A stretch of DNA of 64,000 nt. It comes from Salaquimonas sp. (GTDB lineage Bacteria > Pseudomonadota > Alphaproteobacteria > Rhizobiales > Rhizobiaceae). The translations under genes were made by a program, and so were the position numbers. Below, piece by piece: positions 1 through 64,000 of the stretch (its first letter is position 1; every line of letters begins with the position of its first letter). The notes under the pieces are model-generated. The model worked only from the letters and a program-made list of their open reading frames with translations, was not told where the DNA came from and did no database searches. The stretch spans positions 1 through 64,000 of the forward strand of contig JANQQM010000026.1 in NCBI GenBank assembly GCA_028289365.1, given 5' to 3'.

Positions 1-404
1 AACCGGGCACGGTCTCCGGTCATCCGGTCGATCAGGCAGATGGCCTCGATTTCGACCAGATAGGTCATGGAAATCGTGATCGCCATGATCACCAGCGAAA
101 TATCGAGAAACAGGCCCAAACGGCGTTTTATCGGTGATTTGTCTCTCCAGTCGCGCCACATGGAATGCTTCAGGGCGACGATCAACATCATCAATGCAAA
201 GAAAACCGGATAGAACCATTCGAATGAAAATTTGCGGAGCTTGGCTCCGTCCCATCCGGTAATGGACGCCACCAAATTGTCATATCCAGGGATGCCGGGA
301 GTCGAGTTGAGCAGCCCAAAAATCACCATGCCTACTGAAAGCCAGTAGAGAATCTTGAGTGAGATGCTTGGCTGATCTGTGTTTTTGTCCGACTCGCCGG
401 TCAT
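1..404 (-). CDS. TRAP transporter fused permease, TAXI type (partial)
   Basis: Only the N-terminal 134 residues lie in the window; the gene runs off the left edge. The ATG at 404 opens a short hydrophilic leader followed by hydrophobic segments at about residues 20-36, 63-80 and 100-120, as in the N-terminus of the fused DctQ/DctM permeases that work with TAXI-type binding proteins. The call rests mainly on context: the gene follows a TAXI-like binding protein gene on the same strand by 60 bp. It would take up a carboxylate-like solute driven by a cation gradient. Substrate unknown. Confidence 0.75.
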   Translation of the reverse strand, partial: MTGESDKNTDQPSISLKILYWLSVGMVIFGLLNSTPGIPGYDNLVASITGWDGAKLRKFSFEWFYPVFFALMMLIVALKHSMWRDWRDKSPIKRRLGLFLDISLVIMAITISMTYLVEIEAICLIDRMTGDRAR

Positions 405-424
405 GATTGCCCCCTAAGTGCAAA

Positions 425-453
425 TCAGCCGGGCAAACCCAATGCCCGGCTGA
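425..453 (-). promoter_or_regulatory. Intercistronic hairpin between TAXI binding protein and permease genes
   Basis: A perfect 11-bp inverted repeat (TCAGCCGGGCA / TGCCCGGCTGA) with a 7-nt loop fills the 60-bp gap between the two genes. Only a short TTT follows on the minus strand, so it is a weak terminator at most. Such hairpins often protect the 3' end of the abundant binding-protein message and lower permease expression; that role is inferred here. Confidence 0.6.
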
Positions 454-464
454 GCTTTACCAGG

Positions 465-1508
465 TTATTTCGCGCAATCGGGTATCGTATAGCCGGCTTC
501 CTCCCAGGCCGCGACAGCGCCGGGGTGGTATTTCAGTGGGTTGTTGCCGCACATATCCGTCAATGCGATATCCGTCTCACCATGCCAGGTCCCGGGCATG
601 AATGGTGCCTTGGTATGATAAATCGATTCGATGTTTTCGATGAAGGCGGCAGTTAGTGCCTTGGCCAGATCGAAGTCCATGTCGACGTTCACGATGTCTG
701 CGCCCACGGTGCCGGGTCCGCGGAATGTATCATCCTCTGATACAACGGTTACGCCTTCTCCGTAGCCCATGTCAGAGATCGGCATCGTGACCGGAACCGT
801 ACCCGGGAGATTTCCGACTTTCTGGAATGCCTCGCCGTCATATACAGACTTCGGTACGGAGAAAATCGTCATGGCACCGGAAGCAAGCGCAGCAGTTACC
901 CGAGGGTCCGGAAATGACATTGGCAATACCATGGCGTCTGCCGATCCGTCCTGAATTGTTTTTACGGCCTGGCCCCAGTTCACCTGTACGCCTTCATATC
1001 CGCTACCTTCTTCGAGGCCGGTATTCACCTTGATCAGAAGCCTGGCATTGGTTAGCGCTGCACCGCGGGGTGGACCGTTGTAAATGGTTTTGCCTTCAAG
1101 CCCGTCCCATCCGCTGATATTTGCGCTGTCATAGGCAAAAAGCCCTTGTACGGAAATGCGATAGGTGTAAAGCACTGAAAGGTTCGCCGCCAATTTGGCG
1201 CCTTCTTCAGCGCCCAGGCCTGCATAGGGCCCCAAACCCTTCGACAGCAGGAAGGGAAGAATGAACGGCGCGGCAGCAATGTCGGTCTTGCCTTCGGCCA
1301 CGTTTTGAACCGAGTTTGTCAGCGTTTGACCCGACGAGACCTGGACATCTGCGACGCCAGCCTTCTTGGCCGCCTCGGATAGTGCAATGATGGAAATACC
1401 GGGCGTTGTATTTGGCGCTGCAGTTTCAGCGGTTAGAATGCTCTGAGCGTGGGCGCCGGTCGCCATTAGCATGGCAGCGGCAATTCCCGCGAGATACTTG
1501 ATTGACAT
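465..1508 (-). CDS. TAXI family TRAP transporter solute-binding protein
   Basis: This is a 347-residue periplasmic binding protein. The ATG at 1508 is chosen over a longer frame because it has an AGGGAGGA ribosome site 5 bases upstream and starts a clean Sec signal peptide (cleavage after AHA, about residue 21). The mature part has the TAXI/NMT1-like layout: an early SSGQTL-type loop near residue 55, EGKTDIAAAPF near 70, and GLEGKTIYNGPP near 135. It should deliver substrate to the fused permease encoded next. TAXI ligands are often glutamate-like or other carboxylates; nothing here fixes the ligand. It is divergent from the GST gene. Confidence 0.85.
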   Translation of the reverse strand: MSIKYLAGIAAAMLMATGAHAQSILTAETAAPNTTPGISIIALSEAAKKAGVADVQVSSGQTLTNSVQNVAEGKTDIAAAPFILPFLLSKGLGPYAGLGAEEGAKLAANLSVLYTYRISVQGLFAYDSANISGWDGLEGKTIYNGPPRGAALTNARLLIKVNTGLEEGSGYEGVQVNWGQAVKTIQDGSADAMVLPMSFPDPRVTAALASGAMTIFSVPKSVYDGEAFQKVGNLPGTVPVTMPISDMGYGEGVTVVSEDDTFRGPGTVGADIVNVDMDFDLAKALTAAFIENIESIYHTKAPFMPGTWHGETDIALTDMCGNNPLKYHPGAVAAWEEAGYTIPDCAK

Positions 1509-1641
1509 TTTTTCCTCCCTGGATGTTATTTTTCTAATAGACAAGGTTGCGCAGCCGCGATTGAATCGCAAGTGCCCATCATGTTTATTGATACCGCTCG
1601 CCCTTGAATCCGATTATGACGCCGGAATGGAAGTAAATTCA

Positions 1642-2319
1642 ATGCCGAAACTGAAGCTGTTTGTTGCGCCAGGTACCTGTGCAAGAGTTGCCACGATTGC
1701 GCTGGAGGAAATCGGCGCGCCTTTCGAGACCGAACTTGTGCGAATCGCGGCAAATCAACAGAACTCTCCGGAGTTTCTCAAGCTGAACCCGAAAGGAAAG
1801 GTTCCGACACTGCTGATTGATGATGTCCCGTTGACCGAGAATGTAGCGATACTGAGCTGGTTGAATACGCTATTTCCGGATGCCGGACTGTTACCCAAGA
1901 CATCAGATCCGTTCGATGCCATAAATCAGACTGCAGATCTTGCCTTCCTCTCTGCTACAGTTCACCCAACGGCAACGCGTATTACCATGCCGATAAAATT
2001 CATGATTGACGGCGAATTGTCGTTCGAACAGGTTCGTCCCAAAGCCAAGGAAGCAATGACGCCGATCATGAACATGATCGAAAAGCGGCTCGAAGACGGC
2101 CCCTGGTGGTATGGCGAAGACTGGTCAGTAGTCGATGCCTATCTGTACTGGGTCTGGTCCCGTATCACGAGTTTTGGTTTTGCCGATGATGACTACCCGA
2201 ATCTCCGTCGTCATTTCGAGCTCAGCAATCAACGTCCGGCTGTCGAGCGGGCGATGAAGTTGGAAGCGAAGAATGTAGAGATCCTGAAATCAGAAGGGCT
2301 TTTCCGGCCACCGCGCTAG
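1642..2319 (+). CDS. Glutathione S-transferase family protein
   Basis: The 225-residue product has an N-terminal thioredoxin fold (residues 1-80) with PGTCAR at 10-15, which resembles the Cys-containing catalytic loop of beta-class GSTs, the cis-proline motif KVPTL at 53-57, and LTENVAI at 64-70 for glutathione gamma-glutamyl binding. The C-terminal half is helical and rich in Trp and Tyr, as in the hydrophobic substrate site. The frame is open further upstream, but the ATG at 1642 fits the domain start and has GGAAG 9 bases before it. Cytosolic conjugation or reduction of electrophiles is expected. It is transcribed away from the TAXI genes, so a link between them is uncertain. Confidence 0.85.
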   Translation: MPKLKLFVAPGTCARVATIALEEIGAPFETELVRIAANQQNSPEFLKLNPKGKVPTLLIDDVPLTENVAILSWLNTLFPDAGLLPKTSDPFDAINQTADLAFLSATVHPTATRITMPIKFMIDGELSFEQVRPKAKEAMTPIMNMIEKRLEDGPWWYGEDWSVVDAYLYWVWSRITSFGFADDDYPNLRRHFELSNQRPAVERAMKLEAKNVEILKSEGLFRPPR

Positions 2320-2343
2320 CAGAACCAAGGTACCCGGTCCAAA

Positions 2344-3696
2344 CTATTTCGTTGGCGTTTGCTGAAAGAGAAAATAACACAGGACAGTCAGGACCAGCAA
2401 AAAGCCGCCTGTTGAAGCGAATACTAGAGAATAATCATTGTTATAGGCAAACAACACACTGCTGATAGCCAGTCCGATCGTTCCGCCCATCATCTGGCTC
2501 GTCATTGAAATACTGCCTCCCTGGCCGTGTTTGCTTTCGGGGAGCGAAGCCATAATGGCAGTTTGGGTGGGAACGAAGAGGAACGGGAAGGCAATGCCTG
2601 CTATGACCAACCCGAATGAAAAATAGACAATGTCACCATCTGACGTTGACAGGCTCATCAAAGCCAGTGCGACGGTTAAACCGAAGAGCCCACCCGTCAC
2701 CAAGAGGCCGGGTGGATGTTGGTCGGTGAGTTTCCCGCAAATTGGTGCCACGAACGGTTGAGATATCGCAGACAGCATTACGAACAGACCGGCTTTGAGC
2801 GGCGAGAATCCAAGCACCTCCTGCGCATAGAGCGCTGCAAAAACGAAGATTGGCATTTTTGAGTACTGGGCTGCCAGGATTGCCAAATTCGAGGCCGAAA
2901 ATGCCGGAAACCTGAACAATTCGACATTGATCAGCGGGGCAGTGAGGCTCAATTCCAGGCGAACGAACAAAGCCAGCAAAATCGCTCCGGCGATGAGAAG
3001 CCCCAAAACAATCATCGAGCTCCATCCCCAGACGCTGGATTGCATCAGGGCAAAGACGATGCAGAAAATTGATGTAGCCAGAAGCGCTAGCCCGGACCAG
3101 TCGATTTTGGGTGGTACTGGTCGATCCACATCGCGCCAGGACAGGGCTGCCACGACTGCGATGACGACCGTGAGCGGTGGATTGATCCAGAATATCCAGC
3201 GCCACGAAAGAAGGTCAGTCAACAAGCCACCGACCAGCGGACCGGCAGCGAGAAAAATTGTACCAATACCGCCACCGATACCAATCGCCAATCCGCGTTC
3301 CTTGGGCGGGAATGTCATTGCAGTCATGGCGACGAATAGCGGGAAGATTATTGCCGCTCCCAAACCCTGAACGGCTCGAGCAAAAAGAAGAACTTCTCCG
3401 GTCGGCGCAAATCCGGCAAGCGCAGAACAGAGGCCGAAGATGGCAAGGCCAATCAGGAACACCGGCAGCATTCCAAACTGATCGCCGAGTTTGCCGCCTA
3501 CGGCAACGAAACAGGCGAATACCAGGAGATAGGCGTTTACCACCCAATGCGCCTGGTTGTCTGACAAGTTCAGTTCGGTTTGAATAGTCGGCAGTGCGAT
3601 GCCGACAACGGTTTCGTCCAGAAGCACCAGACCCAAAACGCAGCTGACAGCAGCCAGTAGCCACCATTTGCGATTTTGTTCCGTGATTGGGTTCAT
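2344..3696 (-). CDS. MFS drug exporter, DHA2 (EmrB/QacA-like) family
   Basis: This 450-residue membrane protein carries the DHA2 hallmark LDETVVGIALPTIQ at residues 26-39 (motif with Asp27 in TM1), a GxLGDQFG motif in the TM2-3 loop, and a glycine-rich GPLVGGLL antiporter motif near residue 155. The length and hydrophobicity fit 13-14 membrane segments. It is predicted to be a proton-coupled exporter of amphipathic compounds. An AAAGG ribosome site precedes the ATG. It is divergent from the ABC efflux operon starting at 3910, with a 213-bp shared upstream region, so co-regulation is possible. No regulator gene is adjacent. Confidence 0.9.
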   Translation of the reverse strand: MNPITEQNRKWWLLAAVSCVLGLVLLDETVVGIALPTIQTELNLSDNQAHWVVNAYLLVFACFVAVGGKLGDQFGMLPVFLIGLAIFGLCSALAGFAPTGEVLLFARAVQGLGAAIIFPLFVAMTAMTFPPKERGLAIGIGGGIGTIFLAAGPLVGGLLTDLLSWRWIFWINPPLTVVIAVVAALSWRDVDRPVPPKIDWSGLALLATSIFCIVFALMQSSVWGWSSMIVLGLLIAGAILLALFVRLELSLTAPLINVELFRFPAFSASNLAILAAQYSKMPIFVFAALYAQEVLGFSPLKAGLFVMLSAISQPFVAPICGKLTDQHPPGLLVTGGLFGLTVALALMSLSTSDGDIVYFSFGLVIAGIAFPFLFVPTQTAIMASLPESKHGQGGSISMTSQMMGGTIGLAISSVLFAYNNDYSLVFASTGGFLLVLTVLCYFLFQQTPTK

Positions 3697-3909
3697 TTTA
3701 CCTTTGGTGCAAAACTGATTGATGATTTTTTTAGCGCGACGAACTGTTGTCTATTGTTAGAGTAATCAGTCACTTTGAGCAATTTGGTGGTAGCAATCGC
3801 GCGTGATTGTCAGTCTTTGAGGGTCAGATTATTGACTGGGGGTTAGCAATCTGTTTGCCGCACAAATACTCTTTTACCGTTCAAAATAAAATTGTAGGGT
3901 CGAAGGGTT

Positions 3910-4872
3910 ATGAAAGCGTTTCGTACTGTACTTTTAAGTCTTTCTGTATTCTGTGTTGCCGTCCTGTTGGCGGCATGCAGCGATTCCTCTTCCGGCGTTG
4001 CGCTGGGAACCCTTGAACGCGACCGGGTTGCGCTTACCGCGACGGCTGACGAGGTGATCACCGAACTACCGGTGCCCAGGGGCGAATATGTCAGCAAGGG
4101 CACGGTGCTGGTACAATTGGACAACAGGGCACAAAAAGCGGAAGTCGAACGGCGTGTCGCGGAAGTCGCGTTGGCTCAAGCCAATCTGGATGAAAAGAGA
4201 GCCGGTCCGCGACCCGAAGATATCGCACAGGCGAGGGCGCAAGTTGCTGCTTCCCAGGCAAAGGTCGTCGAGACGGAAACGGCATTCGAACCCTTTGCAC
4301 AGCTGGAAAGCACCGGTACGACCAGCGAAGCAAAATTCGATGTTGTCTTGTCCGCCCGCGATGTTGCTCGCGCTGAACTAGCAAAAAACCAGGAAAACCT
4401 GAACGAGTTGCTAGCCGGTTCGCGGATTGAGGACATTCAAAAAGCGGAAGCCGAACTTGGCATCGCCGAAGCCAATCTGAAATTTGCCGAAAAGGTTCTG
4501 GACGATCTGTCGGTCAAGGCGTCCAGGGATGGTTGGCTAGACAGTCTGCCCTGGAATCTTGGTGAGCGGGTGACATCCGGAAGCCCGGTGGCCGTGATGC
4601 TTGCGGGCGATGCGCCCTATGCCAGGGTCTATGTGCCGGAACCGCATCGCGTCAAGGTCAAACAAGGCGACAAGCTGATGATCCAGGTTGACAGCGTGGA
4701 TGACCCAATTGAGGGGGAGGTCCGGTGGATTTCTTCCGATCCGTCCTTTACGCCTTATTACGGTCTCAACGAGGATGACCGGGCTCGGCTAATGTATCTG
4801 GCTGAAGTTCAGCTTCCCGATAGCGCTTCAGAACTTCCAACTGGCGTACCGGTTCAAATCAAACTCCCATGA
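3910..4872 (+). CDS. HlyD/YbhG-like periplasmic adaptor lipoprotein of ABC efflux pump
   Basis: The 320-residue product starts with a lipoprotein signal (lipobox LLAAC, Cys23). A biotinyl-lipoyl half-domain follows at about 35-75, a long alpha-helical hairpin rich in Ala/Glu/Gln at about 78-205 and then the second lipoyl half and beta-barrel. This is the adaptor architecture of YbhG and MacA-like proteins: it bridges an inner-membrane ABC exporter to an outer-membrane channel. GAAGGG lies just before the ATG. The stop codon overlaps the start of the ATPase gene by 4 bp, so the three genes form one operon. The outer-membrane partner is not in the window. Confidence 0.9.
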   Translation: MKAFRTVLLSLSVFCVAVLLAACSDSSSGVALGTLERDRVALTATADEVITELPVPRGEYVSKGTVLVQLDNRAQKAEVERRVAEVALAQANLDEKRAGPRPEDIAQARAQVAASQAKVVETETAFEPFAQLESTGTTSEAKFDVVLSARDVARAELAKNQENLNELLAGSRIEDIQKAEAELGIAEANLKFAEKVLDDLSVKASRDGWLDSLPWNLGERVTSGSPVAVMLAGDAPYARVYVPEPHRVKVKQGDKLMIQVDSVDDPIEGEVRWISSDPSFTPYYGLNEDDRARLMYLAEVQLPDSASELPTGVPVQIKLP

Positions 4873-5807
4873 GTGCATCTTCCGCCGCCACAATCGCAGT
4901 CGATGCCAAGGGCATCAGCAAGAAGTTCGGTGACTTTACCGCCGTCAACAATCTTGACCTGTCGATTGAGGAAGGCACCATTTACGGGTTTCTGGGCCCG
5001 AATGGCTGCGGCAAGACGACGACCATGCGGATGCTGACCGGATTGCTGACGCCCACGAACGGCTCCATCGAGGTGTTGGGCCTTACCCTTCCCAAGCATG
5101 CGGAAGAATTGCGTTTTCGCATTGGTTATATGACCCAGACATTTTCGCTCTACAAGGATTTGACGGTCGAGGAAAATCTGAAATTCGTATGCGATATCTA
5201 CGGATTAAACAGTCGAGAGCGCAAAACCCGCATGACCGATCTTGTCGATCGCTACAATCTTGGCGATATTGCGGACCGCTTTTCAGGAAAATTGAGCGGT
5301 GGGCAGCGTCAACGGCTTGCACTGGCAGCAGCTGTTGTTCAGAAGCCCAAGCTATTATTTCTTGATGAGCCCACATCGGCGGTTGATCCGGAGAGCCGTC
5401 GCGACTTCTGGGAGCAGCTTTTCGACCTGAGTGATGCCGGTACCAGTATCGTCGTGTCGACCCATTTCATGGATGAAGCCGAGCGTTGCCACAAGATTGC
5501 CATTCTCGATGCCGGCGTGAAGCGGGCGGACGATTCGCCGACAGTCTTGATGGATAATCTCGGTGCCGCAGTTCTGCAGATCGACGGGAACAACTTGCGG
5601 CAATTGCGCGAAGATCTCATCAAACTGCCCGAAGTGGTATCCGCAGCACAGATCGGATCGAGATTGCGGGTACTGGTATCGCAGGACGTTGCCGATCCGG
5701 AGAAATGGTTCAGCAAACTCACCGTCAAACATGCCGCAACACATGCTGAAGTTGTTCGCCCCAACCTTGAAGATGTGTTTGTCATCAAGACGAGGAAACA
5801 GGGATGA
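4869..5807 (+). CDS. ABC efflux pump ATP-binding protein (YbhF-like, single domain)
   Basis: This is a 312-residue ABC ATPase with Walker A GPNGCGKTT at 43-51, Q-loop TQTF near 89, signature LSGGQRQRL at 142-150, Walker B KLLFLDEPTS at 161-170, and a switch histidine in STHFMDE. The C-terminal 80 residues form the small beta-rich tail seen in drug-exporter ATPases. E. coli YbhF carries two such domains; this protein has one and would act as a homodimer. It overlaps both neighbours by 4 bp, indicating translational coupling with the adaptor and permease. Confidence 0.9.
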   Translation: MSASSAATIAVDAKGISKKFGDFTAVNNLDLSIEEGTIYGFLGPNGCGKTTTMRMLTGLLTPTNGSIEVLGLTLPKHAEELRFRIGYMTQTFSLYKDLTVEENLKFVCDIYGLNSRERKTRMTDLVDRYNLGDIADRFSGKLSGGQRQRLALAAAVVQKPKLLFLDEPTSAVDPESRRDFWEQLFDLSDAGTSIVVSTHFMDEAERCHKIAILDAGVKRADDSPTVLMDNLGAAVLQIDGNNLRQLREDLIKLPEVVSAAQIGSRLRVLVSQDVADPEKWFSKLTVKHAATHAEVVRPNLEDVFVIKTRKQG

Positions 5808-6952
5808 TTGCTTCGCTCCGCCGCATATTCGCGATCATGAACAAGGAACTGGTGCAGTTACGGCGCGACAAGGTGACGTTTGCGATGATCGTGATGATAC
5901 CGCTCATCCAGCTTGTCCTGTTCGGCTATTCCATCAATACCAAAATTCGTGATATTCCCGTCGGCGTGGTTGATCAAAGCGGGTCAGCGGTCGGCCGGGT
6001 ACTGGTGAGTGTGGTTGAAGCGACTGGTGTCGTAAAATTCACCGGTTTTTATACCTCGATCGAGGAGGCAGAAGCATCTGTACGTAATGGCACCGTGCGG
6101 GCGGTTCTGGTCTTACCGGAGGATCTGACTTACCGCCTCGTTAGAAGCCCGAGCGTCAACAAGGGATTGCCGCCTTCCACACAGGAAGAAACCAGCCGGC
6201 CGGTCGGCCAGTGGATTGTTGATGGGACCGACACGGTCGTGTCGGGCGCAATTCAAAGCCTGCGTAACATGCCGCTGACGGAACTGTTCCATGACCCGCC
6301 AAACCGCAACACGGCAACCTTTGAGGTCGCGCTTTTTTACAATCCGGAGCAGCGATCGGCGGTGAACACGGTGCCGGGCCTTGTCGGGATCATCCTGACC
6401 ATGACGATGATCCTGTTTACCTCTGCCGCGATTGTTCGTGAGCATGAGCGCGGCAACATGGAAATGCTGATTACGACGCCGGTAAAATCACTGGAGCTGA
6501 TGATCGGCAAGATCACCCCTTACATCTTCATCGGGTTGATCCAGGCCAGCATCATCCTGGCGCTAGGATATTTGCTCTTCGATGTGCATTTCTGGGGGAA
6601 CCTGCTTAGCCTGTTCTTCGGCACCTTGTTGTTTATCGGGGCATGTCTGTCGGTGGGGCTGGTTCTTTCCACCCTGGCGACAACCCAGCTTCAGGCGATG
6701 CAGATGATGGTTTTCATTCTCATCCCCTCGATCCTGCTATCGGGATTCATGTTTCCCTATGAGGGCATGCCGATTGAAGCGCAGTATATCGCCGAGGGAC
6801 TACCAGCCACACATTTCATGCGGATTGTCAGAGGGGTCACGCTCAGAGACGCCACGCTTCTCGAGATGCCCTATGACGTATTGTGGCTGGCAGGGTTCTT
6901 TATAGTTGGTCTTGCGATAGCAGCCCTAAGGTTCAAGAAACGGCTGGATTGA
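5804..6952 (+). CDS. ABC-2 type efflux permease (YbhS/YbhR-like)
   Basis: The 382-residue product has one N-terminal membrane helix (about 25-45), a large extracytoplasmic domain (about 50-190) and five C-terminal helices, the ABC-2 exporter pattern. The motif MLITTPVKSLELMIGK near 225 is typical of the cytoplasmic coupling loop. Only one permease gene is present, whereas YbhGFSR has two, so a homodimeric channel is likely. It probably exports drugs or amphiphiles through the lipoprotein adaptor encoded at the start of the operon. It ends the operon; no clear terminator follows. Confidence 0.88.
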   Translation: MIASLRRIFAIMNKELVQLRRDKVTFAMIVMIPLIQLVLFGYSINTKIRDIPVGVVDQSGSAVGRVLVSVVEATGVVKFTGFYTSIEEAEASVRNGTVRAVLVLPEDLTYRLVRSPSVNKGLPPSTQEETSRPVGQWIVDGTDTVVSGAIQSLRNMPLTELFHDPPNRNTATFEVALFYNPEQRSAVNTVPGLVGIILTMTMILFTSAAIVREHERGNMEMLITTPVKSLELMIGKITPYIFIGLIQASIILALGYLLFDVHFWGNLLSLFFGTLLFIGACLSVGLVLSTLATTQLQAMQMMVFILIPSILLSGFMFPYEGMPIEAQYIAEGLPATHFMRIVRGVTLRDATLLEMPYDVLWLAGFFIVGLAIAALRFKKRLD

Positions 6953-7086
6953 CGTCAATTTTGGCTGCTAGTCAGTCTTCCGGCGCTAGCCCAATTTAGG
7001 TGCACATTGAAGAAATTGCGGGTACCGGCAAATTCTGGTACTTCCCGCAAGAATAATTGCGTCAGCAAATTCCCGGTGGCGATACA

Positions 7087-7716
7087 ATGACACTCGAAGT
7101 TTGGACCCTCTATGTCGTGGCTGTGCTTGCCTTGATGAGCACTCCTGGGCCAAGCCAACTTCTCATGCTGGCGAATAGCGGAGCGCATGGTCTCCGGCGG
7201 GCTCTGTCCACTGCTGCAGGCGATCTTAGTGCCAATGCCTTGCAGATGCTGGCGGCTGGCCTCGGATTGGCGGCAGTCCTTTCGGTGACCGGCGCTGCCC
7301 TCAATGTCATCAAATGGGCAGGTGTTGCCTACCTCATTTGGCTTGGTATTCGCATGATAAGGCGCGCGAAACCGGATGATCCCAAGCTGAAGCAATCCCA
7401 ACCCGCGGTGTCGTTGCAAAATCTATGGATGCAGGGGTTTTTCACTTCTGCCGCGAACCCAAAGGCAGTGGTTTTCTTTGCAGCCCTTTTCCCGCAGTTC
7501 ATTTCACCGGAAAGCGCATTTTGGCCGCAGTTCCTGATCCTGTCGGCGACCTATGTTGTCCTGGACGGTTTATTCTTGTCTGCTTACGGCTTCAGCGCCA
7601 GCTGGATTGCCAAACGTTTCAAGGGCGCGGCCAAGGTCTGGATCGAGCGGATCGGCGGAACTTTCATGATCGTCGCCGCAATCCTTCTGGGGTTAAAATC
7701 AATTGCTCAAAGATGA
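7087..7716 (+). CDS. LysE/RhtB family amino-acid exporter
   Basis: The 209-residue membrane protein has six hydrophobic segments and the family signature STPGPSQLLMLANSGAHG near residue 18 (usually PGP at this point), plus a GAAYLIWLG-like stretch (here GVAYLIWLGIRMIR) near 77 and FFTSAANPKAVVFFAALFP near 118. These define the RhtB/LysE translocators that export amino acids or their analogues. The start at 7087 is preferred over an in-frame upstream ATG because the first membrane segment begins directly after it and GGTGGCG precedes it. It stands alone. Substrate not predictable. Confidence 0.9.
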   Translation: MTLEVWTLYVVAVLALMSTPGPSQLLMLANSGAHGLRRALSTAAGDLSANALQMLAAGLGLAAVLSVTGAALNVIKWAGVAYLIWLGIRMIRRAKPDDPKLKQSQPAVSLQNLWMQGFFTSAANPKAVVFFAALFPQFISPESAFWPQFLILSATYVVLDGLFLSAYGFSASWIAKRFKGAAKVWIERIGGTFMIVAAILLGLKSIAQR

Positions 7717-7833
7717 ATTGAAGCTTTCTTTGTATTCATCCTAAAGGCGATCAATTTCTCGACTGATATCCAATTGCCAATGATTCAAAAATATCCTAAC
7801 CTGAACTTGGTTCGCTAACAGGAGAAGGTTGCA

Positions 7834-8085
7834 ATGAAGAAAATAATAATAGTAATCGCGTCAGTTCTTGCGCTTTCTAGCTGCACGACGACCCAACAGG
7901 GCGCAACGATTGGCGGCGTCACCGGTGCAGCCATCGGCGCAGCCGCAACTGGCACCGCAGGCGGCGCAGTTGTAGGTGGGCTTATTGGCGGAACTGCCGG
8001 AGCATTGATCGGCAGGGCAGCGGCACCTAACACGTGTATCTATCGGAACCAATGGGGTTACCGCTACTACGCGCCTTGCCCCTAA
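7834..8085 (+). CDS. Small glycine-zipper outer-membrane lipoprotein
   Basis: This 83-residue protein has a lipoprotein signal (LALSSC, Cys17) followed by about 40 residues of repeated Gly-Ala-Ile/Val with GxxxG spacing, the glycine-zipper pattern of the YMGG/SlyB-like families, and a short C-terminal tail with two Cys and a YRYYAPC end. A strong AGGAGAAGG ribosome site lies 7 bases before the ATG. Such proteins sit in the envelope and help to keep it intact under stress. It is monocistronic, with a strong hairpin downstream. Confidence 0.85.
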   Translation: MKKIIIVIASVLALSSCTTTQQGATIGGVTGAAIGAAATGTAGGAVVGGLIGGTAGALIGRAAAPNTCIYRNQWGYRYYAPCP

Positions 8086-8129
8086 TAAGTCTGATTTAGC
8101 CTAAGACAGATTATTCTGGACGTTTTTCG

Positions 8130-8157
8130 ACATGGCGGCGAATGCCAGCCGCCATGT
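8130..8157. terminator. Strong hairpin between convergent genes
   Basis: A perfect 10-bp stem (ACATGGCGGC / GCCGCCATGT) with an 8-nt loop lies between the convergent genes ending at 8085 and 8175. A T-run (CGTTTTTCG) lies upstream on the plus strand and no proper T-tract follows on either strand, so it may be an imperfect two-way terminator or an RNA-stabilising end. Confidence 0.5.
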
Positions 8158-8174
8158 TGTTCGCATTGGTTTTG

Positions 8175-8579
8175 TCAGGTAGGCGTTTCTGATTGATCGT
8201 GATCGACGAAGGCTTTCTTTGCCGCGGCAATTCCATTCATAAATGCGGGAACCCCGGCATAAGCAGTCATTTGCAGGATGATTTCGACTATCTCTTCGCG
8301 GCTTACGCCCACCTGCAATGCCGCTCGAATGTGAAACTCCAGCTGGGACGGTGCAGTGCCCATGGCCGTCAACGCGGCTACGGTCAACATTTCCCGTGTC
8401 TTCAGATCTAATCCGGGCCTGTCGAGCACATCTGCAAAAGCGAACCCAAACACAATCTCCAAAAGGTCTGGTGAGATTGCGTCAAGGCTTTCGCTGATTG
8501 GGCCGGGTGCTCGAGCATCGAGCTTGCCAAGGATCTCCAATGCCCTTTCGCGCCGGGTTGGAGGCGGTGATTTCGTCAT
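8175..8579 (-). CDS. Carboxymuconolactone decarboxylase family protein (AhpD-like fold)
   Basis: The 134-residue protein matches the CMD fold: DLKTREMLTVAALTAMG near 60-75 and the helix EFHIRAALQVGVSREEIVEIILQMTAYAGVPAFMNG at about 81-116. The CxxC motif of true AhpD peroxidases is absent, which points to the gamma-carboxymuconolactone decarboxylase branch or an uncharacterised relative. No protocatechuate-pathway gene is adjacent, so the substrate is open. A GGAG ribosome site precedes the ATG. Confidence 0.85.
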   Translation of the reverse strand: MTKSPPPTRRERALEILGKLDARAPGPISESLDAISPDLLEIVFGFAFADVLDRPGLDLKTREMLTVAALTAMGTAPSQLEFHIRAALQVGVSREEIVEIILQMTAYAGVPAFMNGIAAAKKAFVDHDQSETPT

Positions 8580-8796
8580 GCACTTGCTCCTTTTTCTGCA
8601 TTGGCCGGTGACGCGGAAAAACGCACGGCGCCCGAAGGGAATACACTACCGAATATTCTGCAATGCATCGACCTTGCCTGCTCCTATTTGCAATCCTGCA
8701 AAAGTTTCCTATCTACATCGTGAAGTGGTGACCGGTGTTCAATTTGAGCCATGCGTCACTTGCACCCCGAAAATCATAAGAATCATGGAGGCAAGA

Positions 8797-8994
8797 ATGC
8801 TTACCGACCCGCCTGTGCGGCTTGTGGATGATGAAGACCGTGGTGGCTGCCGCTACCTTCTGCCAAGCGAAGCCAAAGATGGAACGCATCATTGGTGTGG
8901 AGAAAAGAAGCGCGAAGGTTCTTCCTATTGCCAGGAGCACTACGATATATGCCATGCGGTGATCATTGGTGAAAATCGCAAGCGCGCGGCCTGA
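8797..8994 (+). CDS. Short protein resembling the GcrA C-terminal domain, without HTH
   Basis: The ATG at 8797 follows GGAGG by 5 bases and opens a 65-residue protein. It contains C-R-Y-L-L-P, then H-W-C-G-E-K, then EGSSYCQEH, matching the spacing of the C-terminal region of the GcrA cell-cycle regulator (CxWPIG...FCG...GPYCxEH). The N-terminal DNA-binding helix-turn-helix of GcrA is absent. GcrA uses this region to bind the sigma-70 domain of RNA polymerase. This protein could therefore be a stand-alone polymerase-contacting domain; that is inference. Four Cys/His positions might bind a metal. Confidence 0.65.
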   Translation: MLTDPPVRLVDDEDRGGCRYLLPSEAKDGTHHWCGEKKREGSSYCQEHYDICHAVIIGENRKRAA

Positions 8995-9094
8995 AGCTGC
9001 AATTCAGGTCTGACGGAACCGGCTAGTCAACGCCTGCCGAGACAGGCCGGCATGAATGTCGCGTTCAAATCTTACTAACTGCAGGTTCACAGAA

Positions 9095-10018
9095 CTATTC
9101 GGGTGTAACGATCAGTTCCGGCAAGTCCTGTTTGGCGATTATGCGGATAAGGTGCGCAATATCGTTGAACAGGGATGCATGGACCGAACTCTGACGCCAG
9201 GCCAGGGCGATTGATCTGCGAATGTTGGAGATGTTGAGGTCAAGAACCTTAAGCTCGTCCCGGGTGCCGATTTCCGAGCGGATATAAAGGGCCGGCAGGA
9301 AGGCAATGCCCACGCCCATACCGACCATCAGCCGGAGTGTATCCAGACTCGTGCCTTCATAATCCCGTAACAGGGTTGCCCCAAACACGTCGCATAGCCG
9401 TGTAACCTGGTCGTGCAGGTGGTGCCCGCTTTCCATGGCCAAGACACGCTCTGATTTTAGATCATTTTTGGTAACAGCTTTATTTGAAGCCAGATTGTGG
9501 TCGGGTGCGCAAACCAGCCGCAGCGGTTCCTCGAACAGTTTCTGAATTACCAGATCCGACCGGGTGATCGGCATTGGGACAATGGCAAGGTCATGCTTGC
9601 CAGACAGCAATTGCTGCGCAAGCGAGACGGGTTTCTCCTCTCTCACATAGAGGTTCATTGATGGATATTCCGCATGCAGTTTTGGAACGATATGCGGAAG
9701 CAAATACGGGCCCAGCGTCGGCGGAACGCCAAGCCGTATGGTTCCCTCAAAGCCATTAGCCGATATGTGGGCCAGGTCCTGGATGTCCTGAACACCTCGA
9801 AGTACGTCAATTGCTCTCGCCGCGACTTCACGCCCAAGTGGCGTCAGCATCACGCCGGAATGGCTGCGTTCGATAAGCGCCACGCCGAGTTCTTTCTCCA
9901 AATGCTGCAGTTGAACGGAAAGCGTCGGCTGTGTGACGTTCATTCGCTCCGCGGCACGCCGGAAATGCAGTTCCTGCGAGAGCGCTACGAGATATTCAAG
10001 CTGCCTTAGGGACGGCAC
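9095..10018 (-). CDS. LysR-type regulator, OxyR-like, lacking the peroxidatic cysteine
   Basis: This is a 307-residue regulator with a GTG start 6 bases after GGAGG. The N-terminal winged HTH (RQLEYLVALSQELHFRRAAERMNVTQPTLS, spread over residues 5-34) and the effector domain follow OxyR closely: GVPPTLGPYLLP near 97-108 and TSLDTLRLMVGMGVGIAFLPAL near 222. Where E. coli OxyR has GHCLRDQ with Cys199, this protein has GHHLHDQ (His200); the second cysteine is kept (Cys209, in TRLC). It therefore cannot form the usual disulphide. An ATAG-N7-CTAT site lies just upstream, suggesting autoregulation. The small divergent gene at 10145 may be a target. Confidence 0.8.
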   Translation of the reverse strand: MPSLRQLEYLVALSQELHFRRAAERMNVTQPTLSVQLQHLEKELGVALIERSHSGVMLTPLGREVAARAIDVLRGVQDIQDLAHISANGFEGTIRLGVPPTLGPYLLPHIVPKLHAEYPSMNLYVREEKPVSLAQQLLSGKHDLAIVPMPITRSDLVIQKLFEEPLRLVCAPDHNLASNKAVTKNDLKSERVLAMESGHHLHDQVTRLCDVFGATLLRDYEGTSLDTLRLMVGMGVGIAFLPALYIRSEIGTRDELKVLDLNISNIRRSIALAWRQSSVHASLFNDIAHLIRIIAKQDLPELIVTPE

Positions 10019-10046
10019 GGAAATCCTCCGGTTCTACATTTCAAGT

Positions 10047-10063
10047 AATAGATAAATTCTATT
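10047..10063. promoter_or_regulatory. Putative OxyR/LysR operator
   Basis: The dyad AATAG-N7-CTATT matches the ATAG-N7-CTAT half-site core of the OxyR consensus and the general T-N11-A LysR rule. It lies 29 bases upstream of the lysR start and 82 bases upstream of the divergent small gene at 10145. A second full half-site 7 bp away, as in E. coli OxyR targets, is not evident. Confidence 0.55.
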
Positions 10064-10144
10064 GATATTCGGTGATATTTCAATTGGCGTCAATCGCTTG
10101 CGGTATCCATATCCGGTCTGTGAACACTGACAGGAGATCAATTC

Positions 10145-10237
10145 ATGGGAATTCTTGAACTTATCGTCTTGATTGCGGCAAGCCCCGTGATCGCCGTTCT
10201 TGTGTATGGCGCGTGGGAATTCTCTGCCGAGTCGTGA
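10145..10237 (+). CDS. Tiny single-span membrane protein (30 aa)
   Basis: AGGAG lies 8 bases before this ATG. The 30-residue product is one hydrophobic helix (about residues 3-24) with a short GAWEFSAES tail. It is divergent from the OxyR-like gene and 66 bp upstream of the TerB-domain gene, possibly in one transcript. Its length makes a chance open frame possible, but the ribosome site, hydrophobic profile and placement argue that it is real. No function can be assigned. Confidence 0.5.
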   Translation: MGILELIVLIAASPVIAVLVYGAWEFSAES

Positions 10238-10303
10238 ACCGACACCTTTTGACCTGGCCATGCCCTGGCCGATGCTAATCGCAATTTATGAAAGGCAAAA
10301 ATT

Positions 10304-11128
10304 ATGAACATCAATCATCTTTTCGAACAATTTATTCAGCCCGGAAAGCAAGCGGCAGCGCCTGGTTCAGGCCATTCGTCCGCGCAGGATCATCCGACTA
10401 ATGGGGCCGGCATGGTTGAGAAACTGACTACCGGTACGGCCGGCGGATTTGCCGGTGGACTTGCTGCGGGCGGCTTGCTCGGCGCTTTAATCGGCAACAA
10501 GAAAATGCGGAAAACGGCTACGAAGATGGCCGGCGGCGCCGTTGGATATGGCGGTTCGGCAATTCTTGGAGCGTTGGCCTTGAAGGCCTATCAGAACTGG
10601 CAAACCAACAAGGGTCATCCGGAGAATGATGCGGGACCTGCACCAAAGCATTCGGTGCCGATTACCCCTGAAAAATTCGATCCGATCCGCAATGAGGATG
10701 CTACGGGGCAACCCCTGCAACTCACCTTGGTCAAGGCGATGATCGCTGCTGCAAATGCAGACGGCCACATCGATGGCAAGGAGCAGGCTGCCGTGTTCGA
10801 TGCGGTTGAGCGAATGGATCTGGACAGTGATTCCAAGGCTGTCATCTTTGATGTCTTGCGCAATCCGCCGACCATCACGCAAATTGCCAGCCATGCCGAA
10901 GGACTTGAGCAGGCAAGCGAGATTTATCTGGCTTCCCGTCTGGCAATCGATCCGGATCATCCCTCCGAGAAGCGTTACCTGAAGGATCTTGCCAAGGCGA
11001 TGAAACTACCTGCCGGATTGGTTCAGGAGATCGAAGCGCAGTTTGAACCCGAGCCCGCGCCTAAGATGAAGGCCAATGAAAAACGGTTCGGACGAAAAGG
11101 CAAAGTAGGCCTGGAGCCTGCCTTGTAA
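10304..11128 (+). CDS. DUF533/TerB-domain inner-membrane protein (YebE-like)
   Basis: The 274-residue product has a low-complexity N-terminus, a glycine-rich hydrophobic stretch (GGFAGGLAAGGLLGALIG near 50-66, then GGAVGYGGSAILGALALKAY near 77-96), and a helical TerB-like domain from about 145 (KAMIAAANADGHIDGKEQAAV), as in DUF533/YebE. TerB domains often bind metal through acidic residues; ADGHIDGKE fits. The C-terminal 30 residues are charged. YebE is linked to envelope and zinc stress in enterobacteria; a similar role here is inference. An intrinsic terminator follows at 11217. Confidence 0.8.
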   Translation: MNINHLFEQFIQPGKQAAAPGSGHSSAQDHPTNGAGMVEKLTTGTAGGFAGGLAAGGLLGALIGNKKMRKTATKMAGGAVGYGGSAILGALALKAYQNWQTNKGHPENDAGPAPKHSVPITPEKFDPIRNEDATGQPLQLTLVKAMIAAANADGHIDGKEQAAVFDAVERMDLDSDSKAVIFDVLRNPPTITQIASHAEGLEQASEIYLASRLAIDPDHPSEKRYLKDLAKAMKLPAGLVQEIEAQFEPEPAPKMKANEKRFGRKGKVGLEPAL

Positions 11129-11216
11129 CACGCGCTGATCAGATTTGTGGTGTTCCTGCGGAAGGGAACCGCCAAAGTCTATCAGCGACGTCCCCTATAT
11201 TGAAACACTCGCAAGC

Positions 11217-11241
11217 CGCGCAGAAATGCGCGCCTTTTTTT
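11217..11241 (+). terminator. Intrinsic terminator; rest of the 11129-11455 gap
   Basis: A CGCGCA-GAAA-TGCGCG hairpin with a stable GAAA tetraloop is followed by CC and seven T residues. It ends the DUF533 gene transcript or a short RNA from the 90 bases before it. The remaining gap to 11455 is strikingly AT-rich (11270-11370) and contains TAGAAT-like elements that probably form the promoter of the small gene at 11456. I see no other gene in it. Confidence 0.75.
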
Positions 11242-11455
11242 ATATGCGTCAAGAACTTCGGATATCAGCGTAATCAGTCGCATATTATTAGTCGTTATTA
11301 TCTTTCAAAATCATAATATTGATTGTTTTTTTCTATCAAATATTGATGTAGAATCGATTGGAAAATAACGGACGATCCTCCCATATTTTTACTAGACGCC
11401 ACGAAATGTCGATATCCGTTTTTCGGGGCAGCGCGAATAAAAATGGAGGTAATTC

Positions 11456-11614
11456 ATGGATATAGTCGCCATTGTAATAACCCTAGCTGCAATTGCAGCT
11501 GTTGGCTGGGTATTCTACGATTTCAATCATAGATCGAAGAAAACGTCAGATCCGCCTTCCGGCACCACAGACGGGACCTATCCAAAGACACCGTATCAGG
11601 CGCCGGCGGAGTAA
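11456..11614 (+). CDS. Small membrane protein with single N-terminal span (52 aa)
   Basis: TGGAGG lies 6-7 bases before the ATG at 11456. The 52-residue product has one membrane helix (about residues 3-20, ending GWVFYDF) and a polar, Pro/Thr-rich cytoplasmic or periplasmic tail. It resembles no family I recognise. The layout parallels the 30-residue protein at 10145: a small hydrophobic protein behind a strong ribosome site in an AT-rich gap. No function is assigned. Confidence 0.6.
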   Translation: MDIVAIVITLAAIAAVGWVFYDFNHRSKKTSDPPSGTTDGTYPKTPYQAPAE

Positions 11615-11883
11615 CGCGACAAGCGCAAACACCCAATGTGTCTTTGATCCCCACTCAATCCTCCGCAGCCGTATTTGAAACGGTCGCGGGGGATTGCGGC
11701 ATTTAAGGTGTAATGCAAGGTCAGCGTTTGATCTGACCATCTTCTGCCGTATTGGGATCACATCAGAATGTACCTTGAGTAGTCACCAGTTTCGCCAGGA
11801 CTAACCCCCGTCACGCTGGCATGTTGTCTTCTGATCCATCGAAACATAGATAAGAGTGTAAGAGACCAGACCAGAGTAGGTGA

Positions 11884-12639
11884 ATGGCGGATCTCAATGC
11901 GATTTCTACCCGCCTTCCGGCGGGCGGCGGCGAATTCAAGCTGGAACGACTGACAATTGGCGTGTTCCCGAATGATCAGCCGACGCACTGCTTCAGCCTC
12001 GGTAAGGACAAGGCTGAGAACATACCCTTGATGGCGAACCAGGGCTGGATACTCCCACCGGAAGCGACTGGCATTTGCACCTATGACGCTCCGCTGGAAG
12101 TGATGATGGTCGAAGTCGCACCGCGCGTGCTCTCGGAGGTCGGCATGGCCGATCCCAGAAAAATTGCGCCGGTAGTGGGGGACATCGATCCGCTGACGCT
12201 GGAACTGGCAATGAGTGCCGAGAATTTCAACAAAGGCGGCACGCTTTACAAGGAAACCATGCATCGGGCGCTGGCAGTTCAGCTTTCAAACACGCTACAA
12301 TCTCATGACAGGGTTCGAGTGATCGAGGATATTCGTTTGCGGCGGGTCGTGGACTACATTCATGACAATCTGGCTGAGGACCTGACCCTGGAATCGATGT
12401 CAAACCTGGCAGCCATGAGCGGCTATCATTTCAGCCGTGCCTTCAAGGCGGAAACCGGCAAGAGCCCGCTGCAATATGTGATTGCAGAGAGAATTTCCCT
12501 GGCGCAGGTGCTTTTGAAGACGACAAGCCTGACGGTATCGGAAATCTGTTTCAGGACCGGTTATAATGACGTGTCGCGGTTCGGACAGCACTTCAAACGG
12601 GCGACCGGGACGACGCCAGCGAAATTCCGCTCCGGATAG
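11884..12639 (+). CDS. AraC family transcriptional regulator
   Basis: This is a 251-residue regulator. The C-terminal 100 residues hold two helix-turn-helix units: LTLESMSNLAAMSGYHFSRAFK near 166-187 and LTVSEICFRTGYNDVSRFGQHFKRATGTTPAKFR near 217-250, the AraC signature. The N-terminal 140 residues are a cupin-like sensor region of unknown ligand. AGTAGGTG precedes the ATG. An intrinsic terminator follows at 12674, so it is a single-gene unit. The hydrolase and NTF2-like genes directly downstream on the same strand are candidate targets. Confidence 0.9.
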   Translation: MADLNAISTRLPAGGGEFKLERLTIGVFPNDQPTHCFSLGKDKAENIPLMANQGWILPPEATGICTYDAPLEVMMVEVAPRVLSEVGMADPRKIAPVVGDIDPLTLELAMSAENFNKGGTLYKETMHRALAVQLSNTLQSHDRVRVIEDIRLRRVVDYIHDNLAEDLTLESMSNLAAMSGYHFSRAFKAETGKSPLQYVIAERISLAQVLLKTTSLTVSEICFRTGYNDVSRFGQHFKRATGTTPAKFRSG

Positions 12640-12673
12640 ACTTTCAATCCAAACAGCAAGATTCGCATAAAGT

Positions 12674-12696
12674 CGCGCAATTTTCGCGCGTTTTTT
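12674..12696 (+). terminator. Intrinsic terminator after AraC gene
   Basis: A CGCGC stem, 7-nt loop AATTTTC, GCGCG stem and six T residues follow the AraC gene by 35 bases. The short GC stem with a proper T-tract fits a factor-independent terminator. Confidence 0.75.
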
Positions 12697-12779
12697 GGCG
12701 TGCCCATTCCACCATCTTGGTGACATGGCACCGGACGAATGAGCAGCCAATCCAATTTCCGGTGCAAAGGAGAACCAAG

Positions 12780-13736
12780 ATGAAGACATTTATCCTTTCA
12801 GCGCTGGCTTCAGCCCTGATAGCTTCAACCGCCTTTGGTGCCGACGTTCAGACACGCAAAGTCACCTTTGAAAATGAAGGCTCGAAACTCGTTGGTACGC
12901 TCTATCTGCCATCCGGCCATAAATCGGGCGACAAATTGCCCGTTGTCGTCGTGACTGGTGCCTGGACGTCGGTTGAAGAGCAAATGCCGGCGAACTATGC
13001 CCGGGAAATGGTCGAGCGGGGTTTTGCCGCTTTCACCTTCGATTTCAGGGGATGGGGGAAATCCGGTGACCTACCGCAGAGCGCCCGATATGTTGAAAAG
13101 CCTGATGCAAAAGCGTCCGATATCCGCAAGGCGATACAGCATGTGGCGACTTTACCCGAGGTGAACAGTTCGGAAATTCACGGCCTGGGTATTTGTGCCT
13201 CGGCCGGTTACATGGTCGATGCCGTTTCGGGCAATCCGCTCGTGCAGAGTGTTGGTCTGGTCGCTCCATGGCTTCAGAACCAGGAAATCGTCGAAGCCGT
13301 CTATGGCGGTGAAAAGGGCGTTGACGGTCTGATTGCAGTTTCCCGAACCGCTGAAGCCAAGGGTGGCGAGATCATTCCTGCGGCCGGTCCGGAAGGCGCT
13401 ACAGGTGTGCTGATGCCGATCGGCGGTTATTACTACGAGGCCGAGCGCGGCGCGATCCCCGAATATGACAACAAGTGGAACAATGCCGGTTGGGAAGGCT
13501 GGCTCACCTATCACCCTGCTGACAATCCGCAGCGATTGGACAAGCCGTTAGCCATTGTTCATTCCGAAAGTGCGGCTATTCCGCAGGGCGTGAAGACCTT
13601 CATGTCGGGATTTGCAGGAGAGGCAACACTGCAATGGCTGGAAGATGTGAGCCAGTTCGATTTCTACGACAATCCTGAAGATGTCGAACGAGCATCGGAC
13701 GTTGTCGCCGACCATTTCCGTGCAAATACGAACTAG
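12780..13736 (+). CDS. Exported alpha/beta hydrolase (dienelactone hydrolase/YcjY-like)
   Basis: The ATG at 12780 follows AAAGGAG by 7 bases and begins a Sec signal peptide (about residues 1-20, cleavage after AFG). The 318-residue product has the alpha/beta hydrolase order: VVVTGAW oxyanion region near 60, DFRGWGKS near 96, and a nucleophile elbow GICASAG near 145. As in dienelactone hydrolase and YcjY-type proteins, the elbow holds Cys in place of Ser. A late His in SDVVADHF could complete the triad. It is probably periplasmic and acts on small esters or lactones; the substrate is unknown. The NTF2-like gene follows 77 bp downstream. Confidence 0.82.
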   Translation: MKTFILSALASALIASTAFGADVQTRKVTFENEGSKLVGTLYLPSGHKSGDKLPVVVVTGAWTSVEEQMPANYAREMVERGFAAFTFDFRGWGKSGDLPQSARYVEKPDAKASDIRKAIQHVATLPEVNSSEIHGLGICASAGYMVDAVSGNPLVQSVGLVAPWLQNQEIVEAVYGGEKGVDGLIAVSRTAEAKGGEIIPAAGPEGATGVLMPIGGYYYEAERGAIPEYDNKWNNAGWEGWLTYHPADNPQRLDKPLAIVHSESAAIPQGVKTFMSGFAGEATLQWLEDVSQFDFYDNPEDVERASDVVADHFRANTN

Positions 13737-13813
13737 TTTGCCTCAACTCACAAATCGGGGCGTTGCGAGATGACGCGGCGTCCCGAAGCCAGATTGAATT
13801 CGGAGAAAGCAAG

Positions 13814-14320
13814 ATGATCACGAAATTCCTCGCAGTTACAGCAGCGGCAAGCCTCTTCGCGGGCGTTGCAATGGCAGACCAGACCGAAATCAACCGGTCG
13901 ATAACCGATGTGGCAGCAGGTGCTGATCGCCATGATTGGGACCGCGTTCGCGGTGCCTTTTCCGAAACGGTAACTACTGACTATACCGGCCTGTGGGGTG
14001 GTGAGCCGATTACACAATCAGCCGATGAATTGGTGGCCGGTTGGTCGGGATTTCTGCCGGGGTTTGATGCCACCCATCATATGGTCACTAACCATACGAT
14101 TACGGAAGTGGATGGTTCAAAGGCAAAGGCAGAAGCTGATTTTACCGCGACGCACCGGATTGACGACAAGCATTGGACGCTTGGTGGCCGGTACAGCTAT
14201 GAGCTTGTTCGATCGGATGGCAGATGGCTTATCACCTACCTGGAAATGATGCCGCTCTGGGAGACCGGTGATCGCGGTTTGGTCACCTTGGCCGGTGAAC
14301 GGGCGGTGAAGAAGAACTAA
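13814..14320 (+). CDS. Exported SnoaL/NTF2-like protein
   Basis: The ATG at 13814 has GGAGAAAG upstream and starts a signal peptide (about 1-19, cleavage after AMA). The mature part is about 149 residues with the cone-shaped NTF2/SnoaL pattern: an N-terminal helix (INRSITDVAAGADRHDWDRV), TDYTGLWGGEP near 56, then beta strands ending WLITYLEMMPLWETGD. Such proteins bind or isomerise small organic molecules. Following the exported hydrolase on the same strand, it may act on the same periplasmic compound; that link is inferred. Confidence 0.8.
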   Translation: MITKFLAVTAAASLFAGVAMADQTEINRSITDVAAGADRHDWDRVRGAFSETVTTDYTGLWGGEPITQSADELVAGWSGFLPGFDATHHMVTNHTITEVDGSKAKAEADFTATHRIDDKHWTLGGRYSYELVRSDGRWLITYLEMMPLWETGDRGLVTLAGERAVKKN

Positions 14321-14328
14321 AACTTGTC

Positions 14329-15072
14329 CTAGGTGTTCACCGAACCGCCATCGACAACCAGGGTCTGGCCGGTAACGAAATCACTGTCGCCGGAAGCCAG
14401 GAAGATCAAGGCTCCGATCAGATCCTGCGGCAGCCCATCCCTTTGAATGGCGCGCGACGCGATGACTTTCTCGCGGGTTCCGGCGAGGTGGTCTTCATTT
14501 TCCAGGATGCTGCTGGACATCGTCAGGCCGGGGGCAAGCGAATTGACGCAGATTCCGCTTGGGCCTAGTTCCCTAGACAGGGCGCGCGTCATGGCGGTGA
14601 TCGCGCCCTTTGAGGCAATGTAGTGCAGCATGTTGGGCAGGCCCTTATAAACAGTGCCTGACGTTATATTGATGATCTTGCCGGAGCCGCGTTCTTCCAT
14701 CATCGGTCCGATTGCCCGGATCATGTTGAAGGTACCGCGCACATTGGTCGCCATTACCTTGTCCCACAAATCCGGTTCGATTTCGTCGTAACGCTGCATT
14801 TCAAGCGAGGCGTAGACCGCAGCATTGTTGACAAGTATGTCGGGTGCGGTGCCGGGCTCGCTGGTCAGTTCGGCAAGCTTCCGGCATTGATCGGGGTTGC
14901 TGATATCGGTCTTGATGTACTTCCCATTCACGTCGCGCGCCAAATCGGTACCGTCGGCGATGTCGGCGATAATCACCCTTGCGCCTTCTTGGCTCAGTGC
15001 ATGGGTAAATTCTGCGCCCAACCCCTTGGCGCCACCCGTTACGATCGCAACTTTGTCCTTGAGGCGGCCCAT
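14329..15072 (-). CDS. Short-chain dehydrogenase/reductase
   Basis: The 247-residue enzyme has the NAD-binding motif TGGAKGLG near residues 12-19, NNAA near 85, and catalytic Ser near 138 with Y-I-A-S-K (Tyr151/Lys155 region). The ATG at 15072 lies 2 bases after the stop of the aldehyde dehydrogenase gene; a TTG at 15078 overlapping that stop is an alternative start, adding two residues. The acidic residue after the first glycine loop (IIADIAD) suggests NAD rather than NADP. Together with the aldehyde dehydrogenase it would oxidise an alcohol to an acid in two steps. Confidence 0.87.
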   Translation of the reverse strand: MGRLKDKVAIVTGGAKGLGAEFTHALSQEGARVIIADIADGTDLARDVNGKYIKTDISNPDQCRKLAELTSEPGTAPDILVNNAAVYASLEMQRYDEIEPDLWDKVMATNVRGTFNMIRAIGPMMEERGSGKIINITSGTVYKGLPNMLHYIASKGAITAMTRALSRELGPSGICVNSLAPGLTMSSSILENEDHLAGTREKVIASRAIQRDGLPQDLIGALIFLASGDSDFVTGQTLVVDGGSVNT

Positions 15073-15074
15073 GT

Positions 15075-16523
15075 TCAACCTGTCGGCAACCGGCCGAATT
15101 CGGCATAGATATGTTTGGTTTCCATGAAGTCGGTCAATCCTTCAAGGCCGTGCAATCTGCCCATACCGCTTTCGCGATAGCCGCCGGTCTCGGCTTCGGC
15201 GAATAAGCGATTGTGGCAATTGATCCAGACCGTACCGGATTTGAGGGCCCTGGCGATACGCCGGGCGCGATCGTGGTTGTTAGTATGTACGCTTGCAGCC
15301 AGGCCGTATCGCGTTGCATTGGCGCTGACGACCGCTTCTTCCTCGCTGTCAAACCGCTGCAGGATACCAATTGGTGAAAACAGTTCAGACTGCACCAACC
15401 GGTGGGTGTCGTCCTGCAGTTCGTAGAGGGCAGGGGAGACGACGTTGTTTAGTGGATGGCCGTTCAGTACTTCACCGGCAAGTAGTGTCTCTCCCTCTTC
15501 GCCCGCCAAATTCGCGTTGGCGGCATAACGTCCGGCGCTATCCTCATCCATCAGCGGGCCCATCTGGTTTTTCGCATCCAAAGGGTCTCCTGCGTTTACC
15601 TGTTTTGCAGCTGCGATGAGTTTAGGAACGAATGTGTCCCAGGCGGAACTTTCCACCAGGATACGGGCGACAGCGGTACACATCTGCCCGGTATGGGCAT
15701 TCATGCCTCGCACAATCTCGGTTGCCGCCTTGTCCATATCTGCATCGCCAAATACGAGTGCGGGCGCCTTGCCGCCCAGTTCCAGGGAGAGCCGCTTCAA
15801 GGTCGGTGCGGCGCTTGCCATTATCTGCTTTCCGGTACCACTCGACCCGGTGAAGCTGATGACATCGACTTCGCGATGGGTGCATAGGGTTTGCGAAACC
15901 TCCAACTCGCCATGGATGACATTGATGACGCCGGGCGGCAGGGAGGGACAATTGGCAAAGCATTCGGCATAGATCCGGTTGACGCTGCTGGTCTGATGGG
16001 CACCCTTGATGACAACCGTGCAACCAGCCGCAAGTGCCGGCCCTAGTGAGCGTAGCAACAGCGTGGACGGCGCATTCCATGGCACGATGATGGAAGCGAC
16101 CCCGACGGCCTCCTGCGCGAAGATGGATTGCTTGCCTTCGTCGATTTCGGAGACACGGCCAAAGATCGCCCTTGCGAGACCGGCATAATATCGGGCTTCG
16201 GAAATTGCGGCACTGGTTTCATGAATGCAGTGGGGCAGCACCTTGCCATTCTCGATTGCGATCTGGCGCGCGATCTCATCCTTGCGCTGTTCGATCGCGT
16301 CGGCCATCTCCAGCAGGACTGCAGAACGGAGCCGGGGTTGGTGCGCCCATGCGGTTCGATCAAAGACGGTTCGGGCGGTATCGATTGCGCTTTCCGCTAT
16401 GGTCTTGCCGCCCGAATGGAATTTCGCGTTTGGCGTGCCGTGATAGGCATCCGTCGTTGCGTTGACGTCACCATCTGCGATCCATTCGCCATTGATCCAG
16501 TGGCGCGCTATTTCTTCCTGCAA
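15075..16523 (-). CDS. NAD(P)-dependent aldehyde dehydrogenase
   Basis: The 482-residue protein is a full-length ALDH: IVPWNAP near 148, the Glu motif ELGGKAP near 247, and catalytic Cys in GQMCTA near 282, with NCHNRL near 444. The start is TTG at 16523, preceded by GGAG 9 bases upstream; no ATG exists near the domain start. The product heads an operon with the SDR and is divergent from the dctPQM TRAP transporter across a 230-bp gap. The arrangement suggests import of a substrate by the TRAP system and oxidation through these two enzymes. Confidence 0.88.
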   Translation of the reverse strand: MQEEIARHWINGEWIADGDVNATTDAYHGTPNAKFHSGGKTIAESAIDTARTVFDRTAWAHQPRLRSAVLLEMADAIEQRKDEIARQIAIENGKVLPHCIHETSAAISEARYYAGLARAIFGRVSEIDEGKQSIFAQEAVGVASIIVPWNAPSTLLLRSLGPALAAGCTVVIKGAHQTSSVNRIYAECFANCPSLPPGVINVIHGELEVSQTLCTHREVDVISFTGSSGTGKQIMASAAPTLKRLSLELGGKAPALVFGDADMDKAATEIVRGMNAHTGQMCTAVARILVESSAWDTFVPKLIAAAKQVNAGDPLDAKNQMGPLMDEDSAGRYAANANLAGEEGETLLAGEVLNGHPLNNVVSPALYELQDDTHRLVQSELFSPIGILQRFDSEEEAVVSANATRYGLAASVHTNNHDRARRIARALKSGTVWINCHNRLFAEAETGGYRESGMGRLHGLEGLTDFMETKHIYAEFGRLPTG

Positions 16524-16622
16524 TTAGTGTCACTCCAAAATGCGATGTGCCTCATTGGCAACTCGACAATGATTACATGCTGCCGATGGCCGACCGTCAA
16601 GCGCAATTGAAGATGATCGGGC

Positions 16623-16647
16623 GCAAGTCAGTTGCAACTGCGCTTGC
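16623..16647. promoter_or_regulatory. Dyad element in the ALDH/TRAP divergent promoter region
   Basis: A central palindrome AGTTGCAACT (16630-16639) is flanked by GCAAG and CTTGC arms, giving a nearly symmetric 25-bp element in the 230-bp divergent gap. Its position fits an operator controlling both operons. No regulator gene is adjacent. It remains a candidate only. Confidence 0.4.
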
Positions 16648-16753
16648 AAACAAATTACGCAAATTCACCAAATCCCAGTCGCAGAAGGCGTGAACTTGGC
16701 TTATTGTCTGCGAGAATTTGCGTTAAACTGAACAAAAATTCAGGGAGGAAACT

Positions 16754-17734
16754 ATGAGAGCATTATTGTCACTGGCGGCTGCCGCTACAATTGCGCTGAC
16801 CGTACCGGCGAGCGCAAAGGAAATGAGCCTGGCCTATTTCATGGGACCAAAGCACCCGATGAATGCGGCTGTGTTCACGCCTTTTGCCGAGAAGCTGGCA
16901 GAGTTGTCGGGCGGCAAGCTGACAGTCAAGCAATTCCCGGGTGGCGCGCTTAATTCCGTTCCGCCAAAGCAATATGCGATCCTTCTCGACGGCGTAGCCG
17001 ACATCGTGTTCACCTTGCCGGGCTATACCGGCGACGTGTTTCCGATGACCCAGGTTGTGGGCCTGCCTGGTGTTTGCGAGAGCGCGGTTGAGTGCACCCA
17101 AGCCTTGCTGAATGCCCGTGAGAAGCTTTCCGAGGAATATAATGCCAAACTGTTGGGGATTTGGGCGAATGTGCCGCCGGTCCTGATTACCAAAGACAAG
17201 CCGGTCCGTTCGCTGGAAGACCTGAAAGGCATGAAGATCCGCGTCACTAACAAGTCGGATCTGCCGGTGGTTGAGGCGCTTGGGGCATCAGCGGTGGCAC
17301 AACCGGTCAATGTGATCAACCAGAACCTGACCAATGGCGTGATTGACGCAATTGCAATTGGTCCGTCTGCGATCCGTTCGTTCAATCTGCATGAACCGGC
17401 AAACTACATTACGACCTGGTTCCCCGGTTCCGGTTCGGCATTTGTGCTGTTGATGAATCAAGACGTCTATGACGGCTTGTCGGATGAAGAAAAAGGCTGG
17501 GTGGATGCAGCTTCCGATGCTGCGCTGTCTCAAGCCGGTGGCCAGTTCTACGACAAGGCAGGTGGTGGCGGAATGAAGATTGCAGCAGATGCCGGCGTTG
17601 AAATCATCGAATTGTCGGATGAAGAAAAGCAGCGCTGGCTTGATGCAATCAAACCAACCTTGGAAGAAATCAATGGCAAGACTGTGGGTAGTTCCACCGT
17701 TGCTGAGATCAAGACCTTGATGAAAGGCCAATAG
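16754..17734 (+). CDS. dctP: TRAP transporter solute-binding protein (DctP family)
   Basis: This is a 326-residue periplasmic protein with a Sec signal (residues 1-21, ASA cleavage) and AGGGAGGAAA before the ATG. DctP-family marks include GGALNSVPPKQYAILLDGVADI near 57-78, the LKGMKIRVTN strand near 157-166 holding the carboxylate-binding Arg, and NGVIDAIAIGPSAI near 194. The ligand should be a carboxylate. It opens the dctPQM operon. Confidence 0.9.
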   Translation: MRALLSLAAAATIALTVPASAKEMSLAYFMGPKHPMNAAVFTPFAEKLAELSGGKLTVKQFPGGALNSVPPKQYAILLDGVADIVFTLPGYTGDVFPMTQVVGLPGVCESAVECTQALLNAREKLSEEYNAKLLGIWANVPPVLITKDKPVRSLEDLKGMKIRVTNKSDLPVVEALGASAVAQPVNVINQNLTNGVIDAIAIGPSAIRSFNLHEPANYITTWFPGSGSAFVLLMNQDVYDGLSDEEKGWVDAASDAALSQAGGQFYDKAGGGGMKIAADAGVEIIELSDEEKQRWLDAIKPTLEEINGKTVGSSTVAEIKTLMKGQ

Positions 17735-17736
17735 GA

Positions 17737-18267
17737 TTGGCAAGCCAGACACCTGCAATACTGGTCAGCGCCGACAAGCTTATCGGCGCTGCCGCGCAGT
17801 TTCTTGCCTTTGTCGGAAGCCTGGGAATTATTGGCCTGGTGGGTATCACCATTGTCGCGGTTGCCTGGCGTTACGGGCTGAACGATCCGATCTTCGGGAT
17901 TGAAGACCTTTCGATCGTGACGCTTTCCATTGTTGCCGGTGCGGCAGTCGCCTATGGCGCACGCAGCAATGCCCATATCAGCATCAGTGTTATCCGCTTT
18001 TTCGGTGGTCGTGGATTGACCCGATATACCGATGCCGTCATGCGGTTGTTGACCGTGGGCATTCTCGCCTTGGCGACCTATGCGCTGTTTACTAAGGCCT
18101 GCGGTATCGAAAAGGCATGCATCACCAATAATTTCAGCATCGAGCACCGGATATTCTATTACTACCTCGGCGTCTGTATCGCGATTTACGCGCTGCATGT
18201 CCTGAACCATTTCCTGATCAGCCTGTGGCACTTCGGCGGCGAAGATCCCAACGAAATCGCTGACTGA
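17737..18267 (+). CDS. dctQ: TRAP transporter small permease (DctQ family)
   Basis: The 176-residue product has four membrane helices and the DctQ-type LVGITIVAVAWRYGLNDPIFGIEDLS region near 36-61. The start is TTG at 17737, two bases after the dctP stop, with AAAGG 9 bases upstream; no ATG is available near the first helix. A conserved-looking pair of Cys (CGIEKAC near 123-129) may be structural. It pairs with DctM, whose start overlaps the stop by 1 base. Confidence 0.88.
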   Translation: MASQTPAILVSADKLIGAAAQFLAFVGSLGIIGLVGITIVAVAWRYGLNDPIFGIEDLSIVTLSIVAGAAVAYGARSNAHISISVIRFFGGRGLTRYTDAVMRLLTVGILALATYALFTKACGIEKACITNNFSIEHRIFYYYLGVCIAIYALHVLNHFLISLWHFGGEDPNEIAD

Positions 18268-19571
18268 TGGATAATGTTACAATTGCCCTTTTGGGAACCG
18301 GCGTTCTATTTATCCTTCTGCTGATCAGGATGCCGGTCGGTGTTGCCATGATGCTGGTTGGCACCGGCGGCATCTACATGATCCGCCCGCAGGCTGCGAT
18401 CCCCAAACTGGCCGGTGAAATCTTCAACGAGGCGTCTAACTATCCGCTGACTATTATCCCCTTGTTTGTCCTGATGGGAAATCTCGCGGGCATTTCCGGC
18501 ATGAGCCGCGATCTTTATGACGCTGCACATTCCTGGCTGGGCCACCTCAAGGGGGGGCTGGCGTCTGCGACCGTGGTGGGCTGTGCCGGATTTTCGGCAC
18601 TTTCCGGTTCTTCGCTTGCTGCCGCACTCACCATGGGGCGTGTGTCACTGCCGGAAATGCAGCGCTACAACTACGATAACGGCCTGGCGACCGGTGCCAT
18701 CGCTGCGGGTGGGACGCTGGGTATTCTCATTCCGCCTTCGGCTGGTTTCGTCATCTATGCGATCCTCACCGAGGAGAGCATCGGACGGTTATTCATGGCG
18801 GGTGTCCTGCCGGGATTGTTGTTGACCGTTTTCTTTGTGTTGACGATCTGGATCGTGGTCCGGCGTCATCCGGAAAAGGCGCCCAATATGGCTGAGGCCG
18901 ATACAATTTCGGATCGCTGGAAGTCCATGGGCAGGGCGAGCTGGATCATCGGGATTATACTGATTACCATTGGCGGCATTTATACCGGCGTATTCTCGGC
19001 CGTCGAAGCTGCCGGGATAGGGGCTTTCCTGGCGGCAATTGTTACGGCGATCCGGCGAAAATTTACCTGGGCCAACACCGTTGAAGTATTTGCCAGCACG
19101 TTGAAGGCTTCGGGCACGGTATTCATGATCCTGTTCGGCGCCTTTGTGTTTAAGACCTTTATCGGATTTACCGGTGTAACCTATTCGCTGTCGCTCTGGG
19201 TCGAGGGGCTTGGACTAAGCGGCATGCACATCGTGATCGCGTTCCTCATCATCTTCATTATCCTGGGAATGTTCATGGACGGTTTTGCCATTCTCGTCCT
19301 GACCGTGCCGCTCATTCAACCCATCATAGAACCCTTGGGGATCGACATGATCTGGTTCGGTGTGTTGATGGTGATCGTGCTGGAGATGGGGCTGATTTCG
19401 CCACCGGTCGGTGTGAATGTATTTGTCGTCAAGGGAATAGCCGAGGGCGTTCCGCTCAACACGATATTCCGAGGGATCTGGCCATTCTGGTTTGCCATGC
19501 TGGCAGCGGTAATCATCGTGTTGACCTTCCCGCAGGTGGCCTTGCTGCTGCCCAATACGATGTTCGGATAG
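18267..19571 (+). CDS. dctM: TRAP transporter large permease (DctM family)
   Basis: This 434-residue protein has about 12 membrane segments and typical DctM signatures: FSALSGSSLAAALTMGRV near 109-126, LGILIPPSAGFVIYAILTEESIGRLF near 150-175, and LGMFMDGFAILVLTVPLIQPI near 331-351. It forms the sodium-driven translocation channel together with DctQ. Its ATG overlaps the dctQ TGA. The transporter is complete within the window. Confidence 0.92.
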   Translation: MDNVTIALLGTGVLFILLLIRMPVGVAMMLVGTGGIYMIRPQAAIPKLAGEIFNEASNYPLTIIPLFVLMGNLAGISGMSRDLYDAAHSWLGHLKGGLASATVVGCAGFSALSGSSLAAALTMGRVSLPEMQRYNYDNGLATGAIAAGGTLGILIPPSAGFVIYAILTEESIGRLFMAGVLPGLLLTVFFVLTIWIVVRRHPEKAPNMAEADTISDRWKSMGRASWIIGIILITIGGIYTGVFSAVEAAGIGAFLAAIVTAIRRKFTWANTVEVFASTLKASGTVFMILFGAFVFKTFIGFTGVTYSLSLWVEGLGLSGMHIVIAFLIIFIILGMFMDGFAILVLTVPLIQPIIEPLGIDMIWFGVLMVIVLEMGLISPPVGVNVFVVKGIAEGVPLNTIFRGIWPFWFAMLAAVIIVLTFPQVALLLPNTMFG

Positions 19572-19606
19572 CACGGATTGGGCACTAACCTTTAGTCAGC
19601 GGATTG

Positions 19607-20359
19607 TCACATCAATGCGGTGTAGACGAGTCTGAAACCCAAAATCGTTAGCAGCGCCAGGATCGTCAGATCGAATACCTTTGGTGACATGCGTTTTGCG
19701 ATAAATGCTCCCAATGGCAAAGCACCTAACATGGGAATCAACGACGCCGCGCTAAGTGCCAGCAACTGGGCGTTTAGCAGTCCATAGGCATATAGTGCAG
19801 GCAGTTGGCCTACTGACATGGCTGAGAAGAACGTTGAAACGGTAACAATGAATACAGGTCTTTCCAACCGCATGGCATTGAGAAAACTGACTGCAATTGG
19901 TGCCGATATTCCTGCCGCACCTTGAAGAATGCCACCGCCAATTCCCATGGGCAGCACGAGTTTCTTGGCTCGCTCAAATTCAAGACGAAAGGTTGGGCTG
20001 GCGATACGTATCCCGACATAGGCAAATACCGCGAAAGCCAGCAATAATGAAAGGAAACGAACAGGCAACAATGCCAACATGGCGGTACCCAATACAGCGC
20101 CAACAGCTCCTGCCACAGCAAAATTCCGCGCGAAGTGGTCTGGCAAGCGGTATTGGCGATATTGATAAACCTGCCAAAGATTTGTGATGAGATTTGGTGT
20201 CGCCATGATTATCACAGCCAGGCGCACATCAAAGAAGGCGGCCATAACCGGTACCGCGACTATCGGCGTTCCTGCTCCGGTGGCGCCCTTGAGGATGCCA
20301 CCCAGCGAAAGTGCGGCAAATATGACGAATAACGATAATGGACTTAACTCGGGCATCAT
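19607..20359 (-). CDS. TauE/SafE family anion exporter
   Basis: The 250-residue membrane protein has seven to eight hydrophobic segments and two TauE/SafE repeats: GGILKGATGAGTPIVAVPVM near 20-39 and GGGILQGAAGISAPIAVSFL near 138-157. These glycine-rich repeats are the family hallmark. Such proteins export sulphite, sulphoacetate or related organic anions. It is transcribed toward the TRAP genes and divergent from the hydroxylase gene (54 bp away). No sulphonate catabolic gene is adjacent. Confidence 0.88.
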   Translation of the reverse strand: MMPELSPLSLFVIFAALSLGGILKGATGAGTPIVAVPVMAAFFDVRLAVIIMATPNLITNLWQVYQYRQYRLPDHFARNFAVAGAVGAVLGTAMLALLPVRFLSLLLAFAVFAYVGIRIASPTFRLEFERAKKLVLPMGIGGGILQGAAGISAPIAVSFLNAMRLERPVFIVTVSTFFSAMSVGQLPALYAYGLLNAQLLALSAASLIPMLGALPLGAFIAKRMSPKVFDLTILALLTILGFRLVYTALM

Positions 20360-20412
20360 GGAAAACTGGTTGGGACCAAAGGGGAGGATAAGTCAAGCCA
20401 TGGCATGCCAAA

Positions 20413-21984
20413 ATGCATGATGTTCTGATTTCAGGCGGAGGCCCGGTCGGTCTGGGACTGGCCATAGAGCTTGCAGACCGCGGTGTTGATGTTGCGGTTG
20501 TCGAGCGCAGCGAAGAGCCGTCGCCGATCCCCAAAGGCCAGAACCTGACACAGCGTACCATGGAACATATGCAGGTCTGGGGTGTGGAAGAAGAGCTAAG
20601 GGCGGCAAAGACCATTCCCAAGGGTTTTGGTCTTGGCGGGCTAACAGCCTATGGCTCGCTTTTGAGCGGTTACCACTATGACTGGTACAAGCGGGCCGCG
20701 GTTCGGCCATATTACTACACCGACAATGAGCGCCTTCCCCAATATGCAACAGAAGCTGTGCTTCGGCAGCGCGCCCAATCCTTTCCCAATATCGAAATCC
20801 ATTATGGCTGGAAGACGGATGAAGCCGGGCAGGATGACGGTTCAGCCTGGTTGAATGCCAAGAAAGATGAGGCATTGCTAGAGTTGACCGGGCGTTATCT
20901 TGTCGGGTGTGACGGAAGCAGGTCGCTTATTCGCCAGTCGGCGGGTATGAGCGAAACCTGTAACGATCATGACAGGCTGATGGTGCTGATCGTTTTTGAA
21001 TCGCCGGAATTCTTCAAGCTGGTAGAGCAGTTTGCCGATAAGCAATTCTATAACGTCCTGCATCCTGATCTTGACGGCTACTGGATGTTTTTCGGCATGG
21101 TCGAATGGGGAAAATCCTTTTTCTTTCATGCCCCGGTACCGCCGGGCACCAATCGCGAAAATTTCGATTTCAAAGCGTTGATACATCGCGCCGTTGGATC
21201 TGAATTCGACCTTGATCTGGTTTCAGTCGGATTTTGGGATCTGCGGATATCGGTAGCCGATCAATATCGGGCGGATCGGATCTTCATTGCTGGTGATGCC
21301 GCGCACAGCCATCCTCCCTATGGCGGCTATGGGATCAATACCGGTTTCGAGGATGCCCGCAATTTGGGCTGGAAGCTTGCGGCTGAATTGCAGGGTTGGG
21401 GAGGGCCGCACTTGCTCGACAGTTATGAGGCGGAGCGAAAACCGGTCTTTGAATCCACGGCTCGCGACTTCATCGATGCCTTTATCCGAGAAGATCGTGA
21501 CTTTGTGCGCAAGTTTAATCCCGAAATTGATCTGGAGACATTCGAGATTGCTTGGGAAAAGAGATCAGTAGGTAGTGCTGCCAAGGGGGTTGAAACCTTC
21601 GCCCCGCATTATGGTGGCTCGCCAATCGTCCTTGGCGGTAATGACGCGAGGCCTTCGGCCAAGGGAATTCATGATTTCAATGTTCGGCCAGGTCATCATT
21701 TTCCGCCAGTTGAACTTGCTGACGGCATGCGGATGCAAGATAGGTTGAAGTCGGGAATGACCTTTTTTGACTTTTCAGATGACGGTGCGTTTGGAGTTCA
21801 AATGAGTGTAATGGCAAAAGACCTGAAAATTCCACTTACAGTCATTGCATTACCGGAAAGCGATGCAGCAGCGGTATATCGTGCCAATTACATTCTTGTT
21901 CGTCCCGACCATTATGTTGCCTGGGCAGGCAATAAGAAAAGAGACCCTAAGCATATTCTCAATAAAACGCTTGGAAATCAATGA
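20413..21984 (+). CDS. FAD-dependent aromatic hydroxylase (PheA/TfdB/MhpA-like)
   Basis: The 523-residue flavoprotein has the FAD dinucleotide motif SGGGPVGLGLAIELADRG at about 7-24, the DG motif GRYLVGCDGSRSLIRQSAG near 160-178, and the second FAD motif AGDAAHSHPPYGGYGINTGFEDA near 291-313. This is the PheA/TfdB class that hydroxylates phenols and related aromatics with NAD(P)H and O2. The C-terminal part (GHHFPPVELADG, VRPDHYVAW) matches the thioredoxin-like tail of MhpA-type enzymes. Ribosome site is poor. A nitroreductase gene follows by 22 bp, so the pair likely acts on one aromatic substrate, perhaps a nitro- or methoxy-arene. Confidence 0.87.
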   Translation: MHDVLISGGGPVGLGLAIELADRGVDVAVVERSEEPSPIPKGQNLTQRTMEHMQVWGVEEELRAAKTIPKGFGLGGLTAYGSLLSGYHYDWYKRAAVRPYYYTDNERLPQYATEAVLRQRAQSFPNIEIHYGWKTDEAGQDDGSAWLNAKKDEALLELTGRYLVGCDGSRSLIRQSAGMSETCNDHDRLMVLIVFESPEFFKLVEQFADKQFYNVLHPDLDGYWMFFGMVEWGKSFFFHAPVPPGTNRENFDFKALIHRAVGSEFDLDLVSVGFWDLRISVADQYRADRIFIAGDAAHSHPPYGGYGINTGFEDARNLGWKLAAELQGWGGPHLLDSYEAERKPVFESTARDFIDAFIREDRDFVRKFNPEIDLETFEIAWEKRSVGSAAKGVETFAPHYGGSPIVLGGNDARPSAKGIHDFNVRPGHHFPPVELADGMRMQDRLKSGMTFFDFSDDGAFGVQMSVMAKDLKIPLTVIALPESDAAAVYRANYILVRPDHYVAWAGNKKRDPKHILNKTLGNQ

Positions 21985-22006
21985 TTTGACCGGGAAGGAG
22001 GAGCCA

Positions 22007-22801
22007 ATGTCTGAATTCACGTCGGCTGTGGATCTAGAGGCAGCAGAAGCGGAAATCGATCTGCCGGAGATTGGCGATCTGACGCGCTACCTCGAATTGA
22101 TGCAGACCATTCGTAACCGGGTCACCGTTCGAAAATTTGATGCGGACTATACCGTCCCGGATGAACATTACGAGCTTATCCTGGAAGCAGCGCGCCACGC
22201 GCCTTCTGGTGCAAATGCTCAACCCTGGCAGTTTGTGATCGTTCGCGATCCGGCGGTCAAGCAAAACATCAGCGACTATTTTGTGGCCGAGCAACGGTTT
22301 CGGGCCAAGGCGAAGATGAAGTTTCCGACACCGGATTATCGCGGGCTGGCAACAGCGCCCGGATTTGTCGTCGTTTGCTCCGATATGCGGTGGGTCAACG
22401 CGTTTCCGGTTCTGAATGATGGTTCCGATCTGGATCGTATGTACAAGGAGAATGCCGAGCGCATTCTTCTCCAGTCAGTTGCCGCGGCGACAATGTCGGC
22501 GCATTTGGCGGCTGCCGCGCTTGGTTACAATGTCTGGTGGGTTACGGCGATCGGGCAAGAGAAGGCGCAGGAGGAGATACGCCCGCTGCTCAATATTCCG
22601 GAGGAAATTTCAGTGCTTGATATTTTCCTTTTCGGTCCGCCTGCGGCCAAGCCTTACAAGAGGTGGCGCCGGCCGACAGAAGAGATCGTCCATTGGGACA
22701 AATATAACCGGGATTATTTCATGTCAGACAGTGAATTGGATGATTGGATCCGCAACAGGCGGCACAGGGTCATGTACAAGGATGCATCGAATGTTGATTA
22801 G
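22007..22801 (+). CDS. Nitroreductase family flavoprotein
   Basis: The ATG at 22007 follows AAGGAGGAG by 3-5 bases; an open frame further upstream overlaps the hydroxylase and is not used. The 264-residue protein shows FMN-binding RNRVTVRKFD near 37-46, APSGANAQPWQFVIV near 64-78, and a C-terminal phosphate-contacting segment (LFGPPAAKPYKRWRRP). This family reduces nitroaromatics, quinones or enones with NAD(P)H. The extension beyond residue 225 is longer than in minimal nitroreductases. Co-transcription with the upstream flavin hydroxylase is likely. Confidence 0.85.
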   Translation: MSEFTSAVDLEAAEAEIDLPEIGDLTRYLELMQTIRNRVTVRKFDADYTVPDEHYELILEAARHAPSGANAQPWQFVIVRDPAVKQNISDYFVAEQRFRAKAKMKFPTPDYRGLATAPGFVVVCSDMRWVNAFPVLNDGSDLDRMYKENAERILLQSVAAATMSAHLAAAALGYNVWWVTAIGQEKAQEEIRPLLNIPEEISVLDIFLFGPPAAKPYKRWRRPTEEIVHWDKYNRDYFMSDSELDDWIRNRRHRVMYKDASNVD

Positions 22802-22939
22802 TGCGTAGCTATCATGACTGCAGGTAAACCGGTCAACTGATCAGTTTCACGACGGCGCAAACCGGATATTGAGATTCATCCATAATCACCGCCAATTTTT
22901 TTTGCCTGAAAGGCAATTGCCCGCATTTGGGAGATATCC

Positions 22940-25618
22940 TTACTCTGCTGCGATGTGACGATTTGCATTGATGATATCCCTGATTTCAGCGCGGCATGAG
23001 CCGCAGTTGGTGCCGGCATTCAGACACTTTCCGACCGTCTCGACACTCGTAGCCTGGCCGGAGCGTATAATCTGGCTGACTTGATTGGCTCCTATATTGA
23101 AGCAGGAACATATGATCGGGCCGGGATCGACCCTATCGGCTCCTGGCCTGCCGGCGATCACATGAAAACGTGAGCGGATGTCGGGAAAGGCTTGCGCCAA
23201 TTGGGCGATGGCAGCTTCGCGCGAAATCGCAACCGGGCAGTCGGCTGTGAATACCGCGGCGAGGAGGCGGTTACCTTCAAAGAAAGCGGTGCGAATCTGG
23301 CCCGCCGACTGATCGACGTAAATGATGGGGTCGATTTTTTCAGATATGCTGGAAAGTGTCCGGGCAAACGCGATCGCATCATCCGGCTTTTCAGTCAGCG
23401 CAAATTCCATTCGCCATCCAGAACCTGATTTCGCCAGCGCCCAGTATTGGCAAGGTTCCAGAGACGGCTTGCGTGCCGTAACTGCAAAGCCATAGATTTT
23501 TGCTTCATATGGCTCGACGGTGACCGGCACCTTCTTCGATGCAGGCTGGCCGGAAACCGGATCCGTGACGGGCGGGATCAGGCGATTGACCCGTGATGAA
23601 GCTGCAAACTGGTCATTCCAATGCATCGGAACGAATATTGCACCGCGCTGCTGTCGCTGGGTGATCAGGGCCCGGACCAGAATTGATTTGCCACGCGACT
23701 TGATCCGAATGATGGTGGAATCCTCAACACCAATCCTGTCGGCATCTAAGGGGTGCAGTTCCGCATAGGGTTCTGCCATATGGGCCGATAGTTTCGGGCT
23801 GCGGCCGGTGCGTGTCATCGTATGCCAGTGGTCGCGTACGCGCCCGGTATTTAGAATCAGCACATTTACATTGCTTGATGTAGCCTGTTGTGCCGGTGCT
23901 TCGATTGGGACTGCGTTCGCCTTGCCATTTGGCGTGAAGAAGCCGCCATTGGCAAAAAAACGTTTTTGGCAGGTGTCATTGGATTTCGTTGTTAACGGCC
24001 ACTGACAGGGGTTCATAGCGTCATATCGGTCATCTGTAATTTCGGCCATGGAGCCTATGTCGAAGCCTCTGGAGCCGTCATTTTCGTAACCGGAAAGCCT
24101 GGCGTGTTCGCGAAAAATATCAACCGGTGACTGCCAATCGAAGGCTTCCACAAATCCCATTTTTTTCGCAACTTGCGAAATGATCCACCAGTCCGGTTTT
24201 GAGCTTCCGGGCATGGGAAGGAAGGGCTTCTGCCTGGAAATGCATCGTTCAGAGTTGGTAACAGTTCCGTCCTTCTCACCCCATCCTGCAGCGGGCAGGG
24301 TCACGTTGGCATGGCGAACGGTGTCAGTGTTGTGCACGATGTCGGACACGACAACAAACGGGCATGTCTTCAATGCGGTCTCGACCAGGTCCCCATCAGG
24401 AATGCTGTCGACCGGGTTGGTCGCCATGATCCAGAGTGCTTTTATCTTGCCGTCAGCGATTGCCTGAAACATGTCGACTGCTTTCAGGCCCGCTTTACCG
24501 GCGATGGTCGGCGATTGCCAGAATTGCTGGACCAGCTTTCGATGATCAGGATTTTCAACTGCCATGTGGGCGGCCAGCATGTTTGCCAGGCCGCCCACTT
24601 CGCGCCCACCCATGGCGTTTGGCTGGCCGGTAATCGAGAAGGGTCCCGTGCCACGCCTGCCAATCCGCCCGGTCGCCAGATGGCAATTGATGATTGCATT
24701 GACCTTGTCGGTGCCGACGGCAGATTGGTTCACGCCCTGGCTGTAGACGGTCACGGTCTTGTCGGTCTTGGCGAATAGTTCAAAGAAAGCGGAAAGCTGC
24801 GAAACCAGAATTCCCGTCTGGCGGGCGGTGTTATCGAGGCTGATTTTACGAGCCGCTTCGAGCGCGTTACCCATGCCATCGACGTGTTGGCCAATATATG
24901 TCTCGTCCAGCGCATCATTCTTATCCAGATGGCTCAGGAGGCCGAGGAACAGCGCGACATCCCCGTCCGGTTGAATCGGCAAATGCATATTGGCGAAATC
25001 GGCCGTCATCGTCCGCCGCGGATCGATACAGACGATTTTCATATGCGGGCGGGATTCTTTGGCTGCAACAATCCGTTGATACAGGACCGGATGACACCAG
25101 GCGAGATTGGAGCCAACAAGCACAAGCAGATCAGCCCTTTCCAGATCTTCATAGACTGCAGGGACGATATCGGCGCCGAATGCCCGGCGATGGCCGGCCA
25201 CGCTCGATGCCATGCACAGCCTGGAGTTCGTATCGATGTTTGCCGAGCCGATGAATCCCTTCATAAGCTTGTTGGCTGCGTAATAGTCTTCGGTGAGCAG
25301 TTGCCCGGAAACATAAAAGGCTACGCTGTCGGGTCCATGTTCCTCAATTGACGCCTGAAACCGATCAGCCACAAGACCAAGCGCAGTATCCCAATCGGTT
25401 CGTTCGCCTTCGATTGTCGGATGAAGCAATCTGCCATCTTCGCCGAGCGTCTCTGCCAAGGCAGACCCCTTCGAGCACAAACGGCCAAAATTGGCTGGAT
25501 GATCCGGATCGCCCTTGATTGAAACGGTGCCGTCTTTGTCACGCGTGGCGATGATGCCGCAGCCTACGCCACAATAGGGGCATGTCGTTTTTGTGGAGGT
25601 TGGCAGGTGATCAGCCAT
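22940..25618 (-). CDS. nasA: Assimilatory nitrate reductase catalytic subunit with C-terminal BFD domain
   Basis: The 892-residue cytoplasmic enzyme reduces nitrate to nitrite. Residues 10-50 carry the [4Fe-4S] ligands Cys13, Cys16, Cys20 and Cys48. The Mo-bis-MGD domains follow (VGSNLAWCHP near 172, QGVNQSAVGTDKVNAI near 293, a MopB_CT domain from about 590). The last 60 residues form a BFD-like [2Fe-2S] domain (ICSCFNIG, then CLNAGTNCGSC), as in NasA/NasC proteins that take electrons from a flavoprotein partner. No separate NasB-type electron donor is in the window. It is the last gene of the operon and overlaps nirD by 8 bp. Confidence 0.95.
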   Translation of the reverse strand: MADHLPTSTKTTCPYCGVGCGIIATRDKDGTVSIKGDPDHPANFGRLCSKGSALAETLGEDGRLLHPTIEGERTDWDTALGLVADRFQASIEEHGPDSVAFYVSGQLLTEDYYAANKLMKGFIGSANIDTNSRLCMASSVAGHRRAFGADIVPAVYEDLERADLLVLVGSNLAWCHPVLYQRIVAAKESRPHMKIVCIDPRRTMTADFANMHLPIQPDGDVALFLGLLSHLDKNDALDETYIGQHVDGMGNALEAARKISLDNTARQTGILVSQLSAFFELFAKTDKTVTVYSQGVNQSAVGTDKVNAIINCHLATGRIGRRGTGPFSITGQPNAMGGREVGGLANMLAAHMAVENPDHRKLVQQFWQSPTIAGKAGLKAVDMFQAIADGKIKALWIMATNPVDSIPDGDLVETALKTCPFVVVSDIVHNTDTVRHANVTLPAAGWGEKDGTVTNSERCISRQKPFLPMPGSSKPDWWIISQVAKKMGFVEAFDWQSPVDIFREHARLSGYENDGSRGFDIGSMAEITDDRYDAMNPCQWPLTTKSNDTCQKRFFANGGFFTPNGKANAVPIEAPAQQATSSNVNVLILNTGRVRDHWHTMTRTGRSPKLSAHMAEPYAELHPLDADRIGVEDSTIIRIKSRGKSILVRALITQRQQRGAIFVPMHWNDQFAASSRVNRLIPPVTDPVSGQPASKKVPVTVEPYEAKIYGFAVTARKPSLEPCQYWALAKSGSGWRMEFALTEKPDDAIAFARTLSSISEKIDPIIYVDQSAGQIRTAFFEGNRLLAAVFTADCPVAISREAAIAQLAQAFPDIRSRFHVIAGRPGADRVDPGPIICSCFNIGANQVSQIIRSGQATSVETVGKCLNAGTNCGSCRAEIRDIINANRHIAAE

Positions 25619-25958
25619 CGCTCGTAGGCTTCATCGGGTCAACGGATAGGAGCAGCCGGTCGCCCTCCAGTCGAACGGGGTAGACGGCGGTGCGGCCCTT
25701 GTCGGCGCCCGTCGCTTCTCCGGTCTCCAGCGAGATGATCCAGTTATGCAGAGGACAGGTCACACAGCCATCGTGGACAATCCCCTGGCTCAGCGGGCCG
25801 TTCCTGTGGGGACATTTGTCTTCGAGCGCATAGATCTGATCGTCGACCGTACGGAAAATGGCGATGGTGAGGTCGTTATAGCGTACGCATCGAGCCCCCC
25901 TGACGGGAATGTCGGAAAGCGTACCGATATCAATCCAGCTTTGGGTGAGGGCGTTCAT
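25611..25958 (-). CDS. nirD: Nitrite reductase small subunit (Rieske type)
   Basis: This 115-residue subunit of the NADH nitrite reductase retains an intact Rieske motif: CPHRNGPLSQG near 48-58 and CPLHNW near 67-72, the Cys-X-His and Cys-X2-His ligands of a [2Fe-2S] cluster. Some enterobacterial NirD proteins have lost these ligands, so this one should be electron-active. It overlaps nirB by 4 bp and nasA by 8 bp, which indicates tight co-expression. Confidence 0.93.
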   Translation of the reverse strand: MNALTQSWIDIGTLSDIPVRGARCVRYNDLTIAIFRTVDDQIYALEDKCPHRNGPLSQGIVHDGCVTCPLHNWIISLETGEATGADKGRTAVYPVRLEGDRLLLSVDPMKPTSDG

Positions 25959-28405
25959 TGTGCCGGCTCCATCGCAACCGTCGCCAGCGGCTTGAACTCG
26001 TGCTTTTCCTTTCCGGAAGCGCGTTCCGACCAGGGGTCGTGCTGCGCAAATTTCTGCGAGAAGACAAAGCGGTCGAAATACTGTTTCCGCTTATCGGCGT
26101 CGTCCAATATTTGGCGGCGTACCTCGTCGTAACCGATGCGCTTGGCCCATTTGTAGATGCGTTCCAGATAATGCCCTTGCTCGCGATACATTTGCACAAG
26201 CGCCACGATATGTTCGAGTGCGTCGTCTTCCGTTTTGACCACGCCGAGAACTTCAGTTCCCTTGATGTCCAGACCGGCAGCGCCGGCGAAGTGAATTTCG
26301 AAACCGGAATCCACGCAGACGACGCCGACATCCTTGCAGGTCGCTTCGGCGCAATTGCGCGGGCAACCGGAGACCGCCATCTTGACTTTCGCGGGTGTCC
26401 AGGAGCCCCACATGAACTTTTCGATACGAACGCCAAGCCCGGTGGAATCCTGTGTGCCAAAGCGGCACCAATCGGTGCCAACACAGGTTTTGACGGTTCG
26501 GAGACCTTTCGCGTAGGCGTGTCCGGACACAAACCCGACCTTGCCGAGATCGGCCCAGACTGCCGGCAGATCGTCTTTCCTGATACCCAGCATATCGATA
26601 CGCTGCCCGCCGGTTACCTTCACTGTGGGAATGTCAAACTTGTCGACGACATCGGCAATTGCGCGCAATTCCTCTGCGCTTGTCTGTCCGCCCCACATGC
26701 GCGGTACGACAGAATAGGTTCCGTCTTTCTGGATATTGGCGTGTGCGCGTTCGTTGATGAACCGAGACTGGTAATCATCGGCATATTCATCGGGCCAATC
26801 GCTCACCAGGTAATAGTTCAGGGCAGGGCGGCATTTTGCGCAGCCGCAGGAGGTCTTCCATTCAAGCTCCTGCATGACGGCCGGGATGGATTTCAGTTTC
26901 CGGGATTTTATCAGCCGGCGCACTTCGTCATGGCCAAGATCGGTGCAGCCGCACATAGGCTGCACTGCTGCCGGATTGTAATCATCCCCCAGCGTGAGCG
27001 CCATGATCTGTTCGACCAGGCCGGTGCAGGTTCCGCAGGACGACGATGCCTTGGTATGGGCTCGAACATCATCGAGGGTGGTCAAATCGTGTTCTTTGAT
27101 CTTCCCCACGATCTGAGCCTTGCAAATGCCGTTGCAGCCGCAGATTTCTGCATCATCTGGCAAGGCTGCAACGGCCAAGGAGGGGTCCACGGAACTAGCC
27201 CCTTGATAAGCCTGACCAAAGATCAGTGTTTCGCGCATTTGGGTGATGTCGGTCTGTTTCTTCACGAGATCGAAGAACCACGGTCCATCTGCAGTCTCTC
27301 CGTACAGGACCGCGCCGATGATCCGGTTGTCCTTTAGAACCAGACGCTTGTAGATTCCGGCAGCGCCATCACGCAGGACGATTTCCTCGCGGTCGTCAGC
27401 CTCGGCGAAATCGCCGGCGGAATAGAGATCAATGCCGGTTACCTTGAGCTTGGTCGCGGTCACGGATCCTGTATATTCGCTCTCCTTTCCAAGCAATTGA
27501 TCAGAAATAACTTTTGCCATTTCATATAACGGGGCTACCAATCCGTAGCACTGGTCCCGATGCTCGACACATTCGCCAAGCGCAAAAATGTCAGGATCGG
27601 AAGTTCGCATGTCATCGCCAACCAGGATTCCTCGATTGACGTCCAATCCGCAGAGCTTGGCCAATTCGCTTGAGGGTCTGATTCCGACTGCCATCACGAT
27701 GATGCTGGCGTGCAGTTCGGTTCCGTCGTCGAGCTTGATACCCGTGACCTTGCCATTGGCGCCCAGGATCTCCTGCGAGTTTGCCTTGGTGATTACCGTC
27801 ACGCCAAGTTCCTCGAATGCCTTTTCCAGGAGATAGCCGGCAGCCGTATCGAGTTGGCGCTCCATCAGCGTGGGCATGAGATGCAGAACGGTGACATCCA
27901 TGCCTTGCGCTTTCAAACCGGCAGCAGCTTCCAGGCCCAGCAATCCGCCGCCAATCACAACCGCCTTTCCACCGTCACGTGCCGCAAGCAGCATGTTGTC
28001 GACGTCATCAAGGTCGCGGTAGGTCAGGACACCATCAAGATCCTTGCCTGGCAGGGGAATGATAAAGGGTGACGAACCGGTGGCGATGACCAGCCGGTCA
28101 TAAGGCTGTGTCACGCCCGATTCAGCGGTTACCGTTTTCCCGGCACGGTCAATTTCGGTGACCTTGCAGGCCTTGTGCAATGTTATGCCGTGGGCGGCAT
28201 ACCAGTCATCGTCATGGGTGATGATGTCCTCATAAGTTTTCTCGCCGGAGAGGACGGGTGACAGCATCAACCGGTTATAGTTGACCCGGGGTTCTGCATT
28301 GAAGATGGTTATATCATAGCGGTGGGGATCGGCCTCGAGCAGATATTCGAGCATCCTTCCCGGCGCCATACCATTGCCAATGATGACGAGATTTTCCTTG
28401 TTCAT
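25955..28405 (-). CDS. nirB: NADH-dependent nitrite reductase large subunit
   Basis: The 816-residue protein reduces nitrite to ammonium with NADH. In order it has: an FAD/NAD oxidoreductase half (VIIGNGMAPGRMLEYL at the N-terminus, VIGGGLLGLEAAAGL near 147), a BFD-type [2Fe-2S] pair (CGCNGICKAQ near 417 and CGTCTG near 450; a second CGCTDLG/CGCAKC set follows), and a sulphite/nitrite reductase half with siroheme-[4Fe-4S] ligands in TCVGTDWCRFG near 635 and SGCPRNCAE near 677. ATG 28405 is favoured over an upstream GTG (28414) because GGAG sits 7-8 bases before it. It lies 5 bases after the ABC gene stop. Confidence 0.95.
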   Translation of the reverse strand: MNKENLVIIGNGMAPGRMLEYLLEADPHRYDITIFNAEPRVNYNRLMLSPVLSGEKTYEDIITHDDDWYAAHGITLHKACKVTEIDRAGKTVTAESGVTQPYDRLVIATGSSPFIIPLPGKDLDGVLTYRDLDDVDNMLLAARDGGKAVVIGGGLLGLEAAAGLKAQGMDVTVLHLMPTLMERQLDTAAGYLLEKAFEELGVTVITKANSQEILGANGKVTGIKLDDGTELHASIIVMAVGIRPSSELAKLCGLDVNRGILVGDDMRTSDPDIFALGECVEHRDQCYGLVAPLYEMAKVISDQLLGKESEYTGSVTATKLKVTGIDLYSAGDFAEADDREEIVLRDGAAGIYKRLVLKDNRIIGAVLYGETADGPWFFDLVKKQTDITQMRETLIFGQAYQGASSVDPSLAVAALPDDAEICGCNGICKAQIVGKIKEHDLTTLDDVRAHTKASSSCGTCTGLVEQIMALTLGDDYNPAAVQPMCGCTDLGHDEVRRLIKSRKLKSIPAVMQELEWKTSCGCAKCRPALNYYLVSDWPDEYADDYQSRFINERAHANIQKDGTYSVVPRMWGGQTSAEELRAIADVVDKFDIPTVKVTGGQRIDMLGIRKDDLPAVWADLGKVGFVSGHAYAKGLRTVKTCVGTDWCRFGTQDSTGLGVRIEKFMWGSWTPAKVKMAVSGCPRNCAEATCKDVGVVCVDSGFEIHFAGAAGLDIKGTEVLGVVKTEDDALEHIVALVQMYREQGHYLERIYKWAKRIGYDEVRRQILDDADKRKQYFDRFVFSQKFAQHDPWSERASGKEKHEFKPLATVAMEPAQ

Positions 28406-28410
28406 CGCTT

Positions 28411-30165
28411 TCACTCCGCAGCCTCGATACGTTCAGCGGATGTCTGTCGCTCAATGCGAGCCTCGCGCCTGCTGGTAATCGATTTGAGCTGTTCTTCGGT
28501 CGGGTTGGCCCCACCTTCATAGGCTTCCAGGAACTCCAGAAGTTCTTCGCGGTAGGCGTAGTAATCCGGATGGGCGAGCAGCGCCTTGCGGGATCGCGGA
28601 CGCGGCAGATCGACTTCCATGATGTTGCCGATCCGGGCACGCGGGCCATTCGACATCATGACGACGCGGTCGGCCAGCAGAATTGCCTCATCAACATCAT
28701 GGGTAACGCAGATCGCGGTTACCTTGGTCCGTTTCCAGACGTCCATGAGAACATCCTGAAGTTCCCACCGGGTAAGTGAGTCCAGCATGCCGAATGGCTC
28801 GTCCAGCAAAAGCAGTTTCGGTGACAGGGCGAAAGCGCGGGCAATGCCGACCCTTTGCTTCATCCCGTTTGAAAGATCCACGGCTGCCTTGTGCATGGCA
28901 TCGCCCAGGCCAACTTCGGACAGGTAATATTCTATGACATCCCGGCGTTCGCTCTTCGCGGCATCGGGATAGACCTTGTCGACGCCAAGCTCGACATTCT
29001 CATAAGCGGTCAGCCAGGGCATCAGGGAAGGCGACTGGAAGACAACCGCACGGTCGGGGCCTGCATCGGTGATGTGTTTTCCGTCAAGCACGATGGCGCC
29101 GCTGGAGATATTGTTGAGGCCTGCCGCCATGGAAAGGACGGTGGATTTTCCGCAACCGGAATGGCCGATTAGCGTGATGAATTCGCCCTTGTCGATTTTC
29201 GTGTCAAAATCTTCAACGACGGTGAGCGGTCCTTTCGGGGTCGGATAAATTTTTGTCAGTTCGCTGAATTGCAGATAACTTTCGTCCTTCACCGTTTTGG
29301 CTGCGTCCTTGTAAGCCTTGGGCAGCACCGTCTTCTGGGTGATCGGGATGACATCAGGCAGCACGATTTCCCGATCGGCCTTGATTGTCCGCTCGGCACC
29401 GACCTTCATCAGAAATTCGGTGATTTCAGCTCGCAGGCGGATAAATTCCTGATCGCTGTTCATGTGGGTGCGGTCACGCGGCCTCGGGATCGTGACGTTG
29501 AATTCCGGACCGAGCGTGGCGTTCGGACCGGGTTTCAACGGAATGATCCGGTCCGCGAGGAGAATTGCCTCGTCCACGTCGTTTGTGATCAGGATGATGG
29601 TTTTTTTCTCGCGCGCGGAGATATCAGCGAATTCATCCTGAAGTTTCGATCGGGTCAGGGCATCCAGCGCCGATAGCGGCTCATCGAGAAGCAGGACATC
29701 GGGCCGCATCGCAAGCGCGCGGGCGACTGCAACCCGCTGGCGCATACCACCAGACAGTTCGGCTGGCTTGCGGTCTTTCGCCGGGGTGAGACCAACCATG
29801 TCGATATAGGTGTCTGCGATTTGCTGGCGCTCGCTTCGTGTCTTGTCCTTGAAGACGCTGTCGACTGCCATCAGCACATTGCCGGTGACCGAAAGCCAGG
29901 GCATCAGGGAATAGGACTGAAACACCACGCCGCGTTCCGGGCCGGGGCCGTCAATCTCCTTGCCACGGAAAATGACGCCGCCTTCATCGGGTTCGATCAG
30001 ACCGGCAAGTGCTGAAATCAGTGTGGTCTTGCCGGAACCGGAAAATCCGACAATGGCAATGAATTCTCCTTCCCCGATTTTCAGGTTGACGTCCTTCAGC
30101 ACGTCTGTTCGGCTGGCGCCAGTGCCAAAGTGTTTGGACATGTTTGAGATTTCCAGAATGGTCAT
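28411..30165 (-). CDS. Nitrate ABC transporter ATPase, two ABC domains fused
   Basis: The 584-residue protein contains two complete ABC domains. Domain 1: Walker [10 protein letters not shown] near 41, signature [14 protein letters not shown] near 140, Walker [13 protein letters not shown]. Domain 2 from about 305: GHSGCGKST near 343, [14 protein letters not shown] near 438, [12 protein letters not shown]. In cyanobacteria the two ATPases are separate (NrtC with a sensor domain, and NrtD). Here they are joined by a linker of about 70 residues, and neither has the NrtA-like regulatory tail, so nitrate inhibition through NrtC is not expected. ATG 30165 has AAGGACAG upstream; longer in-frame starts overlap nrtB. 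Confidence 0.9.
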
Positions 30166-30175
30166 CGCTCTGTCC

Positions 30176-31264
30176 TTACCGTGTCGCCGAGAAGGTAAAG
30201 GCGCGCTGCAGGGCATACATGATGCGATCCAGCATGAAGCCGATCAACCCGATGGTGAGGACCGCGACCATGATCTTGGCAAGCGACTGCGAGGAGCCGT
30301 TCTGGAATTCATCCCAGACGAATTTTCCAAGGCCCGGATTCTGAGCCAGCATTTCCGCGGCGATCAACACCATCCAGCCTACGCCCAGGGACAGGCGTAA
30401 TCCGGTAAAGATCAGGGGCAGGGAGGAGGGCAGCACCAGTTTTGTAATCGTCTTGCGGGTGGGCAGCTGGAGGACGCGGCCTACATTCATCAGGTCCTTG
30501 TCGACGGATGCCACACCCAGGGTCGTGTTGATCAGTGTTGGCCACATGGAGCAGAGGGTCACCGTGACGGCCGAGATCAGTAGCGATTTCGGTAACCAGG
30601 AGGCTGGATCAACGTAAAGTGCGGACACAATCATGGTAACGATCGGCAGCCAGGCCAAAGGCGAGACCGGCTTGAAAATCTGAATAAGCGGATTGATCGC
30701 GCCGTTGAAGGTTTTCGACAATCCTGATGCAATCCCTAGCGGAACCGCAATGATGGTCGCGATCAGAAATCCGAGACCAACGGTGACAAGCGAGGTGAAG
30801 ATTTGGTCGAGATAGGTGGGCTTACCGGTATATTTGCGCCATTTGATCCGGTCGGTTTTGCCTTCTGCCTCGAGTTTGGCATTTCTCACGTCCTGACGTT
30901 CGTAGAATGCTGCAGCCTTGGCCCGCTCGGTCTTGTGGTCATCCCACAAATTGATTGCCTGTTCCCAGACCTGAACCGGTCCCGGGATGGCGCCCAGTGA
31001 AGTCTGAACTCGTGGTGCCAGGACGCCCCAGGCCAACAGGAAAATGCAGATGCCGACTAGCGGGATGATCAATACACGTTGCAGTTCGCCGAACTGCTCC
31101 CTTGGATTGTCGCCTGCTGCAATTTTCAACAGTGGAACCAGCCAGGAAAACCCCAAGGCGTCGAGCCAGCCGGAAGCCTTGTTGATCCGCGCAAATCGAC
31201 GCTCTCTTCGGATTTCACGATCGGGGTTCTGGTGATCGGAAAGTGAACCGGCGGAATTCGCCAT
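30176..31264 (-). CDS. nrtB: Nitrate ABC transporter permease
   Basis: The 362-residue permease starts at ATG 31264 (AAGGA 9 bases upstream). A hydrophilic N-terminus of about 70 residues and a charged insert (about 105-165) precede the binding-protein-dependent permease domain with the EAA loop near 275 ([31 protein letters not shown] is spread over about 258-288). The domain matches the NrtB/TauC/SsuC family. The nrtA-nrtB-nrtCD gene order supports nitrate or nitrite uptake. The spacing to the ATPase gene is 10 bp. Confidence 0.92.
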
Positions 31265-31336
31265 TATCTTTATCCTTCTGGAAGTGGGAAATTTGGAATG
31301 TTGGATGGCCGCTGGTGCGGCCACCCTGATCGGGTG

Positions 31337-32740
31337 CTATCCACCCACAACATTGTTGCCATCGACGACCTGATTGCTCTTCAGGCCGATCGAAAGTGAA
31401 TCGATGTAGGCGTTGGGTTTGCGTCCGTCATAGGGGATGCCGTCGATGATGTCGGCAGCAGGGGTCGGGTCCTTGTAGCCATCGGTATCCCAGGGGAAGT
31501 CGGCTTCGGCGACATGGCCTTCCTCGACCAGCATCTTTGCGGCCTGGAGATAGATGTCGGGGCGGTAAACCGACTTTGCGACTTCGTCATACCAACTATC
31601 GGGTTTGTGGTCCGAGATTTGGCCCCAACGGCGCATCTGCGTCAGGTACCAGACAGCGTCGGAATAAAAGGGATAGGTGGCATAGTAGCGGTAGAAGACG
31701 TTGAAGTCCGGCACGTCGCGCTTGTCGCCCTTTTCATATTCGAAGGTGCCGGTCATCGAGTTGGCGATGACTTCGGCATCGGCGCCGACATATTCCGAGC
31801 GGGCCAGGATTTCGACCGCTTCCATCCGGTTGGCGTTGTCGTTTTCATCAAGCCACTTGGCCGCACGGATCAGCGCCTTGGTGACAGCTAGCGTAGTGTT
31901 GGGATTTTCCTCGGTGAATTCCTTGGTAAGTCCGAACACCTTTTCCGGATTGTTTTTCCAGATTTCGTAATCGGTGATCACCGGCACGCCGATTCCCTTG
32001 AACACGGCCTGCTGGTTCCAGGGTTCGCCGACGCAGTAGCCATAGATGGTTCCTGCTTCCAGGGTTGCCGGCATTTGTGGCGGTGGGGTCACTGACAGGA
32101 GCGCATCGGCCTGAATCTGACCGGAAATGTCGGTCGGGGAATAAAATCCCGGATGGATATCACCCGAGGCAAGCCAGTAACGCAGTTCGTAATTGTGGGT
32201 GGAGACGGGGAAGACCATGCCCATATTGAAGGGCTTGCCTTCGTCGATGAACTTGTCAACAACAGGTTTGAGTGCATCTGCCTTGATCGGATGAACGGGT
32301 TTGCCATTTTCATGGGGAATGTTGGGTTTCATCATTTCCCAGATCTCGTTGGAAACCGTGATGCCGTTGCCGTTCAGGTCCATGGAAAACGGTGTAACGA
32401 TGTGAGCCTGGGTGCCGAAGCCAATCGTGGCGGCGAGGGGCTGGCCGGCCAGCATGTGGGCGCCGTCGAGCTCGCCGGTGATCACCCGGTCCAGCAAGAC
32501 TTTCCAGTTGGCCTGGGGTTCCAGCGTGACGAACAGGCCCTCATCCTCGAAGTAGCCCTTCTCATAGGCAACGGCCAGCGGTGCCATGTCGGTGAGCTTG
32601 ATAAAACCGAACTTCAGTTCGTCCTTCTCGACATCCAGCATCTCTGCGCCTGCGGACGGTGCGAAAATCAGGAGACTGGCGGAAAGGCCTGCGGCCAATA
32701 GGGTGCGGCGGGTCATTGATTGTGATCGTTTAAAGGTCAT
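31337..32740 (-). CDS. nrtA: Nitrate-binding protein of ABC transporter
   Basis: The 467-residue protein starts at ATG 32740 after GGAGAAG. The N-terminus has a twin-arginine-type signal ([11 protein letters not shown] near 8-18, cleavage after AGA near 32), so it is probably exported by Tat. The mature protein matches NrtA/Cmp[21 protein letters not shown] near 42, [13 protein letters not shown] near 86, [13 protein letters not shown] near 232. It captures nitrate in the periplasm. It is the first gene of a six-gene transcript whose 5' leader carries the ANTAR element and terminator. Confidence 0.94.
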
Positions 32741-32785
32741 TTTCTTCTCCAACCGGCTGCTCGAAGGTCCGGTAGCTGACTTGCC

Positions 32786-32850
32786 AAAAAAAATCCGCCA
32801 GTCAGGGAACATTCCGAATAAGAATCGGAAGAATGCTCCTGATCTGGCGG
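32786..32850 (-). terminator. Leader intrinsic terminator (attenuator) of the nitrate operon
   Basis: On the minus strand, CCGCCAG (32850-32844) pairs with CTGGCGG (32801-32795). After a single bulged A, the stem continues with TCAGG/CCTGA and GGAGCATTC/GAATGTTCC (one G-T wobble). Eight T residues (32793-32786) follow one A. This is a long, strong factor-independent terminator ending about 45 bases before the nrtA start codon. Its 5' arm overlaps the second ANTAR hairpin, so the two structures exclude each other. Confidence 0.9.
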
Positions 32851-32879
32851 CAGTGCCTGATGTGCCCAGCTTTGGACAC
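32843..32879 (-). promoter_or_regulatory. ANTAR-type two-hairpin antiterminator element (NasT target)
   Basis: Hairpin 1 (32879-32862): stem GTGTCC/GGGCAC, hexaloop AAAGCT. Hairpin 2 (32860-32843): TCAGGC/GCCAGA with one A-A mismatch, hexaloop ACTGCC. Both loops are six bases long with A at position 1 and G at position 4, the defining features of RNAs bound by ANTAR proteins. Hairpin 2 shares bases with the 5' arm of the downstream terminator. NasT, an ANTAR protein, is encoded next to this operon. Binding should stabilise hairpin 2 and let transcription continue into nrtA. The linker between hairpins is a single base. Confidence 0.85.
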
Positions 32880-32942
32880 GAAAATTGGTGGCCGAATTAA
32901 CGACCTGCAATTACGCTAATGAAGAACTGAAATTTGGCCAAG

Positions 32943-32957
32943 GCAAAATAATAGCCA
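32943..32957 (-). promoter_or_regulatory. Sigma-54 (-24/-12) promoter of the nitrate operon
   Basis: TGGC-TATTATT-TTGC on the minus strand has the invariant GG and GC separated by exactly 10 bases, as in the sigma-54 consensus (TGGCACG-N4-TTGC). The predicted start is near 32931, giving a leader of about 190 bases that contains the whole ANTAR/terminator region. An NtrC site is centred about 119 bases upstream of that start. Confidence 0.8.
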
Positions 32958-33041
32958 TTGTTTTGATTAGATTCTCTAATATAAATCAATAAAAACAGGT
33001 AGTTAGTATTGCTGCCTGCAAATTGATCAGCTGCCTAATTT

Positions 33042-33058
33042 CGCACAAATATTGTGCA
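33042..33058. promoter_or_regulatory. NtrC-binding site
   Basis: On the minus strand the site reads TGCAC-AATATTT-GTGCG, matching the NtrC consensus TGCAC-N7-GTGCA at nine of ten fixed bases. Its centre lies about 119 bp before the predicted sigma-54 start, the usual enhancer distance. It sits 23 bp beyond the nasS stop codon. Confidence 0.8.
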
Positions 33059-33081
33059 CTGCAGTAGATTAGGCCGGAATT

Positions 33082-34314
33082 TCAGCGTATTTTCGATGGA
33101 TTTTGTTGCGATGCAATATATTCATTGATTCGGTCAGGATCGAAAATCTTGCCGTCAAAGAAGCCGTCCGGTCCCAGGGTGAGGCGTCCGGCCGAAACAC
33201 CGACCGGATTTTCCCGGGGCAATGCACCTTCCACTTTTGAATTTGCACCGGGAATAGCGGCACCGATTGACATCAGCGCGTTGCGATAAAGATCCGGTCG
33301 GTAGGCGTTGCGCGCGATTTCGGTATTTTTTTGTGAGTGTGTGACCAGCCCCCATCGCACCATTTGGGAATAGAACCAAAGCGCATGGCTTTGCCACGGA
33401 AAGGTTGCTGCGCGGGCAAACGGGACAAAGAAGTCCTCGATCTGGATCGACATATCTCCGCCAATGGAGAGGTTACCTTCAACTGCTCGCATCATGATAT
33501 CGGGCGATAGATCCAGATAGGATTTATCCGCCAGGATGGATGCCAGTTCCTCCAGGTTTTCCCTGTCGGCGCACCATTGCGCTGCCGCATGCAATGCCCG
33601 GATCAGTTTCGCCAGAACCTCGGATTCATCAACGGCCCAATCTGCACGGACGCCCAGCACCTTTTCAGGACTTGAGCGCCAGATCGATGCCTTGGTTGTA
33701 ACGATATCGCCGACGCCATTCGCCACGGCGACGCTGTTCCAGGGCTCCCCGACGCAATATCCATCTATCCGTCCGGTAGACAGTGCATCGGCCATCAGGG
33801 TAGGGGGGATGATGATGATGTCGATGTCCCTGTCGGGATCGATGCCGCAGCCGGCCAGCCAATAGCGCAATTCAAGATTATGCCCGGAATGGGGGTGCAC
33901 CACCGCAAATACCAGACGGTTTTGCCGCAACGCCAATCTGTCTGCAATTACCTTTCGAAGCGCTTTTCCCGCAGAAACCGGATCCAGCCCACGTTCCAAG
34001 CCCGCCTCGGCCATTGCCTGCCAAAGCGAATTGGAGACGGTAACCGCGTTGCCGCCCAATCCGAGGGCGAAGGGTGCTATTATCTGAAGTTCCAGTGGCG
34101 TTATCCCAAGATTGGAAGCGATTGGCATGGGTGCCAGCATGTGGGCTACTTCAAAATGGCCTACTGCCATCCGATCGCGGATATTTGCCCAGGATGTTTC
34201 CCTTACAAGGTTCAGATCAATATCTTCATCCGCAGCAAAACCCTTTTCCCTGGCAGTGACCAGAATTGCGCTGTCGAGTAGGGGGATAAAGCCGGCTGTG
34301 ATGCGTGTTTTCAT
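33082..34314 (-). CDS. nasS: Cytoplasmic nitrate sensor protein NasS
   Basis: The 410-residue protein is an NrtA/CmpA-like binding protein with no signal peptide: the fold begins at once with TAGFIPLLDSAILVTAREKG, and shows FEVAHMLAPMPIASNLG near 59-75 and [18 protein letters not shown] near 202-219. A leaderless relative of NrtA beside nasT is the mark of NasS, which holds NasT inactive until nitrate or nitrite binds. ATG 34314 has GAGG upstream; two alternative starts at 34329 (ATG) and 34332 (TTG) overlap nasT slightly more. The gene overlaps or abuts nasT, so the two are co-translated. Confidence 0.9.
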   Translation of the reverse strand: MKTRITAGFIPLLDSAILVTAREKGFAADEDIDLNLVRETSWANIRDRMAVGHFEVAHMLAPMPIASNLGITPLELQIIAPFALGLGGNAVTVSNSLWQAMAEAGLERGLDPVSAGKALRKVIADRLALRQNRLVFAVVHPHSGHNLELRYWLAGCGIDPDRDIDIIIIPPTLMADALSTGRIDGYCVGEPWNSVAVANGVGDIVTTKASIWRSSPEKVLGVRADWAVDESEVLAKLIRALHAAAQWCADRENLEELASILADKSYLDLSPDIMMRAVEGNLSIGGDMSIQIEDFFVPFARAATFPWQSHALWFYSQMVRWGLVTHSQKNTEIARNAYRPDLYRNALMSIGAAIPGANSKVEGALPRENPVGVSAGRLTLGPDGFFDGKIFDPDRINEYIASQQNPSKIR

Positions 34315-34321
34315 CGGAACC

Positions 34322-34924
34322 TCATTCATCAAGCAGACCGGCTGCGGTTATCAGGCTTTGGGCGATGTCGAGCAGTTTCCGGTTTTGGTTCATCGCCGAC
34401 CGGCGTAGCCTGGCATAGGCCTCTTCCTCAGAGATGCCCTTTGACTGCATGAGAATGCCCTTGGCCCTTTCGATGGTTTTCCTGCCCTCGAGTTCGCTGC
34501 GGGCCGTCTCCAATTCCTGCTGGAGGCGCGCATAGGCATGAAACCGCGTAACTGCCATGTCGAGGATCGGTTTGACCCGTTCCTTTCGCAAACCATCGAC
34601 AACATAGGCTGAAACGCCGGCGTCAATCGCCGCCTCGATGGAAGCCTGATCGGATCGATCGACAAACAGGGCAATCGGTCGGCGTACGGCGCGCGAGACC
34701 TGGAAGACATTTTCAAGCATGTCGCGGTTGGGGTTTTCCAGATCGATGACAATGACATCCGGCGCGATGTCTGCGATCTGCCGGGCAATTCCTGTCGTAT
34801 CGTTTACAATTGTGACTTTGCTGTGCCCGGCGTCGCGCAGACCGGCTTCAATGATTGAAGCTCTGACCGGGTCTTCGTCAACGACCAATACCGAAAGCTC
34901 TGCACGGGAAGATTCAACGGGCAT
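34322..34924 (-). CDS. nasT: Nitrate-responsive ANTAR antiterminator NasT
   Basis: The 200-residue protein has an N-terminal receiver-like domain (VLVVDEDPVRASI near 11-23, DVIVIDLENP near 58-67) and a C-terminal ANTAR RNA-binding domain (ERAKGILMQSKGISEEEAYARLRR, about 155-178). NasT releases attenuation of nitrate genes when NasS lets it go. ATG 34924 is chosen over a TTG 39 bases upstream. The terminator/two-hairpin structure in front of nrtA, 1.5 kb away, is its expected target. An NtrC-like site lies just upstream of the gene. Confidence 0.92.
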   Translation of the reverse strand: MPVESSRAELSVLVVDEDPVRASIIEAGLRDAGHSKVTIVNDTTGIARQIADIAPDVIVIDLENPNRDMLENVFQVSRAVRRPIALFVDRSDQASIEAAIDAGVSAYVVDGLRKERVKPILDMAVTRFHAYARLQQELETARSELEGRKTIERAKGILMQSKGISEEEAYARLRRSAMNQNRKLLDIAQSLITAAGLLDE

Positions 34925-34940
34925 GCCTATATATTGCGCG

Positions 34941-34957
34941 TGCGAAATAATTGTGCA
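34941..34957. promoter_or_regulatory. Second, weaker NtrC-like site upstream of nasT
   Basis: The minus-strand sequence TGCAC-AATTATT-TCGCA matches one NtrC half-site perfectly and the other at three of five bases. It lies 17-33 bases before the nasT ATG, too close to be a normal enhancer, so it could act as a repression or autoregulation site. It is also in the gap shared with crtY. Confidence 0.45.
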
Positions 34958-35123
34958 ATGCAAAAAAATGAATTTTGTACAGGCGTTAATGAGAAGCAGA
35001 TAGGCTCAGACTAACTAATCCGAAAATTCCGGTACGGTATTGAATTTCTTTTCCAGGAATTGGCCTTTGCCGATTTCAGCGCTATGTCTTGCCAAGATTG
35101 GAACAAGAAGAAACCGGGTTCAC

Positions 35124-36305
35124 ATGCATTCCCCTGATGCCGATATCATTTTCGCAGGTGGCGGGCTTGCCAGCTGTCTGACGGCGCTGCGAATAGCTGA
35201 GGCGTTTCCAGATAAGTCGATCCTGATCGTTGAGGCTGGAGACAAGCTTTGCGGCAATCATACCTGGTCGTTTCATCTGACCGATCTGAATGCCGATGAA
35301 CTTAAGCTGGTAGAACCGATGATTGCCTATCATTGGCCGGGTCAGCAGGTGATCTTTCCAGATTTCAATCGAAAGCTGAGCACCGGCTATGCCAGCCTTA
35401 CTTCTGAATCCGTCAGAAGCCATGTGAAAAGAACGAAGAACATCACTTCCAAGGAGAAGAGTGCTATCTCAGAAGTGTGCGAGGCCTCGGTGGCGCTTGA
35501 GGATGGTCAAGTAATCGAAGCGCCCTGCATTATAGACGGCAGGGGGTTTCGTCCTGATGAAGCGCTAATTCTCGGATTTCAGAAGTTTATCGGCCTGGAA
35601 CTTGAGTTGAGGGAGCCGCATGGCGAAGCCGTTCCGACGATCATGGACGCATCTGTAGAGCAGTTTGACGGATACCGGTTTGTGTACACCTTGCCCTTTG
35701 ATGAGCAAACCGTGCTGATTGAAGACACAAGATACAGCGATCATTCAAGTCTGGATGAAAAATCTATCGTTGCGGACATCAAGGACTATGCCCGGTCAAA
35801 AGGGTGGAAGATCAAGAAGGTCGTTCGGCAGGAAAATGGGGTGCTGCCGATTACGCTTGGCCATGATTTTGAGCGTTTTTGGCGTAACCGCCCGGCCGGG
35901 ATTGCGCCCATTGGGCTTCGGGCAGCGCTGTTCCATCCCACCACCGGTTATAGTCTGCCCAATTCGGTTAAGCTTGCGGATAAGATTGCTGCGATGCAGG
36001 GAACAATGACGACCGGTGCAGTCAGAGATTTGGTCGAAGCCCATGCCCGCCAATTGTCGCGCCGGCAATCCTTCTACCGATTTCTCAATCGAATGTTGTT
36101 CAAGGCGGCAGAGCCCGGTCTTCGCTGGAAAGTGCTTTCGCGCTTTTATAAGTTGTCTCAAGGTCTTATCGAGAGATTTTACTCCGAAAATCTAACCTTT
36201 GCCGACCGATCCCGGATCCTGATTGGCAAACCACCGGTACCGGTCTCTGCGGCGATCAATTGTATCAGCGAGAAGTCGGTCTTCCAGAAAACTGAATTGG
36301 CGTAG
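35124..36305 (+). CDS. crtY: Lycopene beta-cyclase
   Basis: The 393-residue flavoprotein-like cyclase converts lycopene to beta-carotene. It begins with DADIIFAGGGLASCLTALRI (FAD/NAD motif, residues 5-24), then GNHTWSFHLTD near 52-62, a strong CrtY mark, and the C-terminal FYRFLNRMLF region near 322. ATG 35124 gives the usual family length, although the ribosome site is weak. It heads the crtY-crtI-crtB operon and is divergent from nasT. Confidence 0.93.
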   Translation: MHSPDADIIFAGGGLASCLTALRIAEAFPDKSILIVEAGDKLCGNHTWSFHLTDLNADELKLVEPMIAYHWPGQQVIFPDFNRKLSTGYASLTSESVRSHVKRTKNITSKEKSAISEVCEASVALEDGQVIEAPCIIDGRGFRPDEALILGFQKFIGLELELREPHGEAVPTIMDASVEQFDGYRFVYTLPFDEQTVLIEDTRYSDHSSLDEKSIVADIKDYARSKGWKIKKVVRQENGVLPITLGHDFERFWRNRPAGIAPIGLRAALFHPTTGYSLPNSVKLADKIAAMQGTMTTGAVRDLVEAHARQLSRRQSFYRFLNRMLFKAAEPGLRWKVLSRFYKLSQGLIERFYSENLTFADRSRILIGKPPVPVSAAINCISEKSVFQKTELA

Positions 36306-36309
36306 AATT

Positions 36310-37794
36310 TTGGCAAATTATGATGCGATCGTGGTCGGAGCGGGCTTTGGTGGATTGGCGTTGGCTATCCGTCTGCAAAGTGCCGGGAAGAAGACCCTCC
36401 TTATCGAAAAGCGCGACAAACCTGGCGGCCGCGCCTATGTCTATGAACAGGACGGGTACAAATTCGATGCCGGCCCGACCGTCATAACCGACCCTGCCGC
36501 GCTCGAAGAACTGTGGGCGCTTTCCGGTCGGAAATTGTCCGAATATGTGACGCTGATGCCGGTGGATCCATTTTACCGTCTGATGTGGGAAGACGGATCA
36601 ATACTCGACTATAGCGATGATCAGAAGAAGATGGATGCGCAAATTTCTGATTTTGCGCCTGCAGATGTCGATGGGTATCGGAGATTTCTAGCCTATTCGC
36701 AGGATTTGTATCACGAGGGTTATGAAAAGCTTGGCGCAGTGCCGTTTCTGCACTTTCGCCAGATGATCATGGCCGCCCCGCAACTGGTGCGCCTCCAAAG
36801 CTATCGATCCGTATACTCAAAGGTCGCCTCGTTTATCTCCGACGACAAGCTGAGACAGGCCTTTTCTTTCCATTCGCTTCTGGTTGGCGGAAATCCGTTC
36901 ACGGCATCTGCTATCTACGCACTAATTCACGCGCTTGAGCGCAAGGGTGGTGTCTGGTTTGCAAAAGGGGGTACAGGGGCCCTGGTAGACGGAATGGTGC
37001 GGCTTTTTGAAGATATGGGTGGGGAAACAATACTGGGAACGAGCGTTTCGAAGTTTCTGACCGATGGAGATCGGATCAGGGGCGTGGAAGCGGGCGGCAA
37101 GACTTACATGAGCGACAGTGTGGCGAGTAATGCCGACATCGTACACAATTATGAGCGTCTATTGGGCGAAACCGCCCACGGTTCTGCTGTCGCGGATCGC
37201 ATGAAGCGGTATAGCTATTCCATGTCGCTCTTTGTCATCTATTTTGGCCTGAAAGGCGGACCCGAAGATTTGAAGCACCACGTGGTCTTGTTCGGAAACC
37301 GGTATCGCGAACTGATCTCCGAGATTTTCAGCGGGCCGGACTTGCCAGAGGATTTTTCGCTCTATCTGCATTGTCCGACTGTTTCGGATGACAGTCTCGC
37401 GCCGGAAGGGTGCAGCGCCTATTACGTCCTATCGCCGGTACCGCATCTGGGTAATGCGGCGATTGACTGGGAGACTGCGGGTCCGATCTATCGCGACAAA
37501 ATTCTCGCCTATCTGGAAAAGCAGTGCATACCGAATTTGAGCGAGCGGCTGGTAACCAGCAGGATATTCACGCCGAGCGATTTCCAGACCGAACTGAATT
37601 CACATCTGGGGTCCGCATTCTCGGTTGAACCACGACTCACGCAATCTGCCTGGTTCAGACCGCATAATCAGGACAGCAAGTTCAAGAACCTGTTCTTTGT
37701 TGGTGCCGGCACCCATCCCGGTGCCGGGATTCCGGGTGTTGTTGCCTCGGCCAAAGCCACTGCCAGCATCATGTTGCAGGATGAGCCGGCATGA
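36310..37794 (+). CDS. crtI: Phytoene desaturase
   Basis: The 494-residue product starts at TTG 36310, four bases after the crtY stop, because the FAD motif (DAIVVGAGFGGLALAIRLQ, residues 5-23) begins at once and no ATG is available. A second flavin-contacting region near the C-terminus (FVGAGTHPGAGIPGVVASAKA at about 463-483) is typical of CrtI. The enzyme takes phytoene through four desaturations to lycopene. There is no clear Shine-Dalgarno, so translation probably depends on crtY coupling. It overlaps crtB by 4 bp. Confidence 0.93.
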   Translation: MANYDAIVVGAGFGGLALAIRLQSAGKKTLLIEKRDKPGGRAYVYEQDGYKFDAGPTVITDPAALEELWALSGRKLSEYVTLMPVDPFYRLMWEDGSILDYSDDQKKMDAQISDFAPADVDGYRRFLAYSQDLYHEGYEKLGAVPFLHFRQMIMAAPQLVRLQSYRSVYSKVASFISDDKLRQAFSFHSLLVGGNPFTASAIYALIHALERKGGVWFAKGGTGALVDGMVRLFEDMGGETILGTSVSKFLTDGDRIRGVEAGGKTYMSDSVASNADIVHNYERLLGETAHGSAVADRMKRYSYSMSLFVIYFGLKGGPEDLKHHVVLFGNRYRELISEIFSGPDLPEDFSLYLHCPTVSDDSLAPEGCSAYYVLSPVPHLGNAAIDWETAGPIYRDKILAYLEKQCIPNLSERLVTSRIFTPSDFQTELNSHLGSAFSVEPRLTQSAWFRPHNQDSKFKNLFFVGAGTHPGAGIPGVVASAKATASIMLQDEPA

Positions 37795-38744
37795 CCGATG
37801 CGACGCAATCCATCGATCACCTTGTTGCGGTCAGCGAAGAATCGATCGCCAAGGGGTCCAAGAGCTTTGCGCTTGCCTCAAAGCTATTACCCGCGGAAAT
37901 GCGGCGCGACGTCGTTATGCTGTATGCCTGGTGCCGTTATGCAGATGACGTGATTGATGGTCAGGTGGCCGGGTTCAAGCCTGCCGAGAGAGAGCAATCA
38001 AGTGAAGCAGAACGGTTGCGAGACCTGGAAGACCGTACCCGTAATGCACTTGCAGGCAAGCCGGACGATGATCCGGTGTTTCTGGCGCTCAGCCATATTG
38101 CAAAGAAGAACAAATTCGATCATCGGCACCCGCTCGAGCTCATCGATGGCTTCAGAATGGATGTCGAGGGACGCCAATACCGGAAGTTGTCGGACACACT
38201 GGACTATTGCTATCACGTCGCCGGAGTAGTCGGTGTAATGATGGCCGGCCTGATGGGGGTACAAAAGGAAGACGCACTCGACAGGGCCAGCGATTTGGGC
38301 ATCGCTTTTCAGCTGACGAACATATCGCGGGATATATTCGATGACGCGGCGATTGGCCGGGTCTACCTGCCTTCCGAATGGCTGGAAAAGTTTGACCTGG
38401 ATGGCGCAAATCTCGGGGATTCCGAGAAGCGCCAGACCATCTACCAAATGGCGCTGTTATTGCTGGAGGAGGCGGATAAATATTATGCCTCCGCGCGGTT
38501 TGGTTATTCCGCATTACCCTTGCGTGCGCGTTGGTCGATTGCGTCCGCCGCTAGGATTTACCGCGAGATCGGCGTCATCATCAGGCATTCCGGTCCAGAT
38601 GTCTGGCAGAAGCGCATATCGACCTCCACGTCGAAAAAGCTGATGCTTGTTCTGTTGGCGTTGTGGGATTCACTTTTTCCGGCAGGGCAGGCGCCGGGCC
38701 AAAAGCGCGTCGGTCTATATCAACGTCCAATTGCGGCCGAGTGA
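37791..38744 (+). CDS. crtB: Phytoene synthase
   Basis: The 317-residue enzyme joins two geranylgeranyl diphosphates into phytoene. Both Mg-binding aspartate motifs are visible: YADDVID at 50-56 and NISRDIFDDA at about 176-185. SKSFALASKLLP near 23-34 is the squalene/phytoene synthase N-terminal mark. The ATG overlaps the crtI stop by 4 bp. It ends 5 bp from the convergent crtZ gene, with no room for a separate terminator. Confidence 0.95.
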   Translation: MTDATQSIDHLVAVSEESIAKGSKSFALASKLLPAEMRRDVVMLYAWCRYADDVIDGQVAGFKPAEREQSSEAERLRDLEDRTRNALAGKPDDDPVFLALSHIAKKNKFDHRHPLELIDGFRMDVEGRQYRKLSDTLDYCYHVAGVVGVMMAGLMGVQKEDALDRASDLGIAFQLTNISRDIFDDAAIGRVYLPSEWLEKFDLDGANLGDSEKRQTIYQMALLLLEEADKYYASARFGYSALPLRARWSIASAARIYREIGVIIRHSGPDVWQKRISTSTSKKLMLVLLALWDSLFPAGQAPGQKRVGLYQRPIAAE

Positions 38745-38749
38745 CACTC

Positions 38750-39268
38750 TCATTTTGAGAGCGCGTCTTCTTCGGACTCATACATTTCAAGCTTCAGTTC
38801 GGCCTGGTTCTCCCGCAGCTCGCGTTTCAAATTGTCGATCTGCGGTGCCCATAGAAAACCAAAAGAGACACAGCCATCCCGGCCTTTTACCGCGTGGTGG
38901 AGTCGGTGGGCCTGATAGATCCGTTTTGCATATCCGCTTTTTGGGACTACCCGGAAAGGCCAGCGCTGGTGGACGAGCCCGTCATGGGCAACAAAATACA
39001 ACAGCCCGTACAGGGTCATTCCGATCGCAATCCACCAAAGCGGATCGTAGTAATTTGCGCCCAGGTAAAAAAGCACGATCGAGATGCCGGCAAAGACGAC
39101 TGCAAACAGATCATTCTTCTCAAAGCTGTCCTTGTGAGGCACGTGGTGAGATTTGTGCCAGCCCCAGGCCCAGCCATGCATGATGTATTTGTGGGTAAAC
39201 CAGGCCACAAATTCCATGAACATGACTGTCCCGATAATCAGGACGGCAGGTATCAGTACGTTGCTCAA
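38750..39268 (-). CDS. crtZ: Beta-carotene hydroxylase
   Basis: The 172-residue membrane di-iron enzyme has all four histidine clusters of CrtZ: HKYIMHG near 26-32, HKSHHVPHKD near 38-47, HDGLVHQRW near 95-103, and HRLHHAVKG near 121-129. It hydroxylates both rings of beta-carotene to give zeaxanthin. The start is TTG 39268 with GGGA about 8 bases upstream; the next ATG would remove the first membrane helix. It lies 92 bp downstream of the ABC permease on the same strand, and is probably the last gene of the crtE operon. Confidence 0.93.
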   Translation of the reverse strand: MSNVLIPAVLIIGTVMFMEFVAWFTHKYIMHGWAWGWHKSHHVPHKDSFEKNDLFAVVFAGISIVLFYLGANYYDPLWWIAIGMTLYGLLYFVAHDGLVHQRWPFRVVPKSGYAKRIYQAHRLHHAVKGRDGCVSFGFLWAPQIDNLKRELRENQAELKLEMYESEEDALSK

Positions 39269-39360
39269 TTCAATTATCCCAGGTTCTCAACAAATTAGTC
39301 TTTGCGGTGTGGTGTCAGATTCGAACCTATCTTCAGTCTTTCCGCATGTATCTGACGCTA

Positions 39361-40587
39361 CTAGGAAATATAGACCCGCCTGCGCGACAGGTAAATTGCG
39401 GCAATTAGCGCAACTATGCCTGCGATCAAGGGCGGAATCAGCGGTCCGATGGAGTTCAGGACACTGCCACCGTCAAAAAGTGCTTCCTTGTAGGCCTCGA
39501 TAATCCAGGCATTTGGCGTTGCCCACCCGACGCCTTGCAACCAATCAGGCATCAGAAAGCGCGGGATCATCGATCCGCCAATGGCAGAAAACACCAGAAC
39601 GACAAAGCTGGATATTGCATTTGCCTGCTGCCGGGTTGTGCAGGCACTGGCGGCGAACAGGGCGAGTGAAGATGCTGTCATTGCCGCCACAATAGTCACG
39701 ATTACGAGGCTGAAGAAGTTGCCCCCGATATTGACGGAGTAAAAAATCCAGGCAAACAGGAAAATCAGCGCGACCTGACAGGTGCCCCTGGCGGTCAAGA
39801 AAAGGAACTTGCCGAGAACGAGCACATCAACCCCGCCAGGGCCAGCGGCGACGCGGTCAATAATGCTGGAATGTCGTTCTTCGATCAGGGAGATTGCCGC
39901 CTGCATGGATGAGAACAGAAGGAACATGAAGGCGATTGCGCCGGCAAAATAGCTGACGATGTCTATGTCATCTTCCTTGTCCACCAGCTCCATCGTGACC
40001 AGCTGTCCTTGATTGCCGCCGTCATCCTGGCCGGCACCAAGCTGGTCGTCGCCGTTGTCCAGGCGCGAGAGGTTATCTTCCAGGCTTCTTTCCTGTTCGG
40101 TGCTCAAACCTCCAACCAGTTGCTCGAAGACCGGTGCCGAGCGGCGCATCCTTACACCTGGAAATTCGGTCTGGATCAATCGTTGCAGATGACCGTTCAG
40201 GATTGATCCGGTCATTTGTGTGCTGGAATTCGACAGGATGTGGATGGGCGGGATGGAATCGTCATCGGAGGATGGCGGCAGGATTACGATCGCATTGTCA
40301 ACTGCGCCACGCTTGACGAGTTGACTGACAAATTCGCGTGTCCTGGTTTCAGGCTCGGTTATTGTGATTCCGTCGATTTCATCAATCCTAGCGACAAGCC
40401 GTTCTGAAATTGGGGTCTTGGCGAGATCGACAATGGTCGTGTCCAGATTTGCCTCGGACCCGCCCGCGCCCGAGAATATGGTTGCAAAGATGGAAAAAAT
40501 CAGGGGCGGAAGAATGAAGGCGAGCACGATTGCACCGCGATCCCTGACGGTCTGGAGAGCCATGACCTTTGCCACTGCAAGAATCAT
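39361..40587 (-). CDS. ABC-2 type transporter permease in the carotenoid cluster
   Basis: The 408-residue permease has one N-terminal membrane helix (about 17-37), a large extracytoplasmic region (about 40-210) containing a Gln/Asp/Gly-rich stretch, and five or six helices from about 215 to 400 (SYFAGAIAFMFLLFSSMQAAISLIEERHSS near 216 is the coupling region). This is the ABC-2 exporter layout. It overlaps the ATPase gene by 4 bp and lies between crtE and crtZ on the same strand. The substrate is unknown; a carotenoid or other envelope lipid is suggested by placement only. Confidence 0.85.
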   Translation of the reverse strand: MILAVAKVMALQTVRDRGAIVLAFILPPLIFSIFATIFSGAGGSEANLDTTIVDLAKTPISERLVARIDEIDGITITEPETRTREFVSQLVKRGAVDNAIVILPPSSDDDSIPPIHILSNSSTQMTGSILNGHLQRLIQTEFPGVRMRRSAPVFEQLVGGLSTEQERSLEDNLSRLDNGDDQLGAGQDDGGNQGQLVTMELVDKEDDIDIVSYFAGAIAFMFLLFSSMQAAISLIEERHSSIIDRVAAGPGGVDVLVLGKFLFLTARGTCQVALIFLFAWIFYSVNIGGNFFSLVIVTIVAAMTASSLALFAASACTTRQQANAISSFVVLVFSAIGGSMIPRFLMPDWLQGVGWATPNAWIIEAYKEALFDGGSVLNSIGPLIPPLIAGIVALIAAIYLSRRRVYIS

Positions 40588-41534
40588 CGCTGGCTGTCCT
40601 TGTGTGCGAGAGTCATGAACAGGCTGTCGAGCCCGGGTTGCCTGAACCGGATTTCGTGTACATCAATTCCGGCATTGTAGATTATGTTTGCAACCTTGCC
40701 TTCGTCGTTTGGTCGAAGTTTCAGAAACGCGCTCCATTCCATGCCGCTCTTTCCCCTCTGAAAACCAGCCTTGATCAATCGGTTGGTTTGATTTTGGGAA
40801 AGGGTTTCCCTGACCGTGATCACTACTTCGCGCTTTTTACCGAAGGTGTTTTCGATCAGTTCTTCGGGTTTGCCAACTGGAACAAGGTTGCCACTGCGCA
40901 GAAATCCGACCCGATCACACAAGGCCTCAGCCTGGTTCATATCGTGGGTGGTCAAGATGATTGCTGCGCCGGACAGTCTCAGATTTTTGATGACGTCATG
41001 CAGACCGTGGCGGGCGTCGATGTCGACACCTACAGTTGGTTCATCGAACAGGATAATCGAAGGCTGATGCAGGATTGCCGCGGCGATGTTGGCGCGGCGT
41101 TTATAGCCGCCCGACAATGTCTCGATCGCATCATCGGCGCGATCTGCCAATCCGGTGGCTTCCAGCGCTGCTGCAGAGGCAGAGGCAATCTCGGTGCGGG
41201 CCAATCCGGATAGCTGCCCGAACAGAGCGAGATTTTCACGGACGCTGAGGAAGGGGTAGAGCGCAATTTCCTGCGGCACCAATCCCACAGCATTGTGGCT
41301 GCGGCCTCTTTCGATTTTCTCCCCATCCAGTTCGACATAACCGGTCTTGATGTGAACTCTACCGCAGATTGTGCGGATCAGCGTTGTCTTGCCCGAACCA
41401 TTACTACCAAGCAGGCCGAAGATTTCACCCTTTCCGACGGAAAGTTCCAGACCATCCAGAATGGTCTTGTCACCATAACCTGCAGTCAGTTGGTTGATGA
41501 CCAGCGGATACTCGTTGCGTAGATTATTCAACAC
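40584..41534 (-). CDS. ABC exporter ATP-binding protein in the carotenoid cluster
   Basis: This is a 316-residue single ABC ATPase: Walker A GSNGSGKTT at 43-51, LVPQEIALYPFLSVRENLALFG near 84-105 (Q-loop), signature LSGGYKRRANIA near 140, Walker B IILFDEPTVGVD near 161, and switch HDMNQAEAL near 194. The C-terminal tail of about 90 residues is typical of drug/lipid exporter ATPases (DrrA-like). The start is GTG 41534. The crtE stop is only 15 bp upstream, so it should be co-transcribed with crtE. Confidence 0.88.
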   Translation of the reverse strand: MLNNLRNEYPLVINQLTAGYGDKTILDGLELSVGKGEIFGLLGSNGSGKTTLIRTICGRVHIKTGYVELDGEKIERGRSHNAVGLVPQEIALYPFLSVRENLALFGQLSGLARTEIASASAAALEATGLADRADDAIETLSGGYKRRANIAAAILHQPSIILFDEPTVGVDIDARHGLHDVIKNLRLSGAAIILTTHDMNQAEALCDRVGFLRSGNLVPVGKPEELIENTFGKKREVVITVRETLSQNQTNRLIKAGFQRGKSGMEWSAFLKLRPNDEGKVANIIYNAGIDVHEIRFRQPGLDSLFMTLAHKDSQR

Positions 41535-41549
41535 CGGCCAGGATCCGCT

Positions 41550-42428
41550 CTAATCATCGATATATCGCGAGAACATTTTGCCGACATAGGCTTCAATGGC
41601 GGTGCTGTCCATATTGCATTTGGATAATTCGTCAAATGCCTGTTCGATCTGTCGTCGCGCTGCCAATTTTGACTGATTTATACCGGCGCTGCGCACCAAT
41701 GTCGTCTTTCCGTCATCCTTGTTCGCGTCTTTTCCGGTAATTGCGACCGATTCCGTCTTGTCGATCAAGTCATCGATTGTTTGAAACGCGCCACCTATGT
41801 GACCAGCAAAACGATGAACAGCCTGCCTGACATCCGGTGATGCACCAGCGGCGACGCTGCCGATCTCTGCGGCGGACGCAAACAAGATGCCGGTTTTCAA
41901 CCAATTCACCGTGTCGATATCCGTTGCGGGTTCATTTTCCTTGAACAAGGCAAGATCAATCTCCTGACCGGCAATCAATCCGTCGGATCCAATGGCAGAG
42001 TTCAAGATGGTTATGATCTGCAAACGGGCGTCAGCGCTGCCTTCCTTGCAACTGGCGACGACCTTGAAGGCCAGGTTCAGTAAGCCAACCGATGCCAGGA
42101 TCGCGGTATCCACGCCAAATTGGCGATGCGTGGTGTTTTGTCCCCGGCGCAGGTTTGCATCATCCATGCTGGGCAGGTCGTCGAGGATCAACGAGGAGCA
42201 GTGAACCATTTCGACAGCGCAGGCGGCATCAAGGCAGAGTGCCGGGTTTGGGTTTCCGGCAGCCTCATGAACCAACAGGCACAATGTGGGACGAACCATC
42301 TTGCCTTCACCCAAACAGGCATAACGCATGGCCTCATGCACGGATGAAATTCCGGAATTGCTTTCCGGCAATAACTCATCAAGGCGCTTCCTTATCTGTT
42401 GCGACCGTTGCGCAGAAAAATCGCCCAT
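41550..42428 (-). CDS. crtE: Geranylgeranyl diphosphate synthase
   Basis: The 292-residue polyprenyl synthase has the first aspartate-rich motif DDLPSMDD at 83-90 and the second DDLID at 219-223. The small residues before the first motif (MVHCSSL) fit a C20 product. It supplies GGPP to CrtB. GAGG lies before the ATG. It is the first gene of the minus-strand unit crtE-ABC-ABC-crtZ and is divergent from fni across 157 bp. The context favours CrtE over the housekeeping farnesyl synthase IspA. Confidence 0.9.
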   Translation of the reverse strand: MGDFSAQRSQQIRKRLDELLPESNSGISSVHEAMRYACLGEGKMVRPTLCLLVHEAAGNPNPALCLDAACAVEMVHCSSLILDDLPSMDDANLRRGQNTTHRQFGVDTAILASVGLLNLAFKVVASCKEGSADARLQIITILNSAIGSDGLIAGQEIDLALFKENEPATDIDTVNWLKTGILFASAAEIGSVAAGASPDVRQAVHRFAGHIGGAFQTIDDLIDKTESVAITGKDANKDDGKTTLVRSAGINQSKLAARRQIEQAFDELSKCNMDSTAIEAYVGKMFSRYIDD

Positions 42429-42585
42429 AACGCCTCATTCTTGTTCTTTCCCGGTCAACACTGCGAAATGTGTGCCGAAACGGGACAGTTTGATGACTTC
42501 AGACTGCAGACATGACTTGACGGCCATCGCAATTTGGACACCTTAGTAGAAATTGGCAAAAATGTCAGATTAATGCCGGCCTAAG

Positions 42586-43614
42586 ATGCTTGAAAAAAGA
42601 AAAAACGATCACCTTGATATCGTGCTTGCAAAACGGCATGCATCATCTTCGATTACGACTGGATTGGAACTGGTTAATTTCGTTCACTGCGCATTACCAG
42701 AGATAAATTTAGCCGACGTGGTCTTACATACGGAATTTCTTGGAAAACAGATCAATGCACCGGTTCTGGTCAGCTCGATGACCGGCGGGCCATCCAAGGC
42801 CGAGACGATCAATACCAACATCGCGATGGTTTGCGAGGATCTGAAGCTGCCTTTCGGGATCGGTTCGCAAAGAATAGCGCTGGAAAATGGCTCGAGCCGC
42901 GGTTTGGACAGGAATCTGAGAAAATATGCGCCGAGTGTTCCAATCATGGGCAATCTTGGCGCGGCTCAGCTCAATCAGGGTTATGGCGTTGATGAAGCAC
43001 GCCGTGCGATCGAGATGATCGGTGCGGATGGCTTGTTCATTCATCTCAATCCGCTGCAGGAGGCCGTGCAATCGGAAGGTGACGGAGACTGGTCCAACCT
43101 GTTTGAAAAGATAGCAAGGCTTGCTTCGGACTTGCCGGTTCCGATTGCCGTCAAGGAAGTGGGATTTGGCATTTCGGATCAATTGGCTGCGGATCTGGTG
43201 GATGCCGGTGTCGAGATTATCGATGTCGCAGGCGCAGGCGGGACCAACTGGGCTTCAGTGGAAGCTGCCAGATCGCCGGACCCGGTCAGGAAACGGCTGG
43301 GCGAGACATTCTCGAATTGGGGGATTCCGACCGCAATCGCCGTCTCGCAGGCGAGGCGGGTTTGCCCAGATGCCACGCTGATCGCCTCCGGCGGTATTAA
43401 GAACGGGCTCGATATTGCCAAGGCGATCCGGATCGGTGCCGATTTAGGCGGTATCGCTGCCGGTGTCTTGAAGGAGGCAGTCGAGTCGGACGAAAAGCTT
43501 CACAGCCATCTGTCTGTCGTCATTGAGGAACTGAAAATCACCTGTTTCTGCACTGGTTCGAAAGACCTTGACCGGCTTCGGCAGGCCGAGCTTGCCGAAC
43601 CAATTGGTATGTGA
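42586..43614 (+). CDS. fni: Type 2 isopentenyl-diphosphate delta-isomerase
   Basis: The 342-residue FMN enzyme interconverts IPP and DMAPP. Family marks: RKNDHLDIVL near 5-14, PVLVSSMTGG near 59-68, GSQRIALE near 92, HLNPLQEAVQSEGD near 151, VAGAGGTNWASVE near 209, and IASGGIKNGLDIAKAIRIGAD near 264. It provides DMAPP for GGPP synthesis, and is the isomerase form common in carotenoid clusters. The stop lies 1 bp from that of the convergent glycosyltransferase gene. Confidence 0.94.
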   Translation: MLEKRKNDHLDIVLAKRHASSSITTGLELVNFVHCALPEINLADVVLHTEFLGKQINAPVLVSSMTGGPSKAETINTNIAMVCEDLKLPFGIGSQRIALENGSSRGLDRNLRKYAPSVPIMGNLGAAQLNQGYGVDEARRAIEMIGADGLFIHLNPLQEAVQSEGDGDWSNLFEKIARLASDLPVPIAVKEVGFGISDQLAADLVDAGVEIIDVAGAGGTNWASVEAARSPDPVRKRLGETFSNWGIPTAIAVSQARRVCPDATLIASGGIKNGLDIAKAIRIGADLGGIAAGVLKEAVESDEKLHSHLSVVIEELKITCFCTGSKDLDRLRQAELAEPIGM

Positions 43615-43615
43615 G

Positions 43616-44563
43616 CTACAGCCAGCTGTTTTTCGAAAGATGGCATCCCAATGTAAAGGGCATCTTGCGGTTATAGGGGCTGATCCTCGGCCACTTTATG
43701 CCCGCCTTGCGGCAGCGGATCCAGAAATCTGGCATGACGTACAGCATGCGCGCGCCGGTCATTATCGGATTGAGAAAGGCTGGCGGAAACAGAATATCGC
43801 GCTTCTTGCTCGTTGCGACGTGATTTGCCACTGCGTCATTGAAGGGCAGGTAGGTGCGGTTCCCTGTTTCCTTGATGCGAGCGGCCTTAGCGACACCGCC
43901 CATCGCCAGTATCGCGGTTTTGGGCAGTTCATCTTCCTTGAACGTTACAAGTTCTTCCTGGTCCCAGTATTCGCGAACCAGTTTCAGATAGTCGACAAGC
44001 GCGGGGTGGCCGGGTTTTGAACCGAACAGGGAATTGCAAGCAATGACAGGCGACCGCCACATTTGCGGCCAACCGAGATGGGGTGGGAATATGTTTCGCA
44101 AGGTTCCAAAAAAATCATAGCGTTCGACGAGATCGTCAATGTTGGCATAGTTGATATAGTCAAAATCCACATAGACGCCGCCAAAGCGGTTCAATATTTC
44201 GGCGCGTAACAGATCCGATTTCTGTCCCCAGCAGCTTGCGCGTTCGTATAGGTCTCTCGTTTCAAACTCAAAACCTTCTGTCCTTGCATCATCCCAAAGC
44301 TGGAAATCCCAATCGGGATGGCGGTCGCGCCAGGTTCTGGAGAGAGCAGAGAGCTTATCCGGCACCGGTCCGCCGAGCCATATTTGGTGGAAGACCTTGG
44401 GTATTGCCGGTTTGGCCTTAGCCTTGATCTTATCCGGTTTTATCGCGTCATATCTGGCCGCTAGCTTGCCAAGAAAGTCCGAATTCTCGTCATTTAGCAA
44501 AGCGCCAAGCACACCGTCCATTTCCAGCGCCTGTTCAAATAGCGGCCAGGCATTTTCCGTCAT
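43616..44563 (-). CDS. Glycosyltransferase with DXD motif (OCH1/Gly_transf_sug-like)
   Basis: The 315-residue cytosolic protein contains PKVFHQIWLGG near 54-64 and the sugar-nucleotide DXD region RFGGVYVDFDYIN near 126-138, the hallmarks of the mannosyl/galactosyl transferases related to yeast OCH1 and bacterial capsular glycosyltransferases. The N-terminal 50 residues are family-unspecific. It probably adds a hexose to a glycan or lipid. It faces fni tail to tail and is not of the CrtX type, so a role in carotenoid glucoside formation is unlikely but not excluded. Confidence 0.82.
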   Translation of the reverse strand: MTENAWPLFEQALEMDGVLGALLNDENSDFLGKLAARYDAIKPDKIKAKAKPAIPKVFHQIWLGGPVPDKLSALSRTWRDRHPDWDFQLWDDARTEGFEFETRDLYERASCWGQKSDLLRAEILNRFGGVYVDFDYINYANIDDLVERYDFFGTLRNIFPPHLGWPQMWRSPVIACNSLFGSKPGHPALVDYLKLVREYWDQEELVTFKEDELPKTAILAMGGVAKAARIKETGNRTYLPFNDAVANHVATSKKRDILFPPAFLNPIMTGARMLYVMPDFWIRCRKAGIKWPRISPYNRKMPFTLGCHLSKNSWL

Positions 44564-44765
44564 GTTGTTGATTCCTCGCCAGACGCGGTCGCTTTACCCG
44601 AACGCTATTATCTTCGATGCGTCAATGATTGATTGCCCAGGATTTTCTAAAAATAGGCTGATTTCGTTTGGCGTCCAGATGGCAACGGAATGTTCGTTTT
44701 CGGCGCAATTCAAAACAGAATTTTAACAAGTAGACAAGCGAAAGGGGGGCAGAAACAATTCAAAT

Positions 44766-44789
44766 TTTACCGTTCTTGCTGACGGTAAA
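44766..44789. promoter_or_regulatory. Inverted repeat upstream of the TadG-like gene
   Basis: TTTACCGT-N8-ACGGTAAA, a perfect 8-bp inverted repeat, lies 57 bases before the TadG-like start in a 282-bp divergent gap. It may be an operator or a 5'-UTR hairpin. The arms resemble those of the palindrome at 53465 but with different spacing. Confidence 0.4.
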
Positions 44790-44845
44790 TAAAGACTTTT
44801 CACTGATGTTGACGGCTACCCCAATACACCACCCAGGACACCATC

Positions 44846-46213
44846 ATGCTTGCAAAGTTTTTTTCCTCCCAAAGTGGAAATTTCGCAATAACCGCTGCCC
44901 TTGCAGTTATTCCTATCTTTGGTGCAGCTGCTTTAGGTCTCGACTACTCCCGGATCAATCGTTTGCACTCTGACTTGCAGATTGCCACCGACAGTGCAGC
45001 GCTGGCGGCCGCAAAAGAAGGAATGAGCAACAAGGACAAAGCGGAGGATGCAGCCAATGAAATGTTTACCGCCAATATCCGCGAATATGACTACCTCAAC
45101 CCGGTAATTCATGACTTCAAGATTTCCAGCGAAGATGTCACGGTAAGTGCTACCGCAAAGATTGATCTTGTATTCGGGGCGTTTGTGGGACGGCCATATA
45201 TGAATGTAGCGGCCGAGGCGCATGTGACGCTTCAGTCTGATGAGAAGTATGAAATTGTCCTGGTGCTCGACAACACCTATTCGATGAAGGGCAAGAAAAT
45301 ACAGGATCTGGAAGTCGCTGCCGATACGCTGGTCGACTTGCTTGAAGCGAAATCAACTGCTGACATCAAGATGGGGATCGTTCCGTTTTCGCGCTATGTG
45401 AATGTCGGGCTTGGCAACAGGGGTCAGTCCTGGCTCTATGTTCCCGACGAGACCTCCTCGACCCGGAACGTTTGCTACAACAAGCGGGATGTGATCTCCA
45501 AAACCAATTGCCGGACGGAGACCAGAACCCGGCTTCGTGACGGCGTTACTGAATATTACGAGAAGAATATCTGTGACTACGAATATGGCGAGCCCTATCA
45601 GGTTTGCCGTGACCAGACCCGTCGTGAAAAATGGTATGGCTGTGTCGGGTCCCGCAACTACCCCTATAATGTGAAGGCCGATTATGTCGACCAGAAGATT
45701 CCCGGTTTGCTGAATGTCAGGTGCGGACGCGAGATAACACCGCTTACCGCCAATTTCAGCACGATCAGCGCCGAATTGAAGCGGATGTCGGTCAATGACG
45801 AGACCTATCTGCCGGCCGGATTTATCTGGGGTCGCAGATTGTTGAGCAGCAATCTGCCCTATTCGGAGGCGAAGCCTGCTGCGAATGACATCAAGAAGAT
45901 CATGATCGTCATGACCGATGGGGAAACGACGACATCGCCAACCTATCCCTATCACAAGGGCAAGGATACGGTTCGTTCCGATGAATTGATGATGGAGATC
46001 TGTCAGGCTGCCAAGATTGATGACGGGATCAGGATCATTACCGTCAAGGCGATTGATTCGGTTCAAAACATCAAAACAAGTGGAAACGGCGACAACTTCC
46101 TCAAATGTGCCAGCAGTCCCGAAGATGCTTTCCTGGTGGATGACACCGACAAGCTGAAGGAGGTGTTCGAGGAGATTGCCCAGAAGATCGCACCCATTCG
46201 CCTTGCGATGTGA
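44846..46213 (+). CDS. TadE/TadG-like pseudopilin-type protein with VWA domain
   Basis: The 455-residue protein begins with a TadG-type N-terminus: short basic leader, then a membrane helix at about 13-33, then DYSRINRLHSDLQIATDSAALAAAKEG at about 33-59, a strong TadG mark. A von Willebrand A domain starts near 137. Its MIDAS-like motif is DNTYS at 142-146 (usual form DxSxS), with MTDGETTTS near 354. A Cys/Tyr-rich insert of about 65 residues (about 208-275) interrupts the VWA fold and probably forms disulphides outside the cytoplasm. No other tad/flp gene is in the window, so it is an orphan; surface adhesion is likely. Confidence 0.85.
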   Translation: MLAKFFSSQSGNFAITAALAVIPIFGAAALGLDYSRINRLHSDLQIATDSAALAAAKEGMSNKDKAEDAANEMFTANIREYDYLNPVIHDFKISSEDVTVSATAKIDLVFGAFVGRPYMNVAAEAHVTLQSDEKYEIVLVLDNTYSMKGKKIQDLEVAADTLVDLLEAKSTADIKMGIVPFSRYVNVGLGNRGQSWLYVPDETSSTRNVCYNKRDVISKTNCRTETRTRLRDGVTEYYEKNICDYEYGEPYQVCRDQTRREKWYGCVGSRNYPYNVKADYVDQKIPGLLNVRCGREITPLTANFSTISAELKRMSVNDETYLPAGFIWGRRLLSSNLPYSEAKPAANDIKKIMIVMTDGETTTSPTYPYHKGKDTVRSDELMMEICQAAKIDDGIRIITVKAIDSVQNIKTSGNGDNFLKCASSPEDAFLVDDTDKLKEVFEEIAQKIAPIRLAM

Positions 46214-46234
46214 CGATCCGAGCGCTTGAAGAAC

Positions 46235-46813
46235 TCACCTGCGCCGATAGATGTTCATGACAACACCATTGGCGCAGGGGGCAGACTTGACCAATGCCAG
46301 TTCTGCCGGATGGGTGCCTGGTTCAAAAAGACGTTTTCCAGATCCGCATATGGCGGGAAAGGTCCAGAGCCGGAATTCGTCAACGAGTTCGTGTTCGAGA
46401 AGATACTGGATCAATTCCCAGCTTCCATGAATTTGCAGCAGCGGTCCATCTTCTGCCTTCAGCCGGGCGACTTCTTTGCCGATATTGCCTGAAATTGCCT
46501 TGGAATTTTCCCAGGGAAGTTCCATAAGTGTGGATGTCACCACATGCTTTTTTGCTGCATTCATCATTCGAGCAACAGGGTCGTCGTCGATTTCAGGCCA
46601 ATGGCCGGCAAATAACTCGTAAGTTTTGCGGCCAAATAGCATGTCATAGGGATCGGCCATTGCCTCTTTACGGACCTGTGCCATTACGCCTTCCCAATAG
46701 GGTGCAGCCCAACCGCCCTTGTCAAAGCCGCCCGAGCGATCTTCATCCGGCATGCTTGGAGCCTGCATCACGCCGTCGAGCGACACGAAGGTCAGTATTG
46801 CCAGATTCCTCAT
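46235..46813 (-). CDS. RibD C-terminal/dihydrofolate reductase-like protein
   Basis: The 192-residue protein has the RibD_C/DHFR-like pattern: ILTFVSLDGVMQAP near 6-19, MLFGRKTYELFAGHWPE near 59-75, IHGSWELIQYLLEHELVDEFRLW near 128-150 and an ending with LVKSAPCANGVVMNIYRR. Such YwjB/YyaP-type proteins are stand-alone NADPH-dependent reductases of unknown substrate. It overlaps the AHSA1 gene by 4 bp and closes the ArsR-led operon. Confidence 0.85.
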   Translation of the reverse strand: MRNLAILTFVSLDGVMQAPSMPDEDRSGGFDKGGWAAPYWEGVMAQVRKEAMADPYDMLFGRKTYELFAGHWPEIDDDPVARMMNAAKKHVVTSTLMELPWENSKAISGNIGKEVARLKAEDGPLLQIHGSWELIQYLLEHELVDEFRLWTFPAICGSGKRLFEPGTHPAELALVKSAPCANGVVMNIYRRR

Positions 46814-47268
46814 TCGACGCTCTCCCTGTGCAGGAAGCTCTCCAGGCTCGTCAGCGTGCCTTCCCAGCCGTCTGCATGAACTGTGCAGGCGAGGTCGGTC
46901 GGGATACCTTCATGGACAATTGTCACTTCTGTTTTATCTTTTTTGTCTGCAAAGCGAAATGTAACCCGCATGGGGATATTCTCTAGCGGGTCAGGTGGTT
47001 GCCAAGTCCAGCTCATGATGATTTCTGAAGACCGATCGATCCGTTCGAACCTGCCGCCAACGACCGGTTTTCTACCGTCGGGCAGGGACCAAAGCAGCCT
47101 GAAATTCCCTCCGGATGCGAAGTCGTATTCCAGCACTTCTACCGCAATATCTATGGACGGTGAGAACCACTTTGCGATGGCATCTGCTCGCGTGAATGCA
47201 TCGAATATCCGGCTGCGAGGCGCAGAAATATCGCGCCGTACAATCAGGGGAACCGGAGTGTCAGTCAT
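46810..47268 (-). CDS. SRPBCC/AHSA1 domain protein
   Basis: The 152-residue protein begins at ATG 47268, inside the end of the arsR gene (8-bp overlap). The SRPBCC fold is evident: VRRDISAPRSRIFDAFTRADAIAKWFSP near 10-37, GGNFRLLWSLPDGR near 54, and the C-terminal helix GWEGTLTSLESFLH. AHSA1-type proteins beside an ArsR regulator are a common pair that often governs small hydrophobic-ligand responses. A much longer in-frame reading through arsR is rejected. Confidence 0.88.
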   Translation of the reverse strand: MTDTPVPLIVRRDISAPRSRIFDAFTRADAIAKWFSPSIDIAVEVLEYDFASGGNFRLLWSLPDGRKPVVGGRFERIDRSSEIIMSWTWQPPDPLENIPMRVTFRFADKKDKTEVTIVHEGIPTDLACTVHADGWEGTLTSLESFLHRESVE

Positions 47269-47614
47269 CTTTGATGTCTCCCCGATCTTCCTCCAGTACG
47301 AAATCTTCCAGGCGTTTAAGCGTGCCTGCCCAGAATTCCCGATGCCTCGCGATCCAGTCTTCCGCTTCGTGCATTGGCGCGGCCTCCAGATGAAACCGGT
47401 GAATCCTTCCGTTGATCTCACGGCGGACCAGTCCGGCGGTTTCGAGCACTTTCAAGTGTTTCGAGATTGTTGGTTGGGCGACCTGGAACGGCGCCTGCAA
47501 TTCGCCCGCGGACATGGCGCCTTTGTTTGCGAGCATGGAAATCATCTTACGGCGGGTGCCGTCACCCAGGGCATGAAATGCACGATCCAGCGGTGTTTGA
47601 TAATTAATAGCCAT
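47261..47614 (-). CDS. ArsR family transcriptional repressor
   Basis: The 117-residue winged-helix protein has the ArsR core: RAFHALGDGTRRKMISMLANKGAMSAGELQ spread over about 10-39, then FQVAQPTISKHLKVLETAGLVRREINGRIH (about 43-72). No metal-binding ELCVCDL motif is present, so it belongs to the non-metal branch usually linked to AHSA1 genes. The ATG sits inside a perfect 16-bp palindrome and directly at the predicted transcription start, so the mRNA should be leaderless and the repressor probably controls itself. Confidence 0.9.
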   Translation of the reverse strand: MAINYQTPLDRAFHALGDGTRRKMISMLANKGAMSAGELQAPFQVAQPTISKHLKVLETAGLVRREINGRIHRFHLEAAPMHEAEDWIARHREFWAGTLKRLEDFVLEEDRGDIKDD

Positions 47615-47649
47615 ATGGCTATATAAAATAACGAAGTTTGTGGTGTCAA
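47607..47649 (-). promoter_or_regulatory. arsR promoter with operator over the start codon
   Basis: On the minus strand TTGACA (47649-47644) is followed after 18 bases by TATATA (47625-47620). The expected start falls at or next to the A of the arsR ATG (47614). The perfect palindrome ATAGCCATATGGCTAT (47607-47622) covers the -10 edge, start site and ATG. No ribosome site is present. This layout predicts a leaderless, self-repressed transcript. Confidence 0.75.
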
Positions 47650-47726
47650 CAGTTTGGCGGAATCAATGAGTATGGCCGGTGGGGTGCGTCTGGCTTATTG
47701 GATGTTCATCACATTTGATCTTTGCC

Positions 47727-47754
47727 GCGAGCGATAATAATAAAGAGCGCTCGC
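47727..47754. other. Hairpin in the arsR/enolase-superfamily intergenic region
   Basis: A perfect 7-bp GC-rich stem (GCGAGCG/CGCTCGC) with a 14-nt AT-rich loop lies in the 260-bp divergent gap. No T-tract follows. It could be part of the 5' leader of the gene at 47875, about 120 bases downstream, or an operator. No gene is seen in the gap. Confidence 0.35.
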
Positions 47755-47874
47755 ACCGATCCACGGATTTGAGTATAAGAACATCGGAATGCAGATCGAC
47801 ATCGCCAATGGCGTTCTTCCCCGTCGCCAAACCGTCTGCAATTCAGGTAAAAGCCAAAACAAAAGAGTTTACCG

Positions 47875-48975
47875 ATGACGCGTAAAATTTCGGCCATAAC
47901 CGCTCGCCTGTTTCACATTCCCCTGGCGGAGGTGCTGGTCGATGCGAAGCATGGCGACCATCATCACTTTGAACTTGTCACCGCCACGGTGCATCTGGAA
48001 GATGGCAGCGAGGGTACCGGTTATACCTATACCGGTGGCAAGGGCGGTCATGCGATCAAGGCGATGATCGATCATGATCTTGCACCCTTCCTGATCGGCA
48101 AGGATGGTGAGGAGATCGAGGAACTGTATGACGCCATGCAATGGCATGTGCATTATGTGGCGCGTGGCGGTATCGCGTCCTTTGCGATTTCGGCGGTCGA
48201 TATCGCGCTTTGGGATTTGCGCGGCAAGCATACCGATATGCCCTTGTGGAAGATGGCTGGTGGAGCCGGTCAATCCTGCCGCGCCTATTGTGGCGGTATC
48301 GACCTTAACTTCGAACTGCCAAAGCTGCTGAACAATATTCGCGGCTATCTCGATGCCGGGTTCAACGGGGTAAAGATCAAGATCGGTAAACCGGATCTGG
48401 CAGAGGACGTTGAGCGAATCGCTGCTGTCCGGGAGCTGATCGGGCCGGACATCGCGTTCATGGTGGATGCGAATTATTCCATGACGGTGGAACAGGCCAT
48501 CGATGCCTCGAATTCCTTCAAACCATTTGATCTGGTGTGGTTTGAAGAACCGATCATTCCGGATGACTACACCGGTTTCGGAAGAATTGTAGAAGCAACC
48601 GGCATGCCACTGGCCATGGGAGAGAACCTCCATACAATCCATGAATTCGAGATGGCTTTTGAACTTGCGCAGTTGAGTTACATACAGCCGGATTCTTCAA
48701 ATTGCGGTGGCGTTACCGGCTTCCTGCAAGTCGCGGAATTGTCCCGCAAATATGGTTTGCCTGTCTGCAGTCATGGAATGCAGGAATTGCATGTGAGCCT
48801 GTTGTCGGGCCAACCCAATTCCGGCTGGCTGGAAGTACATTCCTTCCCGATCGATCAGTACACAACCCGGCCGCTACAGGTCGAAAACGCTCTGGCAATT
48901 GCGCCAGATGATCCCGGCATCGGTGTTACATTTGACTGGAACAAATTGGAACGAACCAACATCTTGAAGAACTAA
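47875..48975 (+). CDS. Enolase superfamily enzyme, mandelate racemase subgroup
   Basis: The 366-residue enzyme has the full catalytic set in order: K167-I-K169 (KxK base), Mg ligands Asp198, Glu224 and Glu250, and the Asp273/His300 dyad. The H/D dyad with KxK is typical of the mandelate racemase subgroup, which includes many sugar-acid dehydratases. The 20s loop carries [11 protein letters not shown], rich in His, which shapes substrate specificity. The neighbouring zinc alcohol dehydrogenase and SDR suggest sugar-acid or polyol catabolism. The exact substrate is not determinable. Confidence 0.9.
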
Positions 48976-48985
48976 AGGGCTTGCC

Positions 48986-50020
48986 ATGGCATCGAGATCA
49001 GCAGTTTATCGCGGAAACAAATCATTTTCGGTAGAGCAGAAAGAAGTCTCGGCTCCGGGCGCTGGAGAAGTGCAGATCCAAGTCGCCTATTGCGGCATTT
49101 GCGGCACTGATTTGCATATCTATCTCGGCCACATGGATCAGCGCGTCGGTTTTGAGCGTACCATTGGCCATGAGATGTCGGGTGTGATCTCGGCAATCGG
49201 GGAGGGGGTTTCCGGGCTTTCTGTCGGTCAGCATGTGGTCGTGCGCCCGCTCGATCATTGCGGAGTTTGCCCCGCCTGTATTGCAGGGCATGAACACATT
49301 TGTCACAATTTGAAATTCATCGGGATTGATACTGAAGGAGCATTTCAGGAGTTCTGGAATGTACCTGCCCATACGATCCATACCTTGCCGGATGATCTGA
49401 GCCTCGCGCACGCAGCCCTGATTGAGCCGTTGGCCGTGGCTTGTCATGATGTGGAGCGCGGTCAAGTTGCCGAGGGTGAGGATGTGCTGGTGATCGGCGG
49501 CGGGCCGATTGGCATGCTTGTGGCCCTGGTCGCCCGCAATGCCGGGGGAAATGTGGTCATTTCCGAGATCAATGAGAACCGCCTTGCCTATGCCGAGAAG
49601 CTCGGTTTTGCTACCGCCAATCCGCTGGAAACAGATGTCGCCAAGCTGATGAATGAACGGACCGGCAACAAGGGTGCTGACGTGGTGTTCGAGGTATCCG
49701 GTAGCCAGCCCGGCGTTGATCTGATGACTGCTGCTGCCGCTACGCGCGGGCGGATTGTGATGGTTGCTATCCATGCAACGAAGCCGCAAATCGACATGTT
49801 CCAATTCTTTTGGCGGGAGCTGGAGCTGATCGGTGCTCGGGTTTACCGGCCCGAGGATTACGACGCGGCCATGCAGTTGCTGGCTGAGGGCATTGTCGAT
49901 TGCGACAGTTTCATCACCGATATTCAACCGCTTGACGCCATCCAAAGCGCATTTGAGACCCTGACCTCGAATCCCAATGCAATGAAATCAATGATCAGGG
50001 TATCCGGAGAACTGGCATGA
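48986..50020 (+). CDS. Zinc-dependent alcohol/polyol dehydrogenase (MDR family)
   Basis: The 344-residue medium-chain dehydrogenase keeps both zinc sites: catalytic Cys39, His62 and Glu63, and structural Cys92, Cys95, Cys98 and Cys106. The Rossmann motif VIGGGPIGMLVAL lies near 169-181 with SEIN after it (NAD preference). It is closest in pattern to threonine/sorbitol/galactitol dehydrogenases. AAAGGG precedes the ATG 10 bp after the enolase-superfamily gene, and its stop overlaps the next SDR start. Confidence 0.88.
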   Translation: MASRSAVYRGNKSFSVEQKEVSAPGAGEVQIQVAYCGICGTDLHIYLGHMDQRVGFERTIGHEMSGVISAIGEGVSGLSVGQHVVVRPLDHCGVCPACIAGHEHICHNLKFIGIDTEGAFQEFWNVPAHTIHTLPDDLSLAHAALIEPLAVACHDVERGQVAEGEDVLVIGGGPIGMLVALVARNAGGNVVISEINENRLAYAEKLGFATANPLETDVAKLMNERTGNKGADVVFEVSGSQPGVDLMTAAAATRGRIVMVAIHATKPQIDMFQFFWRELELIGARVYRPEDYDAAMQLLAEGIVDCDSFITDIQPLDAIQSAFETLTSNPNAMKSMIRVSGELA

Positions 50021-50787
50021 ACGTTTTAAAGTCTTTCGATCTGAGCGGAAAAACCGCTCTGGTGACCGGTTCCCGGCGTGGCATCGGGCGCGGAATGGCA
50101 GAGGCGCTTGCCGAGGCAGGTGCCGATATCATAGGCGTCAGCGCATCAATGGAAGCCGATGGCGGTGCGCTGGGTGAAGCAGTCAGGGCCAGCGGGCGCA
50201 AATTCTCCGGCTATCAATGCGACTTTGGCGACAGGGCAGCAGTGCACGGCTTTGCCGAACAAGTGCGCTCAGATCATTCGCAGATCGACATTCTCGTCAA
50301 TAATGCGGGGACGATAATGCGGAAGCCCGCTGCCGATCATGAAGATGAGTTGTGGGATGTGGTCATCGAGATCAACCTGTCAGCGCAGTTTGTGCTTACA
50401 CGGGAAATCGGCAAGACAATGGTCGAGCGTGGCAGCGGCAAGATCATTTTCACCGCTTCACTTTTGACGTTTCAGGGTGGGATTACCGTGCCGGGCTATT
50501 CAGCTTCGAAGGGTGGTATCGGTCAGCTGACGAAGGCGTTTGCCAATGAGTGGGCGCCCAAAGGTGTCAACGTCAATGCGATCGCGCCCGGCTATATCGA
50601 GACCGACAATACCGAGGCGCTTCGGAACGATGCGGCCAGGTACAAGTCCATTCTGGAACGAATTCCGGCCGGGCGTTGGGGTAATCCAGACGACTTCAAG
50701 GGACCTGCGGTGTTCCTGGCTTCAACAGCTTCCGACTATGTCCATGGTGAAATCCTGGTGGTGGATGGCGGCTGGATGGGGCGCTGA
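50017..50787 (+). CDS. SDR oxidoreductase (gluconate 5-dehydrogenase/KduD-like)
   Basis: The 256-residue enzyme has TGSRRGIGRGMAEAL at 17-31, NNAGTIMRKPA near 93, Ser near 149 and Y-S-A-S-K near 161-165. The NNAGTI-R-PA pattern and IEINLSAQF are typical of KduD and gluconate 5-dehydrogenases acting on keto-sugar acids. It overlaps the ADH gene by 4 bp and has CGGAGAA upstream. Three consecutive enzymes without a transporter or regulator suggest a short catabolic cassette fed from elsewhere. Confidence 0.88.
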   Translation: MNVLKSFDLSGKTALVTGSRRGIGRGMAEALAEAGADIIGVSASMEADGGALGEAVRASGRKFSGYQCDFGDRAAVHGFAEQVRSDHSQIDILVNNAGTIMRKPAADHEDELWDVVIEINLSAQFVLTREIGKTMVERGSGKIIFTASLLTFQGGITVPGYSASKGGIGQLTKAFANEWAPKGVNVNAIAPGYIETDNTEALRNDAARYKSILERIPAGRWGNPDDFKGPAVFLASTASDYVHGEILVVDGGWMGR

Positions 50788-50807
50788 ACAGGCGACTTGC
50801 AATCAGT

Positions 50808-51437
50808 TCAGGCGTTCAGTTCAAGCTCTTTCTTGAGTCGCTCGTTCTCTGATCTGAGACGGGCCATTTCTTCACGCAGCGGTGCAAGCTGGGGTTCCAG
50901 CTCCTCAAGGGTCACCCGTTGCGGAATGTGCTGCGGACAATTCCAATCCAGCGCCTCGACTGAGATGACGACTGCACGCTCGGGCAGGCCACGATAGGTC
51001 GGATCCTTCAGCTTGGTCGTGAGAAGCGGATCTTCCTTGGAGTCGATTAGTTTGGCGCGGCCCCATATCTTCAAGCGGCGCCTATTGGGATAATCCATCA
51101 GGATCATTGCGATCCTGTCATTTTCCTTGAGATTGCCTGCGCTCAGATATTGCCGGTTGCCGCGAAAGTCGGCATAGGCGATGGTCTTGTCGTCAAGCAC
51201 TTTGAGGAAGCCGACCGGACCGCCCCGAAACTGAACATAGGGCCAGCCGGTTTCCGATACGGTTGCCTGGTAGAAGCCGTCGCGCGCCGAAATAAATTCC
51301 GCTTCGACCGGGCCAATGCGATCTCCGCGATCGGCCTCGGGCAGCAGGAATTTCGAGTACGCCTCAGCTGATCCCTGTTGTTCCTGAACAGACAGGACGG
51401 ACGGTGTAAAGCCGATTTCAGCGAAAGCGCGAGCCAT
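50808..51437 (-). CDS. Pyridoxamine 5'-phosphate oxidase-like flavin protein with coiled-coil tail
   Basis: ATG 51437 follows GAGGAAG by 6 bases. The 209-residue protein has a split-barrel FMN-binding domain (EFISARDGFYQATVSETGWPYVQFRGGPVGFLKVLD is spread over about 46-81; RLKIWGRAKLID near 121), then a heptad-like tail from about 172 (LEELEPQLAPLREEMARLRSENERLKKEL is spread over 179-207). The tail is unusual for the family and could mediate oligomers. Flavin- or heme-dependent reduction is expected. It is divergent from the LysR gene, which may regulate it. Confidence 0.8.
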   Translation of the reverse strand: MARAFAEIGFTPSVLSVQEQQGSAEAYSKFLLPEADRGDRIGPVEAEFISARDGFYQATVSETGWPYVQFRGGPVGFLKVLDDKTIAYADFRGNRQYLSAGNLKENDRIAMILMDYPNRRRLKIWGRAKLIDSKEDPLLTTKLKDPTYRGLPERAVVISVEALDWNCPQHIPQRVTLEELEPQLAPLREEMARLRSENERLKKELELNA

Positions 51438-51550
51438 GATCTTCCTCGTTTGGTTCAGCAGATGGGCGTATAACGGCAAGATAGTTTATTTCATTATAAG
51501 TTAGAATAATCATTTTACTGAAGATATTATTCCATTATATTGAATAGTTG

Positions 51551-52450
51551 ATGGACAAGTTTCAAGCGATTCAGGTTTTTGTCAAAGTTGCCGACTGTCA
51601 GTCATTTGCGGGCGCAGCACGAGAGATGGGCATGTCGCCGCCCGCCGTGACACGGTCGGTGTCCATGCTTGAGGAAGCGCTCGGTACGCGATTGTTTGTC
51701 CGAACTACACGAGTGACCAGGCTTACTGACAGTGGCAGGGGATTTCTGGCTGACAGCAGGCGCATTCTCGCCGATTTGCAGGAAGCCGAAGAGGCTGCTG
51801 CCGGATCGCATGCGGAACCGCAGGGAGAATTGCGGATCACGGCTCCGGTCTTGTTCGGCCGTATGTATGTGACACCGATATTGGGTGAGTTCCTGCAGCT
51901 TTATCCGAGGGTTCAGGCGAGTACTTTATATCTTGATCGAAATGTGAGCCTGATTGATGAGGCGATTGATGTCGCTATCCGAATTGGGGAACTGCCTGAT
52001 TCATCGCTGACCGCGATCCGATGCGGAACCGTCCGACCGGTGATGTTCGGATCGCCTGACTATTTCGAAATGCATGGAGTTCCAGCACATCCTGATGATC
52101 TGTCACATCATGTGCTTGTCCAGTCGACAGCAGTTGCCGTTTCGAATGAGTGGAATTTTGTCGAGAACGGAAAACCGCGGTCCATCAGAATAGAGCCGCG
52201 CATTCGGATGAATACGAATGACGCAGTCATTGAAATGGTGGTTCGGGGGTGGGGCGTGTCCCGGCTCTTCTCTTATCAGGTCGCTCCGCTTATTGCCGAA
52301 GGGCGTCTGCGGGCAATCCTGGAAGGCTATGAATTGCCTCCCTTACCGATCCATGTGGTTCATCAGGAAGGACGCACGGTCTCGGCACGGACGCGAAAAT
52401 TCGTGGATTTCATTGTCGAGCGTCTGCGTGCTGACGTCCACCTCAACTGA
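51551..52450 (+). CDS. LysR family transcriptional regulator
   Basis: The 299-residue regulator starts at ATG 51551 (TTG at 51548 is an alternative). The HTH occupies about 3-60: FQAIQVFVKVADCQSFAGAAREMGMSPPAVTRSVSMLEEALGTRLF in order. The effector domain begins with LRITAPVLFGRMYVTPIL near 94, typical of the large group that regulates a divergent target. The 113-bp AT-rich divergent gap to the PNPOx-like gene is the likely operator region. Effector unknown. Confidence 0.9.
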   Translation: MDKFQAIQVFVKVADCQSFAGAAREMGMSPPAVTRSVSMLEEALGTRLFVRTTRVTRLTDSGRGFLADSRRILADLQEAEEAAAGSHAEPQGELRITAPVLFGRMYVTPILGEFLQLYPRVQASTLYLDRNVSLIDEAIDVAIRIGELPDSSLTAIRCGTVRPVMFGSPDYFEMHGVPAHPDDLSHHVLVQSTAVAVSNEWNFVENGKPRSIRIEPRIRMNTNDAVIEMVVRGWGVSRLFSYQVAPLIAEGRLRAILEGYELPPLPIHVVHQEGRTVSARTRKFVDFIVERLRADVHLN

Positions 52451-52574
52451 GTGGTACAATTTGTGCCTTGGCAATGGCTTGCTGTCACCATAGATGAGCA
52501 AAGCTTGACATGGTGTTTGCTGTTAACTTACCCGTGGCCAGCATCCCTAGACGACAAAAGGCGCCGAGATCGAA

Positions 52575-53378
52575 ATGCTTCGTGAACAAATGGCCAGGCT
52601 GGTCAATCATCCGAGATTTGAGCAAACAATTATTGTGCTGATCGTCATCAATGCGATTACGCTCGGTCTGGAAACCAGTCCGAGTGTAATGGAAAAAATC
52701 GGTCCGATATTATTGATGTTGGACGGCGCGATCCTGACGGTTTTCGTCATTGAACTTGTCATGAGGATGTATGTCGATTTCCGCGGGTTTTGGCGCGATC
52801 CGTGGCGGATCTTCGATTTTATCGTCGTGGGTGTGGCGCTGGTTCCTTCAGCCGGGGCGTTCTCGGTTCTGCGCGCCTTTCGGATTTTGCGTATCCTGCG
52901 GCTTGTCTCGAATATTGAGGCGATCAGGCGGGTGGTTACAGGCCTGCTGCAGGCAATTCCCGGCATGGGGTCGATTGTCATGCTGCTGGCGATGATCTTC
53001 TATATCTTCTCGGTGATCTCAACGAAGCTGTTTGCTGCATCCTTCCCACAGTGGTTCGGGTCGATCGGGGACAGCGCCTATACGCTTTTCCAGATCATGA
53101 CGCTGGAGAGCTGGTCGATGGGGATCGTTCGGCCGGTAATGGAACAATACCCCTATGCCTGGGCGTTGTTTGTTCCGTTCATCCTGGTGACATCCTTTAC
53201 GGTGTTGAACCTCTTCATTGGTGTCATTGTGGATGCAATGCAGACTGAGCACGAGGCCGAAGCGCAGGCCGACCGGGCAGATTTGCACAAGGAAACCGAA
53301 AGAGTGCTCCGTGAGGTCAAGGAACTAAGGCGAGAAGTCGCCGAGCTGCAGCTTTCCCTCAAGAATAGTCAGAATTAA
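52575..53378 (+). CDS. Bacterial voltage-gated sodium channel (NaChBac/BacNav family)
   Basis: The 267-residue product has six membrane helices. S4 carries four arginines at three-residue spacing (Arg100, 103, 106, 109) in LRAFRILRILRL. The pore loop holds TLESWSM at 176-182, identical to the selectivity filter of NaChBac-type sodium channels. The S6 helix (FVPFILVTSFTVLNLFIGVIVDAMQ, about 199-223) runs into a charged C-terminal coiled coil (about 225-262) that would tetramerise the channel. It should pass Na+ on depolarisation, with roles known in motility and pH homeostasis of alkaliphiles. The gene stands alone. Confidence 0.93.
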   Translation: MLREQMARLVNHPRFEQTIIVLIVINAITLGLETSPSVMEKIGPILLMLDGAILTVFVIELVMRMYVDFRGFWRDPWRIFDFIVVGVALVPSAGAFSVLRAFRILRILRLVSNIEAIRRVVTGLLQAIPGMGSIVMLLAMIFYIFSVISTKLFAASFPQWFGSIGDSAYTLFQIMTLESWSMGIVRPVMEQYPYAWALFVPFILVTSFTVLNLFIGVIVDAMQTEHEAEAQADRADLHKETERVLREVKELRREVAELQLSLKNSQN

Positions 53379-53433
53379 ACCATCGTCCATATTGTGCCGG
53401 TTTCCACAGGTTGAAACTCCGACAAAGTTAGTA

Positions 53434-53484
53434 TTGGCATGGCGGCTGGTGTTGGCATAGAATAATTTTACCGTCTGGTAAAAT
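53434..53484 (+). promoter_or_regulatory. Promoter and palindromic operator of the BMP transporter operon
   Basis: TTGGCA (53434-53439) and TAGAAT (53458-53463) are 18 bases apart, a good sigma-70 promoter. One base later lies a perfect palindrome ATTTTACC-GTCT-GGTAAAAT (53465-53484) covering the expected start site, the classical place for a repressor. The BMP protein gene starts 73 bases downstream. Confidence 0.65.
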
Positions 53485-53557
53485 ATTTGGCCGGCAATCC
53501 GACTTGCCGGATGATGAATTCTGATAAGCACACAAAAAACCATTGAGGGAAACGACG

Positions 53558-54565
53558 ATGAACTGGACCCCAAACCGCAGATCATTCAACGCAATGCTCG
53601 CCAGCATGGCAGGTGCAACCGCTCTTGGTCTAAGGCCTGCTAGCGCCGAGACCATTAAGGTCGCAGGTATTTACACGCAGCCGATTCAGCAAAAATGGGA
53701 TGCCCGGCTGCATGAGGGTCTGGAGGCCGCGAAGGCCAAGGGGGACATCGAATATGTGTTCTCGGAAAAAGTTGCCAATACCGATTATATCCGCGTGCTC
53801 CGCGAATATTGCGAATCCGGCGTCAAGCTTGTCGTCGGCGAGGCGTTCGGCATTTCCAAGGAAGCGCGTAAGGTGGCTGACGAGTATCCCGATATCGCAT
53901 TCCTGATGGGTGACCCGTTCAAGCCGCATGGCAACAATTTTTCGGTTTTCGACAACTACATCCACGAGCCCTGTTACCTGATGGGCATCATTGCCGGCTC
54001 GATGACCGAGAACAATCGATTGGGTATGGTGGGCGGCTATCCCATCGGTGAAGTCAACCGGCTTTTCCATGCCTTCATCAATGGCGCGAGGTCGGTCAAT
54101 CCCGATATCGAATACAAGGTTACCTTCATCGGATCCTGGTACGATCCGCCAAAGGCCAAGGAAGCCGCCTTTGCCCAGATCGAGGCAGGGGCCGACATCA
54201 TGTATGCCGAGCGGGCAGGGGTGGTCGATGCCGCGCGCGAAAAGGGTGTGCTAGCCTTCGGCAATGTGAATGACATGAACAAGGAAGAAAACGGTACGGA
54301 CGTTGTCGTCACGTCGGCACTTTGGCACATGGAAGCGGCGATTGCCCATGCCATCGACCTGGTCAAGGCTGGAGAGTTCAAGGCCGAGGACTACAAGGAA
54401 TGGACGATGATGGCCAAGGGTGGCGCCAGCCTGGCACCTTACTACGAGTTCGAGGACAAGATTCCCCCAGACGCAAAGGCCAAGGTCGAGGAAATCAAAG
54501 AGCAAATCCTGGCCGGCGATTTCGTGGTCGAGATAAACGATAACGAGCCGAAGTCGTCATATTGA
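53558..54565 (+). CDS. BMP family nucleoside/purine ABC substrate-binding protein
   Basis: The 335-residue protein starts at ATG 53558 after GAGGGAAA. Its leader has a twin-arginine motif (NRRSFNAML near 6-14) and cleaves after ASA near residue 30, so Tat export is likely. BMP/PnrA features: IKVAGIYTQPIQQKWD near 34, MGIIAGSMTENNRLGMVGGYP near 144, and NPDIEYKVTFIGSWYDPPKAKEAA near 181. BMP proteins bind nucleosides or related bases as ABC ligands. The operon also contains a cytosine deaminase, suggesting a cytosine- or cytidine-type ligand. Confidence 0.9.
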   Translation: MNWTPNRRSFNAMLASMAGATALGLRPASAETIKVAGIYTQPIQQKWDARLHEGLEAAKAKGDIEYVFSEKVANTDYIRVLREYCESGVKLVVGEAFGISKEARKVADEYPDIAFLMGDPFKPHGNNFSVFDNYIHEPCYLMGIIAGSMTENNRLGMVGGYPIGEVNRLFHAFINGARSVNPDIEYKVTFIGSWYDPPKAKEAAFAQIEAGADIMYAERAGVVDAAREKGVLAFGNVNDMNKEENGTDVVVTSALWHMEAAIAHAIDLVKAGEFKAEDYKEWTMMAKGGASLAPYYEFEDKIPPDAKAKVEEIKEQILAGDFVVEINDNEPKSSY

Positions 54566-54578
54566 CCGTAGCGGGCTG

Positions 54579-56129
54579 ATGGCCGCCGCACCAATTCTGG
54601 AGTTCCGGGGCGTCACCAAGCGCTTCGGAGCCCTGACGGCAAATGACAACATTTCGCTGACGCTAAATCAGGGTGAAGTGCTGGCGCTGCTTGGCGAAAA
54701 CGGTGCCGGCAAGACCACCCTGATGAACATTCTGTTCGGTCACTATCAGGCCGATGAGGGAGAAATCCTGGTCGACGGCGAGGCATTGCCGCCGGGTTCC
54801 ACCCAGGCAGCGATTAGTGCCGGCATCGGAATGGTGCACCAGCATTTCACGCTGGCGGATAATCTTACTGTTCTTGAGAACATTACCGTCGGTACGGAGA
54901 GTTTGTGGTCCTGGCGGCAGGAAAATCAGGCTAACCGGGAGAAGCTCACCCGGATGATCGAGGATTATGGCCTGGTGGTCGATCCCGATGCACTGGTTTC
55001 GACACTGTCTGTGGGGGAGCGCCAGCGGGTTGAAATTCTCAAGGCACTTTACCGCGATGCCCGTATCCTCATTCTGGATGAACCGACGGCAGTGCTCACA
55101 CCGCAGGAAGCAGATCGGCTGTTTGAAACCCTGAAATCGATTACGGCCAAGGGTCTTGCGGTCATTTTCATCTCGCACAAATTGCATGAAATTCTTGCCA
55201 TCAGCACAAAGGTCGCTGTCTTGCGCCGCGGTTCCATTGTCGGAACGCTGGCGACGAAGGATGCAAAACGGGAGCAGCTGGCTGAGCTGATGGTGGGCCG
55301 TGTCGTCACGCGACCCAAACTCTCTGCTATCAAGCGCGGAGCGCCGGTTCTGGAGATCAGTGACCTGACCACCGGCGGTGGTGGCTCGTCAGCGCTGAAG
55401 AATGTCGATCTTGTTATTCATGCCCATGAAATTGTCGGGATAGCTGGTGTTGCGGGCAATGGTCAGGCGGTGCTTGCCGACATCCTGTCAGGGCTGATTG
55501 GAAATTTCACTGGTAGTGCCAGTATCAACGGAAGGGAACTCGCTGCCGGTGATCCGAGATCGATTGTAGCCTCCGGTGTCGGCCGTATCCCCGAGGACCG
55601 TCATGCGCGCGGCATGATTGGCGACATGGAAATCTGGGAGAACCTAATCTCGGAAGATCTGCGTTCAAGCGAAATTTCCTATGGGGGAATGGTCATCAAC
55701 GGAGATCGCGCCAGGGAAAGGGCGACCGAGCAGATCAAGGAATTCGATGTCCGCTGCGAGGGTCCGGAAGCGGAAACCAAGCTTTTGTCCGGCGGCAATA
55801 TGCAGAAACTGATCCTGTCGCGGGCATTGTCGCGCAATCCGTCCTTTATTTTAGCCAATCAACCCGTGCGTGGCCTGGATGAGGGTGCAATTGCCTATGT
55901 TCAAGGGCGTCTGCTTGAAGCACGGCAGGCCGGCGCAGCTATCCTGTTGATCTCGGAGGACCTGGACGAACTGATGTCCCTGACCGACAGGATTGCGGTG
56001 ATCTATCATGGCAGTTTGAGTTTGCCGGAACCGCCCGGAAAACGTTCGATTGCCGAGATCGGCCTGATGATGGCGGGGCAAACCCAGAATAAAAGTGAAG
56101 AATTGCAAGGGGTTGGACATGGTCATTGA
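54579..56129 (+). CDS. Nucleoside ABC transporter ATPase with two ABC domains
   Basis: The 516-residue protein has RbsA/YufO-type architecture. Domain 1 has Walker A GENGAGKTT near 38-46, signature LSVGERQRVEI near 149 and Walker B ILILDEPTAVLTPQ near 166. Domain 2 (from about 260) has a degenerate Walker A (AGVAGNGQAVL near 289) and LSGGNMQKLILSRAL near 406. Its Walker B region is LANQPVRGLD, where the usual catalytic acidic residue is replaced, normal for this family. It energises the two permeases that follow and overlaps the first by 11 bp. Confidence 0.9.
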   Translation: MAAAPILEFRGVTKRFGALTANDNISLTLNQGEVLALLGENGAGKTTLMNILFGHYQADEGEILVDGEALPPGSTQAAISAGIGMVHQHFTLADNLTVLENITVGTESLWSWRQENQANREKLTRMIEDYGLVVDPDALVSTLSVGERQRVEILKALYRDARILILDEPTAVLTPQEADRLFETLKSITAKGLAVIFISHKLHEILAISTKVAVLRRGSIVGTLATKDAKREQLAELMVGRVVTRPKLSAIKRGAPVLEISDLTTGGGGSSALKNVDLVIHAHEIVGIAGVAGNGQAVLADILSGLIGNFTGSASINGRELAAGDPRSIVASGVGRIPEDRHARGMIGDMEIWENLISEDLRSSEISYGGMVINGDRARERATEQIKEFDVRCEGPEAETKLLSGGNMQKLILSRALSRNPSFILANQPVRGLDEGAIAYVQGRLLEARQAGAAILLISEDLDELMSLTDRIAVIYHGSLSLPEPPGKRSIAEIGLMMAGQTQNKSEELQGVGHGH

Positions 56130-57171
56130 ACCACGGCAATCCGTTTCGATTTGGCGTGCCGGCCTTGCGCCTGTGTGGGCAATACTCGCTTCCATGGCAA
56201 TCTGCGCGGTGTTGATTGCCTGGGCGGGCGCGTCGGTTCCCAATGCCTATGCGTTGTTGATCAAGGGTGCCTTTGGTTCGGCATTTGCGATCAAGGAGAC
56301 GCTGACGCGATCGATACCACTGATCTTCACGGGTCTTGCCGTCTCGGTGGCGTTTCGTGCGAAATTCTACAATATCGGGGCAGAAGGTCAGCTTTACGCC
56401 GGTGCCCTGGCAGCCACCTTCTTCGGGACGGGTTTGATAACCCTACCGCCAGCGTTGATGATCCTGCTATTGATCCTGACCGGCGCGATCGCCGGTGGCG
56501 CCTTATTGATCGTGCCGGTGCTTCTCAAGACGCATCTGAAGGTCGACGAGGTCGTCACGACGCTGTTGCTGAACTTCGTCGTGTTACTGCTTGTCAGCTA
56601 TCTGATCGAAGGGCCGTGGAAAGATCCTATGAGCCTTGGCTGGCCGCAGGCAGCTTCGATCATCGATGAGGGTGTCTTTCCCTTATTGCTCGAGAAAGGG
56701 CGATTACATCTGGGCCTGATCATCGCAATCCTGTTTGCGATCCTGGTTTGGCTGATGATGCGGTTTACGGTATTGGGCTACGAGATCCGGGCTGTCGGGT
56801 ACAATGCGAAGGCGGCAGAATTTGCCGGTATCAACGTCAACCGGACCGTAATCATCACGGCATTGATTTCGGGTGGTCTGGCTGGCATTGCCGGCGTCAG
56901 CGAAACGGCTGGCCTCAAAGGGTATCTTACGCTCGATCTGTCTCCGGGCTTTGGTTATACGGGGATCGCGGTTGCCATGCTTGCCCAGCTTAATCCGCTG
57001 GCAGTTATTCCGGCCGCGATCTTTTTGTCAGCAGTCTATGTCGGTTCCGACGCCATGAGTCGCGCAGTCAACATCCCGACCTATATCGCGGACGTTCTGG
57101 TAGGCGTTTCCGTTCTTGCAGTGTTGTGTAGCGTTATGCTCAGCCAATATCGGATCAGGTGGCTGAAATGA
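56119..57171 (+). CDS. Nucleoside ABC transporter permease 1 (YufP-like)
   Basis: The 350-residue permease starts at ATG 56119, within the end of the ATPase gene, with AAGGGG upstream. It has about ten hydrophobic segments. FRAKFYNIGAEGQLYAGALAA near 84-104 is the signature of the branched-chain/nucleoside permease superfamily, and LGYEIRAVGYNAKAAEFAGINV near 217 is the coupling region. It overlaps permease 2 by 4 bp. Confidence 0.9.
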   Translation: MVIEPRQSVSIWRAGLAPVWAILASMAICAVLIAWAGASVPNAYALLIKGAFGSAFAIKETLTRSIPLIFTGLAVSVAFRAKFYNIGAEGQLYAGALAATFFGTGLITLPPALMILLLILTGAIAGGALLIVPVLLKTHLKVDEVVTTLLLNFVVLLLVSYLIEGPWKDPMSLGWPQAASIIDEGVFPLLLEKGRLHLGLIIAILFAILVWLMMRFTVLGYEIRAVGYNAKAAEFAGINVNRTVIITALISGGLAGIAGVSETAGLKGYLTLDLSPGFGYTGIAVAMLAQLNPLAVIPAAIFLSAVYVGSDAMSRAVNIPTYIADVLVGVSVLAVLCSVMLSQYRIRWLK

Positions 57172-58115
57172 GCGATCTGTTCGAAATCCTGTTTACCGCC
57201 GGTTTTTGGGCCGCAACGATCCGTATCGTCAGTCCTTTGATCTTTGGTACGCTGGGTGAACTGATCTGCGAACGTGCTGGGGTACTCAATCTGGGCATTG
57301 AAGGCATCATGACCGTTGGCGCGATGGCAGGCTGGATGTGGGTCTATCAGGGTGGCGATTTGTGGACCGGGGTAATCTTTGCAGCCTGTGTCGGAGCCTT
57401 GTTCGGGTTGTTACACGCAATCTTCACGGTGCATCTGTGCCTGTCGCAGCATGTGACCGGTATCGGGATTACGCTATTCGGATCTTCACTCAGCTATTTC
57501 ATCTATCGGATGTTGCTGCCGGATGCGACAACGCCGCCGAAGATCGAGCCGTTCGAACCTTTGCTCATACCGTGGTTTTCAGAACTCCCCATTGTAGGCG
57601 AAGCCTTGTTCAGTCAGACGGCGTTGACCTATCTTGCGCTGCTGACGGTCCCGGTCGTGTGGTATGTCTTGTTCAGAACACCGGTCGGTCTCGCGGTGCG
57701 CATGTCGGGTGAGAACCCGGTGGCGGTCGAGGCGCAGGGGATCAATGTGCTGGCGGTCAGAACCGGCGCGGTCATGGTTGGAAGTGCGCTGATGGCAGTT
57801 GGTGGCGCGTTCATCACCATGTCCTGGTTCGATGCGTTTTATTTCGGGATGATCAATGGCCGGGGCTGGATTTGTGTTGCGCTGGTCATTTTTGCCTCCT
57901 GGCAACCTGGCAAGGCGCTATTGGGAGCGCTTTTGTTTGCCGGGCTTGAAGCCATGCAGGTTCGAGCGCAACAATCGGCCGGCGCCATTATTCCCTACCA
58001 GTTCTTCCTGATGCTGCCTTACATCATGTCGATTGTTGCGATGATCGTAATGGCTCGCAAAACCAAATATCCACAAGCTCTGCTGGTGCCATTCAGGCGC
58101 GGCGAGCGTGTCTAA
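57168..58115 (+). CDS. Nucleoside ABC transporter permease 2 (YufQ-like)
   Basis: The 315-residue permease starts at ATG 57168 (a GTG nine bases upstream is an alternative). It begins with a membrane helix and has GELICERAGVLNLGIEGIMTVGAMAG near 27-52, the family signature, then VGLAVRMSGENPVAVEAQGINVLAV near 172-196. It pairs with permease 1. Its stop overlaps the deaminase start by one base, so the deaminase is translationally coupled to the transporter. Confidence 0.9.
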   Translation: MSDLFEILFTAGFWAATIRIVSPLIFGTLGELICERAGVLNLGIEGIMTVGAMAGWMWVYQGGDLWTGVIFAACVGALFGLLHAIFTVHLCLSQHVTGIGITLFGSSLSYFIYRMLLPDATTPPKIEPFEPLLIPWFSELPIVGEALFSQTALTYLALLTVPVVWYVLFRTPVGLAVRMSGENPVAVEAQGINVLAVRTGAVMVGSALMAVGGAFITMSWFDAFYFGMINGRGWICVALVIFASWQPGKALLGALLFAGLEAMQVRAQQSAGAIIPYQFFLMLPYIMSIVAMIVMARKTKYPQALLVPFRRGERV

Positions 58116-58582
58116 TGGAGAATAGTGTGCTTAGCGAAAACGATCAGAAATTCCTTCGGCTTGCCTATGAGGAAGCCAAGGCCGGATTTGATGAGGGTGG
58201 TTGCCCGATTGGTTCCGTTCTTGCCAAGGGTGATGCGCTGATCGCGCAGGGGCGAAATCAGAGGGTGCAGGGTGGTGATCCGATCGCCCATGGCGAAATG
58301 GATTGCCTACGGAAGGCGGGGAGGCAGAAGACCTATCGCGGGATGACCTTATATACTTCGCTATCGCCCTGCATGATGTGTTCCGGCACGATTGTTCAAT
58401 TCGGGATCGAACGTGTTGTGGTCGGCGAGAACATAAATTTCGGCGGCAATGAAGATTTCCTGCGCGAAAGAGGCGTCGAGGTTGTGGTGGTGAATGACCG
58501 GGATTGCATCGATCTCATGCAACGTTTCATAACCGAGAAACCTCAGCTCTGGGCCGAGGACATCGCCGAGGATCCGAGCTGA
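58115..58582 (+). CDS. Cytosine deaminase, small zinc type (yeast FCY1-like)
   Basis: The 155-residue enzyme has zinc motifs H59-G-E61 and P85-C86-M-M-C89 of the cytidine-deaminase fold. The region from LYTSLSPCMMC to the end (GIERVVVGENINFGG, RGVEVVVVND, FITEKPQLWAEDI) follows yeast cytosine deaminase FCY1 closely, more so than tRNA adenosine deaminase TadA or guanine deaminase. Most bacteria use the unrelated amidohydrolase CodA for this reaction. Translational coupling to a nucleoside ABC importer suggests immediate deamination of imported cytosine or an analogue to uracil. A creatinine- or guanine-type substrate is an alternative. Confidence 0.82.
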   Translation: MENSVLSENDQKFLRLAYEEAKAGFDEGGCPIGSVLAKGDALIAQGRNQRVQGGDPIAHGEMDCLRKAGRQKTYRGMTLYTSLSPCMMCSGTIVQFGIERVVVGENINFGGNEDFLRERGVEVVVVNDRDCIDLMQRFITEKPQLWAEDIAEDPS

Positions 58583-58648
58583 TAGAATACGATTGCAAGG
58601 ATGCGAGGCGAATCCATCATTTTCAGAAATGATCTAACGGGATCAAAA

Positions 58649-58687
58649 AGATAACCCGCCAGCTTGGGGAAACTGGCGGGTATCTTT
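58649..58687. terminator. Bidirectional terminator after the deaminase operon
   Basis: ACCCGCCAG (58654-58662) pairs with CTGGCGGGT (58673-58681); beyond a one-base bulge AGATA/TATCT extends the stem. TATCTTTT follows on the plus strand and TATCTTTTTG on the minus strand. It ends the BMP operon. In the minus direction it would end any short RNA arising from the gene-free stretch to the right. Confidence 0.8.
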
Positions 58688-58689
58688 TA

Positions 58690-59050
58690 CTTCCATGTGA
58701 TCAGCAACGTAGCTTGGGGGGGTGCAGCTGACCACACGTAAACAACTCCCATAAAGTACCGGGATCGTCAAGGCACATTTTGACAATTTAAGCACAATAT
58801 TGATTGAATTTACGCAAACATTTCGATGATTATTAACAAATTACAAATGGTAAATTGATTTACCAGTTAACAGATGTGGAAAACGGCTAATTGGAGATGG
58901 CCTTAACTGAACGTTAATTCAGCGAATCGCATCATATTTTTACTGTGGAAATTTCGCCTATGAGTTTTGTTCCGATCAAGTCCGATTCGATTTGATGTAA
59001 TCACATAAATTCAGCGGTGGAATCGTGGGAGGCGCCAGAATTGGCATTTT
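58690..59050. other. Gene-free AT-rich stretch with palindrome and CtrA-like box
   Basis: No convincing open frame is present. Recognisable items are a perfect palindrome TGGTAAAT-TG-ATTTACCA (58848-58865), a TTAA-N7-TTAA arrangement (58903-58917) matching the CtrA box used in alphaproteobacterial cell-cycle control, and a C-rich/G-rich tract near 58718. The bidirectional hairpin at 58649 could serve as the 3' end of a minus-strand small RNA from here. All are weak individually. Confidence 0.4.
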
Positions 59051-60079
59051 CTATCGCTGCTCGATGGAATTAACCCAACTTCGCAAGAAACTCTCCTTGC
59101 GCATCTTGTCCAGGAAGACCATCAGGCCAGGTCCCAAGCGGATAGGGCGAACGCTCTGCGATTCATAGGAGTCCCGTGCTTCTACTGGCGGCAAGCCGGT
59201 CTGTTCGACAAGTTCAGGATAATTGCCAAGCTCGGACAGGAAATCGATCATAGTACCGGCAGCCTCGTAATTTTTGACGGTGTTGGGGATGATTGCGGTT
59301 CTCAGCATGACGCTGACAAAATCATCCATCTCCACTGTGATAATTCCCGGGGTGTCACCCAGTTTCGAGTTTGCATAGCTGTCGAGCACATTGTAGGCGA
59401 AGGCCAGCTTACCGGAGGCGACATCGGCGAGCATCGCGCCGGAACAACAATATAGTCTTGTATTTAGTCTGCCCATGACTTCGGTCAGCCGCCAGAAAGA
59501 TTCGGTGTTGCGCGAATCCTGTGTTGCAAACAGATAGCCGGTTCCCGAAGTGCGAACATCATAGGTTCCGATCCGCCCGTCAAAGATCTCAGGGTATTCC
59601 CGAAGCAGTTCGATCAGGTCTTCACGATTACTCGGTATTGGCAGTTCTTCGAAGGTGGACTCGGAGATCACGAGTACAGCGCGTTCCTGCGTGAATGCAA
59701 AAACGCGATCCCGCCATGTGGCCCAGTCGGGTAGCAGGGAAGTGGCATCGGAGACATATCGCCTCGTAAATCCGTCATTGGCCAGCTTAGTTTGTAAATC
59801 CATGGCAGAGGAGATGCCAAGATCATAACTCGCATTCTCGTCGTGAAGCGCGCGCATGACTTCAGAGCTGGAGGCGACCACATATTCAATGGCGATATCA
59901 GGATGACGTTTTTGAAATTCAAAAATGATCGGTTCAAAAACTTCGACATCGGCGGTCGAAATGATGGACAGCATCGAACCATCTTCGACAGACGCATAGG
60001 ATCGCTTGGCTTCGATTTCAAATGCATCAGCCGGGCTAAATGCAAGGATCAGGATAAAGGCAATACAAGCGATACGCAT
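59051..60079 (-). CDS. Periplasmic binding protein co-transcribed with a TctDE-type two-component system
   Basis: The 342-residue protein has a Sec signal (about 1-19, cleavage after ADA) and a type 2 periplasmic binding fold of the iron/thiosulphate type: SIISTADVEVFEPIIFEFQKRHPDIAIEYVVASSSEVM in order over about 39-76, ASYDLGISSAMDLQ near 83, and SGTGYLFATQ near 192. No ABC permease or ATPase is nearby. The gene overlaps the sensor kinase gene by 31 bp and has its own GGAG site inside it, so it most likely acts as a periplasmic ligand-sensing partner of the kinase. Confidence 0.82.
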   Translation of the reverse strand: MRIACIAFILILAFSPADAFEIEAKRSYASVEDGSMLSIISTADVEVFEPIIFEFQKRHPDIAIEYVVASSSEVMRALHDENASYDLGISSAMDLQTKLANDGFTRRYVSDATSLLPDWATWRDRVFAFTQERAVLVISESTFEELPIPSNREDLIELLREYPEIFDGRIGTYDVRTSGTGYLFATQDSRNTESFWRLTEVMGRLNTRLYCCSGAMLADVASGKLAFAYNVLDSYANSKLGDTPGIITVEMDDFVSVMLRTAIIPNTVKNYEAAGTMIDFLSELGNYPELVEQTGLPPVEARDSYESQSVRPIRLGPGLMVFLDKMRKESFLRSWVNSIEQR

Positions 60080-61431
60080 GCGCCAACTCCATTGTCGTTC
60101 GTGCCAATAACCAGCTTGCCGCCATGGGCTCGTGCAACATCATCAGCGATTGTCAGGCCGAGACCGGAACCGACAATGTCATTGACGTTCGTACCGCGCG
60201 AAAACCGTTTGGTCAGATTCCTGATGTCGGCGTCGGCAAACCCCCGTCCTTGATCGATGAAGTCAATGCGGCAGGTGTCTGACGGGATCAATCTGACGAC
60301 GATCTCTGTCTCGCCGGGCGAATATTTAATGGCATTGTCCAAGATGTTGCGGGCTGCATTTTGAAGCAAGATCGGATCACCGCTGATGCTGAAGTCGTTG
60401 TTGGGAAGTTGCAGGTCAATCTGGATATCTTTCAGTTCCGCAGTAGGTGACAGCCGGTCGACAACTTCGTGCAGGAGTTCCTTGGGATCAATGTCCTGGG
60501 TTTCCAGCTGATCGGAGCGAAAGGTCACCATGGCATGATCGAGCAGCTGACCGGCAGACCGCGAACTTTCGTCAACGGCCCGGATCATTTCACGAACCGA
60601 ATTGCGGTTCTTAGGCCGTTCCATCTGGCGATGGATTACCTCTGCCTGGGTTCGCACGGTTGCCAGGGGCGTTCGAATCCTATGTGCTGCTTCGGCGATC
60701 AGGTCCTCGGACCGGTTCAGCGCATCGCGGAGGCGCCGCATGAAGCTGTTCAATCCACTGACCAGCGGGACCAGTTCTGTCGGCGTAGTTGCAACGACAG
60801 GCCGCAGATCATTTGGCCCCCTTCGCGCGACAGATTCTGCCAGCTTGTTAAGCGGAGACAGGGCATTTTGCGCGGCAAATGCGCTTAGCGCGGTTGCAAA
60901 GAGAAAGAAGCCCACGCCTACGGCAGTTGCGGTCGTGGTGATCCTGGTGGAGATCGCTGCCAAACCCAGTCTGGTTTGTCCGACAACCACCAACACAGTC
61001 CTGGATTGATTACCAACACTCAGTGTCCTCGAAACCGTAGCTGTACGGACATTGTCGCCCCGATACTCCATGGTTTCGAATAACGGTGTGCGTGACGCGT
61101 TCCTTGCTTCATTTATTGGCAGATCTTCGTAGCCGGTAAGGGTCTCGCCATCGACGATGACCCTGTAGAATACGCGGTCCTCACTGATTGTGCCCAGCAT
61201 TGAGAGCGCGGAATAGGGTAGCTCCAATCGGACAGCGCCGCCTTCGGAATAGACCGCGTCGGCAATCGAGGTCGCGGAGGCTGCCAGAATATTGTCCTGC
61301 GTGTCGGTGGCGGCCTGTTCCGCAACGAAACGAACCGTGAAAAAAAACGCCAGTGAGAGAAGCGCAGCGATAATTGCCAGCTGGATAACCAGCCGGCGTC
61401 TAATTGATCCTGTCGGCTTCAATACGCTCAT
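60049..61431 (-). CDS. Sensor histidine kinase, TctE-like
   Basis: The 460-residue kinase has two membrane helices (about 16-36 and 165-187) enclosing a periplasmic sensor domain of about 125 residues (TctE N-terminal type, ending RTVLVVVGQTRL). A HAMP region and the phospho-acceptor H250 (HRIRTPLATVR) follow. The catalytic domain has NILDNAIKYSPGE near 347, DQGRGFAD near 388 and GSGLGLTIADDVARAHGG near 413. Its gene overlaps the regulator by 4 bp. It should sense tricarboxylates, possibly with the binding protein encoded downstream. Confidence 0.9.
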   Translation of the reverse strand: MSVLKPTGSIRRRLVIQLAIIAALLSLAFFFTVRFVAEQAATDTQDNILAASATSIADAVYSEGGAVRLELPYSALSMLGTISEDRVFYRVIVDGETLTGYEDLPINEARNASRTPLFETMEYRGDNVRTATVSRTLSVGNQSRTVLVVVGQTRLGLAAISTRITTTATAVGVGFFLFATALSAFAAQNALSPLNKLAESVARRGPNDLRPVVATTPTELVPLVSGLNSFMRRLRDALNRSEDLIAEAAHRIRTPLATVRTQAEVIHRQMERPKNRNSVREMIRAVDESSRSAGQLLDHAMVTFRSDQLETQDIDPKELLHEVVDRLSPTAELKDIQIDLQLPNNDFSISGDPILLQNAARNILDNAIKYSPGETEIVVRLIPSDTCRIDFIDQGRGFADADIRNLTKRFSRGTNVNDIVGSGLGLTIADDVARAHGGKLVIGTNDNGVGACVSLVLPLS

Positions 61432-62096
61432 GTCTTTTGCGTCATGTGGTAGCCGACGCCACGGACTGTTTCTATCGTGACGGGCGAATCCTGAAGTTTG
61501 CGGCGCAACCGGCCGATATAGACTTCAATCGCGTTCTCGGAAACATCATCCTGAAATGAAAACAGCCGGTCCATCAGATAGGATTTGGAGAAAATCTTGC
61601 CCGGTGCGTTGAAGAATATCTCGAGCAATCGAAGTTCGCGGTTCCTCAGCGCTTCGCTGTGACCGTTGAATGTAATCTGCCCTGCGGTCGAATCAAAAAC
61701 CACACCTCCGAACTCCTTGCTGTTGTTCGCAGCACCTCCCAATCTGCGCAAAACCGCGCGCGAACGGGCTTCCAGCTCGGAAAAATCGAATGGTTTGGTG
61801 ATGTAATCGTCAGCGCCAAGATCGAGAAGTCCGACCCGGTCGGAGACTTCCGAACGGGCCGTCAGCACGATGACGGGGGTGGAATCTGCATTGATCCGAT
61901 GGCTTCGAAGGAATTCACGTCCGTCACCATCGGGCAGCATAATATCGAGCAATATCAGATCGTAAGCGACCGTTCTTGTCCTCAGTTCTGCGTCTCCCAG
62001 ATTGGGCGCATGGTCAACAACGTGACCGTCCAGCGCGAAACGATCGCTTAGCGCCTTGGCGAGTTCCTCATTGTCTTCAACAAGCAAAAATCGCAT
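61428..62096 (-). CDS. Response regulator, OmpR family, TctD-like
   Basis: The 222-residue regulator has a receiver domain with acidic pair Glu7-Asp8, phosphorylated Asp51 (LILLDIMLPDGDGR) and Lys near 101 (TKPFDF), followed by an OmpR-type winged helix from about 125 (SENAIEVYIGRLRRKLQDSPVTIETVRGVGYHM spans the last 35 residues). It is divergent from tctCBA, and tandem 11-bp direct repeats in the 100-bp gap are its probable binding site. The arrangement mirrors tctDE/tctCBA control of citrate uptake. Confidence 0.92.
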   Translation of the reverse strand: MRFLLVEDNEELAKALSDRFALDGHVVDHAPNLGDAELRTRTVAYDLILLDIMLPDGDGREFLRSHRINADSTPVIVLTARSEVSDRVGLLDLGADDYITKPFDFSELEARSRAVLRRLGGAANNSKEFGGVVFDSTAGQITFNGHSEALRNRELRLLEIFFNAPGKIFSKSYLMDRLFSFQDDVSENAIEVYIGRLRRKLQDSPVTIETVRGVGYHMTQKT

Positions 62097-62117
62097 TGCG
62101 TCTGTCTGTATCCAGCC

Positions 62118-62139
62118 GTGACAGGTTGGTGTCAGGTTA
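62118..62139. promoter_or_regulatory. Tandem direct repeats, likely TctD-type operator
   Basis: GTGACAGGTTG (62118-62128) is immediately followed by GTGTCAGGTTA (62129-62139), 9 of 11 bases identical. Head-to-tail repeats with an 11-bp period are the usual OmpR/PhoB-family operator form. They lie 22 bases before the regulator start and 58 bases before tctC. A small CGGGT-TTC-ACCCG hairpin (62162-62174) lies in the tctC leader. Confidence 0.6.
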
Positions 62140-62196
62140 CTAAACTAATGTCCTAGCAGAACGGGTTTCACCCGGTCTGTCAAATGGGAGGATATA

Positions 62197-63165
62197 ATGA
62201 CAAAACGTCTCTTTGCGGCGCTCGTTACGGGTGCCGTGCTTTCAATCAGTGCCCCAACTGTAGCGTCAGCAGCAGAATGCATCGCACCCGCTAACCCAGG
62301 CGGCGGCTGGGATTTCACCTGTCGTCAGATCGGCAAGATCATGTATGACATCGGTGCCGTCGATAAACCGGTACAGGTCACCAATATGGCCGGAGCCGGT
62401 GGCGGACTTGCCTACAACCATGTCGTAAACGAACGTGGTGATGATGATGATCTCATCGTAGCGGCATCTTCAGCGACTTCGACCCGTCTGGCCCAAAATG
62501 CCTATGCCGGCATGACGGCCGATCAGGTTCGTTTTGTTGGTGCAATTGGTGCCGACCCCGGCGTGATCGTGGTTGCCAAGGACAGCCCATACCAGTCACT
62601 TGGTGAGTTGGTCGACGCGATCAAGGCTGATCCGAGCTCGGTCGCTTTTGCGGGTGGTTCCGCAGTTGGCGGTTTCGACCATCTCAAGCCGTTGATGATC
62701 CTGCAGCGCGCAGATTTCAATGACATCAAGAAGGTCAAATATATCGGTGTTGACGGAGGCGCGGATGCGATCACCCAAACCGTTGGTGGATTTACCCAGG
62801 CGATGACCGGCGACATGTCGGAAGTTGTCGGCTTCCTGAAGTCCGGTGATGTTCGTGTTCTTGCGGTATTGACCGAAGAGCGCATACCCGGTTTTGACGA
62901 CATTCCAACTGCCAAGGAACAGGGTTTTGACGTCGTAGCGGTTAACTGGCGTGGTCTGTACATTCCGAAGGATGTCAGCGATGAGACCTTCAACAGCTGG
63001 GCAGACAAGCTGCAAAAAGTTGCTGACAGTGATGAGTGGAAAAAGGCCATGGCAGATAACGGTCTTGCGCCGTTTACCAAGGTCGGTGGCGACTTCCAGA
63101 GCTATGTTGATAGCCTGGTAGCCGAGATCAACAAGCTGTCGAAAGACATCGGAGTGATCCAGTAA
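62197..63165 (+). CDS. tctC: Tripartite tricarboxylate transporter binding protein
   Basis: The 322-residue protein has GGGAGGA before its ATG and a Sec signal (about 1-25). TctC/BugT features: CIAPANPGGGWDFTCRQIG near 27-45 (the PGGGWD ligand loop), NMAGAGGGLAYNHV near 65, GAIGADPGVIVVAKDSPYQSLGELV near 110, and GGSAVGGFDHLKPLM near 151. It binds a carboxylate in the periplasm. It opens the tctCBA operon and ends overlapping tctB by one base. Confidence 0.92.
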   Translation: MTKRLFAALVTGAVLSISAPTVASAAECIAPANPGGGWDFTCRQIGKIMYDIGAVDKPVQVTNMAGAGGGLAYNHVVNERGDDDDLIVAASSATSTRLAQNAYAGMTADQVRFVGAIGADPGVIVVAKDSPYQSLGELVDAIKADPSSVAFAGGSAVGGFDHLKPLMILQRADFNDIKKVKYIGVDGGADAITQTVGGFTQAMTGDMSEVVGFLKSGDVRVLAVLTEERIPGFDDIPTAKEQGFDVVAVNWRGLYIPKDVSDETFNSWADKLQKVADSDEWKKAMADNGLAPFTKVGGDFQSYVDSLVAEINKLSKDIGVIQ

Positions 63166-63605
63166 TGGCAAGTGACCGGATATTTGGTCTGGTCGCACTG
63201 TTTGTAGCGCTCGCATATATTGCGAGCGCTACGCAAATTCAGACCAGTTTCCTGGCTGATCCAGTTGGGCCGAAGTCCTTTCCGATCTTGGTGGGGTCAG
63301 TGGCGGCGATTTCCTCGCTATACATGATATTCCGGCCTGATCCCGATCCGAACTGGCCGGTAGGGAGAACCTGGGGGGCGCTCGCGCTGGCAGTCGTCGT
63401 TTTGATTGGCTATGCCTATTCGTTGAAACCGATGGGCTTTATCGTGCCGACAGCAATAGCTGCAGCGATCTTAAGCTACCAAATTTCCCCCAATGCCCAG
63501 AAGGCTGCCATGTCCGGAGTAGGCCTATCGATCGGGCTTTTCATCTTATTTAAATTTGCCTTGGGATTGGGCCTGATCGCCTTTCCCAAAGTCTTGACCG
63601 GGTAG
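63165..63605 (+). CDS. tctB: Tripartite tricarboxylate transporter small membrane subunit
   Basis: The 146-residue protein has four hydrophobic segments and the TctB pattern GPKSFPILVGSVAAISSLYMI near 35-55 after a short exposed loop (QTSFLADP). It accompanies TctA in the membrane. Position between tctC and tctA confirms the call. Confidence 0.88.
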   Translation: MASDRIFGLVALFVALAYIASATQIQTSFLADPVGPKSFPILVGSVAAISSLYMIFRPDPDPNWPVGRTWGALALAVVVLIGYAYSLKPMGFIVPTAIAAAILSYQISPNAQKAAMSGVGLSIGLFILFKFALGLGLIAFPKVLTG

Positions 63606-63613
63606 TCGATGAC

Positions 63614-64000
63614 GTGGATATTCTAGCAAATCTGGCTTTGGGCTTTTCCATCGCGCTTTCCCCCTACACTCTTTTTCTGGCGATTGTCGGGTGTTTCCTT
63701 GGAACAATAATTGGTGCCTTGCCGGGTCTCGGACCCTCCAATGGCGTGGCAATCCTGATTCCGCTGACCTTTACGCTCGGCCTTGACGCCACATCGGCGC
63801 TGGTCCTGATGACGGCAGTTTACTACGGCGCCATGTATGGCGGTCGGATCAGTTCGATCCTGTTGAATATCCCGGGCGATGAACCGGCGTTGATGACAAC
63901 GCTTGATGGTTATCCCATGGCCAAGGCGGGCAGAGCAGGGGACGCGTTGGTGCTTTCGGGTGTTGCCTCTTTCGTTGGCGCGTTTCTGGCAACCGTAGGG
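63614..64000 (+). CDS. tctA: Tripartite tricarboxylate transporter large permease (partial)
   Basis: The frame opens with GTG 63614, eight bases after the tctB stop, and runs off the right edge after 129 codons. TctA signatures are clear: GTIIGALPGLGPSNGVAILI near 32-51, DATSALVLMTAVYYGAMYGG near 58-77 and SSILLNIPGDEPALMTTLDGYPMAKAG near 80-106. An ATG at 63609 is in another frame and stops after five codons, so it is not the start. The family length is about 500 residues, so roughly three quarters is missing. Confidence 0.92.
   Translation, partial: MDILANLALGFSIALSPYTLFLAIVGCFLGTIIGALPGLGPSNGVAILIPLTFTLGLDATSALVLMTAVYYGAMYGGRISSILLNIPGDEPALMTTLDGYPMAKAGRAGDALVLSGVASFVGAFLATVG

Follow-up and report, generated by a model that had tools for sequence, protein, structure and literature searches.

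The window, i.e., the whole 64,000-nucleotide stretch of DNA analyzed here, carries on its minus strand a regulatory gene pair, nasT and nasS, separated by a gap of ~340 nt from genes for nitrate transport and reduction. The sequence-only reading had placed in the gap an ANTAR antiterminator of the NasT type that overlaps an intrinsic terminator. This proposal is sustained by conservation in orthologous loci, covariation of paired bases, linkage of the element to NasT, and the finding of a single ANTAR protein in the genome, and because of this combined evidence we regard it as highly probable that the region is a leader in which NasS and NasT control transcription antitermination in response to nitrate.

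The nitrate-assimilation locus

The minus-strand gene order comprises nasT, nasS, the gap, nrtA, nrtB, a gene encoding an NrtC/D protein with two ATPase domains, nirB, nirD, and the assimilatory nitrate reductase gene. As expected of a NasS–NasT system, the nasT product (34325–34963; 213 aa, with a TTG start as listed) combines a REC-like receiver domain (Pfam: PF00072, 32.1 bits) with an ANTAR RNA-binding domain (Pfam: PF03861, 75.7 bits), and the neighboring nasS (33085–34332), whose start overlaps the end of nasT, encodes an NrtA-like nitrate/nitrite sensor protein of the NMT1_2 family (Pfam: PF13379, 237.8 bits) that is distinct from the transporter component NrtA. These assignments agree with the earlier statement that NasT and NasS are encoded next door to the leader, and every nasT locus read also had a NasS relative beside it. 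The first gene past the leader is nrtA (31340–32740; PF13379, 317.4 bits), encoding the substrate-binding protein of a nitrate ABC transporter, with its ATG at 32740 and a GGAG immediately 5' to it. It is followed by the ABC permease gene nrtB (30179–31324; PF00528), the nrtC/D-type gene (28414–30216; PF00005 in two stretches), genes for the nirB-type large subunit of NAD(P)H nitrite reductase (25958–28414; PF07992, PF01077, and PF04324) and the nirD-type Rieske small subunit (25614–25958; PF13806), and a nasA/narB-type gene for assimilatory nitrate reductase (22943–25618; PF00384, PF01568, PF04879, and PF04324), all on the minus strand.

The window NrtA is 83–88% identical to proteins of Mesorhizobium camelthorni, a Kiloniellaceae bacterium, and Denitrobaculum (L036, L058, and L080), and in other Mesorhizobium the protein at the nrtA place is only ~32% identical to it; this disparity suggests that the transporter operon may have been transferred or swapped behind a conserved nasTS unit. 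On its other side, nasT adjoins a carotenoid-type gene cluster lying mostly on the opposite strand (35040–39268), which by the look of its sequences includes a lycopene cyclase, phytoene desaturase and synthase, and a hydroxylase.

Hairpins and terminator of the leader

Folding of the 106-nt leader with RNAfold gave −42.7 kcal/mol against a mean of −24.45 for shuffled sequences (z −5.3), with 0 of 200 shuffles equaling it. Two adjacent minus-strand hairpins, as originally described, were recovered from both sequence and fold: P1 (32862–32879; GTGTCC-AAAGCT-GGGCAC) and P2, the conserved core of which (32846–32857; GGC-ACTGCC-GCC) is defined by the sequence, the alignment of relatives, and the covariance model. 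Both hexaloops, AAAGCT and ACTGCC, have A at position 1 and G at position 4, as in ANTAR-target RNAs. Both are also closed by a C-G pair, another reported feature of such targets (PMC7496416), which is present in 31 of 31 aligned leaders. A truncated 49-nt piece, without the 3' arm of the terminator, folds into both hairpins. Upstream of P1 stands an extra hairpin, P0 (32883–32912 on the minus strand; AATTG..GGTCG-TTAATT-CGGCC..CAATT), with −9.8 kcal/mol in RNAfold for 32916–32881. A hairpin at the P0 place occurs in all 76 leaders compared below, with little sequence conservation, and in four of them (L067, L078, L096, and L108) this hairpin likewise bears an A1/G4 hexaloop, so that these leaders may contain three ANTAR-type hairpins each.

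As first drawn, P2 extended over 32842–32861 (ATC-A-GGC-ACTGCC-GCC-A-GAT), and its outer ATC/GAT pairs, its A-A mismatch, and a 1-nt linker had been taken to make the element a compact version of the known design. Comparison with relatives does not support this view: the outer pairs, and hence the mismatch within the stem, are peculiar to the window, the conserved P2 stem has 3 bp (GGC/GCC, then a mismatch, in relatives), and the distance of 19 nt from loop to loop is the family norm, being found in 65 of the 74 leaders with a located P2, window included. The gap from P1 measures 4 nt to the conserved core, within the 2–25 nt of linker reported for curated ANTAR-target RNAs (PMC8164766), and 1 nt if the non-conserved outer pairs are counted. 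A 3-bp P2 also fits the binding mode of EutV, which contacts no more of a stem than the three pairs that close the loop (PMC8934654). At loop positions other than 1 and 4, the window departs from what is usual for each hairpin: the commonest P2 loop, AAAGCT (56 of 74 leaders, e.g., L048, L067, and L078), sits on P1 in the window, and ACTGCC was seen once.

Downstream of P1, the intrinsic terminator forms a long stem-loop (32795–32850, minus strand; −32.6 kcal/mol and z −6.4 in RNAfold for 32856–32785), separated by a single A from a T8 tract (32786–32793) that ends ~45 nt before the nrtA start codon. The 3' half of the second hairpin does serve as the terminator's 5' arm, as had been claimed; together with this arm the terminator reuses the last two P2 loop bases, which makes the two structures mutually exclusive, a property expected of ANTAR targets. 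The P2 3' arm lies within the terminator in 76 of 76 folded leaders, window included, and the terminator fold is favored over a forced P2 by ~11 kcal/mol in the window and by 12.7 on average over the 76, so that termination is expected of the RNA when no protein is bound. In 72 of these leaders the whole P2 hexaloop is paired within the terminator stem (only two of its bases in the window); the hexaloop would thus be constrained by both NasT recognition and the terminator.

Conservation of the element and its linkage to NasT

Conservation of the hexaloops in orthologous leaders, on which the sequence-only reading had staked its case, was borne out when public genomes were searched with the window NasT as query. 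The 80 orthologous nasT–nasS loci retrieved were mostly from Mesorhizobium, and also from Chelatococcus, Kaistia, Aminobacter, Hyphomicrobium, Kiloniellaceae, and Denitrobaculum. In 76 of them, the P1 place downstream of nasS is occupied by a hairpin whose loop reads A..G.., a count that is partly by construction, as the locator pattern itself demanded A1 and G4. One of the 76 (L111) had no clean T run, and the later counts refer to the remaining 75 relatives plus the window. In the four loci where no P1 was located (L035, L039, L063, and L099), the sequence examined contained no nrtA-like gene shortly downstream of nasS. One relative (L090) has G in place of A at P2 loop position 1.

Covariance models were built from 25 or 30 relatives, with the window excluded, for the two hairpins (R1, P1 plus P2) and for the leader with its terminator (R2). 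Within the 64 kb, R1 ranked the window site first with 27.7 bits (E 1.4e-4; runner-up 13.0), a score below those of the best relatives (up to ~56), and R2 likewise ranked it first with 45.8 bits (E 2.2e-8; runner-up 12.9). Since models that had left the window out rank this site first, its occurrence is not due to chance. A scan of the leader against Rfam 15 yielded no family at gathering score, and under a permissive threshold just two snoRNA matches appeared, far below the cut-off and with E above 1; as no Rfam 15 model covers the element, the purpose-built model was used in place of the Rfam ANTAR model.

In an alignment of 31 leaders, ten pairs were 100% standard, and three P1 pairs had changed on both sides, a covariation score that 0 of 500 shuffles reached. 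The window itself contributes a compensatory change in P1, with U-A where 30 relatives have C-G, so that orthologous leaders display the compensatory conservation expected of an ANTAR-target RNA. Also in P1, the U-G pair at the third position from the loop is retained by 30 of the 31 leaders.

The hairpin pair also follows the protein across genomes. Among 61 genomes sampled from the order, 60 besides the one that holds the window, R1 matches at E<1e-3 were present in 16 of the 26 other genomes with a NasT orthologue and in 0 of the 34 without one (Fisher p 4e-8), a count not fully independent of the model, as at least one genome (G059, with the same leader as L054) had also fed it. The best match lies 1.3–1.6 kb downstream of nasT in 16 of 16 genomes, and at 1.44 kb in the window. 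Within the window genome, which is 97% complete, NasT is the sole ANTAR protein and the nrtA leader site is the only R1 match at E<0.05. An even sample of the class was scanned under tighter filters, with 23 candidates scored per genome and the window itself missed; it gave matches in 4 of 289 genomes and has little bearing on distribution. Two second matches were set aside, one (L140, in G018) lying inside a long coding frame and the other (G059:C281, L139) being that genome's leader again, at the end of a contig.

The window NasT could be matched by alignment to EutV (6wsh/6ww6), NasR (4akk), and AmiR (1qo0). The EutV residues Tyr164, Arg168, Met172, and Asn173, which have been tied to hexaloop binding (PMC8934654), correspond to Y, R, M, and N in the window protein, and Arg175 and Arg177 are replaced by Asn and Lys. 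In the receiver, Asp is kept at the position of EutV Asp54, and an Asp replaces the usual Lys near the receiver end; we infer that these residues would suit a protein controlled by NasS and not by a kinase. The conserved RNA-contact residues, like the hairpins, the terminator, their mutual exclusivity, the conservation, and the linkage to NasT, are read from sequence.

Proposed control of entry into the operon

By analogy with known systems, we infer that NasT binds the leader, that nitrate acting on NasS sets it free, and that readthrough results. By default, P1 and the terminator hairpin would form in the nascent leader, bringing transcription to a halt at the T8 tract before nrtA. Upon binding of nitrate or nitrite by NasS, NasT would be released, and the free protein would bind both A1/G4 hexaloops, stabilize P2, and thereby remove the 5' arm of the terminator, allowing RNA polymerase to enter the nrtABC–nirBD–nasA operon.

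The structure could instead be a mere terminator of the nasTS transcript, with nrtA served by its own downstream promoter or regulation and the hexaloops coincidental. It does follow nasTS in the same direction, and ~45 nt separate the T8 tract from the nrtA start codon; against this, the hexaloop pair with its fixed spacing and covariation is kept in 76 loci and tracks NasT across genomes, and in most relatives the element stands ~44 nt downstream of a sigma-54 box, so that the transcript crosses it into the operon, all of which renders this explanation very improbable. We assign an equally slim chance to a true ANTAR antiterminator that answers to another ANTAR protein, or to a signal other than NasS and nitrate: the A1/G4 code is common to ANTAR proteins (PMC3369931, PMC7496416) and the RNA by itself does not tell which of them reads it, yet the one ANTAR protein found in this nearly complete genome is encoded 1.4 kb upstream of the element.

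The nitrate-responsive NasS–NasT reading leaves room for two views of the promoter. Among 75 relatives, 73 have a near-consensus sigma-54 −24/−12 box (CTGGCACGGTTCCTGCT or a close variant) ahead of the P1 loop, usually at a distance of 42–46 nt. In the corresponding minus-strand region (32958–32900), the window leader contains no box of the form TGGCAC-N5-TTGC above background by either PSSM or consensus (best site −4.5 bits), and a sigma-70 consensus scan detected no promoter in it, the same simple scan also missing the long terminator. The antiterminator may act together with a degenerate sigma-54/NtrC promoter, as in relatives, giving two layers of nitrogen control on nrtA, an arrangement compatible with NasT antitermination that we hold to be possible at best. 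The boxes of the relatives, the presence of rpoN in the window genome, and a GG-N10-GC at 32958 (ATGGCTATTATTTTGCC), the only one in the leader, point in this direction; however, the 32958 site agrees with the consensus at 8 of 13 positions and scores −9.0 bits, which is background level, as >200 places in the window reach 8/13 or better, and a genome of the same genus (G005) keeps a clear box (L126). An obvious box is also absent in several other genera of the order (L117, L118, L122, L123, and L124). Just as tentatively, we suggest that the leader may have kept NasT antitermination and lost the sigma-54/NtrC promoter, in which case the operon would answer to nitrate mainly at the terminator and would largely escape general nitrogen (ammonium) control here, or would be fed by read-through from nasTS. 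The locus offers a natural case of an antiterminator persisting without the usual sigma-54 box.

The mechanism itself is already known, and this leader adds one more ANTAR/NasT antiterminator of the usual design. Its closest parallel in gene arrangement, nasABGHC of Paracoccus denitrificans (PMC3795266, PMC5424462), likewise has nasT–nasS, a hairpin-bearing leader, and then the assimilation operon, with an ANTAR NasT; in that organism a leader hairpin is required for nitrate induction, the nasA leader RNA is bound by NasT, which nitrate causes NasS to let go (PMC3795266), and mutation of the leader hairpin HI abolishes growth on nitrate (PMC5424462). The window operon, known here from sequence, differs in its nrtABC–nirBD–nasA content with an ABC nitrate transporter. 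The NasT regulon of Bradyrhizobium diazoefficiens (nosR, nirA, and narK-bjgb leaders; PMC6759348) shares NasT-type hairpins in alphaproteobacterial nitrogen-gene leaders, whereas in the window genome a single element was found, beside nasTS and before nrtA, and no other target was seen. With the EutV/eut leaders of Enterococcus faecalis (PMC3369931, PMC8934654), the window shares two A1/G4 hexaloop hairpins, the overlap of P2 with an intrinsic terminator, and conserved ANTAR contact residues; EutV, in contrast, is activated by phosphorylation and eut linkers span 5–12 nt, whereas the partner here is NasS and the gap is 1–4 nt depending on how P2 is drawn. The NasR/nasF leader of Klebsiella oxytoca (PMC7496416) also employs nitrate-controlled ANTAR antitermination of an assimilation operon with the same loop code, but its nitrate sensor and ANTAR domain are fused in one protein.

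In addition to a well-supported NasT target, the analysis provides a covariance model for an alphaproteobacterial ANTAR element undetected by Rfam 15, with its conserved features defined as a P1 of 6–7 bp in which one G-U pair is nearly invariant, a P2 of 3 bp, and a loop-to-loop distance of 19 nt. In one other genome, a further NasT-type element, complete with a sigma-54 box and a terminator of its own, was observed (L138:1501-1539; G041:C23:168852-168890) between an nrtC-like gene and a gene for an MFS (NarK-like) transporter, ~4.6 kb after the first element, and judged by these features it is likely a second NasT target in that genome.
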